DNA of 64,000 bases from Sipunculus nudus. Taxonomy: Eukaryota > Annelida > Sipuncula > Golfingiida > Sipunculidae. The DNA lies in the NCBI GenBank assembly GCA_026874595.1, contig CM049312.1, forward strand, positions 79,645,429-79,709,428. Reading direction: 5' to 3'. The translations under genes were made by a program, and so were the position numbers. Of the stretch, positions 1-64,000 are shown piece after piece (position 1 is the stretch's first letter; every line of letters starts with the position of its first letter). The notes under the pieces are model-generated. The model was not told the origin of the DNA, made no database searches, and was given only the letters and a program-made list of their open reading frames with translations.

Positions 1-745
1 AAGAAATTCCTACACAAAATAAAGCATAATTATATGGATTAATTATACAAAATAATACATGCGAAATCATTTATAATTAGACAAATGAACATCAAAATAG
101 TTAAAATCATTGTTCATCGATGCCAGATAATTTCAAAAATCGGAAATCATCTGTTACAGCAACCTTTGAACTTACAAGATTTTATTCTTTATGATAAATA
201 TCAATCATTAAGCTCTTGATTTGCTTTCCACAATTGGACTCTTATTCACGAAGGTTTTATTTTCCCGTTAATTCTTTTTTTCGCAAATATCGCGAACTTG
301 TAACCCTGGTGAACAAAAGGATCAACCATAACATGGTGAAATGTAGGGGAAGAAATTGGGAGTAGGTGTCCCATACAATGAAAAAATCACAACATTATCA
401 AGGTCCTAAAAAGGACTGATCAATCATAACTGCCTCCGAAATAAGTATATGTACCTGCATTCTTATTATAGCATGCTAAAAATACACTTTCTTGATCTTC
501 TGAGTTGCCAATTTCTTATCGTTTATTTTGATTTACCATTCTTTTAAGGATTTTGGATTAAAATAACCTGATCATTCATGTAAAGTCAAAGATCCAAATC
601 TGTAACTAGACTTATTTTTATTGTATCTTTAAGAATTAACAAGGACTGTCAAATAACTCAGCAGCACTCTTTTTTCCTCTTTATTTCAGTGAAAGAATTC
701 TGATAAATACTCTGTCTCTTCTACTTTAACATTCTAGTTAGAACA
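1..745. repeat. left copy of a long direct repeat (partner 63,015-63,690)
   Basis: This segment aligns by eye with the right end of the window. Shared tracts include the opening AAGAAA..CCTAC, the stretch around 250-300 with CGCGAACTTG, and the AAAAATCACAACATTA.AAGGTCCT tract. No coding potential is visible. Further matching blocks lie at 1,676-1,710 and 2,990-3,060 (partners about 63,742-63,786 and 63,940-64,000). The repeat is therefore at least 3 kb in this copy and about 1 kb in the other. It may be a segmental duplication or a dispersed element. Confidence 0.75.
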
Positions 746-1700
746 AGCATGGGACATTTAACAATTTTTTTGTGTGTGCAAAGTCCAGCATGTGTCACAA
801 CATGTGGAAAATGCCTTTATCTTCATGCAGGGGGATGTGCGCCATGTATGTTTTTGATTTTGGGAACGATACGCGTAAATACATATATACACTATTGTGG
901 CATGCGAAGCACATCGTTATTCAAGTCTTCGATAAAAATGTCACTCTTTATTTCAAGGAAGTCTACTCTTTTTTCCAAGGAGCAAAATCTATTTTTTCCA
1001 AGGATAAATCTATTGTTAAAGATCAAGAAAGAGGGGTGTATATAACCTCTTCACCTCCCCATTCCCAATGGTACATGGTCATTAATTTCAGGAAGCACCA
1101 GTGCTGCTTCTGGAGTTGAGGATGAAATACCATATGACAACTGTTTGTGTATATAAAAGCCTTTGATTTAAAATTTATTTCCCTTCCTCATCACTTTATC
1201 AATTCCTCCAAAGATCTAAATATACTCCCTACGGACGACTGGGTTCTACTTGTCAAAACATGAAATGTTAACAAAAACAGGATGACATTTAAATTTATGT
1301 AATTCAATGAAATTTAATCAAAGGCCTTAGTTAATATCAAACTACCTCTGATTCTAATTGTAACACAGATGTATGATGTAGCCTGTCATAATGTAAATTG
1401 TATGATCATGATTGTTATTTAGAGGTTATTGCAATAAAAAAATCGTTCACATTAATGAATGAGCATTATATGTCCTAACTTTATCAAAACAAACTGAAAC
1501 CTCTCATTTATTAAGAAATCATTAAACCAAATGGTACATGCTTCAGATGTTTCAGAGATGTAATCAGATTTTTGTTACAGTCATTGTCAACAACACCAAA
1601 GCTAAGCACTGACAGTACAGTCATATCTAATCTCAGTATGAATAAAGATAAAGGGACCCAATTATCTGACTGACCCTTGTAAACTAAAGGAAATCCCTCG
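746..1700. other. no gene seen; AT-rich sequence absent from the right-hand repeat copy
   Basis: Only short, compositionally poor ORFs occur here. Most of the stretch has no counterpart in the partner copy at 63 kb, where about 50-80 bases separate the flanking matching blocks. Confidence 0.5.
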
Positions 1701-1704
1701 GGCT

Positions 1705-2886
1705 TTTATAACAATTTACCCATGGGTCATTACGCTAAGCTGATTGACCAGTTGGTATTGGCAATAGTGTGATACTAGATAGATTTTTGGACCTCTAAGG
1801 ATGTCAAGATAGAAGCTTCTAGGTCGAACAGTAATGATTTGTCCCCTGTTAACTGATGACCGCTTCTTTAAGGTCTCAAAAATAGGGGGGGATGCGGAAT
1901 AAAATACAGGTGGCGCGACCAGTCTGAAGGAAGTGATGAAACACTCCATGATCAATATGCATGCAAAGAATCATAGGCATCAATTCCAATTGATCAGATA
2001 CTAGAGCTTTTGTAGCAAATTTTTAATTATTCCGGGGGGTACTTCTGAGCCCCATAGCTCAGAAGATATGGATAACAGAGATCTAATTTCAGGTTTCCAA
2101 GGAGATTTTTAATGGACCTACCTTGATGTCAAGTAAGACGATTCTAGATCCAGTGGTTACGATTTGTGGCCAGTTGACAGATGAGTGATTCATCGTCGGT
2201 CTCAAAATTAGAGAAAAAATCTTAAAATTGGAATAAAATACGTGACGCAAACAGTTTGCAGGAACTGATGAAACATCCTATGATCATTAATCATGCAACG
2301 AATCATGGTGAGCCATGCATTAGTAGTTCAGATACTTGAGCTTTTGTATCAAATTTTTGATTATTCTGGAGGTATCTGTAAGCCCCATAGCTCGGAGGAT
2401 ATGGGTAGCAGAGACCTAATTTCATGTTTCTAAGAAAATCTGTTTCATGAACCTCTCTTGGTGTCTAGTAAGAAGATTCCAGGTCCTTTGGTAACCTGTT
2501 AAAATCGTTAAAAAATCGATAAAAATCCAGCTGGCGCCACCAGTCTGCTGAAACTGATGAAACTCTCCATGATCAATATGCATGCAAAGAAAGATGGTCA
2601 TTAAATCATTAGTTGTTCAGACACTTGAGCTTTTGTGTCAAATATTCCATTATTTTTGGGACTAATTCTGAGCCCCATAGTTCAAAAGGATATCGGTAAC
2701 AGAGACCTAATTTCAGGTTTCCAAGGAGATTTTTCATGGATCTCCCAGCTTGTCAAGTGATAAGATCCAAGGACCAGTGGTTAAGATTTGTGCCCTCTTA
2801 ACAGACGACCGCATCTTTCAAAAACTCAAAAACAGAGAAAAACACCAAAATGTACAGGTGGCGTCACATGATAGCATGGACGAACG

Positions 2887-2918
<32 letters not shown>

Positions 2919-2987
2919 TGCATACGGACGACGGACAAAGAGTGATCGGTATAGCTTAGATGACTTACAGTCAGCTGAGCTAAAAAT
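1705..2987 (+). repeat. pearl-like interspersed element, array of four divergent ~330-bp units
   Basis: The array starts with a GACCC..GGGTCA-like palindrome region (CCATGGGTCATTACGCT). It has repeated cores that read GGTGGCGC.ACCAGTCTG followed by AACTGATGAAAC and CATGATCAATATGCATGCA. It ends in an ACGG/ACAG microsatellite (2,880-2,940) and a TAGCTTAG...CTGAGCTA hairpin at 2,952-2,982 followed by AAAAA. Pearl elements of bivalves also combine tandem core units, ACGG-type microsatellites and a structured end, and have been linked to Helitron-type non-autonomous elements. Membership of that family is inference; the repeat structure itself is seen. Confidence 0.7.
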
Positions 2988-3940
2988 AGGCCAGAAAATC
3001 ACCTTTCTACCTCCGCATATATGCAACCGACCACCTTACGCGACACGTTTTTCCCGTTTGTCAACATTGCTGTGTTAACAAACATTTTGTTTATAAACAC
3101 GTTCATACATCCTTCACGAAGGCGCTGTAAGACATTTCATACCAAAATTGTCCTTTGATCATAATATATACACAGAGGAAGTAAAAAATCACAGTTTTTT
3201 TTCTCTCAAAAGGTAGGTGAATGGTAACCTTTAAATATGAAAGAACTATACATCAGTTACTTTAAGGTTTTGAGTCAAGATGCAAAGCACTTCCATTATT
3301 CTAATTCTCTGTGTTAGATGCCATAGAGACTAAGGCTGATTAGATACATCCTATCGTGTACATGGAAAAGTGTGCACAATTTATTTTTTAAAAAGTTAGG
3401 GGTATTATGATGGCAAATTCTTCTTGGTGTGAGAAATTTTATGCTTTGCCTGATCAAAATAAAGTAATCAAATATGTTAAACACATCATGCCCATAAAAA
3501 TAGGAAATATAGGAAATTTTTCCTGAAAAGGGAAAAATAGGAAACAATAGGAATTTTATACCTCTATTGTAGTTGCAGTATTCCATTTGAAAAACAAAGC
3601 ATTAAATGACCATTCACGCATTCCATTTATCCTCTTAATACCCAAAAAAATCATCGTCCCAGATTTGAGACTTGAAAGTATACCGATATATGCACGGTTA
3701 AGTAGAAATACATTTTATGTAACAGTTAGCTGAATAATCATCGTCCACGGATACAGTGTTCATATTTAAAAAAAAAACTGTATTTATATTTTCCGGTCAA
3801 GCCCGGCAAGGAATATATTTTCATCAAAGGAGTTGGCAACGAGCGAAACTGTTAAGATATTGAGAGTATATTTTAACATCAATTATGCTCTCAAGCCAAA
3901 GTAAATGCGAACGTGTCCATGGATGCGAATGTTAATGGTA
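2988..3940. other. no gene seen; end of direct repeat then unique sequence
   Basis: The first about 70 bases (CACCTTTCTACCTCCGCATA...) match the right end of the window. The rest is AT-rich, with an A-rich TAGGAA-repeating stretch near 3,490-3,560 that resembles 62,570-62,690. No convincing coding sequence is seen. Confidence 0.45.
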
Positions 3941-4690
3941 AATAAAACTGTAATGATTTGTCCCCTGTCAATTGATGACCGTTTTTTGAAGGTCTCAAAA
4001 TATAGTGGGAATGCGAAAAATTAAAAAAAATACAGGTGACGCCATAATACTTCAGGAACTGATGATACTCTCTTTGATCAATATGCATGGAAAGAACCAT
4101 GGCAACCATTGTGTTTGTTTTTCAGATAACGGCATTTTTTTATCAAATTTCAATTAGTCTGGGGTCCTCTAACAGGTCCCATAACTCGGAGTATATATTT
4201 CGCAGTGACCTAACTTCAGGTGTCCTGGGAGACTTTTTTCAAGGACCCTCCCTGAATATTAAATTACAAGATTAGACGGACGGACATGCAGACGGACGAC
4301 GGATGTTTTGCCATAACTCCGATGACTTTCAGTCAGCTGAGCTAAAAATCGTAAAAAGTACTAACAAGAATAATCTTGGTTAATATTCAAGACAAAATTC
4401 ATGACAATCCATGCATTAATTACCAAGCTACTGGAGGTTTTTGTATCATTTTTTTATAACTAATTCTGACTGCTATTTACAAACCCCTATGATCATATAG
4501 GTCGCAGCGACCTGATTTCAGGTTTCCAAGGAGATTTTTTATCCATGGATTTGACTTAGAAGCTTCTAGGGTCACCGGTTACGATTTGTGCCTTTACTAA
4601 CCGACGCCCGGAAGGCGAGGCCAGCTTCTGAAGAGGTGCCATTCCTATACCTCAGTTGACATTCAGTCGTCTGAGCTTAACAAACATATA
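3940..4690 (+). repeat. pearl-like element remnants, two 3' ends
   Basis: Two decayed copies lie head to tail. The first ends in GACGGACGG...ACGACGG and the hairpin GACTTTCAGTCAGCTGAGCTA near 4,314-4,344. The second ends at about 4,684 with the degenerate form CAGTTGACATTCAGTCGTCTGAGCTTA. Small ORFs inside are not genes. Confidence 0.6.
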
Positions 4691-5039
4691 GGCCTCTAAA
4701 GTATATAATAAACGTAAACACGATTCTACTCTGTACATGTCTGGTATGATTTAAATCACTTGATTTATATTGTGATTCACGACTTAAATCAAGTTTTAAA
4801 TTCCTAATAAAGATCATCAAAATTTATCTTTTAAAACTAACTGATCAGTTACGATTGATATTACTGCATAATGAATGTCATAACATTAAAAAATCACCAA
4901 CTGCAGAGTTTTGTAGAAAAAAATTAAAAATAAACAAGTTATTTGTCGCAAGATTTGTATTTAATCTGACCATAATACATAAATCAAAACAAGAAATTTC
5001 TGGCATCAAAGATGCCGAAGTATCCCAAGACAAATAAGG

Positions 5040-5930
5040 TCCCCCTTGTAAATAGTCCCCTTTCTTCAGAAGCATATACTGACAACTGACAAGGCCACAA
5101 GGGTCAAGGTCACAAAAGTTTGAATTTGTCCGACATCTTGGAGACAATTCGTGTATCATTAGTATGTAAAGAAAAAATATGCAGTTTTCCAAAATTGATT
5201 TGGTTCATAAAAATCTTTGTTTTTGTTTGTTTTTCACCAAATATGGAAATATTCTAGGCCACTCTCCTTGTAAAGTTCATGACCCCAATTTACATAAACT
5301 CCTTCCTGTAACCCATATCTATCCATATGCATAGTATGAAAGAAATATGTCTATTAGCTTTTTTTTACTTATAATGCTCACAGTACTGTCAAGTTATAAT
5401 GATATTAGGGTAATAAAAGGCACAAAGACAAAAGGACAACTGGTGGCGCCACCAGTCTCCCACAGAAGACAAAACTATAAAGGTCTTCGGTCAACTTGAT
5501 TTTTGGATCGATCTATGCAATTTCTTGAGATAATTAAGATTTTGTGTGATTTTCACCAAATATTGGAAATATTCAAGGTCAAGGCCACTCTCACTATAAA
5601 GGTCATGATCCGAATTTAAATATACCTCATTCCATAACCAATATGCATATGTTTTACAAGAAAAAAAATTGTCTTTAACTTATAATGCTCACAGTACTGC
5701 AAGTGGCAATGATAGGGGTATTGAAAGGGCGAAAACAAAAGAATGTTAATAGGTGGCGCCACCAAGCTTTCTTGAGATATTTAAGAAGTTGTGCGATTTT
5801 CACCGAAATGGATCTATACAAGATGAAGGTCACTTTCCTATTTAAGGGTCATGACCCCATTTTAAATAGGCTTTGTCCTCTCAACAATATCTATACTCAC
5901 GTCACGTTTAATAAAGATCCATAATATATT
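5040..5930 (+). repeat. tandem repeat of ~311-bp units
   Basis: TGCTCACAGTACTG occurs near 5,376 and 5,687, and GGTGGCGCCACCA near 5,443 and 5,754. Both give a period of about 311 bases. Each unit also has TTTTCACCAAATAT.GGAAATATTC and a GGCCACTCTC tract. The units share the GGTGGCGCCACC palindrome with the pearl-like arrays but are otherwise a separate sequence. Two TCAAGGTCA half-sites occur (5,104 and 5,573). Confidence 0.6.
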
Positions 5931-6189
5931 TTTTATGCTAAAATCATAGTATCCCCGACTCTGTCTGGGGATAAAATTGAAAAATTGATAAAAGTTATTT
6001 TACAACCTGTTTCCTGTACAACCTTTACTGGCCATTATAAGCTGTTTTAGTGATTAGGTGGACTGATTTAGTACCCTGCCATTTTCTAATGCTGCATTAT
6101 TTTAAATTACACTGATAATAATGAAATGAAGAAATGCAATGAAGATATGATGAATTATTTCAAATGATTATAATAGATAACGACAAGCA

Positions 6190-7710
6190 GTTGTAAAAAC
6201 AAGTGACCCATGGGTCATGACGCTCAGCCGACTGACATGCTGACAATAAGTCCTTGCACAGGCAACCAATTAAGATAATGTAGGTGGCATCATAGTTCAT
6301 GTATATTAGTTCAAGTGCATCAAGACCCATAAGCACACCAAATTTGAAGATAATCCATTCAGCCGTTCTTGGGGAATCTGGCCATTTGTGTGTATTTTGC
6401 ATTATTTCTGGGGTGCTCAAACATAGCCTGTAACTCAGAGATTATAGGTCATAGTGACCTAATTTTAGGTTACTGAGAAGAAATTTTGAGGAACTCTCAG
6501 GATTTCAAGATAGAAGATTCTTGGTAGAGTGGTTATAATTTGTATCCTGTTAACTGATGGCCACATCTTTAAATAAAAAAACATGCTTAAAAATTCGAAT
6601 AAATCCAGGTGGCGCCAGCAGTCTACATGAACTGATGAAAAACTCAATGATCAATATGCATACAAAAAATCATGGTGATCAGTGCGTTAGTGGTTCCGAT
6701 ACTGGAGCTTTGGTATGAAATTTCAATTATTCTGGGGGGTATTTATAAGCCCCAATGCTGAGAGAATAATGGTAACAGAGACCTAATTTCATGTTTCTAA
6801 GGAGAATTTTTATATACCTCCCTGGATGTCTCTTTAAAAGGTTTAAAAAAAATTGAGACAACAATGCGTAAAAATTCGGAAAAAAACAGATGGCGCAACC
6901 TATCTGCAGAAACTGAGGAAACACTCCATGATTGCAAAGAATCATGGTGATCAATGCATTAGTTGTTCAGATACTTGAGCTTTTTTTTATCAAATTTAAT
7001 TATTCGGGGGGGGGGGGGAGGGTTCTGAGCCCCATAGCTCGGAGGATATGGGTAACAGACACGTAATTTCAAGTTTTCAAGGAGATTTTTCATGGACCTC
7101 CCTGGTTGTCAAGTTAGAAGGTTCCAGTTCCAGTGATTACGATTTATGCCCTGTTAACGAACGACCACCTATTTAAAGGTCTCAAAAATAGAGAAAAAAT
7201 GCACAAAAATAATGGTAACAGAGACCTAATTTCATGTTTCTAAGGAGAATTTTTATATACCTCCCTGGATGTCTATTTAAAAGGTTTAAAAAAAATAGAG
7301 ACAACAATGCGTAAAAATTCGAAAAAAATCCAGGTGGCGCCATCTGTCTGCAGAAACTAATGAAGCACTCCATGATGAATATGCATGTACAGGATCATGG
7401 TGATCAATGTATTAGTTGTGCAGATACTTGAGCTCTTGTATCAAATTTTTAATCATTCTGGGGTGTACTTCTGAACCCTATAGCTCAGAGGATATGGGTA
7501 GCAGACACTTAATTTCAGGTTTCCCAGGAGATTTTTCATGGGCCTCCCTGGTTGTCAAGTTAGAAGATTCTAGGTTCAGTGGTTACGATTTGTGCCCTGT
7601 TTACGGACGGACGGTGGACAGAAAGACGGACAGACGGACAGACAGACGGACGACGGACAAAGGGTGATCGCTACAGCTCAGATGACTTTCAGTCAACTGA
7701 GCTAAAAACA
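6190..7710 (+). repeat. pearl-like element array with a recent internal duplication
   Basis: The array starts with AAGTGACCCATGGGTCATGACGCTCAG at 6,203, whose TGACCCATGGGTCA is a perfect palindrome. It carries several ~330-440-bp units and ends in an ACGG/ACAG microsatellite (7,600-7,660) and a terminal hairpin at 7,674-7,704. Segments 6,768-6,932 and 7,210-7,373 are nearly identical, an offset of about 442 bases. This indicates a recent unit duplication. Confidence 0.7.
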
Positions 7711-8440
7711 GCATTGTTGCATGGGATGAACACTCCACACATAATTCCCGTAACCTAAAGTGAGAGAAGAGGCAGTTCATTCAATCACTGTATTTTACAG
7801 AATTTGATTATTTCAATATAATTTTGTTTATGAAATGTAAGTATGCAGGCAAATTATAGGATTGTAGCACATGATTAGTCTGAAATGACCAGCTTGAAAA
7901 CAGGTTTGCTAACTGCTAATTTTAGAAACGAAAAACTTTCTATTTAGTTCTTTTTTTTACTTTGAATTACCCTATAAAAGGCTTTGAAAGACTTTCTTAA
8001 GGATCTGTATTACAAAACTGTTTATGTAGTTGATAAATATGGAAATGGTTTATTTATGATTAGTTTATTAAAATAAATTAGAGTCGCTTTAAATCATTAT
8101 TTTGTTTTTATAAAAAGTTTTTAGAGAACAATGTATTGACACGGTAAAACAAAAAATACTACAGAAGACTAAAACTGCACTTATCTTAGTATAAGTATGG
8201 AATAAATATCCTTATAAATGATTAATTCTTACAGAACGATAATGCGAAATACTTTCACACGAATGCATTTAACAGTAGCTCCTTTCTTCAGTGTAGAAAG
8301 TACTGACAATACACAGAACCAGGTCGCTTTTTTACAGTGAGTGTAGTAAATGGTGTATTTACTTTCCTAAATTCATCAAGCGCTGAGCATTTACAAATAC
8401 ATTACACACTCAATATGTAAGTAGGTATATTAAAATGCAA
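7711..8440. other. no gene seen
   Basis: Ordinary AT-rich sequence without recognisable repeats or coding signal. Confidence 0.4.
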
Positions 8441-8537
8441 GTATGTATAAACACGTATGGGTGTTTATATATGTGTATTTGTTGATAGATACATATAATA
8501 TGTATATGCATATGGATGTCTTACTGGTGTACACATT

Positions 8538-8540
<3 letters not shown>

Positions 8541-8582
<42 letters not shown>
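8541..8582. repeat. (AT)n microsatellite
   Basis: About 21 uninterrupted AT dinucleotides. The YIYIYI ORFs spanning it are artefacts. Confidence 0.95.
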
Positions 8583-8585
<3 letters not shown>

Positions 8586-9119
8586 ACAATCATTCACTCT
8601 TGGGTTCATTCTTGTGGCAAGAGATTAGGCGGGGAGCCCGAGCAAAAACCAAGTTCAATAACCATGTGATGCAAGTTCTTTGCTTATACTATACAACCAT
8701 ATTATATATTACTACATATAATACTATATATTAACCATAAGCATATTGATTCAGAAGCAGATATTAAGGTTGCAAATGTATTTCTAAGTTTTCTACCTTG
8801 GTCATGCATGCATGTATAAACATCTGATGACATGAAACAAACATCTTGCAAGAAACCTGAAAACTGAAACCTCTTGGTGATTTTTCTGAATGAACTATGC
8901 ATGAACTATGAATGAACATAAGTCTGCGTGAACAACTGCTGATATGTGGAAGTATCTATTCCATTTTATACACCGTTTGTACACAGACGTTGCTTAGGAG
9001 TACACTGTAACGACTAAAATTTTCAGTTTGGTGTCTCTAATACTAGTGTACGAATGCAACCATTCGAAATTTGATTATTCGTAAATTACACCTTGAGTCT
9101 GGTAACTGTGTTAGTGTGT

Positions 9120-9332
9120 AGTGTATTATTTTCAATTATTCTCAGGTGTTTACCCAAGAGAATATTGGTCACAGTGATCTAATTTAAAATTTATGATTAA
9201 ATTGAGCTCCAACGGTTACCATTTGTGTTCTGTTAACATACGGACAGACGCCTAACCAGACTAACGGTCGGACGACGCACAAAGCGTGATCATTATAGCT
9301 CGGATGACTTAGAGTCAGCTGAGCTAAAACTT
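9120..9332 (+). repeat. pearl-like 3' end fragment
   Basis: Contains CGGTTACCATTTGTG.TCTGTTAACA, degenerate ACGG repeats (9,240-9,280) and the end hairpin TAGCTCGGATGACT..AGTCAGCTGAGCTA (about 9,294-9,325). The 5' part is missing. Confidence 0.55.
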
Positions 9333-9488
9333 CACATGATTATGAAGATATATGCTAGATGGATTATGATAATAAATTCTTTAGAGACTCCTCAGATGTA
9401 TACATTTCCTTAACACGAGAAAAATCTTTCTTGATGTAATATAATGTATACTAGAACAGCAATACGTAATCCCGTTGTAGGAGAAAAT

Positions 9489-9497
9489 TATATATAT

Positions 9498-9580
<83 letters not shown>
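9489..9580. repeat. (TA)n microsatellite, ~92 bp
   Basis: Nearly pure TA repeat with one AAA interruption. It lies immediately upstream of the Penelope-like relic. Confidence 0.95.
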
Positions 9581-9583
<3 letters not shown>

Positions 9584-9624
9584 GGTAGTATTACCCTCCG
9601 ATGTAAAGTACTCTCATAAAATTC

Positions 9625-10205
9625 ATGAAACTAGTTGAAAAACACTTCCCTAAACATCACAGGTACCACAGGTTATTCAACAGGAACAATTTGAAAATTA
9701 GCTATAGCTGTCTACCCAACATGTCTTACCTGATCAGCAAACATAATATGAAGGTTTTAAATACTGACAATGCTGTGAATGTACCTCAAAAACAATGTAA
9801 CTGCCGTTTAAAAAACGAATGTCCTATGAATGGTCAATGTCAGCTGAAATGCATTGTCTATAAGGCAACAGAACAGACAATGACTTGAAAAACTACATAG
9901 GGTGTACTGAAGGTGATTTCAAGACAAGATACAATAACCACAAGCAATCCTTTCGGAACAGATCCCACGCTAAAATACTGAACTGTCTAAACACATTTGG
10001 TCACTAAAAGACAACAATATCAATTACGAGCTCTCCTGGGAAATATCTGCCAAGGCAGCACCTTACTTCTGTGGGACTAGGAAGTGTGATCTCTGCTTGT
10101 CTGAAAAGCTACTTATAGCAACGGCCCCCTGGATCATTGTTGAACTCAAGAGCTGAAATTCTCTCCAAGTGCCGCCATCAGAACAAATTCACCCTGAAAT
10201 ATTTT
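9625..10205 (+). pseudogene. Penelope-like retroelement, GIY-YIG C-terminal part, frameshifted relic
   Basis: Fragments of one protein read through in all three forward frames. The first frame (9,625-9,888) gives KLVEKHFPKHHRYHRLFNRN, then SYSCLPNMSYLISKHNMKVL, then CNCRLKNECPMNGQC and CIVYKAT. The second (about 9,879-10,008) gives LKNYIGCTEGDFKTRYNNHK and QSFRNR. The third (about 9,977-10,165) gives TELSKHIWSLKDNN, LSWEISAKAAPYFCG and TRKCDLCLSEKLLI. A last piece returns to the second frame with RAEILSKCRHQNKF. The IVY...YIG pair and the NNHKQSFR tract are what I know from the GIY-YIG endonuclease module that follows reverse transcriptase in Penelope-like elements. The reverse transcriptase itself is absent, so the copy is 5'-truncated. 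With at least three frameshifts it cannot encode a working protein. Confidence 0.85.
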
Positions 10206-10847
10206 AAAACCTAGCATTCGTACTAATATTCAGGGTGCCCCCTTGAACCCCCCCGCAAAGAGGATCCGCTGGGCAGACTTACCTGTTCAGGTAGTTGTTC
10301 TCTCACTGCTTTGCAGTGATTAGGGACATGGCGTTACCACTACATCATGGTGAGTTTACCGAGTGGATTCCATTTGGTATGAGAATAGTATAGTATATTT
10401 GCCTTTTATATTGTATATTTGCCTTGTATATTGTGTATTTTCATAATATATGTGTATTTTTATCATATGTATACTACTGATATGTTCACTGCTTCCAAGA
10501 CCCTATTAGAAATCAGTTATATATGCTAATTGAGCATCCTGGTATATATCTTTGTATTATATATTTTATTTACAACAATAATTAACCTCTTTGACCTGCC
10601 CTGTTATGTTCCAGTATCGCACGTGTACCCCGACCAATCCTATTGTGCACCCGAGGACAATAGGATCAGTGTCAGTCTTTCACATGCCCCCCCGCCCCGA
10701 ATCGCACAAAGCATAATCTCGTAATCTCGTAAAGTCTCGGCTTTTCCAAACCACGCCGTAAACTTCATTCTAACCACATTCACCTGATGATCGGGTCGCA
10801 TCCCGTGAAACAGATTGTTGTGAATTAACAGTGTTTTTTTTCTTCAG

Positions 10848-10850
<3 letters not shown>
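10190..10850 (+). mobile_element. 3' non-coding region of the Penelope-like element
   Basis: This stretch follows the last coding fragment. It starts with an inverted repeat (CACCCTGAAATATT near 10,191, AATATTCAGGGTG near 10,231). It ends with a hammerhead ribozyme motif at 10,778-10,825, a T-rich tract and then (TA)n. The assignment to the element rests on position and on the ribozyme, which Penelope-like elements are known to carry in their terminal repeats. The short ORF at 10,530-10,724 is not convincing. Confidence 0.55.
10778..10825 (+). ncRNA. type I hammerhead ribozyme (candidate)
   Basis: All three stems and the conserved core are present in order. Stem I 5' strand is ATTCAC (10,778-10,783). 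The core CTGATGA is at 10,784-10,790. Stem II is CGGG (10,792-10,795), loop TCGCAT, CCCG (10,802-10,805). GAA is at 10,807-10,809. Stem III is ACA (10,810-10,812), loop GAT, TGT (10,816-10,818). The predicted cleavage-site nucleotide is T10,819. Stem I 3' strand GTGAAT (10,820-10,825) is the exact reverse complement of the 5' strand. Stem III is very short, as in the minimal hammerheads reported from Penelope-like elements. One oddity is a T-T mismatch (10,791/10,806) at the base of stem II, where G-C is usual. Activity is unproven. Confidence 0.65.

Positions 10851-10896
<46 letters not shown>
10850..10896. repeat. (TA)n microsatellite
   Basis: About 23 TA dinucleotides directly after the Penelope-like 3' end. 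Confidence 0.95.
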
Positions 10897-10898
<2 letters not shown>

Positions 10899-10899
10899 A

Positions 10900-13560
10900 T
10901 AATTGTTATAATCTCAAAAATCGTAGATTCTGCAGTAATACAAATGTTTGCACAAATTAACCAAATCTCGACAATCTTTTACCATGATGATACATGTATA
11001 AACCATTTAAAACATTTTAAAGCTATTTTAATGATAATATATGTGTGCATTGGTAGAAATAAACAATGTTTCAGAGGCGCATACATAAAAAAATGAACAA
11101 AATAGAATCTAATTGACGGAAATAATTCTTCACCTCCCCTTTGGTTTCTATTAAATCACAATCTTTTAAATTACCATAAAATAAGTTTTATCTGTAATTT
11201 AAAGCAACCTAAATGTAAATTTATCTTATTAATTCCCGTATTAAGGAAACCACTTTCAACTATGTGTTTTGACAATCAACCGTACACGTTTTACTTTGAC
11301 ACAGGAGGTAAACACTGAATTGACATAGTCTCAAACATACATTAATCATTCACCGGATCTTAGAAGTACGGTACAAATAATACTGTATTGCTTAAATTAA
11401 TATTATATAATAAAGGTAAAAGTCTCCAGTGTCTCCAGTATGTGGCCACTTAGAGAAGTAAAATTTATCTCGGTCTGATGGTATGGTTTGTTCTGCTTAC
11501 TGATGGCCAGATAAACCCAAGGAAGACAGACAAAAACCCGTCGCTATGGCCCAGTATGACTGCAGAAAATCATTTTTTCTAGATTATTTTTACACTGACG
11601 GTTATTTGCCTTTCGCAATTTGAGGCAGCTCACATTTCTAAACTATTTTGATAATTTTTGAATATACTACTTTAATTCTTAATATATTTGATTACCAATC
11701 TTAGATTTTATTTTTATTATTGTATAACCTGCATGAATAATCTGTCATGGTGAATCTGTACAAAGTTCCAGTGCCGAGGGTCTTACGTTCCTGTTCTAAC
11801 TTTTGAGATTCTCACTGTTACCTGATAGTTAACTGTAGGTTTAACTCCCGTCCTACCGTTCCGTTTAAATGACAAATGATACTTATTCGCCCTCTCAACG
11901 CCAACCTTACCGGAACACTTGAGGTACGCAAAAACCTTCGTTATTCAGATTGTATAACCTTGATACAATAATGAATTAACTCCCGTTGTATTTACCCGAA
12001 AATTAAATTTTTCGTTACACTTAGTGTAAGTTGTATTCATATACAGCTCCCTCTGTGGTTGTACCATGAGGCAGGTTACAGTGTTGTTATGTTTGCATTT
12101 ACCTGAATACTCTTCGCATCAGTCGTTCCACGTCATGTCCCGGGACTTGCGTTTCGCGTGTAACCGTTTTAGTACGATAGTAGCCGCATATATCGTTTAC
12201 AAACACAGCACTGATTGGGCGATACACGGCCGTGGATGCATTTTTGAACGACTGTATGGATGCATTTTCAACCAATCTAACGGTTATCAACAGTTAGCCT
12301 CTCATTAATGGTCACAAATCACGTATTCAAATGTTATACCTTTGTTATGGTTTGGGTCTTTGGATATGTAAAACTTGGTAGAAAATGTTCATGAACAATA
12401 TAATATTCTGCTTAGAGCACAAGAATATGTGTATGGGTGTTTGTTGATAGCTTAATGTCCATTTTATCTATTTTGATATGGAGATAACACAACAAAAAGC
12501 TTATACAATAATGATTATCTTTTCCCAGTGCTTGTGAATGTGTGAGGGGAGAGATAGACCTAACATAGCCGGTATTTCGTTGATACAATCATGTGTTTGT
12601 TTAGGTTCCTTTATTAAAATGTGGAGGGTACAGTTTTACAAGAATCGCTGTATGCGTAACCAGGATCCATGCTCCTTCACACTGTTATTTAATAGTATGT
12701 ACCTGAATTTCAGCCTCCGAAAACATAACAACGAAAATAATTGATCACTTGGGGATGAAAAATGCAACACCTTATGTCAGTGGTCCAAATGTTCGCGTCG
12801 TTCAGCTATATGTTTTAGAAATTTTAGCAAATGCAAAATAAACTTTTCTTTTTTTTTACATATATATTAGCATTTCAAGAGCTAAGAGGAAATGGCCCTG
12901 CTTACTGGTGATAATCAAACATTAAATATGTTTGCAGAACTAATACCGTGCACTTTTGGGCTTATATCAAAGATGCAGGAGCATCTCATGATCAAATATT
13001 TCTAGAAGTATCATTATTTTAGCTATGTGACTGTAGTATGTTCATGAAATAACCATGGGAAAGTTAGCCATCACAACATGACACTCAGGCCTTCTGAAAT
13101 AAATGATAGGGGTCTGTGAGTCATAATGAAAGATATAATAGAACACCAATTCTAAGGGTCGGGTCAAAATATTTGCTGTGTGTTAGAATTTGACACCAGA
13201 GTCCTATATGGTCTTGCTAAATTTGCTAAATAATGAAGAAGAAAATCTTGTTACACAAAATTAATTACATTATTTACCTCTTTCCTTCCCTATGATAATG
13301 ATTCACATAGAACTCTAAAGCCATCATGACGGGCGCAGAGACAAACTTTCCGAGTAAAGACAGCCTCGTTATTTATAACTGCTGCATGAATATACGAAAG
13401 TCAATCGTGAATGTAATATTTATAATTTTGCACAACAGAATAACGTCACTTTATCATAAGTTTTACTTCAGAAAAAACGATAGTTCGAGAAGAAGATGAA
13501 AATGAAAAAGTACCTTTAGAAGTGGTGTACACATCCGCATTTACTAGAATTTATGTGAAT
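10900..13560. other. no gene seen
   Basis: AT-rich, mostly single-copy-looking sequence. The small ORFs (for example 12,066-12,308 and 12,538-12,744) show no domain, and no signal peptide or splice signals in register. Confidence 0.45.
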
Positions 13561-13561
13561 C

Positions 13562-13637
13562 CAATAGCTTGTGCTGCCACCCTAACGTCTTAAGTAAATT
13601 AAAAATCGACGTTTGGGTGGCAGGCGGCCCGCTATTG
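13562..13637. repeat. long inverted repeat / foldback hairpin
   Basis: Left arm TGCCACCCTAACGTC (13,575-13,589) pairs with right arm GACGTTTGGGTGGCA (13,608-13,622) at 14 of 15 positions around an 18-nt AT-rich loop. A further outer pair CAATAGC (13,562-13,568) / GCTATTG (13,631-13,637) closes the structure across a small internal loop. Confidence 0.7.
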
Positions 13638-14097
13638 AAATGTATGAACACCTGTCACTTAAAGAATAAGGAATAAAGTGGAGATTAGAAGAGTATAATA
13701 ATAAACATTTAACACATTTATTAACTGAAATAAACTGCTGTAAAAAGTAAAAATCTTCCATTTTCTAATGAGCATAAACTAAATCTGATAGTATATATAT
13801 TTAATGTGTAATACATGAAAATTATGGCTTGAAACCCTTAATAAAGCAAAAAAGAAAACTTTAAGTGCATAAAATCTATATGAAAGGATACATTTTACCA
13901 ACGAATTGTGTGTTAATGTTTTAATAATTTTGAAAAAGTTTAAACATTTCCATATGCAAATTAAAAACAATGTAATCCTTGCTAAAAGTACCTAGTTCCT
14001 ATCATGGTAGTAAAACCTCATTTTAAGACTAAACAACAATATACAACTCTATGTACTTACGATATATATTGCAGAACACTTCTATTATTTGTACACA

Positions 14098-15050
14098 TAA
14101 GCAAGTGACCTAGGGGTCATTACGCTCTGCTAAGTAGGAAGACATCACGAAAGGAATTTTTTCATCTGAATGCCAAATTTTGTAAGTGGGGTCCCAATTC
14201 ATCTGAAGAAAAGCTCAGAGGATATGGGTAACAAAAATCTAATTTCTGGTTTCCAAGAAGTTTTTTCAAGGATCTCCCAGGATGTCAAGTTGGAAGATTC
14301 TAGGTGCTATGGTAACGATTAGTGCCCTGTTAACGGACGACCGCATCTTTGAACGTCACAAAAATAGAGAAAAATATGCATACAAATAAGAAAAAAATCC
14401 AGGTGGCGCCACTAGTGTGCAGGAACTGATGAAATACCCCATGATGAATGTGCATGCAAAGAATAAAAATTGTATTAAATTTCTAATTATATTGAGGGTA
14501 CTTACAAGCCCTATAGCTCGAAGGATATGGGTAACAGAGACCTAATTCAGGTTTCCAAGGAGATTTTTCATGGTACCCCTGAATCTTAAATTAGAAGGTA
14601 CTGGGTTGAATGGTTACATTTTGTACCCTGTTAATGGACGATGAATCTTTCAACGTATAAAAAATACAGATAAAATCGTAAAAAAATTTAAAAACATTCC
14701 AGGTGGCGCCACCAGTCTGCAGGTACTGCTGAAACAGTCTATGATGAATATGCATGCAAAGAATCATGGTGATCGATACATTAGTTATTCATATACTGGA
14801 GCTTTTGTATAAGATTTTTATTTTTTTCTGGTAGGTAATTCTGAGCCCTATAGCTCGGAGGAAATTGGTAACAGAGAACTAATTCAATTTCCCAAGAATA
14901 TTTTTCATGGACTTTCCTGCATGTCAAATAAGAAGATTCCAGGTCCAGCGGTTACGATTAGTGCCTGGTTAACGGACGGACGGAGAGACGGACGGACAAC
15001 GGACAAAGAGTGATCGCTATAGCTCAGATTACTTTCAGTCAGCTGAGCAA
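14098..15050 (+). repeat. pearl-like element array, three units
   Basis: The array begins GCAAGTGACCTAGGGGTCATTACGCT. It has GGTGGCGCCAC.AGT.TGCAGG cores at about 14,403 and 14,702 (period about 299). It ends with GGACGGACGGAGAGACGGACGG and the terminal hairpin at about 15,017-15,048. Confidence 0.7.
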
Positions 15051-15445
15051 AAAATTGATGGAAAATTCCGGAAAATAGAATAAATATAGGTGTCACCACA
15101 AGTCTTTAGCGACTGATAAAACTAGTCAGGACCAACAAACCTGGGCACTTGCTGAAATCATGGCTGAGAAACTAATATGATTGCTGTCATTTGACGATCT
15201 CAAATATAAAGCAAAATAAAAATAAAATAAAGATGGCTCAACAAGTCTTCTGTCAGCTGAACTAACACTCCATGATCAATATGCAAACAAATTTCATCTT
15301 AATCTATGTATTAATTGCTGAGATACCGGAGCTTTTGTATAACAATTCTTGAGATGCACAGACAAGACCAAGGCTTCAGGACAGATGACCGGCAAAGCTT
15401 GAGTACTTTAGCTCAGATCACTTACAGTCAGCTGAGCTAAAAATG
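15051..15445 (+). repeat. pearl-like element, shorter second copy
   Basis: A divergent copy directly follows the previous array. It contains AGTCTTTAGCGACTGATAAAAC, a TCATTTGACGATCTCAAATA tract and a terminal hairpin at about 15,410-15,441 (TAGCTCAGATCACT.ACAGTCAGCTGAGCTA). Confidence 0.6.
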
Positions 15446-16525
15446 TTTAAAAAACCTCTATTGTATATTGGTTGTTTAATATATCTTTTTAATGAATATA
15501 TATAATATCACATACTGTTTTACTACGCTTGTACATGCAGTGTACAAAGTAAAAGCATGTGTTATCAGCTGACAATTTATATATCATATTTGGATTAAAT
15601 ATTTCCTCCAGTTGAATATACATGTATATGAAAAAAACAAGTAAAATGTGTAAATAATTAGGCTTCAAAAGATATAAACCAACCTCATTCTTTCCGAACA
15701 TGTTACAGCGGCTAGGCCTTTTCAAAATTTACAACATAATTTTCACACGCTGTTATCTTATATAATTTCCACTTATTAATATCGTGAAATGATACCAACA
15801 CAACGGTAAAGGGAAAATCGATACTTTATATTATGTTGTGTTGGATAAAAATTAATATCAACAAAACATTTTTATTGCAAGCATAAAGTCAGTATCGCAT
15901 TCTTCCGTGTAGCAATTGAGTTCAGTATACATATACACTGGTCAACGCATCACGGTATTTAAACAAGTTACATCCGTTTTAAGGCGGATATTTTCGCACT
16001 GGCGATCATGTGATACACTCTGAAATTTCAGAAGGGGATCAGATCCCTGTATGATAAAGGACAGATTTCTGGAGTTCTCCAACGCAGTTTCCTAATCTTT
16101 ACAGAAAGCGCCACACGAGCTGAAATTCTTTTAGGAATACCCTAAACGTCCAACATGTAAACATATTATCTGAACTTCCTCGATCAAAACATATACCTGA
16201 AAAAAAACTTCCAGCTTACTGAATATTCATACAAATTATGTAATTTAAACTAATTTGTTATAAGGCGTGGTATTCTGGTTCTTCACTCCAACTATTTCTA
16301 GGTTAACAAACTTCAATATGCAAATAATATTTATTTTTATATTAACATAATAATACTTCTTTTCGTGTGAATGTTTTGAGGCTCATTTTCGTGAGGATGT
16401 AACCAATGTAGTCTTTTGGGTCATATAATGCTACAAAATAATTGCAATCAGGTTTGAAGGGAAAATAAATGGTTTAGATTAGGAGAAACCCTCAGTTCGT
16501 AAAAAGTAGGTTTACATGTAAAATC
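15446..16525. other. no gene seen
   Basis: AT-rich sequence. The ORF at 15,489-15,725 (-) is hydrophobic and low in complexity and is not supported. Confidence 0.4.
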
Positions 16526-16687
16526 AACCATCAGAACAAAGTTCACCCTCCCCTTCTCTCTCTCTCTCTCTTCTATTTGCAGAGCTAGGGCTTTATAGAT
16601 ATGCCTTATCCTAAACCCAACACTGATAAATAACTACTGATAAATCATGCAAAACGGACACCAGATGTTTCTGTTAAAAAAGTAATG

Positions 16688-16760
<73 letters not shown>
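16526..16760. repeat. (CT)n and (CT)n(AT)n microsatellites beside a short Penelope-tail-like match
   Basis: Pure CT tracts occur at 16,552-16,571 and 16,690-16,724; the second passes directly into (AT)n to 16,759. The bases just before (CCATCAGAACAAAGTTCACCCT) closely match the end of the Penelope coding relic at 10,174-10,195. A second, tiny fragment of that element may lie here. Confidence 0.6.
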
Positions 16761-16763
<3 letters not shown>

Positions 16764-17394
16764 TGTAGAAGGAGAGAAACAAAGAGAGTCACGTTTTGTA
16801 GCTAATAAAATCCGGGGAAAAGAATATGATATAGGCTTAACACCGAGAGCTGTTCTTTTACATATACTGATAAATCACTCATACTGCATGTGTTGTCAGT
16901 TTCTAGGTAATATTAGTGCCGGAAACGATTGCTTCTATATATGCCCATTGAAACTTCCTTGTTCCTTGTTATTATAAGAAAATGAACTGCGTTGTGGGGG
17001 CGACCGGAATCATTACACAGAAATTGCTGTTTGCTATAGCAATATATCGTTATTTCAATCAATCATTTGGTCAATTCTAAGATATACGAATCGTCTGTTG
17101 ACTTGTTATAACAAGTAGTCTCCATGGTTTATTATATAATTTTAAAAGATTATACGTCAGTCTTAGTTCTATTTGTGAATCGTTTTAATTAATATAGCTT
17201 TGTGCAGTAAAGTTACCTTTTACGACCACCCTGCAAATATGACCCCCTGAACATTGACCATTTTCCCGTTGAACAAAACGTTTGTGTAAACCGTGTTTTA
17301 CCGTATGTGTGTTAAAACTTATATGTCAAAACTAGGAAAACCGCAAACAATGCAATAAGTCAGTGAAAGTCTCTGCGCATTTCCGTAGGCATGT

Positions 17395-17579
17395 TTATTC
17401 TGGCGCAGCGGCTTCCTCTTTGTCATCATCCACTCCGCTGACGAAATACGAATTTCCAACAAAATCCTCCTTATGGAGTTTCTGAAGGAACCAAAACGAA
17501 ACTTCCTTCTCCTCTAATACTTTTTTTCACTTTCAATTGTATTTCGAATATTGGACAGGTCGTCCAAAGAAGGAATGCA
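17395..17579 (-). pseudogene. C-terminal coding fragment with an apparent 1-base frameshift
   Basis: Read from the minus strand, one frame gives IPSLDDLSNIRNTIESEKK up to a run of seven A (plus 17,521-17,527). The next frame continues LEEKEVSFWFLQKLHKEDFV, then GNSYFVSGVDDDKEEAAAPE and a stop at 17,395-17,397. With one more A in the run the two parts would be one continuous, charged, helix-like C terminus. An AATAAA overlaps the stop codon. Alternatively the second half is a separate terminal exon using the acceptor GGTTCCTTCAG before KLHKEDF. I do not recognise the protein. It could be a gene remnant, a processed copy, or a live exon with a sequencing error in the A run. Confidence 0.4.
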
Positions 17580-17625
17580 AAAAATCAAAACGTGATTTTT
17601 TATTATAATCTTTATTGAAAATATA

Positions 17626-17633
<8 letters not shown>

Positions 17634-17676
<43 letters not shown>
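17634..17676. repeat. (AT)n microsatellite
   Basis: About 21 AT dinucleotides. Confidence 0.95.
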
Positions 17677-17680
<4 letters not shown>

Positions 17681-18040
17681 CTATATATAAATATGTCGAA
17701 TTCTTTGTAACAAAAATTGGTTTATTAGCGGTCAACTTAATAAAATTTGAGTTACACTTAACCATTATCATCTACCAGCTCTAAAGGTCGGGCACAAAAG
17801 TGTCACTACTGTAGTTACCCGTGGTTACACAGAAGCTTCTTGTATACTAAAAACGCTTATATGCATATATGCTCAATTGTAAAGGCCCATTGTATGAACT
17901 TTGAATTGAGAAATATATATACCTTTATTGATCAAAAAGCCGGAATAATATCCTCTATTAGGCAACGTCACGCAGTCGCTTCAGCGGGTGGCTTGATGCT
18001 AAAAACTGTTGAATCTATAAGCTTTTTAGATTGCACTTAC

Positions 18041-18042
<2 letters not shown>

Positions 18043-18091
<49 letters not shown>

Positions 18092-18092
18092 G

Positions 18093-18128
<36 letters not shown>

Positions 18129-18212
18129 TTATATATATTATGATATGATGTCTCTTTTTTTTATGTTCATTGACTATATATATATATATATATACGTATA
18201 CATTCATTTATA
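18043..18212. repeat. compound (TA)n microsatellite
   Basis: TA tract from 18,043 with GTATATA and CATATG interruptions to about 18,136. A second tract follows at 18,174-18,195 with two TACGTATACATTCA units after it. Confidence 0.9.
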
Positions 18213-21200
18213 TACGTATACATTCACTCATAATAGTTTTCTCTGCATATCTTTCCCTGTCTCTCACGGTATCCCGATCGGGCTCCAACATGAAGTTGGG
18301 ATATTTATTCAGAAGCAGGACTTGCGGTGTAAAAACATTGATTATATACTGGTCTGGTTATACCCTGTATAATTGAAGTGGTTCATTCTTCCGCAGAAAT
18401 AACGAACACCTAACACGTTACACGGTTCAAGTTCTTGTAAAGTTATGATCATCAGGCAGAGGACGGGTGCATAACAGGAACGTGCTTTTTGTAGGTGGCC
18501 GATACTTCAATAGGGCTGAAATGAATATATATACATGTATACATATATTAAACTTTTTTTCCAATGTTGTGATTTAGTCAATTGATATTACCTCCCCCAG
18601 AAAAGTCTAGGAACATTCTTCACACAAACTAGATTTTCGATTATTGAAACACGTGCGTGTTATCTTGGCGCGAAAGCAGCTGTATATAAATTACAAAGCA
18701 ACTACCGTGTAACAAGATGACACAAGAATAATATTTATGAGATATTCTTCATAACCACGAATAACAAACCTGATACCGGTATCATTACATAGATAACACT
18801 GTGCCTATATACCACTCCTCCTTAATATACTTCTTATCTTCAGTAGGAAATTTGCACACATATAAAATTATATGCTTCACTTTTATTCAATAAATATCTA
18901 CCGGAGATTGATCCTAGTATTCGCATGTTTATGATAAATCCTTGTATTTCTATTGTTTTCATTTTGTTTCAATCTACTGCCTACTTTTTTTCTTTGGTGT
19001 TCTTATGTTACAATATTACACCTATATTTTTGCTGTTATTTATTTTATTTTTTTAGTTTGTACAATATCTCTTTGTCTGATAGGGTTCTAGGTTAAATTC
19101 AATAGGTCGTCTACAAGACTGGACCTGTTTAAATAGCTTTAAAATAAATATATTATAACAACTGCATACAAATGGCTATGTTCATTACTAGTGGAATTAA
19201 TGTATACATACATAAATAAGAAGTGCAGAAAAAAGCGCATCCTCACAATAGAACCATTTTTTGTGTACATTAACTGAGCATTTATACTTATACTCTATTT
19301 TGAATAAGAAATACACGTAAACAACTCGTTGTCTGGGAAAGTTGCACGAGACCTGTTTTCCCTAAATTTCCGAAGGGCACTTGATTAGGTGCTGAATAAA
19401 GAGCCCCGGATTTAAACAAATGATAGCATATACTGCACGGGGGGAGGGGGGGGGATTACAGATGTGTTATAGGACTAATATGGACGATTTCTTTGACTGT
19501 TCTCTGTCTTAGATGATTTACGTATGACAAATATTCACGGATTAGAATCGGCAGAAGATTAATTAATATATATACATTATTTGAAGATTCAAGTATTACA
19601 CAAGTCAAATGAAATGGTATAGTATAAACATATACATGAGCATGACATTAAAGCTACCTCAGGTTAGCTGTCTCAGGGAGCACTCCTAGAATCTAGTTTG
19701 TTCTACAGTTATTCTGATCAAATTGATTCTGTTCGTTTAAGGATCATTCTCCACAACTGAATATGGCTGTATATAGTTAATATTAATTAATATTTAGGGG
19801 CACAGAAAGCAAATAACAGTGACATTTGTTTTATTAGTACTTAAATAATGTTGTCAGTTCATGAAAATTTGATATGTTAGGATATGAGTTTATAGCCATG
19901 GTTATTCTTAATTAGCCGTGACAACACGACTCAGTAGGCATTTATATTGGTTCGATAAGCCTAACGCTGGTCGTAGACTCTCTAATGTCAGAGGATCAAA
20001 GGGCTAAGTTGTATTGCGCTAAACTTTATATCACATTCGTTAGAATAGTTACCGCATTATCTGTGATTTATTGGCGTCTCATTGAATGGGGATTTAAAAA
20101 GTAAAGTATATACCAACATAGCGTTCTAATATTGATTAATTAATCTAAATGCCAATTAATATGAGTACCTTAAGCTAATGATACATTTCTTAGTTAAGGA
20201 TTCAATATGGAATATAATATTGATTTTAAAATTGTTTATATTATGCATAAAGCTTTAGAAATCATTTGTGTATTTTACCTGTGTATTATTCAGAAATATT
20301 TTAAAGAATTATCAGGCGAAATAAAATGTTATTGATTTATAATGGTTGCTTGAATTGATACATTTATTTATTTATTTTAAACACTTTCTCTTGGATTGCT
20401 TATCCAATTCACCCAATAATCTGTAATAAGGTTTCGGTTCTTGTTTAATATATATATATATATCAGACAATTGATTATATCCTAAAGAATATAAACGTTC
20501 TGTTGAATGTATAAAACACATATTAAACAAAGATGCAAATATATATATGAAGAAAAGGAATTCTTAATTCGAGTAATACAATAATAGGCAAGTGTGCATG
20601 CTTTAATTTGTTACTTCTTTAATTTGTTACATCTAACCTTTGTAAGAACGCATATAATGATCGCTTTCTAAGGTAGATTTTGAAGTAAGTAAGTTATATC
20701 CGATTATATATACCCGAGTCAGCATAACATAGACAGAGCTTACTTCTTAACGTATACAGGCATATATGTTAGATAATTAGAAATAAAGGTAGTTAACAGA
20801 CAAATGTATGTAGGTTGCGGGAACTTGAATATTTGTACCGCTTCTTGGTTTCATTTCAGCTAAGACTAACATATTCTTACACGCCTACACTTGATTTTGG
20901 AAGATATGGCCTAGGGATCATGATTTCTCATAGTTGTATTACAATAAAACACAGAAATTACAATCATATATCATATAGATATCAGAAGTTTGTACGGTAT
21001 TTGTCTAGAAACTCCATTTATTTTAAACCAAGTATGGCAACAAGGTAATCATTATTAAAATAACTCTTGCTTTTGTTGACAAATTAGTTGATCATTCAAT
21101 AAATTTGCAGTCCAATGCATTCATTAGGAGCATTTATATGCATCATATTGTAAACACAGTAAAGCCGTAAAAATGCTTTGCAAGTGTTAATGACCTGAAT

Positions 21201-22740
21201 AACATAACGGAAATCTTGCATAGACTAAAAAACACCAAAAAAAAAAGTTCTGGCCGGTAAATCACTACCCTACTTTACGTGTCATGCAGTTCAACTTTGT
21301 GTATTCAAAACACCCGCGGCTTGATTGATGAAAATGCCAAGCCCGTGAGACAAGGTCGCGGGGTCACCTCTGTGTTTTCATGTGTTTTATGCCATTCTGC
21401 AGCCGTGTAAAGATTGTTTGTAGCAGTTTCCAATGCGTGCGATAGTTCCGCATTAGGGGTCTATATATTCCTTCCCCCGGTCCTTCGCAGAATGTAATAG
21501 GCTACTAATTCGGAGATGTGTATATAGAAAAAGGACAGGAATTTAAGCTTGATTCAAACGATCTTCTTAACAAACTCCCTAATCTTATAATCTACTTTTT
21601 AATACCATCAGTGCCTAGGCTTGGGGGGGGGGGGGGGGCTGTGTTACTGTATTCCTTACTGCCTAAATGTTCCACGGTCCTAAGTTTTCCATTATCCATA
21701 ACGGTTATTGCATGATTATAGAATAGGTGCTTCAGATGTACTTGCACAGAGAAAACAAGGATATACCATAAATTAAGCACGTGTACGCTAATATCATGGT
21801 TTTGTCTTTTATTTTTATGTGCTTTATGCTTTCTTTATTACATTAAGTGTATTATTTAAAATCTTCATGATTTCAGATTACTTATTTTTGGAGAATATTA
21901 ACCGGCCAACGTAGGGACTTGGCAATGTAAGTATCGGGGGATATAGGCACTTAAGAATATAGGGACTCGGAAACATTTGGACTGGGGGTAAATAGGTGCA
22001 GGGGAATCCAGATAAACCCCAACCCCAAAAGTAGTATATAACGTTGTCATAAAATAATGTCTTTTCATCTCATCAAGTGACCCATGGACCATATCGCTCA
22101 TCTGTTTAACAGAACCTATGAATCAGGACCAGTGATAATTTATTTTACATGAATAAAGAGGATATATGAAACAAAAATTAGGTGCAAGCAACTAAATGGT
22201 TTTATTGAAGGACTTTATAAATAATGTTCGAAAATTATTATTGCGTCCAAAATAGATCAAAGGCAGGCGATTTCTCTCATTGCACGGTGATATAGGCATG
22301 GATGAGACAATTTATTTCTTAATCCATAATAACATGTTTTTTTTTTTAATCTAGCGCAAATGTTATTTGTCAGTCGACGTGACTAATGCACGCGGTAATG
22401 TTCTGGTCCAATATATGTATTTTGTTTACATCTATCCTGCACTGTAGGGAAAAAGCAAAGAATGTGAATAAAACGGCAAAAAGGGGATTATATAACAAAA
22501 GGAGTGGCACCGGTGAGTTCACTAATAAAATTAACAATTAATAAGCTAAATGGGAAAAAAAATCGCGGAAAAGAAGGGAAACTTGACCCACAGCGGAGAA
22601 CGATATTAGTTTAAATATGTACTTGTAATATGTATTCGTGTTTCAACGACCAAGGAAATTGCGGGTCTTAAAATAAGGTTTGCATCCTCAGGTTTTGTAT
22701 TAAAGGTATAGGCCTTTCTTTTAAAAATTAGTGGCCAATG
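18213..22740. other. no gene seen; AT-rich intergenic sequence
   Basis: No convincing exon on either strand. It contains a conserved hairpin sequence (19,918-19,980, separate entry), a (TA)n at 20,449-20,463, a G-rich tract at 19,439-19,454 and a 16-G run at 21,623-21,638. A start-like fragment of the pearl-type element lies at 22,076 (AAGTGACCCATGGACCATAT). Confidence 0.4.
19918..19980. repeat. dispersed hairpin sequence, copy 1
   Basis: Contains AGCCGTGACAACACGACTCAGTAGGCA followed by a downstream arm AGCCTAACGCTGGTCGTAGA. The two arms can pair imperfectly. The first 27 bases match 23,248-23,274 at nearly every position. Confidence 0.5.
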
Positions 22741-22742
22741 GG

Positions 22743-23245
22743 CTAAGAGTCCTTAGAAATGTCTTGTTTATGAGAAAACTCTCCAAGACGGATTGACATG
22801 TTAAATTTCAGACCAATTCCTTGAACCACCCCTAAGATCTGAGCAATTTTTACCCAAAGCACATGTACGGATGGACACCACGGGAAAACAATGGAAGAGT
22901 GCGCCATCAGTCTTGAGAAAAAGATGGAGGAGTCCAAGATATATGGACATGCAGAATTTCAGGCCGATACGGCAAATCTCTCCTGAGAAAAGGGCATTTA
23001 TTTATTGTACAAAACTGGGAAAGTAGGTGGCACCACCTGTCTGGTTTACAAGAAAACTTTCGAAGATGGATGGACATGTCAAATTTCAGACCAATATCTT
23101 GAACCATTCCTGAAATATGAGCAATTTTCACCAAAAGCAAATATACTGATTGACGCCAAGCTAACTTCAGAGTGTGCCACCAGTCTTGTTTACGAGAAGT
23201 AGGTGTTGAGGATTTATGAACATGCACAATTTCAACCCAATACGT
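22743..23245 (+). repeat. tandem ~150-bp repeat units (pearl-like core type)
   Basis: The tract GGACATG(T/C)(T/A)(A/G)AATTTCAG recurs near 22,793, 22,945, 23,070 and 23,218 (spacing 152, 125, 148). Each is followed by a CCAATA(T/C)CTTGA-type stretch. Copies of GGTGGCACCACCTGTCT or GTGCCACCAGTCTT separate the units. A further unit lies at 23,890-24,060. The ORFs here are repeat-derived. Confidence 0.6.
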
Positions 23246-23247
23246 AG

Positions 23248-23315
23248 CCGTCACAACCCGACTCAGTAGGCAATCGGATAATTGGGCTGGTTAGCCTACT
23301 CGAGTCGTGATACAA
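23248..23315. repeat. dispersed hairpin sequence, copy 2
   Basis: CCGACTCAGTAGGC (from about 23,261) is nearly complementary to GCCTACTCGAGTCGTG (from about 23,297), giving a stem of about 13-14 pairs with one bulge and a ~23-nt loop. The 5' arm and its flank are shared with 19,918. Confidence 0.55.
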
Positions 23316-23789
23316 GTTATATCTAGGAATGTATCGCAGTGGTCTTGCATCAGGTTGCATTAATATCATGGTAAACGGCCCATAATCACAATATTATGCC
23401 AAAAATAATGAATTTACACAATAGTATACATGTGAGCTCACAACCCAAACAGAAACACCGTCTCCATGGACACGGGTCATTTCCTGTATCGCCTGCAAGT
23501 TGCATGCGTCCTGTAGCCCGTGCGAGCTATGCTTGCGTTCATGCGGTCATAAATTCAACAAACAAGCCAAAGGTTTTACCAATATGTTGGGTTAAAACGG
23601 AACCTTTCCCGCTCATGTTCGGTATTATTAGAAAGTACACAAAAAATGCTAACGACTGGTCTGGTTTTGTTGAATGATAGTGTACCTGTAGGCCATGCAG
23701 CGTTGTCAGAAATAACGAAAATATTTGCATCTTCTTTAATGCGTTCCCCAGACAGAGATGTCATGACACTCTGGCGCTAGTAGTCTGAT

Positions 23790-25200
23790 CTTAATGCCAG
23801 AGGGTCGATATGACGCTACCCCATACGTTGAAGAACCACTAAGACAAACAGATGGTAAAAATGCACAGATGGACACTATACAAAAAGTATTGTAGGTGGC
23901 GCCACAAGTCGCGATTATGAGATGGAGATATTCAAGATCTATGGACATGCAAATTTTCAGCACAATATATTGAGCCATTCCTGAGATATCGGCTGTTATC
24001 TAAATGACACCCAGATTCGTACTGTACAGAAAGGATTGCTGGTGGTGCCACCTGTCTTTTGAAGGAAAAACTATGCTCTGTTTCCAAAAGATCTGTCCAA
24101 GGGTCTCAGAGGAGTTCGATTACGATTTGTGCCCTTTTAACAGATGACAGCTTCTTTGAAGGTATCAAAAATAGAGAAACAAATTGTAAAATTAGAAAAA
24201 AAATACAGGTGGCGCCACCTGGGGAAGAACTGATTGAACACTCCATGACCAATATTCATGCAAAGAATCATGGTGCTCAATGCATTTGTTATTCAGATAC
24301 TTGAGCTTTTGTATAAATGTTTTAATCATTCTGAAGGGTACTTACAAGCCCCATTACTCCAAGGATATGGGTATCAGAGACTTAATTTCAAGTTTCCACA
24401 CTTTTCATGGACCTCCCAGGATGTCAAGTAAGAAGATTCTAGGTCCAGCAGTTAAGATTTGTGCCTTGTTAACAGATGACAGCTTTTTTAAAGATATCAA
24501 AAATAGAGGAAAAAATTAGAAAAAAAATACAGGTGGGGCCACCAGTTTGCAGGAACAGATGGAACACTCCATGTTCAATATTCATGCACAGAATCATGGT
24601 GATCAAGGCCGTAGTTATTCAGGTACTGAAGCTTTTGTATCAAATTTTTGATTATTCTTGGGGGGGGGGGGGGTACTTCTGAGCCCTATAGCTCAGAGAA
24701 TATGGGTAACAGAGACCTAATTTCAGGCTTCCAAGGAGGTTTTTTTATGGACCTCTCTGGATGTCAAGTATGATGATTCCAGACGTCCCTCTGGGACACG
24801 CCTCAGGTTTAGGCTTTCTCTCGTTCTAAAAATGACAGAGGCAATGGGAAGAAAGTGTTTCTAACATGGCTACATCCATGGGATCGAGTTGCTGGCTGGT
24901 AATTGCTATGTATAAAAAAAAATATAAGCATAGAAGTTTCTAGTTTCAATGGTTCAAGTCCATTGGTAACGATTTGTTCCCTGTTAATAGACAACTGCAT
25001 CTTTGAAGGTCTCAAGTAGAGATAAAATGCGTAAAAATTCGAAAAAAATACAGGTGGCACCACCAGCCGCAGGAACTAAAGAAACACACCAAGATCAATA
25101 TGCACGTAAACAAATCCTGGTGATTATTACATTAGTTATTCCTATATTGGAGATTTTGTATCATTCTTTGAAATTATTCGGTGGGGTACTTAAAAGCCCC
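23790..25200 (+). repeat. pearl-like element array, several units
   Basis: Contains GGTGGCGCCACAAGTC (23,894), GGTGGTGCCACCTGTC (24,041), GGTGGCGCCACCTGG (24,210), GGTGGGGCCACCAGT (24,532) and GGTGGCACCACCAG (about 25,052). Units of about 322 bases carry ATTCATGCA.AGAATCATGGTG and TCAGATACTTGAGCTTTTGT. A 14-G run (24,660-24,673) lies inside. Interrupted at 24,790-24,930 by the coding-like fragment listed separately. Confidence 0.65.
24825..24923 (-). pseudogene. 33-codon fragment related to the 27.5-kb ORF
   Basis: The minus strand reads SNYQPATRSHGCSHVRNTFF and PLPLSFLEREKA before a stop. It aligns without gaps over about 95 bases (roughly 70% identical by eye) with 27,640-27,740 (DNYNPATTSHLCTHVKTFAA, YCLRHLLNQRK). 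The shared reading frame suggests a common coding origin, either a gene family remnant or a mobile element. The family is not recognised. Confidence 0.4.
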
Positions 25201-26005
25201 ATTTACAATATCCTAACATATTTATTACTTCCATACGCTTGGAAATTTTCTGTTGCCTGGGACAGATAGATATGAGACACGTATGTATATAAAGAGACAA
25301 AGAGTGATTTGTATCCACATACTGATTCATGATAATCGTATTATTTAACAAAATTTTCTTAAACCAGAATACGCTCCTAAACAACAGGTCATGTTATCTT
25401 GCTATTGTCAGGAGACAATAATTTTTCAGTGGCCGGTTACGCAGTCTGGTCATCTTTGATCAAATTTACTCAAAATGTTATGGAAGGATTTGGATAAAAT
25501 TAAAAGAAAAATTCTTAATAATATGGCATGAAATTCTTAATATTATAACTGTAAGATGTTTCACCATAAACCGTTTCTTTCTTTCATGCGATGCTTCCTC
25601 GGTTATGACAGGTAGGGCTGGCATGTAATGCACTCCATTGAGTTGGCGGACCTAGGCAAACTTTTTTCTTGGAGTTGTCCCGTACATAGGCTTACGTACC
25701 ACACGATAACTTTTATTGCCAGAGACGGAGTGGCATAAATGAACATTTTTTGCTCTTAAATAAAATATACCGATTAAAAAGGGAAGAAGCACTGGTTAAA
25801 GAGGCCTTTAGGCACAAAGTAAATTTTAAAACAGCAACCTACATGGTATCACTCATTTCATCAATTAATGATAGCCTACTGGTTGAGGGTCGTTAATGTT
25901 TTCATGATTTTTATGACTATGTCCATCCATGGGACAGTGACCCTCGAGGATGTGACCTGGCGTGAGGATTCGCTTTAAAACACGAGACGAAATACCAATT
26001 CAAAT
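25201..26005. other. no gene seen
   Basis: Mixed-composition intergenic sequence without a supported ORF or repeat. Confidence 0.4.
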
Positions 26006-26012
26006 AGGTTAA

Positions 26013-26014
<2 letters not shown>

Positions 26015-26061
<47 letters not shown>
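26015..26061. repeat. (TA)n microsatellite
   Basis: About 23 TA dinucleotides, immediately downstream of the death-domain-like ORF. Confidence 0.95.
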
Positions 26062-26063
<2 letters not shown>

Positions 26064-26090
26064 CTCTTTATATCCTCAAAAGGAATGGAA

Positions 26091-26282
26091 TTATGGAAGA
26101 CTATCTGTGACATATTTTAGAAACGGCAATTTATGCTGATATGTTAGTTCTAGGATCACTGCAGTTGTGGAGCTACCACTCAGCCCGTTCTTCATTGAAA
26201 TAAGCTTCAGTTGTTGAGCCCGTTTCAGATCCAGGTCGGATGCAACATTCTTCCAGCATTCGTCTTGACCTGTTTCACTGTC
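26091..26282 (-). pseudogene. death-domain-like terminal exon or gene remnant
   Basis: The open frame runs 63 codons to a TAA at 26,091-26,093. It reads ETGQDECWKNVASDLDLKRA, then QQLKLISMKNGLSGSSTTAV, then ILELTYQHKLPFLKYVTDSL. The pattern CWKxVAxxLDL, about 20 residues, then S-T-x-x-V-x-x-x-L and L-x-x-V-x-x-x-L fits helices 2-6 of a death-fold domain. The first helix is missing in this frame. Another frame immediately upstream reads SQDYHTENWMSDNWKRDFIE and stops at 26,283-26,285, so a frameshift or an unseen splice may separate the parts. Bivalve genomes hold many death-domain adaptors. The homology call is by pattern only. It could be a terminal exon of a gene not otherwise in view, or a relic. 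Confidence 0.35.
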
Positions 26283-26329
26283 TCATGTCACTGTTTGTCG
26301 GTTCGATAAAGTCTCGTTTCCAGTTGTCA

Positions 26330-27160
26330 CTCATCCAGTTTTCGGTGTGGTAGTCTTGTGATCATACCAGCACAAGAAAAAAATAAAAGATCAGCAGTCA
26401 ACAAACACACGTAGGTGTGAACCCAGGCTTTTGTGAATACTAATGGGTATCACTGTGCAGTGCGACCCTAGCTAGCTGTCAATCACGGTCGAGGCCGAGG
26501 GGTTGACCGTTATCCTTGCACTCATAAGTAAACGTAGACCTGTGAGGGCGTTACCCGGAGCATAATAATGATGCAATCATTAATGCTATAGTTAAAACTA
26601 TATTATGAATACAACAATTGTTTATAGAAATGATCTATAAAATATTTCAAAGATATTTAATGACGATAACTTAAGGAAGTTTATATAAGATACTTTGTAT
26701 AAATTAAAGGCTCAGAGGACATCACTAAAAAGTTTTAAGTTTTCATTAGAGGGTAGTTTAAAGCATGTTTACATACAACTATATTTCGTTTAAAGATCTT
26801 GCATGCAAAAAAAGGATATGGTGAGAAGGACGGGTGCAGCTAAATAGACTCTTACTGTTTGTTCATTCTCATAGAATAAACTGATCTGATCTAAAATTGA
26901 CCACGCTCCAATTGAAAAGCAGGTTTAAATTGTTCGGTGTAAGTCGGTAGTAAAGAAAATGTTTCAGCCTTGGTTCATTGCTTTGTCAGTATGTACATTA
27001 ACATGTATGTCCGGATTTCGGCGTAAGGGTAGGGCAAAACTTTATGGAAATCAATAAATTTTGGAGATAATCACAATCACCAAAATTTTGTTTTATTAAG
27101 ATACTTTTATGATAGAGGATGATTCCTTCGTCCGAGCGTAGAAAGTACATTTTCGTATTT
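26330..27160. other. no gene seen
   Basis: Unremarkable sequence between the death-domain-like fragment and the 27.2-kb duplication. Confidence 0.35.
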
Positions 27161-27170
27161 TTTCTGCCAC

Positions 27171-27407
27171 TTGCCAGATGAACTCGGGTTACTGAAGCGC
27201 GATAGTGTTTACGCATGAAAATTGTATAAATGAACACAAGATTGATAAGGAGAGTGTGGGAGAGGTTTGTAGGTTACCTTTACAGAATATAGTTTTATGG
27301 AGATTCCCTTGTAGCATCCCAATGGATTTGTTCTGCGTATTGCCAGATGAACCCGAGATACTGAAGCGCGATAGTGTTTATACATGAAAATAGTATGCAT
27401 GATCACA
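27171..27407 (+). repeat. direct duplication of a ~70-bp sequence, offset ~167
   Basis: TTGCCAGATGAACTCGGGTT (27,171) and TTGCCAGATGAACCCGAGAT (27,338) begin two copies that continue through CTGAAGCGCGATAGTGTTTA and CATGAAAAT.GTAT. Identity is about 85-90% by eye. Confidence 0.65.
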
Positions 27408-27492
27408 TGATCGTTTAGGAGTTTCTTGCTGTGTTTTATTTTTCTACTGTAATTGGAATCCCTACCAGTTTAAATATGTGCTGATAATATTT

Positions 27493-27760
27493 TCATGTTT
27501 CAACGTCCCATGAGATTGCCAGTGCGTCTCCAGGATTTATATTTATAGTATATTCAATCCTTTCCTGAAAAGAAAAACCCGACCAGTTTTTCCCCAGCAA
27601 TCTCTGTAGGACATTGTCTTGGTCAGCCGCATGTCCATCCTTTCTCTGGTTCAAAAGATGACGCAGGCAATAGGCAGCGAATGTTTTGACATGGGTACAC
27701 AGATGGGATGTTGTTGCTGGGTTGTAATTGTCAGTGATAAAAAGCACATCTTCTGCTGGG
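27493..27760 (-). CDS. exon-like ORF of unknown function
   Basis: The frame is open for about 89 codons: SPAEDVLFITDNYNPATTSH, then LCTHVKTFAAYCLRHLLNQR, then KDGHAADQDNVLQRLLGKNW, then SGFSFQERIEYTININPGDA, then LAISWDVET and a stop at 27,493-27,495. Residue use looks like a folded protein rather than a chance ORF. There is no good start codon. An acceptor-like TCTCCCCAG lies just before the EDVLF part, so this may be a last exon on the minus strand. A diverged 33-codon copy exists at 24.8 kb, so it may belong to a mobile element or a multigene family. No domain is recognised. Confidence 0.4.
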
Positions 27761-27774
27761 GAGACTGATACTTA

Positions 27775-27900
27775 CATATACATCTATATCAGGATTGCTG
27801 GTCTGTGCCAACATGGGCGTTCAAGTCTCCGAGGATGATGAACTTCTTAGACATTTGAGGATCCGAAATGAGAACTCATATACGTTTATTGTCCCAAGGT
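27775..27900 (-). pseudogene. LINE endonuclease fragment
   Basis: The minus strand reads SDPQMSKKFIILGDLNAHVG then TDQQS before a stop. FIILGDLNAHVG matches the GDFNAHVG motif of the apurinic-like endonuclease of non-LTR retrotransposons. Only this motif survives and stops flank it. The plus-strand ORF over the same bases (27,795-27,986) is likely its shadow. Confidence 0.5.
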
Positions 27901-28199
27901 CAGCGGGACGTTTTAGCAAAATTCAGGCATCCTCTGATGAGCTACTGACTTTTGCTGTTAAACCTCAGTCTCCAGTATACAAGTAAAACTGCAGAAGGCA
28001 ATAAAACAAAAACGAAAAAAAAATATGTCATGATTTATTTAATTAATGGAGAAACCACCTGTGCGATACTGGGAGTATGGCTATAATATAACATAAAACA
28101 TGAGAACCGCAAATGGTACATAGTTCGCCCGTCGCGTATCTGGTTACTTCTGACCTCTTTCATTTCAGGTGAAAAACTTTATTTGTAAACATGTGTAAT

Positions 28200-28575
28200 G
28201 AGTTTAATTAAAATCCATTATTTTTTGTAAGTCACCATGGTACCATCAAAGTCTGTTGCCTCTAATCTAGATAAATGTATTTTCCTGGAAATCAAACTTA
28301 CGCGATATATTATATTGATTAGTACTTCTATTGAGTTTGATCAAAACCAATCGTATTCCTTGTAAGTTATCGCGGCGACACCACAAAGTAGCCTGGTGAC
28401 CTCTGGCATTATTTAATATGCATGGAATTTCCCCATAATATGCCTATTAATGATTTCGCGTAAATCAATCAAAAGCCGGTAAGTTATCGTGGCGAAAATA
28501 ACAATCAAGGGACGGACGGACGGATAGACGGCGGAAAGTTGGTATACCCTAATACTTCCCGTCATAGAAGGGCGT
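28200..28575 (+). repeat. interspersed repeat with two internal units and ACGG tail
   Basis: GTAAGTTATCG(C/T)GGCGA occurs twice, near 28,361 and 28,479, each after a TCAATCAAAAGCC- or TGATCAAAACCAATC-type stretch. The second is followed by GGGACGGACGGACGGATAGACGG. I take it as a diverged invertebrate repeat with a microsatellite tail. Confidence 0.45.
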
Positions 28576-29039
28576 TTAAATATACAATTCAAACTGCGGA
28601 AAAGATAGATACCAACCACGTTCCGGACAAATTTCAGATAAAAGCCATAGTCCTGCTATTGAGAAACTATTACTGAAACTGGGAGTCTAAAACACGAAAT
28701 ATTTGTTTTTAAGTGTCTTTAAGCTCCTATCTTTATTATTGTCTGATACAGCGCTAAATTTCATATCACACATTTAAAGATGAGCCATCAGAATGCCTCG
28801 GTTGGCACGTGAAGTTTCATTACCGTGACTTTCTGATTATCGGTATTTGTAAAACTGTCCGAGTGAAAATGGAAAATCATGCACAAATATTGGTGGAAAC
28901 ATTTGTGTTTAGGATATGATACAACTTATCGTGACCATTTAAAATGCAAGGTTTCATGACAATAGAGGAAACCACAAATGAGAAATTTACATGATTGCTC
29001 TCATTTGGCAGTTTAAGAATAGTCTTAAGCAGCTACTGC

Positions 29040-29180
29040 AACTGCCCATGATTTATTTGCATTGCAAAAATCAGGTCAATTAATGCTTGCATTACGATTT
29101 GTGTCCTGCCAACTAACGACATGACGGCCAGCCGATCGAACGGATGACAAACAAAGTGATGTAAGATGAGCTAAAATTAC
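29040..29180 (+). repeat. pearl-like 3' end remnant
   Basis: Retains ATTACGATTTGTGTCCTGCCAACTAACGAC, a degenerate ACGG region and a GATGAGCTAAAATTA end. The hairpin is largely lost. Confidence 0.4.
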
Positions 29181-29389
29181 GTATGTTTACAGTGGATGGT
29201 AATTGTGTTGTTGGAACGGTGTTTCTAAAACATAAGAGGAAATGTATCACAATAATTTACTCCTCATTGGAAAACTCTTAAAAGATAGTGACAAGTTGTT
29301 GATGTCCTTGATGACAGGAGTGAGGCTTGGCATGTGGGACATGAGCATGCATGTTTTCCAGGGTCAAGTTGAGATGTTTTGGATGTCGA

Positions 29390-29900
29390 TTTACCCATGA
29401 CCAGTTCCACGACATTGCATGACTGAACGTCAGCCGAGCTGATAATACAGGTATTGCTTGTAACTGATCTCTGGAATGAATGAAACTAGTCATTTGCAAG
29501 TATCACACCAGCCTTTAGGATTCTAGGTGAAAGCGTATTTGAGAAATTTGTAAAACTGATGTGATTTGGCAGTCTGATTATCAGAGGAAAAAATTCGGAT
29601 ATAATTAAAAAAAATATAGGTGGCACAACCAGTGTGGATGTAATGATAGACCTAGTCTAAATAAAAATACACGGTTTCATGACGCTATATAAAAATTGAT
29701 ATTTTCTGAGATATTGACATGGTTGCTGTCATTAGGCCATCTGAGAAATGAAGGAAAGACGAGTGATAATATAAAAAAATAATCAGATGATGCCAGTAGT
29801 CTGTAGCAGCTGATGAATCTTTCCTGACGAATACGCAGGTCTACCATAATTTATGTCCTGTTAACGGATGACCCAACCCAGAATCAGCTACGCTAAAAAT
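29390..29900 (+). repeat. degenerate pearl-like units upstream of the LRR gene
   Basis: Contains AGGTGGCACAACCAGTGTGG (29,618), a TCAGATGATGCCAGTAGTCTG unit (29,785), GTTAACGGATGACC and a GAATCAGCTACGCTAAAAAT end (29,880). The array ends about 270 bases before the LRR start codon, so the promoter is flanked by it. Confidence 0.45.
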
Positions 29901-30071
29901 AACTTACTTTTAATGTGATGGTCATTGTGATTTTGTCACGGTATTTCTAACGGTTAGAGACCCTATGTCACCACTATTAACTCTGACACGTTTTATCTAT
30001 ATTATGCAGCAAGGGATTATTTCGTACTTCCGTGGTTATGAGATTTGTTAACTGAGCAAGCAGCCTATCCT

Positions 30072-30079
30072 TATAAAAG
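30072..30079 (+). promoter_or_regulatory. TATA box of the LRR receptor gene
   Basis: TATAAAAG lies 87 bases before the start codon. A start site would be expected near 30,100-30,105. This would give a 5' UTR of about 55 bases without an intron. The match and distance are seen; use is inferred. Confidence 0.6.
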
Positions 30080-30158
30080 TCGGGTATCATTGACAGTTAT
30101 ACATCGTTGCTTGTACAGTACACAACAGTGCTCCGTCGCAGCGTTACCGTTATAAACA

Positions 30159-31988
30159 ATGTTTAGAACAATCCTTCATCAGCCGATGCTCCTCCTGTTG
30201 ACAGTTTCTGGCATCTGGTGCTGTCATTCTGGTTGTAACTGTTCAATACATGTATGGAACTGCTCTAGTTTGGGTGTGAATGAAATTCCACAGAATATTT
30301 CAACAAGTGTCCGTCGGATAAATCTGTCAGAAAACAATATCACGAAGGTAGTATCTTCAGGGAACCAAGAAGCGGAAATAGTAGAACTGAACCTTGATTA
30401 TAATAACCTGAAAAGCTTGGACGGAATTACCGATGCATTTCCAATGGTAACAGGATTGAGTATCCAAGGAAACAATATTACCTTTGATGGTAGATATGTA
30501 GGTAAACCATTATTGAAAGTGACAGATCTGAACATAGGTCATAATACAGTCAGATCACTGAAACAGGTTCAAGAGTTATTTCCAAATAATAAGAAACTTT
30601 CTTTATTAAACACATCGATTTCAGATGAAACCATCAAAGAATTCGCCAAGAATAATCGGTCGTTCAAAGAGGTGGAAGATCTGGACTTAGATAACAACAA
30701 TTTAACAACACTGAAGTTTGTCCCTTGGATGTTTCCATCTGTGAATAAACTATACATAAAATATAACAAGTTACAAAGTTTCAACGTTACTGAAATGAGT
30801 GAAATGAAACGACTAGAGGGCCTTTACCTGAGTCACAATAATATACAGCAATCGTGTAATGACCCATGTATTATGTCTGAGCTTCGGGATGTTTATTTCA
30901 ATGAGAATAACACAAAGCTGATGGTACCAAACTTAAAATGGTTGGATTTATCATGGAACCAGCTAAACACCATCCCAACGTTAGATACATGTAGGGATGG
31001 AAATGTGTTATGGTTTTATGGGGCACTCCAGACACTCCTTCTCAGCCATAACTGCATTAGTGAGCTTAAGGATGAGTTCCATGGTCTTCAATGTTTAAAG
31101 TACCTAGATGTATCCCACAATCTTATAAAAAGCGTAAATTTTATTGTGTTTGAACGATTAACTGCCCTGGAGTATTTGAATGTGGCTGGGAACAAATTAT
31201 TCTCTTTAACTTTAGTCCAAGATCTACCATGTTCTTTAAAATGGATTAACATGAAGGAAATGAATCCATGTCTTCTTGCCACCATACCGGGAGAGTCTTC
31301 TGTCTCGGAAGGAAGGTATACCTGTACCTGTAACCCAAACATCACATCTGTTAGAAAACTGACATATCGCTCAGTTTGGCTTTGTCCAGACACTGAGAGT
31401 GTGGGATCTGGCACTGAAATACCTGCTGTAAGATTACAATGGAGCAGTAAACTCGATGTGTATGTCCCAGATCATAGTGACGGCAATATCTTACTGGAAC
31501 AGAATCACCAATGTTTTCTTACCGACAAGTTTGTGTATAATGAAACAACAGTGTACTTGTACCACAACTGTAGCGGAACTTGTCAAGCAAAGGATTTAAC
31601 AATGTACAATATTTCCCTGGATATTGCAGCACTAGTTCAAAAAAGCGTTGAACACAGTCATCTATGTAGACATAAAACAGAGGGTAGTGATGCTGGTCAT
31701 AGTAAACAGGAGAAACTCTGTTATACACCATGTAAATCCCCAAGCTTCCTTAAATTATCTTTAACGGGACTTGGTGTATGTTTAGTTGCTATGGCTATGC
31801 CCATCGCCTTGCTATTTCGTTGCATACTGGTTAATGTAAGCAGATGGAAAAGGTCGAACCCGGGTTCAGTTGAACTGCGTGATGGCTGTACTTTAGACCA
31901 TGCAGAAACCTTTGAGAACGCACTACGGGAGTCTAGTTTGTATGCAGAAATCCAAAACACTCCTACAGCAAGTGAGCGTACATTATAA
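30159..31988 (+). CDS. single-exon leucine-rich-repeat transmembrane receptor with ITIM-like tail
   Basis: A 609-residue type I membrane protein. Residues 1-22 form a signal peptide (MLLLLTVSGIWCC core). A cysteine-rich LRR N-cap follows (C26, C28, C35). About 12 LRRs of the LxxLxLxxNxL type span roughly residues 51-350, for example VEDLDLDNNNLTTL, LKWLDLSWNQLNTI, LQTLLLSHNCISEL and LKYLDVSHNLIKSV. A cysteine-containing region (about 358-525) with many N-x-S/T sites follows, then one transmembrane helix (about 532-558) and a ~50-residue tail. The tail holds S593-L-Y595-A-E-I598, which fits the ITIM pattern S/I/V/L-x-Y-x-x-I/V/L; there is no TIR domain. The start is chosen because of the signal peptide, a favourable A at -3 and an in-frame TAA two codons upstream. 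TATA upstream and AATAAA downstream support a live gene. Single-exon LRR receptors are common in molluscs. The ligand is unknown, and inhibitory signalling is inference. Confidence 0.92.
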   Translation: MFRTILHQPMLLLLTVSGIWCCHSGCNCSIHVWNCSSLGVNEIPQNISTSVRRINLSENNITKVVSSGNQEAEIVELNLDYNNLKSLDGITDAFPMVTGLSIQGNNITFDGRYVGKPLLKVTDLNIGHNTVRSLKQVQELFPNNKKLSLLNTSISDETIKEFAKNNRSFKEVEDLDLDNNNLTTLKFVPWMFPSVNKLYIKYNKLQSFNVTEMSEMKRLEGLYLSHNNIQQSCNDPCIMSELRDVYFNENNTKLMVPNLKWLDLSWNQLNTIPTLDTCRDGNVLWFYGALQTLLLSHNCISELKDEFHGLQCLKYLDVSHNLIKSVNFIVFERLTALEYLNVAGNKLFSLTLVQDLPCSLKWINMKEMNPCLLATIPGESSVSEGRYTCTCNPNITSVRKLTYRSVWLCPDTESVGSGTEIPAVRLQWSSKLDVYVPDHSDGNILLEQNHQCFLTDKFVYNETTVYLYHNCSGTCQAKDLTMYNISLDIAALVQKSVEHSHLCRHKTEGSDAGHSKQEKLCYTPCKSPSFLKLSLTGLGVCLVAMAMPIALLFRCILVNVSRWKRSNPGSVELRDGCTLDHAETFENALRESSLYAEIQNTPTASERTL

Positions 31989-32119
31989 ACTCTGTTCTAT
32001 TCTGTAATGTCATGTTGTGCACCAGGTAAAAACATTGCAGTCTTAGATGCATGGGTAAATTATAATTATGCAACATTAAGATATTCACAATGAAATCATT
32101 TCCATGGCGGCTTTTGTCA

Positions 32120-32273
32120 AATAAATCGAAGACATTTCCTGTAGTTAACTGAGCAGGAAAGGTAAAAAAAACCAATTACTTTAAGGAATTTGTCACTGCC
32201 ATTTTCATACATTCTGGTTAATAAATATACCATCTATAAAATGTAGTTTTGGTGTGAAATAAAATTAAATAAA
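32120..32273 (+). terminator. polyadenylation signals of the LRR gene
   Basis: AATAAA occurs at 32,120-32,125, 32,258-32,263 and 32,268-32,273. This implies a 3' UTR of roughly 150 or 290 bases. Which one is used cannot be told. Confidence 0.5.
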
Positions 32274-32289
32274 AGCAGAAGTGATTAAT

Positions 32290-33890
32290 TACTTCAATTT
32301 AATATTTCAACAAGGCAGCGAGACCTCAAAGTTGAATCACAATGTTGTGTGTGAAATGCGAATTTACAACATGAAATAGGGTGGAAGTTTGGACCAAAGA
32401 ATATTGAAATTTATGGAAAATAATTTTGTGAGACGATAGTATCGGCAAATTTGTTAAATATTAGATCGGAGCCTGTTATTGGCTGAAGCATGGGCTCTTT
32501 ATTTACTGGTTTTAATTTGTAAAGGTTTGTTTGTCTGAAACCTTAATTAAACATTATGATATATGAAGTTTTTCAAAGTAAATTATGGTTAATTAGAAAA
32601 CTGAATAAGTAAAAACATGTTTTCCTCAAACTCAAAAATGTTCATATTTGTGTAGAAATGAGAAGAGACAAATATGTTAATGTCCATGGTACAGCAAGGC
32701 AGAGGGTAGAAAAATCGGAAGTGTGTGTATTGGACGGGGGGGGGGGGGCATACGAATTACTAAGCTACACCGGCGCAGGATGCATCCCTAGCCGGCAAAC
32801 TACCGTATTTCATTCATGGAAACCCTTGTAAACAACACTAGAAGCGTTACTTTTCTTCGGTGACCAAAGCAGGCCTTTATTTGCGAAGCTTCAGAAAGAT
32901 GTAAACATCCGTCTGTATATAGTTTTGTTTATCCGTGCGGCATATTGTTGGGGTGGGGGTGGGGGGTGGGGATTGGCGGTTGGTGGGGGGATGATCCAGA
33001 CCCATATTCGTATTTTAATTTTACCTATTATTCCCAAAATTGCAGCATTTGTTCTTTTACCTGTTGCAACGTCTTCTCGCAAAACTTCATCGAAATTCAA
33101 AAAGCAATATTGTTGATAGTGCATGAAAAAATGCAAAGAAACACAAAAAAACACAAACTTGTCGTACATACCTCTGCAACCTTTCCTGCATGAGGTAAAT
33201 ATTTCAAGTTTAAGAAGAGGTGATCGGACACTACACTAGTTCATCATAGTAGTATAGGATTGTCCAAATTTTGGATAATATTTCTGTGATCATACGTAGT
33301 TTTCAAATGTTCCTATGTAACAACTTCTTCATAATTATCATGTATTTCCGTTAGAACCGAAACAGAAATGTTTGTAGTGGAAAGTGAAGAATTGTTGAAC
33401 AAATAATGTGCAGGAATGATGAGAAAAAATGTATAGGTGATAATATTTGGTCATTACAAATTAAAAATAAATGTGTCATTTGTTAAGGTCTGTTAAAAAT
33501 TAAGTGAAATGTGTGGCAGAAAGCATACTTGTCAAATAAAAAGCCGTCAAAAGTATAATGCCTTGTTGGCTTGTTTTTTCCTTAAGGTTTTTTTCATTAA
33601 GGCCTGATTTTTTTTAGAGAAATTATTTCTGTTTTAGTTTAACTTTCGATTTGTTCACAGTTGAGTATTGGTTACATTGATTCTTGAATAAGTATGCTTG
33701 TGTAGCTTGTCCATTATTTAGAATACCACAATAGAAACATACCTTGTAGAATCCCTGGTTCATTTGATGAGATTAACTAACACATGATTCACTCATAGTG
33801 AAACGTTCCAACAAACATCATCCTATCTATTTTAAAACCTTTGCCCGTTTATTGCATCAAATTATTTAAATATGACGATGGTGTTACACG
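32290..33890. other. no gene seen; G-rich tracts
   Basis: Intergenic. It holds a 13-G run (32,736-32,748) and a strong G-quadruplex-type tract (32,949-32,990). The overlapping glycine/proline ORFs come from the G tract. Confidence 0.45.
32949..32990 (+). other. G-quadruplex-prone tract
   Basis: Successive G runs of 4, 5, 6 and 4 are separated by single T, followed by GGCGGTTGGTGGGGGG. This meets the usual four-run G-quadruplex pattern on the plus strand. Confidence 0.7.
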
Positions 33891-33894
33891 AAAT

Positions 33895-34080
33895 TAATAG
33901 TTGCCTCCGCCAGGAGGGTATGCGTTCATTCTCGTCCATGTGTGTGAGCGTTTACATCATATTTCACGCAATCATGAACAGAAATTCATGAAATGATAAG
34001 GCAATTTCGGGCAAGGGCAAATATAGAGCCCATTAGATATTAGTGTGGATCCTGCATATGACCTAGATTGAGGAACGTCT
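33895..34080 (+). repeat. interspersed repeat beginning with a CCTCCGCCAGGAGG hairpin
   Basis: TTGCCTCCGCCAGGAGGGTATG followed by CATGAACAGAAATTCATGAAATG and GAGCCCATTAGATATTAGTGTGGATCC resembles, from memory, a widespread metazoan repeat with a CCTCCGCCAAGGAGG head and a CCATTA.ATTTTGGTG.GGATCC end. The copy is diverged. Confidence 0.45.
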
Positions 34081-36235
34081 GCAAGGACTGTAAACAAATG
34101 TAAAGTGACTTATGCCCGAACCAACCTAGAAATATGTAAACTAAGGGAATGCAATCACGGTTTTGAGAGCATCCAACAGTGGTAAATCGTTAATGCAGAT
34201 TTCAAGTTTATCATGGATCTGTGTTATAGTGGCCTAGAATATTTTAGTATCGACACAGAGAAAGGAACGCAATTTCCCTGACAAATTGACTTAAACATGT
34301 GGCCTCTGACTGGCATTAGCGATTAATGCTAACTGTTGAATAGATATCTTCTACCCGAAATCGCTGGTTACATTTATCTTGTGAATTTATCCACTGTTGT
34401 CTTAATGTCTTTCATTTAAACACTGAGGCCAAAAGAAAATTATAAATCCAGCTGAATGAAGCAAAGGTTTATTATATTTTCTTGGAAGAAGCAATAAATA
34501 TAAATATATTTATGACAAAAGAAAACTTTAAATTCTGTGAATGTAGAAATGAAACACGCCTGCTCACAGTCAGTCACTTCAGTCGACCTCCACAGTTTAT
34601 ATATCACCATTATGGTACCATTAATGCCATAATGACTATTTCTGCATAGTATGAAAATTATTCTCAGATTATGTGTTTTTATCTTCCGGATCCTGTAAAT
34701 CGCACACCTGTAAAGAAGAAATTGAATCGGCTATATCAACATATGTTGGATTATATTACTTTCAAACATTTTAAAACTAATCTAGGTCTTTGGATATCAG
34801 CCTGTATTTCGTAAATATTATTTCATATATTTCTAATGAGCTACTTAGCAGTTTAACGATCTTGTACGATTACTCTAAAGCTATATACATGCAACTGTTG
34901 TGTTTAGGTTATTATAAGATACGTTTCTTTATTGAAATATCACCTATTACCCATAATGGATCGGTATACATTACAAAACTTCCATTTATATTTGATGATA
35001 CTTCGCAGAAATGGTGATTCTTTTATCTTACTTTAGTTATTGAAATAAATGCTCAAGGATAAAAAACAAAGGGTTACGATACATGTAAATTCTGTACATT
35101 CGATATTTGCCAACACTTGGATAATATGAATCCAAATCATCCGATTCCAAATCTTCAGTGGGATCGTGAGAAGTTTGCTGGACGCAGCTTGTGCACTGCT
35201 AAAGGATGGATAAATGATAAATGACTGTAATTTATCATTTTAAAATACAAGGAAAGTTAGCAAAATTAAGTGAAACCCCTGTCTAAAGGCCAACCAAATG
35301 TACTCCGGATGCATTCCTTGGATCCGTAACTCGAATACTACAGGTCATATTCACCTGGTTTTGAATTTCTAACGACGACCTATCAGGACCTATAAGTATT
35401 TTAATTCTACACTTCCAAGCTCTTACGTTTACGATCTGTGCTCGTCAACGGACAAACAAACAACAGGTGACAAACAAATAGTAGATCTCTGTCGACTTTC
35501 CGCTATCTCATAATCAATGTGGCCTGTGTTTCAGGATGTTTCCTGTGAAGCTGTTATTGACAATATTGTCATCCATACCATTTCAAAAATTAAGCTTTCG
35601 GATAAATCATTCTTGGTTATTAATACTCTTGAATTATCTTGCAAAAGACATTTTCAACAGTAGAAGCAATCTACATATCACAAGAATATGTCCAAAAGTG
35701 ACGACATGCAAGATGGTGGTGATCTACCCAGTGTTTAACCGACATAGATTCACTTATAAATCGCTGGTTCTTCTTGCCTAATCATAACCCTTACACGGAG
35801 TCTCGTTTTTTTTCATTATAACATTATCAGGTATTATACAGTTAATTGTAAACCACCTTTCTTAAAAAGACAAGAACACATTAAAATATTTTGCAAAAGT
35901 AAATCCTTACCAGTAGTAACTAATGAAGCCACATGAAGCACATGAGCTTGGGCAGACCTCTCATTGAAGATGGAACATGATAGAAAACAAAGCAAATATA
36001 CTGAAATATTCGTGGAATGTAATAATTCCGTTATAGCATACTTGTTTATACGAGGAATAATATACTTTGTTTTTACAGAGCAAGAAATTATTATCAGTTA
36101 ATAATTAAAAGATTCAAAGAGTCACATTGCGGAGTCCTATACGAAAAGCCTACTGCGAGTAAGTATTAGTCTGAATAGGTGAATAGGTGAACAGGTACCC
36201 AGCAAAAAGGCTCTGCTTAAACAGCTGTAGAAATT
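34081..36235. other. no gene seen
   Basis: AT-rich intergenic sequence. ORFs at 34,790-35,017 and 35,536-35,781 show no domain, signal or splice support. Confidence 0.4.
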
Positions 36236-36246
36236 GGTGCATTCTG

Positions 36247-36330
36247 GTATTAAGAAGGCCTTCGACCGCTTTCCCCGGTTTATCATGATCAAATTGAAGA
36301 ATTTAATTGTGACATCTTTTTACTGATTTA
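36247..36330 (+). pseudogene. LINE reverse-transcriptase fragment
   Basis: The plus strand reads GIKKAFDRFPRFIMIKLKNL then IVTSFY and a stop. KKAFDRFPR..M.KL fits the DxxKAFDxVxxxxLxxKL motif (motif A region) of non-LTR retrotransposon reverse transcriptase; the usual catalytic-site aspartate before the K is replaced. It is a short relic. Confidence 0.4.
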
Positions 36331-36574
36331 AATTTCCATAAAGGAGTAGAGAAATAACAAAACCTCTATGGAATCTTTCATGTTTCTACCACCATTTTGT
36401 TTCACTTCTCATGTTCAGTGACACTCAATAAACTCAATGAATACTGACAGGTCAGGAAGTGCCCAACTAAAGGCCCGTAGACTTCTAGTGTGGGTCAGTG
36501 ATGGCTTGAAAAAATATAATGAAAGACCTGACTACATGTTGAGACAGAGGAAACTGGCCCAAAACAGTAATTTA

Positions 36575-36860
36575 ACATTGTGGCAAGTTTGAAATCCATA
36601 TGTGAATCAAAACTGGAGTTAAGAAAGGTAAAATGCATTCACAATCTTTTTAAAGATGTGGGGACTGTGACCTTGACCTTTGACCTCATGAACCCAAAAT
36701 TAGTTGGGTTTTTGCTAAAGGGGTTTGCCATTTATATATTAAGTTTAAAATCTATATTTGAATCGAAACTGGAGTTATCATCCGGAAATGAATTTGTGGA
36801 CGGACAGAGGGACAGGGTGATCACTACAGAGCACGCGCTAGAAGCGGGTAGATCGGGGTC
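36575..36860 (+). repeat. interspersed repeat with duplicated unit and nuclear-receptor half-sites
   Basis: AAATCCATATGTGAATCAAAACTGGAGTTA (36,590) recurs as AAATCTATATTTGAATCGAAACTGGAGTTA (36,748), an offset of about 158. Between them is GTGACCTTGACCTTTGACCTCATGA. The unit ends in GGACGGACAGAGGGACAGGGTGATCACTA. The ORF across it is not a gene. Confidence 0.55.
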
Positions 36861-36929
36861 CTAAATATAGCTTTTATAGAACGGCAGGACTATATAAATT
36901 GAACAGATATTAACAAGGAGAGCCGAGCC

Positions 36930-36948
36930 GGGGGGGGGGGGGGGGGGG
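36930..36948 (+). repeat. poly-G run (19)
   Basis: Longest of about nine G runs of 12-19 in the window. Confidence 0.9.
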
Positions 36949-37599
36949 TTCTTCATAATAGCCAGGTCAGCAATTGGCCGAAGAACGGGATACAATGATA
37001 TGTCAAGAATTCATCAGAATATGGCAACGGGAGTTTTTTATGATATTCTGATTTGGCAAAACTCTACCTTCTCGACCCGCGTCTGTCTTTATTGACAGTC
37101 AGCCATGTCACGCCAACGTATTACAGTAGAATCCTTCAGATAAACATGAGAACAGGTAACGCTCATTTAGAGGATTTAATCTGTCTTACGTCAGCATAGT
37201 TTTCTTTCTGTTTTTGTGCATGACGAGTGAAATGCTTCTGAATAATGTTTACACATTTTAATTGATAACTCATAATATTGATCACAAGGTTGGCGCTTTT
37301 AATATACATAGCGACGAACAATATAATTACACTTTTCATGAAGAAAACGGAAATCAACGATTATTTACTGATTTTAAATCGAATTTAGTTCTAACCATGC
37401 CAATATACTGGAAATAATGACCATTGGTTAAAATCTGCATAAATATACAGTGACTATGCATTAAATTCTCGTTTTTATGGCGAAAATGATGTTATCAGCT
37501 TGTAGCTTGCAGTGTATACTCCATGTCCTTATAAACGGTTTTTAGGGATGTTTTTAAAAGAATCTTCCTAAATATTTAATAACAAGGCTCTCACTATAA

Positions 37600-38400
37600 C
37601 GATTACAGAGTTTAAGTTTCAGAGGTTAAGTGACTGGCATTATTGTTATAGTTTTGCAGTTTCAAAGATGCACGTAAACTTTGTGGAAATTGAAAAAAAT
37701 ACAGATGGTGACGCCATTCATTACCCCATAATAAAACTAGTCGTGAGCAACAATAAAACCAGGTTTCAGGATGGTAAGTGAACCTAGAGCTATAAAAACA
37801 TTACGCCTAATAAACACACCCCTGAGAACATGAAACTACACCTGAGAAATTGAAACAATTGCTGTAATTTTGTAATCTCAAAATAGAGGGAAAAATAGAT
37901 AAATACAGGTTGTACCACAAGCCTCCAGGGAATGTTACTAACTATTCATGACCCATAAACACCTAAGGTTTCAGGATATTAGATGTAACCACTGCTGGGT
38001 AACTGATACGATTACTGTCAGACAAAATAAAATATGTACAAATTACGAAAAATACAGGTGGCGCTAACTATCCGAGCAACTGATGAAACTCCCCATTTTC
38101 ATTATGCAAAGCAAAATTAATGGCATTATGTGCATCAATTATTTTTACACTGGAGCTTTTGTTTGAAATTTGTTGAGTTAACACGCCCCATAACCTGAAG
38201 AATATAGGTCTTAGTGAACTACTTTCAGGTTTCCAAGGAGATATATCAATGCCCCCTCCCCCCACCAGGATTTCAGGTTTATCGGATACGTGTTTTGCGC
38301 TATTGACCATGCCGCAGGACGAACGGCGAACAAAGCGTGATCGCTCTGGCTCAAATGACTTGCAGTCAGCTCTGATAAAAATGGGCCAATCAAAGTAAAG
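37600..38400 (+). repeat. degenerate pearl-like array
   Basis: Contains CAGATGGTGACGCCATTCATTAC, AGGTTGTACCACAAGCCTCC, AGGTGGCGCTAACTATCCGAGC, TATAGGTCTTAGTGAACTACTTTCAGG and an end CTGGCTCAAATGACTTGCAGTCAGCTCTGATA (about 38,346-38,377). ORFs on the minus strand are repeat-derived. Confidence 0.55.
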
Positions 38401-38753
38401 AGGAGGGTTCATATACAGTCACCATGGCACTTCTCCAGCTAACAACATGCAGTTAGAATACTTGTCAAAGAAACAGGTATAGTTTAAGAAGATTTCAAAT
38501 GAAAATAAACTTTTATAAAAATAAAAGTAAGATATTAACCTGTTTTGTCCGTCTTCTTAAATTACATTAAAGAAATCTCAATAGACCAACATCTCCTAAA
38601 ACATTTTGATGTATCTGTCTATACTAAGGACTTCCCATTTTAAGTATTAAACGTTCCTAGTATAACTGGTTCTGTTTAAAGATCATTAGTTCACCATAAA
38701 GGCGGACCCTAAATTCTGAAGGTCGACTGCAGTAACTATGAACAGGGATGTTT

Positions 38754-39420
38754 TATTAGGGCCCCGCTTGACAAGCGGTGCCCTATAGTGATCACCGTGT
38801 CAGTCCGTCCTTCCGTCGATCCGTCCTTCCGTCCTTCCGTCAGTGACACTTTATTTCGGACGCGATAACTCAACAACAACATACTGCAGCGTTCCCAAAT
38901 TCACAGGGATGGTTGGTACCTATGAGGTCTCCAGGACTTTTGAATTACAGACTTGTCGAAATTCAAATATGGCCGCCACCGCCCAATCGCTGATTTTTTT
39001 CACGCGCGATAATTCAACAACAACCGACTGCAGCTTTCCCGAATTCACAGGGATGATTGGTATCTATAAGGGCTTCAAACCTATTGAATAACAGACCTGT
39101 CAGAATTCCAATATGGCCGTCACAGCCCAATCGCTGATTTTATTTTGTGTGCGATAACTCAACAACAACCTCCTGCAGTTTTTCCAAATTCACATGGATG
39201 ATTGGTACCTGTAAGGGCTCCAGACCTTTTGAATTGCGGACCTGTTGGAATTTCAATATCGCCGCCACTGCCAAATCGATGATTTTCTTTCGTGCGTGAT
39301 AACTAAACAACAACATACTTCAGATTTTCCAAATTTACAGTGATCATTGGTCCCTATGAGGGTTCCAGACCTATCTAATTATAGAATTGCTCAAATATGC
39401 CCAACAGACTACATTAGGTG
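38754..39420 (+). repeat. element with CCGCTTGACAAGCGG head, TCCG microsatellite and four ~144-bp units
   Basis: The head GGGCCCCGCTTGACAAGCGGTGCCCTA folds as a hairpin and is followed by TGATCACCGTGTCAGTCCGTCC and (TTCCGTCC)n. Four tandem units begin at CGCGATAACTCAACAACAAC near 38,861, 39,005, 39,150 and 39,295, a period of 144-145. Each contains AATTCACAGGGATGGTTGGTACC-like and AATATGGCCGCCAC tracts. The layout of head hairpin, microsatellite and tandem core parallels other invertebrate repeats I know, but no family is claimed. Confidence 0.65.
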
Positions 39421-40195
39421 TTTTTCTATTGCACCCATTATTTCAGACATATCTTCTTTAATCCAGTATGATTTTTTCCCTCATGCATATTGATAAAAAC
39501 CTGTTTCTGTTTGTGATATTTTTTCAAATTTAACTTAATTTTTCACTCATATGTAAACTAGTCCAACACAAGCAGAAACAGACCATTGTCCGATCACATC
39601 TAGTTTCTCAAGTACTGATTTTTAAGATGCATTTAAAGGAATGAAACAACCATTTGTCTAGTGATAATCTACATCTCACAACACGTCCTGCTACAAAGAC
39701 ACTTCTCCACTGTCTTTTCGGGGGCTTTTGAACCTACCTTTATATCAGAACTACAATAGAAAATCTCTTAATGAGTGTTCTCGAACTATCTACATGGAAA
39801 TCACCAGCTAAGCCTCGAGGAAGCATCTAGTCCTCCAGAATCTTCTGTCAGCTAATCATAACAAACTCTAGTCTAGTAAATTCCAACACTTGAAACAAAA
39901 ACAAACCGATCTACTTATCAACATAAAAAACTCAACATTATTAAATATTACTAACTAATTTCATGAACTCTGTGTCCCTGACCTTTGAGGTTGTTACCGT
40001 AATATCTTTAGGTTTCTAGACCTATGCTTTCTGTAATATCTATAATCATTCACTATTTACAATTGTGTTGAAACAGTTCTTTGCCCATTTTTTACATTTC
40101 ACATGATGACATGTGGGACTGATGACCCAACATGTAAAATTTATGACTGTAAAAGTCACCTTCTACAACAACACATGTGTGATTGTTTCAGGGGT
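39421..40195. other. no gene seen
   Basis: AT-rich sequence with no supported ORF. Confidence 0.4.
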
Positions 40196-41290
40196 AAAAC
40201 AAGTGGCCCATTTGCCATGAACGTCAGCTGAATTTAGGGAACATTGAGCAATGGTTAAAATGACTCCCAGTGGACTCAGAACCATGCCGGGCAAAGAAAT
40301 AGGTTACAGTGACCTTATTTTGACTTCCCCAAGAAGATTCTACAAGGATATTCCTAGATGGAAAGTTAGAAGTTTCTTCGTCTAACTGCTGCAATTTGTG
40401 CCCATCTGACAAATAGAGTGGCTAAGTCATGTTCTTTCACATTGCTTACACTGACATTATTTCAGGTTTTCAAGAATTTTTTTTAACAGGAACCTCCCTG
40501 GATATTAATCAAATTAGAAATTTCTAGGTTCATGTTCTACCAATCATGGAATCTGTCCTACAGGGTGCTCAGATCCTGTTCTTCTACATATCTTGCAGAA
40601 TGTAGGTAACAATGACCTAATTTCAGGTTTCCACAGATATTTCCCAAGGAACTCTAAATCATGGTCTCGACCCGTAGTTTGCAAAATATGGGTCACCATG
40701 ACTAATTTTCAGGTTTCCAGGGGAGACTTGCTTAGGACCTCTCTGGATGTACTGCTCAAACTATCTGTGTCTAACATTTATAGAAAATACATTTACACCA
40801 CATGTCCTCGAAAAATGATGGAAAACTCCATGATCAATATAGATGGAAAAAAAAATGGCAACAAATGCATCAGTTATAAAGATACTGGAGGTTTTGTATC
40901 AAGATTTTAATTGTTTCAGGGTATACTTTCGAGCCCTATAGATTGGACACTTTAGATCATATTTGACCTAATTTCAGGTTTCCAAGAAGACCTTTTGTGT
41001 ATCAAGTTAGAAGTTTCTAGATTCAGCGGTTACAATTTGTGCCTTGTTAACAGACGGACAGATGACGGACAAAGAGTGATCGCCATGTGTAAAAACTACA
41101 AATAATAGGGTACCTCCAAGAATCTACCTCACAGAGGGCTCATTTCTGGTTCGTAAAGATATTTTTTTCAAAATTCATTCGAAATGTAAAGTAAGAAGTT
41201 TTATGGCCAGCGATTATGACATGTATCCTGTTCTGGCACAACACTGTACAACGGGTGATCGCAATGGCTCAGATAACCAGATAACTGACA
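40196..41290 (+). repeat. pearl-like element, divergent units
   Basis: Starts ACAAGTGGCCCATTTGCCATGA...CAGCTGA at 40,199. It has repeated TGACCTAATTTCAGGTTTCCA tracts (40,613, 40,965 and variants) and GGACAGATGACGGACAAAGAGTGATCGCCAT (41,045). It ends near TGGCTCAGATAACCAG.TAACTGACAG (41,263). Confidence 0.6.
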
Positions 41291-41808
41291 GTCCGCTCAG
41301 TCGGATCATAATAGTTATGATACAGACATTCAGCCCGTTTAATAATATTACGTGTACTCAATAAGTATATTCAATGCAGATATGATTTAGCACTTTTGTC
41401 TATTCATGATTTATAGAAAAAAACAATAAAAATGAAATCTCCAGTTAAACAATTAGCATTAAATTGTTTGTTCTCTCAGAAACGCGCGCTAAAAGCAGAA
41501 CATAAAAACAGTTCGCTTTAAAAAAACCTGACGACTGCCTGTTATAAGAATATAAGTTATTTGTCCAAAGATCAGTATCAGTTCTCGAGATTTTAGATAA
41601 ATCTTAACACAGCAGAAATTTTTTTCCCGTTAAATATACTTGCACCTAAATATTAATTTGTTTAGAAAGAAACCTCAACAGAATCATTAAAAATATATTT
41701 GATTTTATAAAAGTTAACGTTCAGAAATTCTACATATTGAATTAATTCCTTGGGTTTCGCATTTTCCTATATTACAGAGAAACACAATAAAAGAGGAAGT
41801 GTACTCAC

Positions 41809-41840
41809 GGAATACTTTGAAGTGGTTGACTTACATCATT
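41809..41840 (-). CDS. candidate tail exon 10 of the C-type-lectin receptor (alternative end)
   Basis: On the minus strand, a strong acceptor (CTTTTTTTATAG) precedes 32 bases that end at a GTGAGT donor. Read in phase 0, as required after the 29-base form of exon 9, it gives NDVSQPLQSIP, with a stop if the donor is not used. It is supported only by splice signals and phase. Confidence 0.2.
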
Positions 41841-41860
41841 CTATAAAAAAAGAAACACTT

Positions 41861-41862
<2 letters not shown>

Positions 41863-41920
<58 letters not shown>
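41863..41920. repeat. (AT)n microsatellite
   Basis: About 29 AT dinucleotides, between the two candidate tail exons. Confidence 0.95.
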
Positions 41921-41925
<5 letters not shown>

Positions 41926-41985
41926 CTATATAATTCATTGGGATTTAATTTGAGGTGTGTAAACATGTCAACAAAAGGCAACAAA

Positions 41986-42065
41986 TCAACTTAAATTTGA
42001 GTAAATTCTCTCTCTGATAGTGGTATATGGACTTACCTGTTCTACGTGATCTGTGTTCGTTGAAC
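41986..42065 (-). CDS. candidate tail exon 9 of the C-type-lectin receptor
   Basis: A good acceptor (CCTTATGTTTTAG) is followed by sequence in exactly the phase left by exon 8 (phase 1). Read to the stop at 41,986-41,988 it gives GSTNTDHVEQVSPYTTIRER then IYSNLS, a short cytoplasmic tail with two tyrosine motifs: SPYTTI (ITIM pattern) and YSNL. With exons 1-8 it closes a reading frame of 401 codons including the stop. Against this form, a consensus donor CAG|GTAAGT sits after the first 29 bases (42,037-42,065), so the exon may be only 29 bases and splice on, losing the tyrosines. It is the first non-repetitive sequence after the 43-54.8 kb array. Confidence 0.35.
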
Positions 42066-42429
42066 CTAAAACATAAGGATGATTCATAGAGTAATTATCT
42101 ACTTGAATGTTAGCAAAATGTACTTTCCAGTCTCCAAGTGGTGGGCAAAAATTAAAATCTTTCGTGATAACAAAACAAAAAGACATATTTAGAATTACAT
42201 GAATAGTTAAATTGATCCCGAGAAATTTTCAATTTGCTATCATAATATTTATATTACATTTTTTTGTAATATGATTCTTGTCTTTTGAAGAGTCCTTTAA
42301 AGCAAATATCGGATGGTGTTATTATGGATATTTTTTTTATGAAAAACCGACGCTCATGTTTAAAACATTATTAATAAAATACATATACATGAAGTTTCGT
42401 AATATTTATACAGTGAAGATAGATGCAGA

Positions 42430-43310
42430 TATGACGGCTCTACTGTAACAGATGACCCGTGGGTGAAATTGAGATTTGAGACAGATGTGATCTTGACCTT
42501 TGACGTTCTGACACTAAAGTCAACGGGGAAAACAAGATTCAATCATGACTGGTCAAAACAGGTTGTACAAGAAAAGAATTAGATTAAGCTCACCAGTTTT
42601 CAATTTCCTCTGAGAATTTGGTTGAAACATGTTATCTATCAAAATATGTTATCACGTTCACAACAAATCCTAAACATTATTAACTATAATTCTGCTGACT
42701 TGACCTTGTAGATCAAAGGGAAGCTCTCCAGTTTTCAAACTCCTCTTAGAATATGGCAAAATCAATTGGTGTGTCAACAAAATAGTTGCAAATATATGCA
42801 GTACTTTATAGGGGTCATAACAATCATATATATCTGCAAATTTGACCGTAAATGTCTTTGATAAAGCCATCATTTTTTTTATCTCATCCGAGAACTTAAT
42901 TAATGGGCTCACGAAAAGCTTACATTTTGGCTGATTTGATCTGGAATATCAAGGTCGATGTCACAAGTTTTCGAACTCCTTTAAGTTTTCGGTAGAAAAA
43001 AAAAATCAAATTTTAAGGAAAATATGTAGTGCTTCTTAAGTAATTGCATTCAGAAGATATCCTACAGACATGAACATATATATCTCATAATGTCTCCCCG
43101 GTGGTATTGGTCGTCGGTGACACATAATAAATACATCAGGATTCAGGACACTAGATGAAACCACAGTTATATCACTGATATCACTGATATCATCGATGTA
43201 ATCTGGCAGTCTAAAAACTGCATAAAAACATATTTTGGTACCACCAACCTTCAGGAACTGATGAAAAAAATCATAATCAATAAAACTAGACGACCATTGG
43301 TCGAGAACTT
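42430..43310 (+). repeat. interspersed repeat of the TTGACCTTGAAGATCAAGGTCA type
   Basis: Shares CTCACCAGTTTTCAATTTCCTC, GAATATGGCAAAATCAATTGGTGTGTC and GGGGTCATAACAATCATATATATCTGCAAA with the 58.8-61.8 kb repeat. The unit length is about 180-220 bases. Its right end (43,274-43,310) has AAACTAGACGACCATTGGTCGAGAACTTGCCGGAA, the start motif of the next repeat class. Confidence 0.6.
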
Positions 43311-43590
43311 GCCGGAACTAGAAATAAAAAAGTCAAACTAACAGACAACAAGCAGCAGAAGGCCGGGAACCTTTGGAACTTGTCAATTGAACAACCTCTA
43401 TTGTTGGAGAGAAAGATGCATATCTTCATGTGGTTAGATTGATTTTCAAAAGTCACAGACAAGCCGCAGACGAGTAGACAGACAAAGAGACAGAGAGACG
43501 GAAAGAAACTCAAGGTGAAAGTCATGTACTCATGCCATAGAGAATTGAAAGCATGAATAAAATAGGCCAGAGTCTATTTGAATTAATCTT

Positions 43591-45470
43591 CATATTTTGA
43601 ATTTCAAGAATTGTAACCTATATTAGGTCACCATGGTAAGGGGAGAATATGACAGAGTCACCAAGAGGAATAACGCATAATATCTAGTTTCAGATGCTGC
43701 AATAAAAAATTGTGACACAGTTTATAGTTTTGGAGATATTTTACAAATATAATTTCTGCAGTGCTATCTGGTGGTTATTTTCCAGAATGATAAAAGTAAG
43801 CTTCGAGATATATTACTTATTTGTTTATATTATTTATATTTTATTATTATAATTATTATTATTATTATTATTATTATAATTATGATACATATATATTATT
43901 TATATTTAACCCCTACCCCCGATTGCAAACCGGTTATCCGTCCCTGATTTGACACACCCAACTGCAAAACCGGGAATCCGTCCCTGATATAATAGTTGTG
44001 ATTGTGTTTACCAGCAACGCAATCTCTGCATTTGGGGCAGCCTCCCTCTTTGTTTGTTTAAAGGGATTACCCTTTAGAACAGGTCTTTAAGCTCTCAATG
44101 CAGGGAAATCCTCAAAGGGCGTCCATACAAAGCATGACAAGAGACCACAGCCAAAAACACAGGTGGGATCAATCCCAATTGTGTCGTTTCACGGACGATC
44201 GCACACCCATAGAACAATGCTCCAACTGTAAAATGTAATGCCCCTGCCGACATTTACTATCACATATTGCGGCCACATATGGTCATATCAATGGGATGTG
44301 CTTTCTTTATTTGAAGAAAAACGATGCAAGATTCGAAGAAACTTACAAGATAATCATATAATGTGACCGAGAGTGTTAGACGCTATCAATTGCTGATAAA
44401 TAAAGGTCTTCAGCATAAAAACAACAGAATAATAGGCGTTTCTTTATGAATGGTCCCATTTTTCGTTTGGCAAGAAATGGTGCAAGATATGACGAGATAT
44501 TCACTCTTGTCACTCAAAATAGTCAAGTGATTCTTGAACAATAGAAAAATGTAATCTCTAGCATTAAAATGAGGGAGATATAGACATTTGTTCGAAATCT
44601 CGAAAATTCTCGTTTGGCGGGAGATGATACGAGATGTGGCGAGATTTACGGTTTAATCATGTTTAGCTTCTGATATGCTACCAAATGCTGAAAACGACTC
44701 CTCTTTAGCAGAAACCATGATCGAGTTATAAGCGTTTCTGTGAAATCTCGTATTTTCTCGTTTTTCGGAAAATCAAGCTAGGTTTGACGAGACTTGCAAA
44801 TGAGAGACGTAGAATCAAGGGAATGCTACCTCGTGTAAAACACTAGACCTCTGTAGTATAAAATTTAACAGAGATAGAAGCAAAAAAAAACTATATTTTC
44901 AGATTGCCAAGTTTTACCCCAAAAATAGGTAACCATGGTAACCGCAGCACAAAGCTACATGTCCAGAGGAATAAGAAAATTATCCTAGTTTTAGATACGA
45001 TAATGAAAATTGTGACATGTTTAATATTTTTTGAGACATTGCAGAAAAATTATATGTTACAGTGTTTCACATACCATGCCCCCTGGAGGCTATTTCCGAA
45101 AAACGAAAAAACAATTTCGAGATATTTATAAATTACAACGAAATAAGCCATTGTTCTAAAATTGCAACATCTAGGTCATATTTAATGAAATCTCGAAAGA
45201 TTTCGTTTGACGAGAAGTGGTACGAGATTCTTCGAGACTTGCTATTGTATGATAAAAAGCTCATTATATCCTGCCTAACGCAAAAAACAGACGTCTCTAG
45301 CTTTAAAAATGGCAAAGTTAAAAAAATATTCAAATTTCCTGAATTTTTCCTCAAAATGCGTACCCATGGTAACGGCAGAATGGAACAATATTGCAGTGGC
45401 GCTAGTCGCCATCTTGTCGCGAATAGAATGAGCTACAGTTTGATTGGCTTTGTTTATTTGTTTATAACTC
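43591..45470 (+). repeat. 1.88-kb tandem duplication, unit A
   Basis: Begins CATATTTTGAATTTCAAGAATTGTAACCTA. Contains AACCCCTACCCCCGATTGC with GACACACCCAACTGCAAAACCGG, five CGAGA hairpin motifs, two CTCF-like sites (about 43,761 and 45,076) and GTAACCATGGTAAC at 44,929. The same elements recur in the same order 1.75-1.88 kb downstream. ORFs inside are not genes. Confidence 0.75.
43843..43881. repeat. (ATT)n microsatellite
   Basis: TTATTATTATAATTATTATT-type tract. Confidence 0.85.
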
Positions 45471-47215
45471 CATATTTTGAATTTCAAGAATTTTAACCTA
45501 TATTAGGTCACTATGGTAATGGAAGAATATGACAGAGTCCCCACGAGGATCAACGCATTAAATCTAATTTCACATGCTGCAATCAGCAATCATTGTTGTG
45601 CTGCTGTCTGTAGTTTTGGAGATATGGCACAATAATTATTGCTGCAGCGCCATCTGGCGGCTATTTTCTAAAATGTAAAAAATTAGTTTCGATATATTTT
45701 ATTTTTATTATATATATTTGATGTATAATTAAAATTTAACCCCTGCCCCCAATTGCTTAACCAGGGATCCTCCCGTATTTTGACACACCCAACTACAAAA
45801 TCGGGGATCCGTCCCTTCTTTGAAAGATTTGCCAGTGGTTCCTGGCAACACAGATGGCCGCAAAAGGGGACACAATAAAAATCACAGGTGTGTTCCCTCC
45901 ACATTTAGCGGCTTTTGTCCTCTATTCAATGCTGCTTTGTGAGATTCATGGACGACCGCGCACGCCAGCTTGCAACTGTAATAGCCTTGACGGCACTTAC
46001 CGGTCAACCCTAAAGCCACTTGTGCTCACGGCAATAGGATGTATCTTCATCATATGATGAAAAACGAGGCGAGATTTGACGAGAATTGCAATATAATCAC
46101 ATAATGTGAGAGAGAGTGTAAGCCGCTGTCAAATGCTGAAAACTATAGGTCTTTAGTGTAAAAAATGACAGCATTATAGGCGTTTCTTTGAATGGTTCCA
46201 GGTTCTTGTTTGACGATGAATGGTGCGAGATACGACGAGATGTGTACTTTTGTCACTTGAAACTAATCAAAGCATTCTCAAACAGTAGAAAAATAGAATA
46301 TCCAGCATTAAAATGACCGAGATATAGACATTTGTTCGAAATCTCGAATATTCTCGTTTTTATCGGGCAATAATGCAAGATTTGCCGAGATTTGCGGTTT
46401 TATAAGGTTGAGCTATTAAATTTCTATAAAATGCTGAAAACTTCTTCTCTTTAGCCAGAAAGGTGACCAAGTTATAAGCATTTCTGTGAAATCTCGTAAC
46501 TTCTCGTTTGGCAAGAAACCGAGCAAGATTTGACGAGACTTGCAATTGAATGACTTAGAACCAAGGGAAAGCAGCCTTATGCAAAAAACTAGACCCCTGA
46601 AACATAAATATTAACCCAGATAGAAGCCAAAAACTGCATATTTTCAGATCGTCAAGTTTTACCCCTAAATTTGGTAACCATGGTAACGGCATCCCAAAAC
46701 TACATTTGCGGAGGAATAAGCCAATGATCCTAGTTTAAGATATGATAATAAAAATTGTGCCATGTTTCAATATTTTTTAGATCTTGCAGAAAAATGATAT
46801 GTTACAGTGTTTCATGTACAACGCCCCCTGGTGGCTTTTTTCAAAAAGTGTAAAAACAAGTTCGAGATATTACACATTAATACAAAATATATCACTTTTA
46901 AAGTCATTGTTTAAAAATTGCAACCTCCAGGTCATATTTTCTGAAATCTCAAAAGATCTCGTTTGACGATAAATGGCACGAGATTCTTCGAGACTTGCTA
47001 TTGTATGATAAACACCTTATTGAATACTACCTAATGCAAAAAATGACGTCTCTAGCTTTAAAAATGGCAAAGTTAGAAAAAAAATAAATTTCAGGATTTT
47101 TCCCCCAAAATGTCTACCCACGGAAACAGCAGAATGGAACAATTTTGCAGTGATGCTTGTCGCCATCTTATCGCGAAAAGAATGAGCTACTGCTTGAGTG
47201 GCTGCGATTATTATT
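45471..47215 (+). repeat. 1.88-kb tandem duplication, unit B
   Basis: Begins CATATTTTGAATTTCAAGAATTTTAACCTA and follows unit A through the AACCCCTGCCCCCAATTGC tract (45,739), the CGAGA hairpins, a CTCF-like site (about 46,821), GTAACCATGGTAAC (46,674) and the GTCGCCATCTTATCGCGAAAAGAATGAGCTAC end. It is about 135 bases shorter than unit A and moderately diverged, so the duplication is not recent. Confidence 0.75.
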
Positions 47216-50200
47216 GACGAAGATATGAAGAAAAAGCCGTAAGCCAAAAACAATAGGCTCCGAGGATAACGCATTAGACACTTGATGAATAAGTTTCAGA
47301 GCGATTGCTTGAAAATTTTGGCCTGTAGAGCAGACACAAACAAACAAACAAACTAGATGACCTGAGGTCACGCGCTTGCCGGAAATGACATAAAGTTAGT
47401 CAGATGAACGAGCAATGTCAAAGTGAAAGAAAATAATCCCTAGTTTGTAAAGATAGGATCAATATTAACAAAGTTCTGAAGAAAAAAAAATGATGTTTTG
47501 ATCACCTAGACCTTGACCTTTGACTTATTTGAATAATAAACATAGGCCTTCCAGATATCGTTACGAAATATGACAAGTGTAAGTTACAAAGCGATTCCTC
47601 CAAAATTGTGGCCAGTAGAATGGTATATGTGAGACGCAAGAACCAGGAAGCAGGCTAAATTAAGGACAACTGAAAACAGACAAACATACTGACAAACTTA
47701 CCCAAGATTGAGACCAGTTGACTTAATCATGTGATGGAGAAACCTTAGAGGAAGACAATAAGCTATAGTTTATGTAATTGAGGTTTATAGTTTTGGAGAT
47801 ATGGGCAAAAAATGATATGTTGTGGAAGTTTGAGTGCACCGCCCCGTAGCGGCCATATCTGGAAAATGAAAAATTCTTTTCGAGATATTAGTGTAAGACA
47901 TAAGATGTAATTGTTTTAAAAGGAATTTTTCAAAACTGTGACCTGTAGAATGCTATATGTGAGACGCAAGGACCGGTAAGCAGGCGAATTTGAGGACAAC
48001 TGAGAAACAGACGGACACACTGACAAAGTGACTCAAGATTGAGTCAAAATGACTACACCAGGATTTAGAAAAGACTCAGAGGATGAAAATAAGCGATAGT
48101 TTATGTAATTGAGGCTCACAGTTTTGGAGATATGGCCAAAATATAATTTGTTGGGGTGGTTTGCATACAGCGCCACCTAGCGGCATCATTCAAAAAATGG
48201 AAAAACAGATTCGAGAAAATTGTGTAGGACTTATGATATGTCATTTTCAAAAAAGATTTCTGCAAAACTGTGACCTCTAGGGCAAGATTACTGAAATCTC
48301 GAAATATCTCGTTTGACGAAATATTATACGAGAAATCGTGAGACCTGTAATAAAATCTTGCAGTAATTGTTAATACTACCTGAAGCAAAAAATAAGACCT
48401 CTCTAGCTTTAAAACTGACAAAGTTAGAAAAACAAGACCCATAATTTTCAAATATCATGACTTTTCCCCCAAATTAGTAACCATGGTTACAGCAAATTTG
48501 AGCCAGCTACACACTAGAAGAAAGGTCTTGGAATGACGATTAAAATGAGCTATTGTTGAAGTAGATACGACTAATAGTAACAAAAATATGAAGAAAAAGC
48601 CGTTTGAAGAAGTTTTGATGACCTTGACCTTGACCTTTGACCTACATTGCTCAAAAACAATATGCCTCAAGGACTTTTGCTTGTCTAACAACTGTGTAAG
48701 TTTAAAAGCCATTGCTTTAAAATTGTGACCTCTACAGAGTACACAGACAGACAGACAAACAGACAAACTAGACGCCCAGAGGTCGAGCGCTTGCCGGAAG
48801 TTGAAACGACAGACAGACGGACAGACAGAACAAATTGTGGGTTTTCTATTATTTTAATGACCCTCAGCGTTTGCTGAGAAGTTGTGGCCGGTAAAATGAC
48901 ATATCAGACAAAACAACGAGGAAGCAGACAAAGCTGACCACAAAAGACGAACAGACAGATATACTGACACATCTGTGATAACAGATTACCAGACAAAAGT
49001 GCCGAAGGTAAAGAAGAGCAAAATGAGCGATAGTTTATGTAGGTAAGGTTTATAATTTAGGAGATATAGCCAAAACATGATATGTTGGGGAGGGAAAGTG
49101 CAGCGCCCCCTGGTAGCCCTATCCGGAAAATGAAAAACAGTTTTGAGATATTCGTGAAACACATAAGATGTACCAGTTTTAAAAGGATTCCTGAAAAAAC
49201 TGTAGCCTGTAGAATGCTATATATGAGACGAAAGCAGGCGGATTTGAGGACAACTGACAAAAAGACAGACACACTGACAAAGTAATTCAAAATTAAGACC
49301 AGATGACATTACTAGGATATGGAGAATAATCAGGGAAAGAAAATAAGCCATAGTTTCTGTAATTGAGGCTTTGGGTTTTAGAGATATGGCCAATATAATG
49401 ATATGTGTGTGAGGGGTATGTGCAGCGCCACCTAGCGGCTATATCGGGAAAATGAAAAATAGTTTCAAGATATATCTGTAAAACATTATACGCATCAGTT
49501 TTCAAATGCTTCTTTAAAAACTGTGGCCTGTTGAATGCTATATGTGAGACGCAAGAACCAGCAAGCAGGCGAATTTGAAGACAACTGACAAACAGACGGA
49601 CACACTGACAAAGTGACACAAGATTGAGACTAGATGACATTATCAGTTTATGGAGAAGACTCAGAAGAAAAAAATAAGCTATAGTTTATGTAATTGAGGC
49701 TAAGGGTTTTAGAGATATGGCCAATGTAATGATATGTGTGAGGGACATGTGCAGTGCCCCCTAGCAGCCATATTCAAAAAATGAAAAAAAGATTTTGAGA
49801 TACTAGTGTAGGACTTATTATATTTCAGTTTCAAAAAGATTCCTGCAATAATGTGGCCTTTGGCGCAAGATGAATGAAATCTCGAAATATCTCTATTCAC
49901 GAGACATTTTACGAGATATTGCAAGACTTGTAATAAAATCTTGTAGAACTAGTTAAATGCCACCTGATGCAAAAAACTAAACCTCTTTAGCTTTAAAACT
50001 GACAAAGTTAAAAAAAATAAGACCCCTTATTTTCAAATATCATGATTTTCACCCCAATATGCGTAACCATGGTAACAGCAAATTTGAGGCAGCTACACAC
50101 CAGAAGAAAGGCCATGAAATCACGATTAAAATGAGCTACGCTTGAAGTAGATACAACTAATAGTTACAAAGATATAAAGCAAAAACCGTTTTGAAAAGTT

Positions 50201-51955
50201 TTGATGACCTTAACCTTGACCTGTGACCTATATGGCGCAAAAACTATAGGCCTCCAGGAATTTTCCTTGTCTACGAGCTGTATTAGTTTAAAGACAATTG
50301 CCTTAAAATTGTGGCCTGTAGAGAGTACACAGACAGGCAGACAGATAGACAGACAGACTAGATGACCTGAGGTCACACGCTTGCCGAAATGATGTAAAGT
50401 TAGTCAGATGAACGAGCAGTGTCAAAGTGAAAGAAAATAATCCATAGTTTGTGAAGAAAGAACCAATATTAACAAAGTTCTTAAGAAAATAAGATTTTGA
50501 TATATTTTGATCACCTTGACCTTGACCTTTGACTTACTGAATAAAAAACATAGGACTTCCAGATATCATCACGATATATGACAAGTGTTATTTACAAAAC
50601 GATTCCTACAAAATTGTGGCCAGTAGAATGCTACAAATGAGGTTTATAGTTTTGGAGATATGGCCAAAAAATGATATGTTGTGCAAGTTTGAGTGCACCG
50701 CCCCCTAGCGGCCATGTCTGGAAAATGAAAAATTTGTTTCGAGATATTAGTGTAAGACATAAGATGTAATAGTTTTAAAAGGATTGTTTCAAAACTGTGG
50801 CCTGTAGAATGCTATATGTGAGACGCAAGAACCGGTGAGCAAGCGAATTTATGGACAACTGAGAAACGGACACACAGACAAAGTGACTCAAGATTGAGAC
50901 CGAATGAATACACCAGGTTTTTGAAAAGACCCAGAGGAAGAAAATAAGCTATATTCTATGTTAATGAGGTTTATAGTTTTGGAGATATGGCCAAAAAATG
51001 ATATGTTGTGCAAGTTTGAGTGCACCGCCCCCTAGCGGCCATGTCTGGAAAATGAAAAATTTGTTTCGAGATATAAGTGTAAGACATAAGATGTAATAGT
51101 TTTAAAAGGATTCTTTCAAAACTGTGACCTGTAGAATGCTATATGTGAGACGGAAGAACCGGTAAGCAGGCGAATTTGAGGACAACTGAGAAACAGACGG
51201 ACACATTGACAAAGTGACTCAAGATTGAGTCGAAATGACTACACCAGAATTTTGAAAAAGACTCAGAGGATGAATATAAGCTATAGTTTATGTAATTGAG
51301 GCTTACAGTTTTGGAAATATGGCCAAAACATGATATGTTGGGGAGGTTTGCATACAGCGCCACCTAGCAGCTGTATTAAAAAACGGAAAATCAATTTCGA
51401 GATAATAGTGTAGGACTTACGATATGTCAGTTTCAAAAAGATTCCTGCAAAACTGTGACCTCCAGGGCAAGATTACTGAAATCTCGAAATATCTCGTTTG
51501 ACGAGAAATTAAACGAGATATCGCGAGACCTGTGATAAAATCTTGCAGTATTTGTTAAATGCTACCTGATGCAAAAAATAGACCTCTCTAGCTTTAAAAA
51601 TGATAAAGGTAGAAAAATAAGACCCCAGATTTTCGAAAATCATTAGTTTTTCCCAAATATTCGTAACCATGGTTACGGCCTATTTGAAGCAGCTACACAC
51701 CAGAGGAAAGGCCTTGGAATGACGATTAAAATGAGATATGTTTGAAGTAGATACGACTAACAGTAACAAGGTATGAAGAAAAAACCGTTTTGTATACTTT
51801 TCGTGACCTTGACCTTGACCTTTGACCTATATTGACCAAAAACAATAGGCTTCCTGGAATTTTGATTCTTGACCAGCTTTGTCAGTTTGAAAGCAATTGC
51901 TGCAAAAGTGTGGCCTGAAGAGAGTCCACAGACAAACAAACAAACACACAAACAG
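47216..51955 (+). repeat. composite interspersed-repeat array with modular units
   Basis: Modules recur in a loose order. (a) ACTAGATGACCTGAGGTCACGCGCTTGCCGGAAATGA (47,354, 50,364). (b) a TGACCTTGACCTTTGAC stretch. (c) ATAAGCTATAGTTTATGTAATTGAGG.TTATAGTTTTGGAGATATGGCCAAAA. (d) CACCGCCCCCTAGCGGC. (e) TATGTGAGACGCAAGAACCGG..AGCAGGCGAATTTGAGGACAACTGA. (f) TGAAATCTCGAAATATCTCGTTTGACGAG. (g) GTAACCATGGTTAC with TACACACCAGAAGAAAGGCC. Two copies of module c-e at about 50,641 and 50,968 are almost identical (offset 327). Minus-strand ORFs rich in VCLSVC or FLSV are chance readings of ACAG tracts. Confidence 0.75.
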
Positions 51956-52515
51956 ACATACGGAACTGACCAACCAACTTGCCGAAATCGAAGATTTCCG
52001 GCAAGCAACAAACAAACAGACAGACAGACATCCGCGACTGACCAACCAACCTGCAGAAATCGAAGATTTCCGGCAAGCAACAAACAGACAGACATACGCA
52101 ACTGACCAACCAACTTGCCGAAATCGAAGATTTCCGGCAAGCAACAAACAGACATACGCAACTGACCAACCAACTTGCCGAAATCGAAGATTTCCGGCAA
52201 GCAACAAACAGACATACGCGACTGACCAACCAACTTGCTGAAATCGAAGATTTCCGGCAAGCAGCAAACAGACATACGCGACTGACCAACCAACTTGCCG
52301 AAATCGAAGATTTCCGGCAAGCAACAAACAAACATACGCGACTGACCAACCTGCTTGCCGAAATCGATTTCCGGCAAGCAACAAACAAACAGACATACGC
52401 AACTGACCAACCAACTTGCCGAAATCGAAGATTTCTGGCAAGCAACAAACAGACAAACAGACATCCGCGACTGACCAACCTGCTTGCAGAAATCGAAGAT
52501 TTCCGGCAAGCAACA
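51956..52515 (+). repeat. minisatellite of nine 60-72-bp units, each with a strong hairpin
   Basis: The unit is ACTGACCAACCAACTTGCCGAAATCGAAGATTTCCGGCAAGCAACAAACAGACATACGC-like. The mark AAGATTT recurs at 51,991, 52,063, 52,127, 52,187, 52,247, 52,307, then (after one unit lacking the loop) 52,429 and 52,496. In each unit CTTGCCGAAATC pairs with GATTTCCGGCAAG around GAA, a 12-bp stem with one bulge. The 259-, 233- and 198-codon minus-strand ORFs here are periodic artefacts. Confidence 0.9.
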
Positions 52516-53880
52516 AACTAGATGACAAGAGGTCATGCGCTTGCCGGAAATGACGTAATGTAAGTCAGATGAATGAGCAATGTCAAAATGAAAGAAAATA
52601 AGTCATCATTTGTAAAGATTGGACCAATATTAACAAAGTTCTGAAGAAAATAAGCTTTTGATATGTTTTGGTCACCTTGACCTTGACCTTTGACTTATTT
52701 GAATAATACAAATAGGCCTTCCAGATATCGTTACGGAATATTACAAGTGTAAGTTACAAAGCGATTCCTGCAAAACTGTGGCCAGTAGAATGCTATATGT
52801 GAGAACCAGGAAGCAGGCGAAATTAAGGACAACTGAAAAACAGACAAACATACTGACAAACTAACCCAAGATTGAGACCAAATGAATACACCAGGTTTTT
52901 GGAAAGACCCGGAGGAAGAAAATAAGCTATAGTTTATGTAAATGAGAATTATAGTTTTGCAGAAATGGCCAAAAAAATGATATGTTGTGCAAGTTTGAGT
53001 GCACCACCCCTAGCGGCCAATTCTGGAAAATGAAAATTTTTTTTCGAGATATTAGTGTAAGACATAAGATGTAATAGTTTTAAAAGGATTCTTTCAAAAC
53101 TGTGACCTGTAGAATGCTATATGTGAGACGCCAGAACTGGTAAGCAGGCGAATTTGATGAAAACTGACAATCAGACAGTCATCCTGACAAAGGGACACAA
53201 GATTGAGACCAGATGACTAAACGAGTTCATGAAGAAGACTTAGAGGAAAAAAAATAAACAATAGTTTTTGTAATTGAGGCTTATAATGTTGGAGATATTG
53301 CCAAAACATGATATGTTGGAGAGGTTTGCACCCAGCTCCCCCTAGCGGCCGCATTCAAAAATGAAAAAACGATTTCGAGATAATAGTGTAGGACTTAAGA
53401 TTTGTCAGTTTCAAAAAGATTCCTGCAAAACTGTGCCTCCAGGGCAAGATTAATGAAATCTCGAAATACCTCGTTTGACGAGATATTATACGAGATATTG
53501 CGAGACTCTTAATAGAATCTTGTAGTACTAGGTGAATGCTACCTGAAGCAAAAAACTAGACCTCTATAGCTTTAAAACTGACAAATTTAGAAAAATATCA
53601 GCACTTTTCCCCAAAAATGCGTTACCATGGTTACTGCAAATTAAGTCAGCTACACACCAGAAGACAGGCCTTGGAATGACGACTAAAATGAGCTACAGTT
53701 GAAGTAGTTACGACCAATATTAACACAGATATGAACAAAAAACCGTTTCGTATACTTTTGATGACCTTGATCTTGACATTTTACCTATAATGCCCAAAAA
53801 CAATAGGCTTCCAGGACTTTTGCTTGTCTATCAGCTGTGCAATTGCTGAAAAATTGTGGCCTGTAGACAGCCCACAGACA
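52516..53880 (+). repeat. composite interspersed-repeat array, continued
   Basis: Restarts with CTAGATGACAAGAGGTCATGCGCTTGCCGGAAATGACG (52,518) and repeats modules b-g: TGACCTTGACCTTTGAC at 52,679, CCTAGCGGC at about 53,009 and 53,341, TCTCGAAATACCTCGTTTGACGAG at 53,458 and GTTACCATGGTTAC at 53,621. Confidence 0.7.
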
Positions 53881-54122
53881 GACAAACAGATATCCGCGAC
53901 TGACAAATCTGCTTGCCGAAATCGAAGATTTCCGGCAAGCAACAAACAGACAAACAGACATCCGCGACTGACCAACCTGATTGCCGAAATCGGAGATTTC
54001 CGGCAAGCAACAAACATACGGAACTGACCAACATACTTGCCGAAATCTTTGATTCATGCAAGTAACAAACAAACGGAACTGACCAACATACTGCCGAAAT
54101 CTTTGATTCCGGCAAGTAATAA
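53881..54122 (+). repeat. second, shorter hairpin minisatellite (four units)
   Basis: Units carry CTTGCCGAAATCGAAGATTTCCGGCAAG (53,911) and variants at 53,980, 54,041 and 54,092. The last two have changed to CTTGCCGAAATCTTTGATT. Same class as 51,956-52,515. Confidence 0.8.
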
Positions 54123-54149
54123 AGAATATTAAATGAAACCAAAGTTGGG

Positions 54150-54819
54150 ACACTGACACGACTGATGTAATTTGGCACTCTCAATGAAAGAAAAAAAAAA
54201 CATGCTTTAAAAATAGACAAAAATGCAGGTTGCGCCACCAGCCTTCAGAAACGGATAAAACTAGTAATGATCAATTAATATACAAGGTTTAAGAACACCA
54301 CATGAAACAACAGCTGAAAAAAACTGACACGATTGCAGTTATTTGAGGGACCAGAAACTCTCTTTGTCAGTCGTCGCCAACAGGTAGCGATGCATAGATA
54401 GGAAAGGTCCGTTGCTGTTATTTGAGGGTCTCAAAAGAGAGAAAAAATCGTTAAAAATGTTTAAAAAATACAGGTATCGCCACCAGTCTTAAGCAAATAA
54501 TGAAACTGCCCATGATCAATAAACTAAGTAAAATTCATGGCATTACATGCCGTGATTATCAATACACCTATGTTTTTTTATTTAATTTCGAAAAATTCTA
54601 GGGTACAAAAACGATTCTCTTAGCTTGGGCCGTGGCCTAACTTAAGGTTTTATAAGAGATTATTTATCGGCCTAAATGGATATCCAGTTTCTAGGTCAAG
54701 CGGTTACGTGTTGTGCCTTGCTACCGGAATGGTGGACGGTCGAATTGACAGGAGAAGAATGATGGACCAAGGGTGATCGCTTTAGCTCAGCATGAGTGAA
54801 AGTCATGGGCTAAAAGAAG
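54150..54819 (+). repeat. pearl-like element abutting the splice donor of exon 8
   Basis: Contains GGTTGCGCCACCAGCCTTCAG (54,228), AGGTATCGCCACCAGTC (54,473), CATGATCAATA and AGCGGTTACGTGTTGTGCC. The degenerate end AGCTCAGCATGAGTGAAAGTCATGGGCT (about 54,784-54,811) is followed by AAAAG. It stops within about 10 bases of the minus-strand donor at 54,821-54,826. Confidence 0.6.
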
Positions 54820-54826
54820 TACTTAC

Positions 54827-54955
54827 CTGACTGTAATGACCAACATGTACATTTTGAGTGGTAACGGCTTAAAAGGATCACCAAAATTACCAACAATATG
54901 ACTAGAAGCACTAACAGGAGTGATGTCATCCAAGCTGCAAAACACTTGCAACGCT
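54827..54955 (-). CDS. C-type-lectin receptor exon 8: transmembrane helix
   Basis: Encodes ERCKCFAAWM, then TSLLLVLLVILLVILVILLS, then RYHSKCTCWSLQS. A hydrophobic helix of about 21 residues is followed by a basic/cysteine-rich juxtamembrane segment. Acceptor TTTCCATGCAG, donor GTAAGT, phase 1 at both ends. Confidence 0.85.
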
Positions 54956-55665
54956 CTGCATGGAAACAAATACATTAAGATATTATTATCAATCTATGAT
55001 TAATTAAAAGTATTATATAAAATACCTAAATCGGAATACAATAAATGAAAATTGCAGGCTTACAAAGTAATATTAATATATTAATAACATAATATTAATA
55101 ATTGTTACAGTAATATATTAATAATTTAGCCAAGTGTAAGGATGGTAATAGCTTGCAAAGTTGTGGTGCAATGAGTGCCTAGGATGTATCTGTTTTTAGG
55201 GTCAACGTTGGCCAGCAGTTATATTATATTTTGTACAATACCAGTATACACACACAAACACATATATACTTTATATGTACGGCATAATATATACGATTAT
55301 TCCAGTACGGCGAATTCTCCTTGACATAGAAAAGCAATTATAGAAGTAGAACTTACAACGTAACAACAACAGCTAAGAACTTGAAGTAATAGTTACAGTA
55401 CCGATAAAAGCAAGATTTTAAAATGATACTTATAAAACACGCGAAATAGGACGTCACTGGAATAGGATAAAGTTCTTAACCTTAATTTGGGAACTAAATA
55501 TGAATCCAGTGTATGCAATAAATTGTGTTTAGGTAAGGAAACATTTCTTACCTGAAAGGTCCGATACAGTTACTGTAGAGGGTCCTGAAAAGATTTTAAA
55601 AAAAATGTTGACTTATGATGAACACACACAAACACACCACATATTTTTAATCGGTCTACCTGTCT

Positions 55666-55729
<64 letters not shown>

Positions 55730-58161
55730 TTCTAGTTTATGTAGGTTTTACAGTTTTATAGGGTATATAGATTATAAAGTTAAAATTGAGTAACGATTTA
55801 GGCATTTCATTTTTTTAATGGTTGCTTACCTGCAGTATTATAACCACTTGCGCCATTGCATGAACGCTGTGTTGTGTAAGCAGCCGTCTCACGTGTCACT
55901 AAAAGTGAACATAAACATATAAGTACAGTTTGGGATACCAACTATTTAGAAAAAGTAATAATATTTAAGAAAATGAGTATGTAGTACCTGCTTGACAGGC
56001 GAAGGGATATATTTTGTCGCAGTCGGAAGATAACAAATAGTACCCCTTGTAAAACCTATGAAGCACCGCACATCTCTTTCCCGGGACAGACTCTGGCTGG
56101 TCATCATACCACAACGAGCGAGAGAGAATCGTTTCTCCTAAAAATTAAATACTTGAGACATATCATATCAAGTATAAAAGCAGTATCATATATTACATCA
56201 GATTAAAAAAAATGGAAATGAACATTTTTAAATTCAAAGACTTAATCGTTTGTACCCAGAGTATATGACATTTAACATTCGTTAGTAACTCACTTGTCCC
56301 TCTTTTGTCTATGAACCAGTCACTGTGTCTCACACCAAGCCAAAAGCTGTCACATGAACGGATACCAAGTGTGCCTATAGCCTGCCGGATTTGCTCTGCT
56401 GAATGTGCATTCTGGACAAACTCTAAGGATCCGTTCATCTTCCGACACAGATTCCTTGCACCAAACCAGTTGCCCTCATCACACCCAATAATATAACAGC
56501 CACCATTTTCTCTCAAACAATTGTAAGAGGTCACGGATATTGGACATTCTGTGCACTCTAAGAATCGACGACAGATATACGTAGAAAGAAATACAGTTTC
56601 AGATATGGTGGGAAAAAAATTTACAGGATTAATATTCAATTATATTATTTCTCGAGAATAGAAATGGTGAAGTGTGTAACATGCAGTATGGTCGCCTTTC
56701 TTGGATATAATTAGTTAGTGAACTGAATATATATAACTTATTTTTTATATTTCTGTCATTCGCAACCAAAATATTTGTTGAAGTCGGACTGATATAACGG
56801 TATCAAAACGCCACTGCAAAGGTTGATTCAGCCGTGCCGTGAGACTTTTTTTTTAGATTGGAAGGCACATATTTGCTTGGAAAAGAAATGTCTAGGTACA
56901 AGATTCCATAACTTTTTATGAAGTTTATGAATGTCAATCAACTAACCTATGCGACATACATATCCTTTGCCTTTGGATTCGCAGTTGTCCACTTCTAAGT
57001 TTCCTGTTCGCCTGTCAATCATAGCACATTCTGTAAGTTGACCATTGTTCCTCCAGCTATAATCCTTAATGTGCGCTTTATCACAGAATGGAAATTTATT
57101 ATACACAAAAACTCGTGTGAAATAACAACACATATGAAGAATCGGCAGGCATTAAGGTAGTAATCATTCAGGGAACTGTTGTTTGGATCCTTCTTGTGAG
57201 TTTCCCTGTCAGATCTGTCGCAAATAAATTGAGATATTTTGTAGGGAGTATGATGGGAGTACGTAAGTTACACTGTTAATGAAGTCTCCATACATCAGTG
57301 GCGGATCAGGCGCTGGATTACATAATAATCTGGGATGATGTCTAAACAACTCTCACATTAACACCTGTCCCACTGACTGAACCAATATCATGATACTTCA
57401 GATTGATATAACACTGTTTGGAATGTCCTGGGAAAGTCATGCCAGATTGTATTCACGCCAACGGCTGACACTGACAAAGTTGACAATGCACCTTCTATGC
57501 TCCACTTCCTTTAGTCAAATTTCTGTGCTCTTGCACCTTTGCATACGTACAATTTTCTGTCCCGTCGACATTTTCCCAGTTTTCAAGGTCCTTTTTGATG
57601 ACAGGCATCCACATGTCTCTCAGTTTATTTCTTCTCATCAAAGACACGAACTGTTTGTACAATTTATCTATATCCTCAATCATGGAGTTATTGTTCATTA
57701 TGTCACAAAATGTTTTAGCGGCGCTGTAATTGTACTGATGGGTAATGCCATTCTCGGACTGGGCAAGAACGTATTCGCTTCCAGAAGCATCCGCTATTAA
57801 AATAGATAAAAATGAAGTTGATTAGTTACTTTGTATCTTTTATTGTGAGAATAAAATTCCCTTACGATCAATTTATACACTTTGCACTAGCCAAAGTTTT
57901 CCCCGGATTTATTCTGTGCATTCTTGAAAAGGGATAAAATCATCATCGCCCATGAACCAATTACGATGTCTGCCTTTTTTTCTGCACATTGTTTACATTT
58001 ATGTTTTAGACAACTCTATCTGATGTTCATTATATAACGACATATCTTAAATCTGTTTTTGTTAAATAAATTTTGCAATTAAAATTCTCACCTGCAACAT
58101 TTATTGAAAAAAGGCATATGACTGTAAACAGAATAGTCAGCGAAAACTGAAAATAGAACAT
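54827..58161 (-). CDS. two-domain C-type-lectin-like transmembrane receptor (eight supported exons)
   Basis: The exons on the minus strand, in order, are 58,092-58,161, 57,551-57,793, 56,947-57,111, 56,294-56,557, 55,988-56,137, 55,830-55,898, 55,552-55,584 and 54,827-54,955. Every junction is GT-AG and every intron is phase 1. Together they encode about 374 residues: a signal peptide, two C-type-lectin-like domains (exons 2-3 and 4-5), a short stalk (exons 6-7) and a transmembrane helix (exon 8). The second domain has FWLGVR, paired cysteines and a tryptophan-rich core. Neither domain has an intact EPN/QPD or WND calcium/sugar motif, so sugar binding is uncertain. The likely role is cell-surface recognition. 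The exon 2 donor (GTACGT) was chosen because it is the only nearby one in phase with exon 3. The tail probably lies far downstream (about 42 kb). No promoter was identified; an acceptor-preceded segment near 58,440-58,545 could be a 5' UTR exon. Confidence 0.85.
55552..55584 (-). CDS. C-type-lectin receptor exon 7: stalk micro-exon (33 bases)
   Basis: Encodes GPSTVTVSDLS, Ser/Thr-rich. Acceptor AATCTTTTCAG and donor GTAAGA fit; symmetrical phase 1-1. Confidence 0.7.
55664..55726. repeat. (TA)n microsatellite in intron 6
   Basis: About 30 TA dinucleotides with an AAA interruption, between exons 6 and 7 of the lectin receptor. Confidence 0.95.
55830..55898 (-). CDS. C-type-lectin receptor exon 6: stalk
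   Basis: Encodes VTRETAAYTTQRSCNGASGY then NTA, Ser/Thr-rich with one cysteine. Acceptor TTCACTTTTAG, donor GTAAGC, phase 1-1. Confidence 0.7.
55988..56137 (-). CDS. C-type-lectin receptor exon 5: second half of domain 2
   Basis: Encodes ETILSRSLWYDDQPESVPGK, then RCAVLHRFYKGYYLLSSDCD, then KIYPFACQA. The W..DQPES..G..CAVL....LLSSDC....PFAC spacing is that of the long-loop half of a C-type-lectin domain. QPE stands where QPD is usual and there is no WND. Confidence 0.85.
56294..56557 (-). CDS. C-type-lectin receptor exon 4: first half of domain 2
   Basis: Encodes CTECPISVTSYNCLRENGGC, then YIIGCDEGNWFGARNLCRKM, then NGSLEFVQNAHSAEQIRQAI, then GTLGIRSCDSFWLGVRHSDW and FIDKRGT. NWFGARNLCRKMNGSLEFV and the WLGVR motif are diagnostic of the fold. 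Donor GTGAGT; the frame continues into the intron as a chance ORF. Confidence 0.9.
56947..57111 (-). CDS. C-type-lectin receptor exon 3: second half of domain 1
   Basis: Encodes FFVYNKFPFCDKAHIKDYSW, then RNNGQLTECAMIDRRTGNLE, then VDNCESKGKGYVCRI. ECAMI....G.LEVDNC.....YVC fits a C-type-lectin domain end. LEVDN replaces WND. The acceptor (TTTCACACGAG) is the least ideal in the gene; it was chosen by phase. Confidence 0.75.
57551..57793 (-). CDS. C-type-lectin receptor exon 2: first half of domain 1
   Basis: Encodes the mature N terminus ADASGSEYVLAQSENGITHQ, then YNYSAAKTFCDIMNNNSMIE, then DIDKLYKQFVSLMRRNKLRD, then MWMPVIKKDLENWENVDGTE. YSAAKTFCD and W.NVDGTENF (joined to exon 3) fit a diverged C-type-lectin fold; the WIG/WLG motif is replaced by WMPV. 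Several N-x-S/T sites are present. Confidence 0.75.
58092..58161 (-). CDS. C-type-lectin receptor exon 1: signal peptide
   Basis: ATG at 58,159-58,161 begins MFYFQFSLTILFTVICLFSI then NVA, an almost ideal signal peptide. The donor is GTGAGA and the exon ends in phase 1, matching exon 2. Cleavage is likely near the exon junction. Confidence 0.85.
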
Positions 58162-58439
58162 GTTGAAAACAAAGAAAATTACTGTTATACTAATGAATTA
58201 GTTTTCTGGATGAATTGCTCTATATGAGTTTTAGGTTTTTATTAATAAAACAGAAAGAACTCTACAGTGTTTTATAAATACGTAGTGATGTTTGCTACAA
58301 GATAAACTTTTATATCATTCAGAGGAATAATATTACACTTATCAGTAGGTTATGAGAATCATGCAATATTAACCAGTCGATTACTAATAAAAAGAAGGTG
58401 ACTGAAACGTGATTAAAAAAAAGGTAAAAATCGACTCAA

Positions 58440-58545
58440 AATCGGCAAGGTAAGTAGAAAAAAGGCCTGTTTAGTCCGTTAGTGTCATTCCGATTGACCG
58501 GCAACAACCACGCGTCTTGAAAATTTCCCAGTGCATCCCTGAAAG
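58440..58545 (-). other. possible 5' UTR exon of the lectin receptor
   Basis: A clean acceptor (CTCTTTCTTTCAG) at about 58,545 on the minus strand precedes GGATGCACTGGG. No clear donor was found before exon 1, and the 88-codon ORF over it lacks domain features. Confidence 0.15.
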
Positions 58546-58809
58546 AAAGAGGTTTTATTACTAATGCAATGTAATACTTAAACAGTATTAAACCGTTGAA
58601 GAGAAGGAAATGTATAAGGGACAAAATGTATATTCCTGGCATTGTAGAGGACAAAGCTACCGAGCCTTGTGGCCTGGGACATCGCAAGCATTTACACTTC
58701 ATCTAAATTGAAGCTTATAATACTTAGAAGGTTATGAATCCTTTTCAAGTAACCCCCACACATATTGCTCGACATTGACAGATACTATTCTTGGGTTTAA
58801 TAACAAAGA

Positions 58810-61120
58810 ATGCCAAGTCACCCATTGGTCATGACCCTCAGCTAACTGACATGACGATTTAGCCTAAAATTGACAATAGGAATGTTATCATCTGAATGCC
58901 AAATTAAGATTACCTTTCCTTGTGATCTTTGCCTTTTACCCTCTGGCACAAAAATCGACAGGGTTCATCCTTAAATGATTGATCAAACATATATGTGAAT
59001 GCTGATTCAAATCAAAGTGACCAGTTTTCAACGTCTCTGAGAACTTGGTTTAAACATTTTGACTTTCACATTTGAGGACAAAAGTTAAGTTATCACATTC
59101 ACAAGAAATCCTAAAGATGATGACCTATAATTCGGAAGATTTTTGACCTTGAAGATGTATGTCTTTAAGTAGCAATTTGTGTGAAGAATTTGAAGAGAAT
59201 ATCTCCAGTGCTTTATAATTTTATAGAGGTCACACTATGTCTAGATTTTTGCAGATCTTACCTTGAAGACCACTGTCGAACTCTACAGTTTCCAGGTTCC
59301 TCGGAGAATATGTTAGATGAAACTGGTGTGTCTAATTTGATGGGAAAATCTTCAGTACTTCAAAAGTTTTAGGGGTCCCAATAATCATAGAATTCCGCAA
59401 AGTTGACCTTGAAGATCAGGTCACAAATTTTCGAACTCCTCATGGAATTCTGATGGAAACTACAGCGTCAAATTTAACAGGAAATATGCATTACTTTGTA
59501 CACAAGGACCTTATTATTAAGGCAAATATGATACCCAATCATTTTACATCACCATCAAGGTATACTGTTCATTGACGTTTTTATGAGCTCATCAAAATAT
59601 GGCCTTCACTCCGAAAATTGTTATCCAAACATTAATAAGGTTCTTCCCCCACTGGTCGGTGATCCAGATTTGATGGAAGATTTGAGATCAAAGGTTGGCT
59701 TCGAATGTATCAAGAAGCTAGACAAAGGAGAGAGTCCTATAATCTGACCTTTGAACTTATGACATCCAAATAAAAAGTGTACTTATTTATTGGTAGGTAA
59801 CCATACACGAAGGATAGGAGGTTTGGATTAAAATTTTCGTATTAGATATATTAAAATATTTGTTTATTTATTACCGTTCAGGCAGCGGAGCTGAAAAAAA
59901 TTGAAGTGATAAACGGCGGGAGAACTTGATGGTTTATTTACTTGTTTAAATCAGCTAATATCAATGGTTGTAAAATGTTTGATTTTCATTAAAAGATAAA
60001 TATTTTCATTAAAAGATTTGAATTTTTAAATTATATTATTAGATTTATTGGCACAACGGAAATAGAATCGAGAACTGAATCGAAAGAATATGAATGGATC
60101 ATCGAATCAATTTTTAGGCTCCACACAGGTCTTAGGGTCAAGCTCTCAAGTTTTCAATCTCCTCCAAAACGATGGAAAAACAAGCTTGTGAGTCAAAGAA
60201 ATATTCATTACTTCAAAAGTTTAAGAGGCCACAATAAGACTATAAGATGATAAGGGGTATACCTTGAAAATCAAGGTCATGGTCACCAGTTTTCGAACAT
60301 TTCATTATCATGTTCACAGGAAATCCGAAAAATGATGTACATGAATAAAATTCGACTTAATGTGACCTTAAATTTCCTAAGGTCACCATTTAGAAACATA
60401 AGGAAACAAACCAGTTTTCAGGACACTGGATGAAACCACATCTGCGAAACTGATTCGAATGCTGTACATTTATGCTGCTGTTTATGAAAGCTAAATGTTT
60501 GACCTTCTGACACTAAATTTGACAAGGTTCTTCCTAAATGCTTGTGTAATACATCCGAAGTCTGAATTAATAACTGTATTACCAATATCTACAAATTATA
60601 CAAGAGACAAATACTTAAAAATAAGGATTTTTTAACAATCTGGACTAAAATTCACAATATTTAGTCATATTTTTAAGAACTTTCCAGTTTGTCCAACCTT
60701 TGTAGAGATCAGTCCCATATTTCCGCAAATAATCAGGGAGATTTGACCTTGCGGGCCAAGTCAGAGGGTTCTTGTTGGCACATTTGGAGAACTGGATGTG
60801 TGCGAGGAAGAAATATGCAATATTTTCAAAAGTTACAGTATTCTAAATAAATTATATATTTCCACAAATTTGACCTTGATGTTCAAGTTCAAGATCAATA
60901 GTGCCCTAATTCGTCCAATATATTGGTTGTAGTTATTTATGTATTACATTTTAGGGGGAAATGTACAATGCCTTAAACGTTGTGGGAATCATTATCCTAT
61001 ATTTAAGGTGACTTCCCAGATCATGACAAAAGTCACTAGATTCCTAACCAATTAAGAAAAATGACTAGAACAATTTACGTATCAACTCTGAGTGGGGACT
61101 ACAATATTTCAAATGGTTAT
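58810..61120 (+). repeat. interspersed repeat array of the TTGACCTTGAAGATCAAGGTCA type
   Basis: Starts with an AAGTCACCCATTGGTCATGACCCTCAGCTAACTGACA head (58,818). About ten ~180-bp units carry TTTGACCTTGAAGATCA.GGTCAC, ACCAGTTTTC(A/G)AAC..CTC and AATATGCA.TACTT(C/T)AAAAGTT. The same class occurs at 42.4-43.1 kb. ORFs inside are incidental. Confidence 0.65.
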
Positions 61121-61764
61121 GATGTTCTCAAAAGGGCTATATTTTCGCAGGCTTGTCCTTGAAGATCAAAGTCAAGGTGACCAGTTCTGGAACGAACCGT
61201 TATATTGACTGAAACATCTTGTGCATGTAATTATCGAGTAGTTGGCCAAATATAGGTTTGCGTGACCTTATTATGGGATAAGAGATTTACCCATAACCTG
61301 TCTAGTTTTTAGCAAGAACATGCTAGGTCTAGCTGTTACGATTTGCACCTTGCCAGACAGTCGCTATAGGTCAGCATGAACGAATGTTGGCTGTGCTGAT
61401 ACAACTTAAAACCATTTCCACATTATCTTTAAAGTCATAATTGATGTTCTCAAAAGGGCTATATTTTCGGAGGCTTGTCCTTGAAGATCAAAGTCAAGGT
61501 GACCAGTTCTGGAACGAACCGTTATATTGACTGAAACATCTTGTGTATGTAATTATCGAGTAGTTGGCCAAATATAGGTTTGCGTGACCTTATTATGGGT
61601 TAAGAGATTTACCCATAACCTGTCTAGTTTTTAGCAAGAACATGCTAGGTCTAGCTGTTACGATTTGCACCTTGCCAGACAGTCGCTATAGGTCAGCATG
61701 AACGAATGTTGGCTGTGCTGATACAACTTAAAACCATTTCCACATTATCTTTAAAGTCATAATT
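61121..61764 (+). repeat. near-identical 322-bp tandem duplication
   Basis: Copy 1 is 61,121-61,442 and copy 2 is 61,443-61,764. I see only about three differences (TTTCGCAGG/TTTCGGAGG, GTGCATG/GTGTATG, GGGATAAG/GGGTTAAG), so roughly 99% identity. Each ends in a degenerate pearl-type 3' end (AGTCGCTATAGGTCAGCATGA...CTGTGCTGA). Confidence 0.95.
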
Positions 61765-63014
61765 AATATATCATCATTCAAATTTTCAGGCAACTTTGGC
61801 GCCACCAGCCTTAGAGAGAAAGAGAGAAGCTAAATATACCGGGATAGCATATGGGAAAAGTTACTGTAACAATGCGTTTTTTAATGGGTAGGACCACTTA
61901 AAAACCACTTAGTCGGAGAGACACCTTTGAAAAAGTACACGGTCGTTCCAAATTAAATTTGGCAGTGATGTAGTCCAGTCCATACCAAGTAAAATGCAAG
62001 TGCAAGTCCTTCAGGTACAAGCCCAGATTCACTTTCTTCGAGTCCGTGTCATTTGTAGTAAGAGTCCGAGTCCGAGTACAATGCAAATCCAATTTTTTTT
62101 TTCGGGGGGGGGGGGGGTCGTATTTGTGAAATTCTTAGTTACCTGGATCATATTTTCGGGACTAAGAAAAATTTTCGTAATGATGGGGTGGTCATAATTA
62201 TGGGGTGGTCGAAGGGGGGGGGGGGTTCTTATGTATTTAAAGAAATTTATAAAGGAAACTTGGTATATTAAATCTTATTTGTTTAATAATCATGTGTAGT
62301 CATGTATAAAATTCTTAGGGGTGATATTTCTACTTGAACTGGGATGGACTCGGCTTGATTTTTCGAGATTCTTTACCTCCGAGTATTTACATAACTCCAT
62401 TTCCATCACTGAAATTAGGATTTTACAACGTGCGCATGACGAACACCTGTATTACGGTGAAAAGCACAAATCACCTCATAACTACCATATAGCAGATTCG
62501 GCAAAATAAAAGGCTGTTCAATGAAAACAAGTTTACTACAATATAATATTGCTAATTTAAGTTTCATTATATCAGGGCGTCAAGTTGGAAATGATTAAAA
62601 AATAGAAAAAGGGGAATTTAAAGAGTAAAAATAGAAAAAAATAGGAATGTTATTGTTAAAATAGAAAAAATAGGAATATTTTGCCATATAAAATAGCGCA
62701 TCCCAACGGCCATTCTAGTTCACCAATATAAACTTTTTATTGTTTAACAACACTTTTTGGGGCTAACCATGGCCCGTGGGCTGTTTTTTTCTTCCCAGCA
62801 AAGATTATTTTACTCTTGATTGTGACAAAAAAAAACACTTCTCCCTCCCCGTTGAAAAGGTTTGGTCATTACATGTGTATATGTGCACAGCTGAAAGGCT
62901 TCCCACACATATATGTCTCTGATGTACCAAAGGTGAATACTGGCTTCATATTCGTTGGGTTAGAATTTAACAGTTTCAATGTTTCGCAAGGGTTTCATTT
63001 CGCCATCTCGCCAT
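61765..63014. other. no gene seen; poly-G runs and A-rich TAGGAA-type tract
   Basis: G runs occur at 62,104-62,117 and 62,214-62,225. A TAGAAAAAATAGGAAT-type stretch at 62,570-62,690 resembles 3,490-3,560. ORFs at 62,321 and 62,816 are not supported. Confidence 0.4.
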
Positions 63015-64000
63015 AAGAAAATCCTACGCAAAATAAAGCTAATTATGTGAATTAATTATATAAAGAATACATGCAACAATATTAATAATTAGACAAATGA
63101 ACATAAAAAAAGTTAAAATCATTGTTCAATAATGCCAGATAATTTTAAAAATCGGAAATTATTTGTAATAGCAACCTTTTGACATACAAAGTCTTATTAT
63201 TTATGTTCAATATCAAGCATTAAGCTCTCGACTTGCTTTCCACGAATGTTTTATTTTCCCGTTAAATCTCCTTTTCGCGAATATCGCGAACTTGATACCC
63301 TCGTGAACAAAAGGAGCAACCAGAGTATACATTAACATCCATTAATATGCTGCAGGCTTCTTTATTGATTCTAGCAATATGACATCATGGTGTTATGTAG
63401 GGGAAGGCATTGAGGGGGGGGGGGGAGATCAAAATATGCCATAATATTTGAGTAATATTGGAAAACTTTCCTTGAAAAGTATCAAGAATATCCACTGCAA
63501 AAATCACAACATTATAAAGGTCCTAAAAGGACTGAACATATATAACTGCCTCCAAAATGAGTACCTGCATTATTGTATTAACATGTTAAAAATTCACTCT
63601 CTTGAACATCTGAGTAGCCGATTTCATATTGTTTATTTTGATTTACCATTCGTTATTTTTTAAACATTCGTTATTTTTTTTATAATGAAAATTTCATTTA
63701 GTATGATTAAAATTAAAGGGAACTAATCACCTTTCTGAAATTTATAAACTAAAGTTAATCCCTTAGGCTTTTATAAAAATATGCCAAAAATGTGGATATC
63801 ACATACAGGCTGTTTGTTTTGTTTATATCAATGTGTTTATAATATGTAGGCCCACCAAAATAAAACCAATTCAACAGGGGCATCTGGTAGCAAGTCAGAT
63901 AAGCCAGAGCTTATTAAATGGCGTTTTGCGACAAGTCACCTTTCTACTTCTTTATATATGCAACCGACCACCTTACATGTCACGTTTTTACAGTTTGTCA
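63015..64000. repeat. right copy of the long direct repeat
   Basis: Partner of 1-745, with additional matching blocks at about 63,742-63,786 (partner 1,676-1,720) and 63,940-64,000 (partner 2,990-3,060). It lacks the pearl-like array that sits between those blocks in the left copy, and contains its own 12-G run (63,414-63,425). The match runs off the window edge. Confidence 0.75.

Follow-up and report, generated by a model that had tools for sequence, protein, structure and literature searches.

A probable hammerhead ribozyme of a Penelope-like retroelement family in Sipunculus nudus and the insertion ends around it

Hammerhead ribozymes of Penelope-like elements (PLEs) have reportedly been in print since the work of Cervera and de la Pena in 2014, and small PLE variants that cleave as dimers are said to have been described in that work and by Lunse, Weinberg and Breaker in 2017. 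According to the portion of PMC6466107 available to us, PLE hammerheads can act as dimers only if the stem III loop is palindromic and the motifs are arranged in tandem, and a review, in the part accessible here, calls their role unknown (PMC7761336). Work on a lizard PLE showed that reverse transcription has two start sites, that the sequence lying between them is the 'tail', and that both strands of the target are cut and extended by the enzyme, with no strand difference in start site in vitro; ribozyme cutting needed the element's protein, and ribozyme mutants still insert, unprocessed RNA being the dominant template (PMC11167929).

The window, by which we mean the whole 64,000-nucleotide stretch of the Sipunculus nudus genome that was analysed, carries a motif that is probably the hammerhead of a PLE family, present here in a dead copy; the same degree of confidence covers the model of RNA start, dimer, cutting and insertion set out below.

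The motif, its family and its conservation

Read letter by letter, the motif runs ATTCAC CTGATGA T CGGG TCGCAT CCCG T GAA ACA GAT TGT T GTGAAT, and the letters, stem order, cleavage position T10819 and coordinates given in the initial annotation all proved exact on direct re-reading (Table 1). The features of a type I hammerhead are present, namely the core CTGATGA...GAA, three helices in order and an open stem I, together with the two type I criteria of an H17 other than G (T10819) and an A-U pair next to GAA (A10810-T10818). A G-C pair at positions 10.1/11.1 is a usual, not an absolute, requirement of hammerheads; this canonical pair is absent, T.T standing in its place in the window motif (U.U in RNA). 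A permissive type I descriptor (stem I of at least 5 bp; stem II of at least 4 bp, one base mismatch allowed; stem III of at least 3 bp with A-U beside the core; H17 not G) matched 10778-10825 alone in the window on both strands and gave no match in 96 Mb of random sequence (one strand; first-order Markov, window statistics), which bears out the low chance of fit claimed at the outset. A second core-like string at about 8824 is absent from the descriptor matches. To call the ribozyme complete was an overstatement, as the motif belongs to the minimal hammerheads of PLEs: its stem III has 3 bp, and the palindromic loop points to a dimer.

Table 1. Positions in the window of the Penelope-like relic, its flanks and the parts of its hammerhead motif
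Feature	Position	Strand	Basis
(TA)46 tract, insertion 5' flank	9489..9580	n/a	repeat listing
5'-truncated Penelope-like relic, ribozyme at its 3' end	9581..10853	+	alignment to array copies, junctions
Inverted piece of family 'tail' (site B end), relic 5' junction	9581..9613	-	junction alignment
Frameshifted 3' part of ORF (C-terminal, endonuclease-like), stop TAG 10212-10214	9620..10214	+	three-frame translation
Pseudo-LTR (pLTR) region	10215..10853	+	array comparison
Inferred family transcript start (+1), 17 nt before CTGATGA	10767	+	5' breakpoint peak
Hammerhead ribozyme motif, type I topology	10778..10825	+	letter-by-letter reading, descriptor match, family copies
Stem I, 6 bp	ATTCAC 10778-10783 with GTGAAT 10820-10825	+	read directly
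Core CTGATGA	10784-10790	+	read directly; same in 30/30 distinct contexts
Stem II, 4 bp, base T.T (10.1/11.1)	10791..10806	+	CGGG 10792-10795 / CCCG 10802-10805
T.T at stem II base	T10791 against T10806	+	positions 10.1/11.1
Stem II loop TCGCAT	within 10791..10806	+	read directly
Core GAA	10807-10809	+	read directly
Stem III, 3 bp, loop GAT	10810..10818	+	ACA 10810-10812 / TGT 10816-10818
H17 = T, predicted cut 10819/10820	10819	+	position in motif
Site A, an insertion end (junction of family CAGAGTTATA with (TA)n)	10848..10853	+	family junctions
(TA)23 tract, insertion 3' flank	10851..10896	n/a	repeat listing

The placing of a type I hammerhead at the 3' end of a Penelope-like relic was upheld by a tandem array (L050, on C12), in which the same 3' end lies beside a 713-codon open frame. 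The array holds three motifs spaced 2,916 and 2,924 nt apart, and the two intervals contain open frames of 713 and 691 codons; the motif sits in the pLTR and precedes the ORF of the unit that follows. Further tandem runs of the motif occur at 2.87-2.93 kb spacing. The array frames contain, by eye, a reverse transcriptase-like YRDDG and a GIY-YIG-like IVY...YIG, which, with other features of the frame, resemble those of Penelope-like element proteins. Searches of Pfam, NCBIfam and PDB sequences recognised neither reverse transcriptase nor GIY-YIG in the array ORF, and domain libraries gave no match for the window remnant at 9620..10214, which shares 94.8-95.7% DNA identity with the three array copies. 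Among the first 100 of 2,093 places of the motif, 22 neighbour pairs lie less than 5 kb apart, 12 of them head-to-head, 10 on the same strand and none tail-to-tail. Head-to-head and tandem pLTRs and a 'tail' on one inverted pLTR are structural hallmarks of EN-containing PLEs, and they are present in this family. Being 5'-truncated and frameshifted, the window copy should no longer move by itself.

The 216 nt surrounding the motif recur at 39 other places at 94-97% identity (40 scored of 1,837 candidates). Moreover, the exact pattern CTGATGATCGGG-N6-CCCGTGAAACA, which covers the core, stem II and the 5' arm of stem III, has 2,093 copies in the 1.43-Gb genome, while its reversed-pattern control has none genome-wide. 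The T.T pair had been regarded as unusual and possibly weakening; it is indeed noncanonical, but it is no lesion of the window copy, since it is the family norm, found in 2,093 of the 2,128 copies counted. The 35 deviating copies comprise 20 with a base other than T at 10.1 and 15 with T at 10.1 and another base at 11.1, and none has the canonical G-C. The six letters of loop II, a CpG included, differ in 15 of the first 100 of 2,093 places; a constraint on 10.1/11.1, argued from the 35 deviating copies against this loop variation, was set aside as too weak.

CTGATGA and GAA are intact in all 30 fetched loci, the window's own copy among them, these loci being best matches and hence biased to likeness; in L015 stem II is altered by a deletion and one other change, and in L018 and L019 stem I or III is altered. 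In a scan of 30 distinct contexts, in which identical contexts were merged and indel-bearing copies such as L015 were not seen, there was no change at CTGATGA, T.T, stem II, GAA or H17, and the changes observed fell in stem I (5), the 3' arm of stem III (3), loop II (1) and loop III (5). One locus, L002/L031, is not independent, as it belongs to a 97% identical copy of the window neighbourhood on the same contig. L031 (G000:C7:79823500-79833000), about 176 kb away, matches window 7.5-10.8 kb at 97% with its flanks included, and it is a segmental duplication, not an independent insertion. Variants of stem II, seen in the first 100 of 223 places, include two T-A for C-G and one A-T beside another mismatch, and the others break the pair (e.g. 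A.G, T.T); both T-A cases are explicable by CpG decay, and none of this was counted as covariation. Alignment to other genomic copies nonetheless came out in favour of the annotation, with core and pairing conserved and more than 2,000 copies carrying the same core and stem II.

Other stretches of the window were also read. Directly after the ribozyme in family copies (window 10826-10848) there is a branch-point-like TTAAC, a T-rich pyrimidine run and CAG, an order resembling a branch point followed by a 3' splice site; GTGAGT occurs near window 10350 and is absent from the array pLTR. Introns in PLE pLTRs are mentioned in the accessible part of PMC11722881. Elsewhere, a 610-codon open frame on the plus strand (30156-31988) appears by eye to encode leucine-rich repeats, with a probable membrane segment, and a 148-codon open frame on the minus strand (56193-56639) resembles, by eye, an exon of a C-type lectin domain. 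Tandem units of 327-331 bp and 60-68 bp are repeated at 47601-53435, and a 322-bp unit occurs twice in tandem at 61120-61764, the two being 99% alike and probably recent.

Covariance models and a palindromic stem III

Rfam returned no hammerhead match at the gathering score across the 64 kb, and none at E<=10 in 5.5 kb or in 91 bases. The control was a set of 20 loci from this genome, chosen among the first 100 listed matches of a canonical hammerhead pattern: 18 were matched by no hammerhead model at E<=1, and the other two by HH9 alone, at 18-19 bits. The silence of Rfam is weak evidence, because the models also miss these 18 of 20 loci, some of which, however, may not be true ribozymes, or the script may have taken the wrong GTC; it found a stem I of at least 4 bp in 6 of the 20. 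A genome search with RF00163 was uninformative, with no match among 73 scored of 150,758 candidates and none in control genomes. The initial annotation had named a sub-threshold covariance score together with unconserved paired positions as what would speak against it; the score is indeed sub-threshold, but the paired positions are conserved in the copies.

It is scarcely credible that the motif is a chance hammerhead-like string without ribozyme history. The negative Rfam result is what such a string would give, but the descriptor found nothing comparable in random sequence, conservation extends across the element, and the location is that expected for PLE hammerheads (PMC11167929). The family copies refute this explanation in practice.

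Stem III and its loop form, in the family, a palindrome with one central mismatch (ACAGACTGT; 8 of 9 positions self-complementary), which is kept through GAC and GTC loop variants; the window form, ACAGATTGT, has 6 self-complementary positions plus 2 G.U. The same rule appears in hammerhead patterns elsewhere in this genome, where, of six other stem III strings, four pair with themselves throughout or fail to do so in the centre alone. When two motifs are joined by an A20 linker, the double hammerhead of the family form reaches -22.8 kcal/mol against -14.8 for two separate motifs, a gain of 8.0, and that of the window form -18.7 against -14.8, a gain of 3.9. The minimum free energy of the tandem pair in the nearest-neighbour model is another fold, at -27.4 kcal/mol, below the double hammerhead; for the isolated motif, too, another fold is preferred, at -11.3 (family) or -13.2 (window) against -6.9 kcal/mol for the hammerhead in both forms, all in energy models that give no credit to the hammerhead core. 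The palindrome points to a possible dimer stem III, and self-cleavage is predicted. As in other PLEs, cutting would be most efficient when two copies of the ribozyme within a tandem transcript pair as a dimer through their palindromic stem III.

Other hammerhead-like families with a canonical G-C at stem II (L051-L070) were also noted, several of them with a palindromic stem III such as ACTAATTAGT and ACCGACGGT. The canonical G-C hammerhead pattern has 156 matches genome-wide, compared with 14 for the reversed pattern.

Ends of the copies and the RNA they may record

With more than 2,000 family copies in one genome, the places where insertions end can serve to trace the RNA. Genome-wide, 71 copies break off at -17 relative to CTGATGA, 2 at -20 and 6 at -12; four 5' positions were counted, and each count requires four foreign letters before the family sequence, a pattern that, like that for the cut site, admits 27-33% of random flanks. 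Both -20 ends are a one-base insertion, and 877 copies continue exactly as family sequence four bases further upstream than -17. In the 20 of 71 loci that were fetched, the upstream DNA is simple-repeat or other DNA, or family pieces, mostly inverted.

A reverse transcriptase that copies a cap leaves an extra G. Apart from 24 of the 71 ends, G stands at -1 in 40 of the remaining 47, where the family letter is C (background share 0.22, binomial p 7e-20; 14 of 19 distinct prefixes, p 2e-6), these ends being not all independent, with three tandem places on C4 and a joint shared by L079 and L080. The base at -17 lies in TTCATTCT, which fits the initiator consensus. No passage supporting a cap-copied extra G was found in the literature searched, the available part of PMC9578709 included. 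The breakpoint peak together with the extra G is taken to mark where a capped RNA begins, 11 nt upstream of the ribozyme. We infer, from the letters of the copies, that the capped RNA of the element probably starts at the equivalent of 10767 and that reverse transcription runs to the cap.

It is rather unlikely that the -17 ends are instead stops of the reverse transcriptase, or repair joints, just beyond the folded ribozyme. The 24 ends set apart above all read TAGA and represent one palindromic joint, GGTTAGAATTCTAACC, often counted from both arms, for which fold-back or microhomology is possible. Additionally, in L071-L077, which were picked for closeness only, 8 of 14 arms have other limits, from -2 to -20, but the other 6 stop at -17. 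Stops or joints would also have to account for a single-base peak that stands against only 2 and 6 ends at two neighbouring positions, for the G at -1 in most other ends, and for the fit of TTCATTCT to the initiator consensus.

With the capped start as reference, the ribozyme of the array unit would span +12 to +59, with the cut at +53/+54 and the first ATG of the open frame at +233, and reverse transcription would start at about +88 (site A) or +148 (site B). Two sites, lying about 30-35 and 95 nt 3' of the predicted cut, serve as alternative ends of new copies, and site A can be interpreted, from the junctions and by analogy with the lizard PLE (PMC11167929), as a reverse-transcription start site. 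Insert ends were scored in 27 loci, of which 7 had been chosen as close pairs and 20 for their -17 end. Two motifs occur in 13 of them, and all 13 have one arm at each site, the site A arm reading CAGAGTTATA-type sequence and then target, and the other continuing through the stem-loop towards site B (...ACTACCTTC); L079 and L080, which share a joint, may be one event. The window copy obeys the same rule, with one site A end and one site B end. The target is AT-rich: (TA)n flanks the window copy on both sides and was seen by eye at most of the family 3' junctions shown, with exceptions such as L074 and L093.

Ends at the predicted cut are rare, with 7 genome-wide by the four-foreign-letter pattern, two of which (AACA) are probable small deletions that join GAAACA to GTGAAT. 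The templates of insertion thus seem mostly uncut, and since both insertion-end sites lie 3' of the cut, copies with motif and tail came from RNA that was uncut there. If the downstream pLTR were cut, the ORF-bearing RNA would lose the reverse-transcription start sites, and cutting would therefore compete with new insertion.

Loss of cutting in this family, by a motif descended from a PLE hammerhead, is unlikely. On that account the sequence persists only by its position, downstream of the RNA start and ahead of the reverse-transcription start sites, which puts it into every new copy. The U.U that the whole family has at the stem II base in place of a canonical G-C, the unfavourable fold of the isolated hammerhead and the apparent origin of inserts from uncut RNA agree with it, as do the lizard hammerhead mutants that still insert in vitro (PMC11167929). 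However, core letters, H17 and stem II are the same in 30 of 30 contexts, drawn from best-match loci, while the loops vary; the palindrome of stem III survives its GAC and GTC loop variants, and it is matched by four of six other stem III strings of the genome.

It is also conceivable, if quite improbable, that the double hammerhead formed through the palindromic stem III serves for dimer linkage, keeping two template RNAs, or a pair of pLTRs on a single RNA, together in the RNP. Each target strand would then be primed on one template, one at site A and the other at site B, and cutting would be a late release step and not the maker of the template. If true, this linkage would explain both the one end of each kind in the 13 head-to-head inserts and the run-off of inserts at the capped 5' end beside the ribozyme.

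Comparison with known systems

Metazoan retrozymes, in the portion of PMC7229834 available to us, share a type I hammerhead and a tandem arrangement with the present family, but they are non-coding units of 150-450 bp with canonical motifs, unlike the 2.92-kb coding unit found here. That the family is itself such a non-LTR retrozyme, with short non-coding units in tandem that carry a canonical type I hammerhead, is very improbable. Copies spanning just -17 to site A do exist, and canonical hammerhead patterns are also present in the genome; the short copies that were read, however, are head-to-head or single and have PLE tail ends, and a tandem unit of about 2.92 kb with a long ORF stands against the 150-450 bp of retrozymes (PMC7229834, same portion). 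Retrozyme identity was rejected on unit size and ORF.

The Penelope elements of Adineta vaga resemble the family in their head-to-head inverted pLTRs with palindromic joints, in the tail on one inverted pLTR and in their tandem and partial tandem units (PMC3846280, in the part consulted). They are a different element, and the words ribozyme and hammerhead do not occur in the main text of PMC3846280 as far as it was available.

With the small dimeric PLE hammerheads the motif shares the minimal type I form in a pLTR, the tandem units and the palindromic stem III loop (accessible parts of PMC6466107 and PMC7761336). It differs in the U.U at the base of stem II, where those have the usual pair, and in its 3-bp stem III with a 3-nt loop, whereas PLE motifs are usually without helix III (PMC6155905, PMC7761336, in the passages available). 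The U.U pair and the 3-bp stem III are variations on known PLE hammerheads. The comparison suggests that the useful part is the position of the ribozyme near the RNA start, the kind of motif being already known. The literature searched describes no capped start immediately ahead of the ribozyme; the primary PLE-hammerhead papers lay outside this comparison, and such a start is not claimed to be unpublished. Run-off inserts from the 5' end of PLE RNA would be a simple source of dispersed minimal hammerheads in animal genomes.

The Poseidon PLE of Anolis carolinensis (PAc) likewise has its hammerhead at the junction of pLTR and ORF and AT-rich targets, two reverse-transcription start sites that bound the 'tail', and uncut RNA as the main insertion template (PMC11167929). 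In PAc, however, the ORF begins at stem II and the cut falls 26 nt inside it, whereas here the cut lies about 180 nt before the first ATG; and PAc has no strand difference in start site in vitro, whereas the scored inverted inserts of the present family have one end of each kind (PMC11167929 for PAc). Altogether, the insertion ends put a probable capped start on one side of the ribozyme and the two reverse-transcription start sites on the other, and the question of what PLE hammerheads do becomes testable through RNA start, dimer cutting and insertion.
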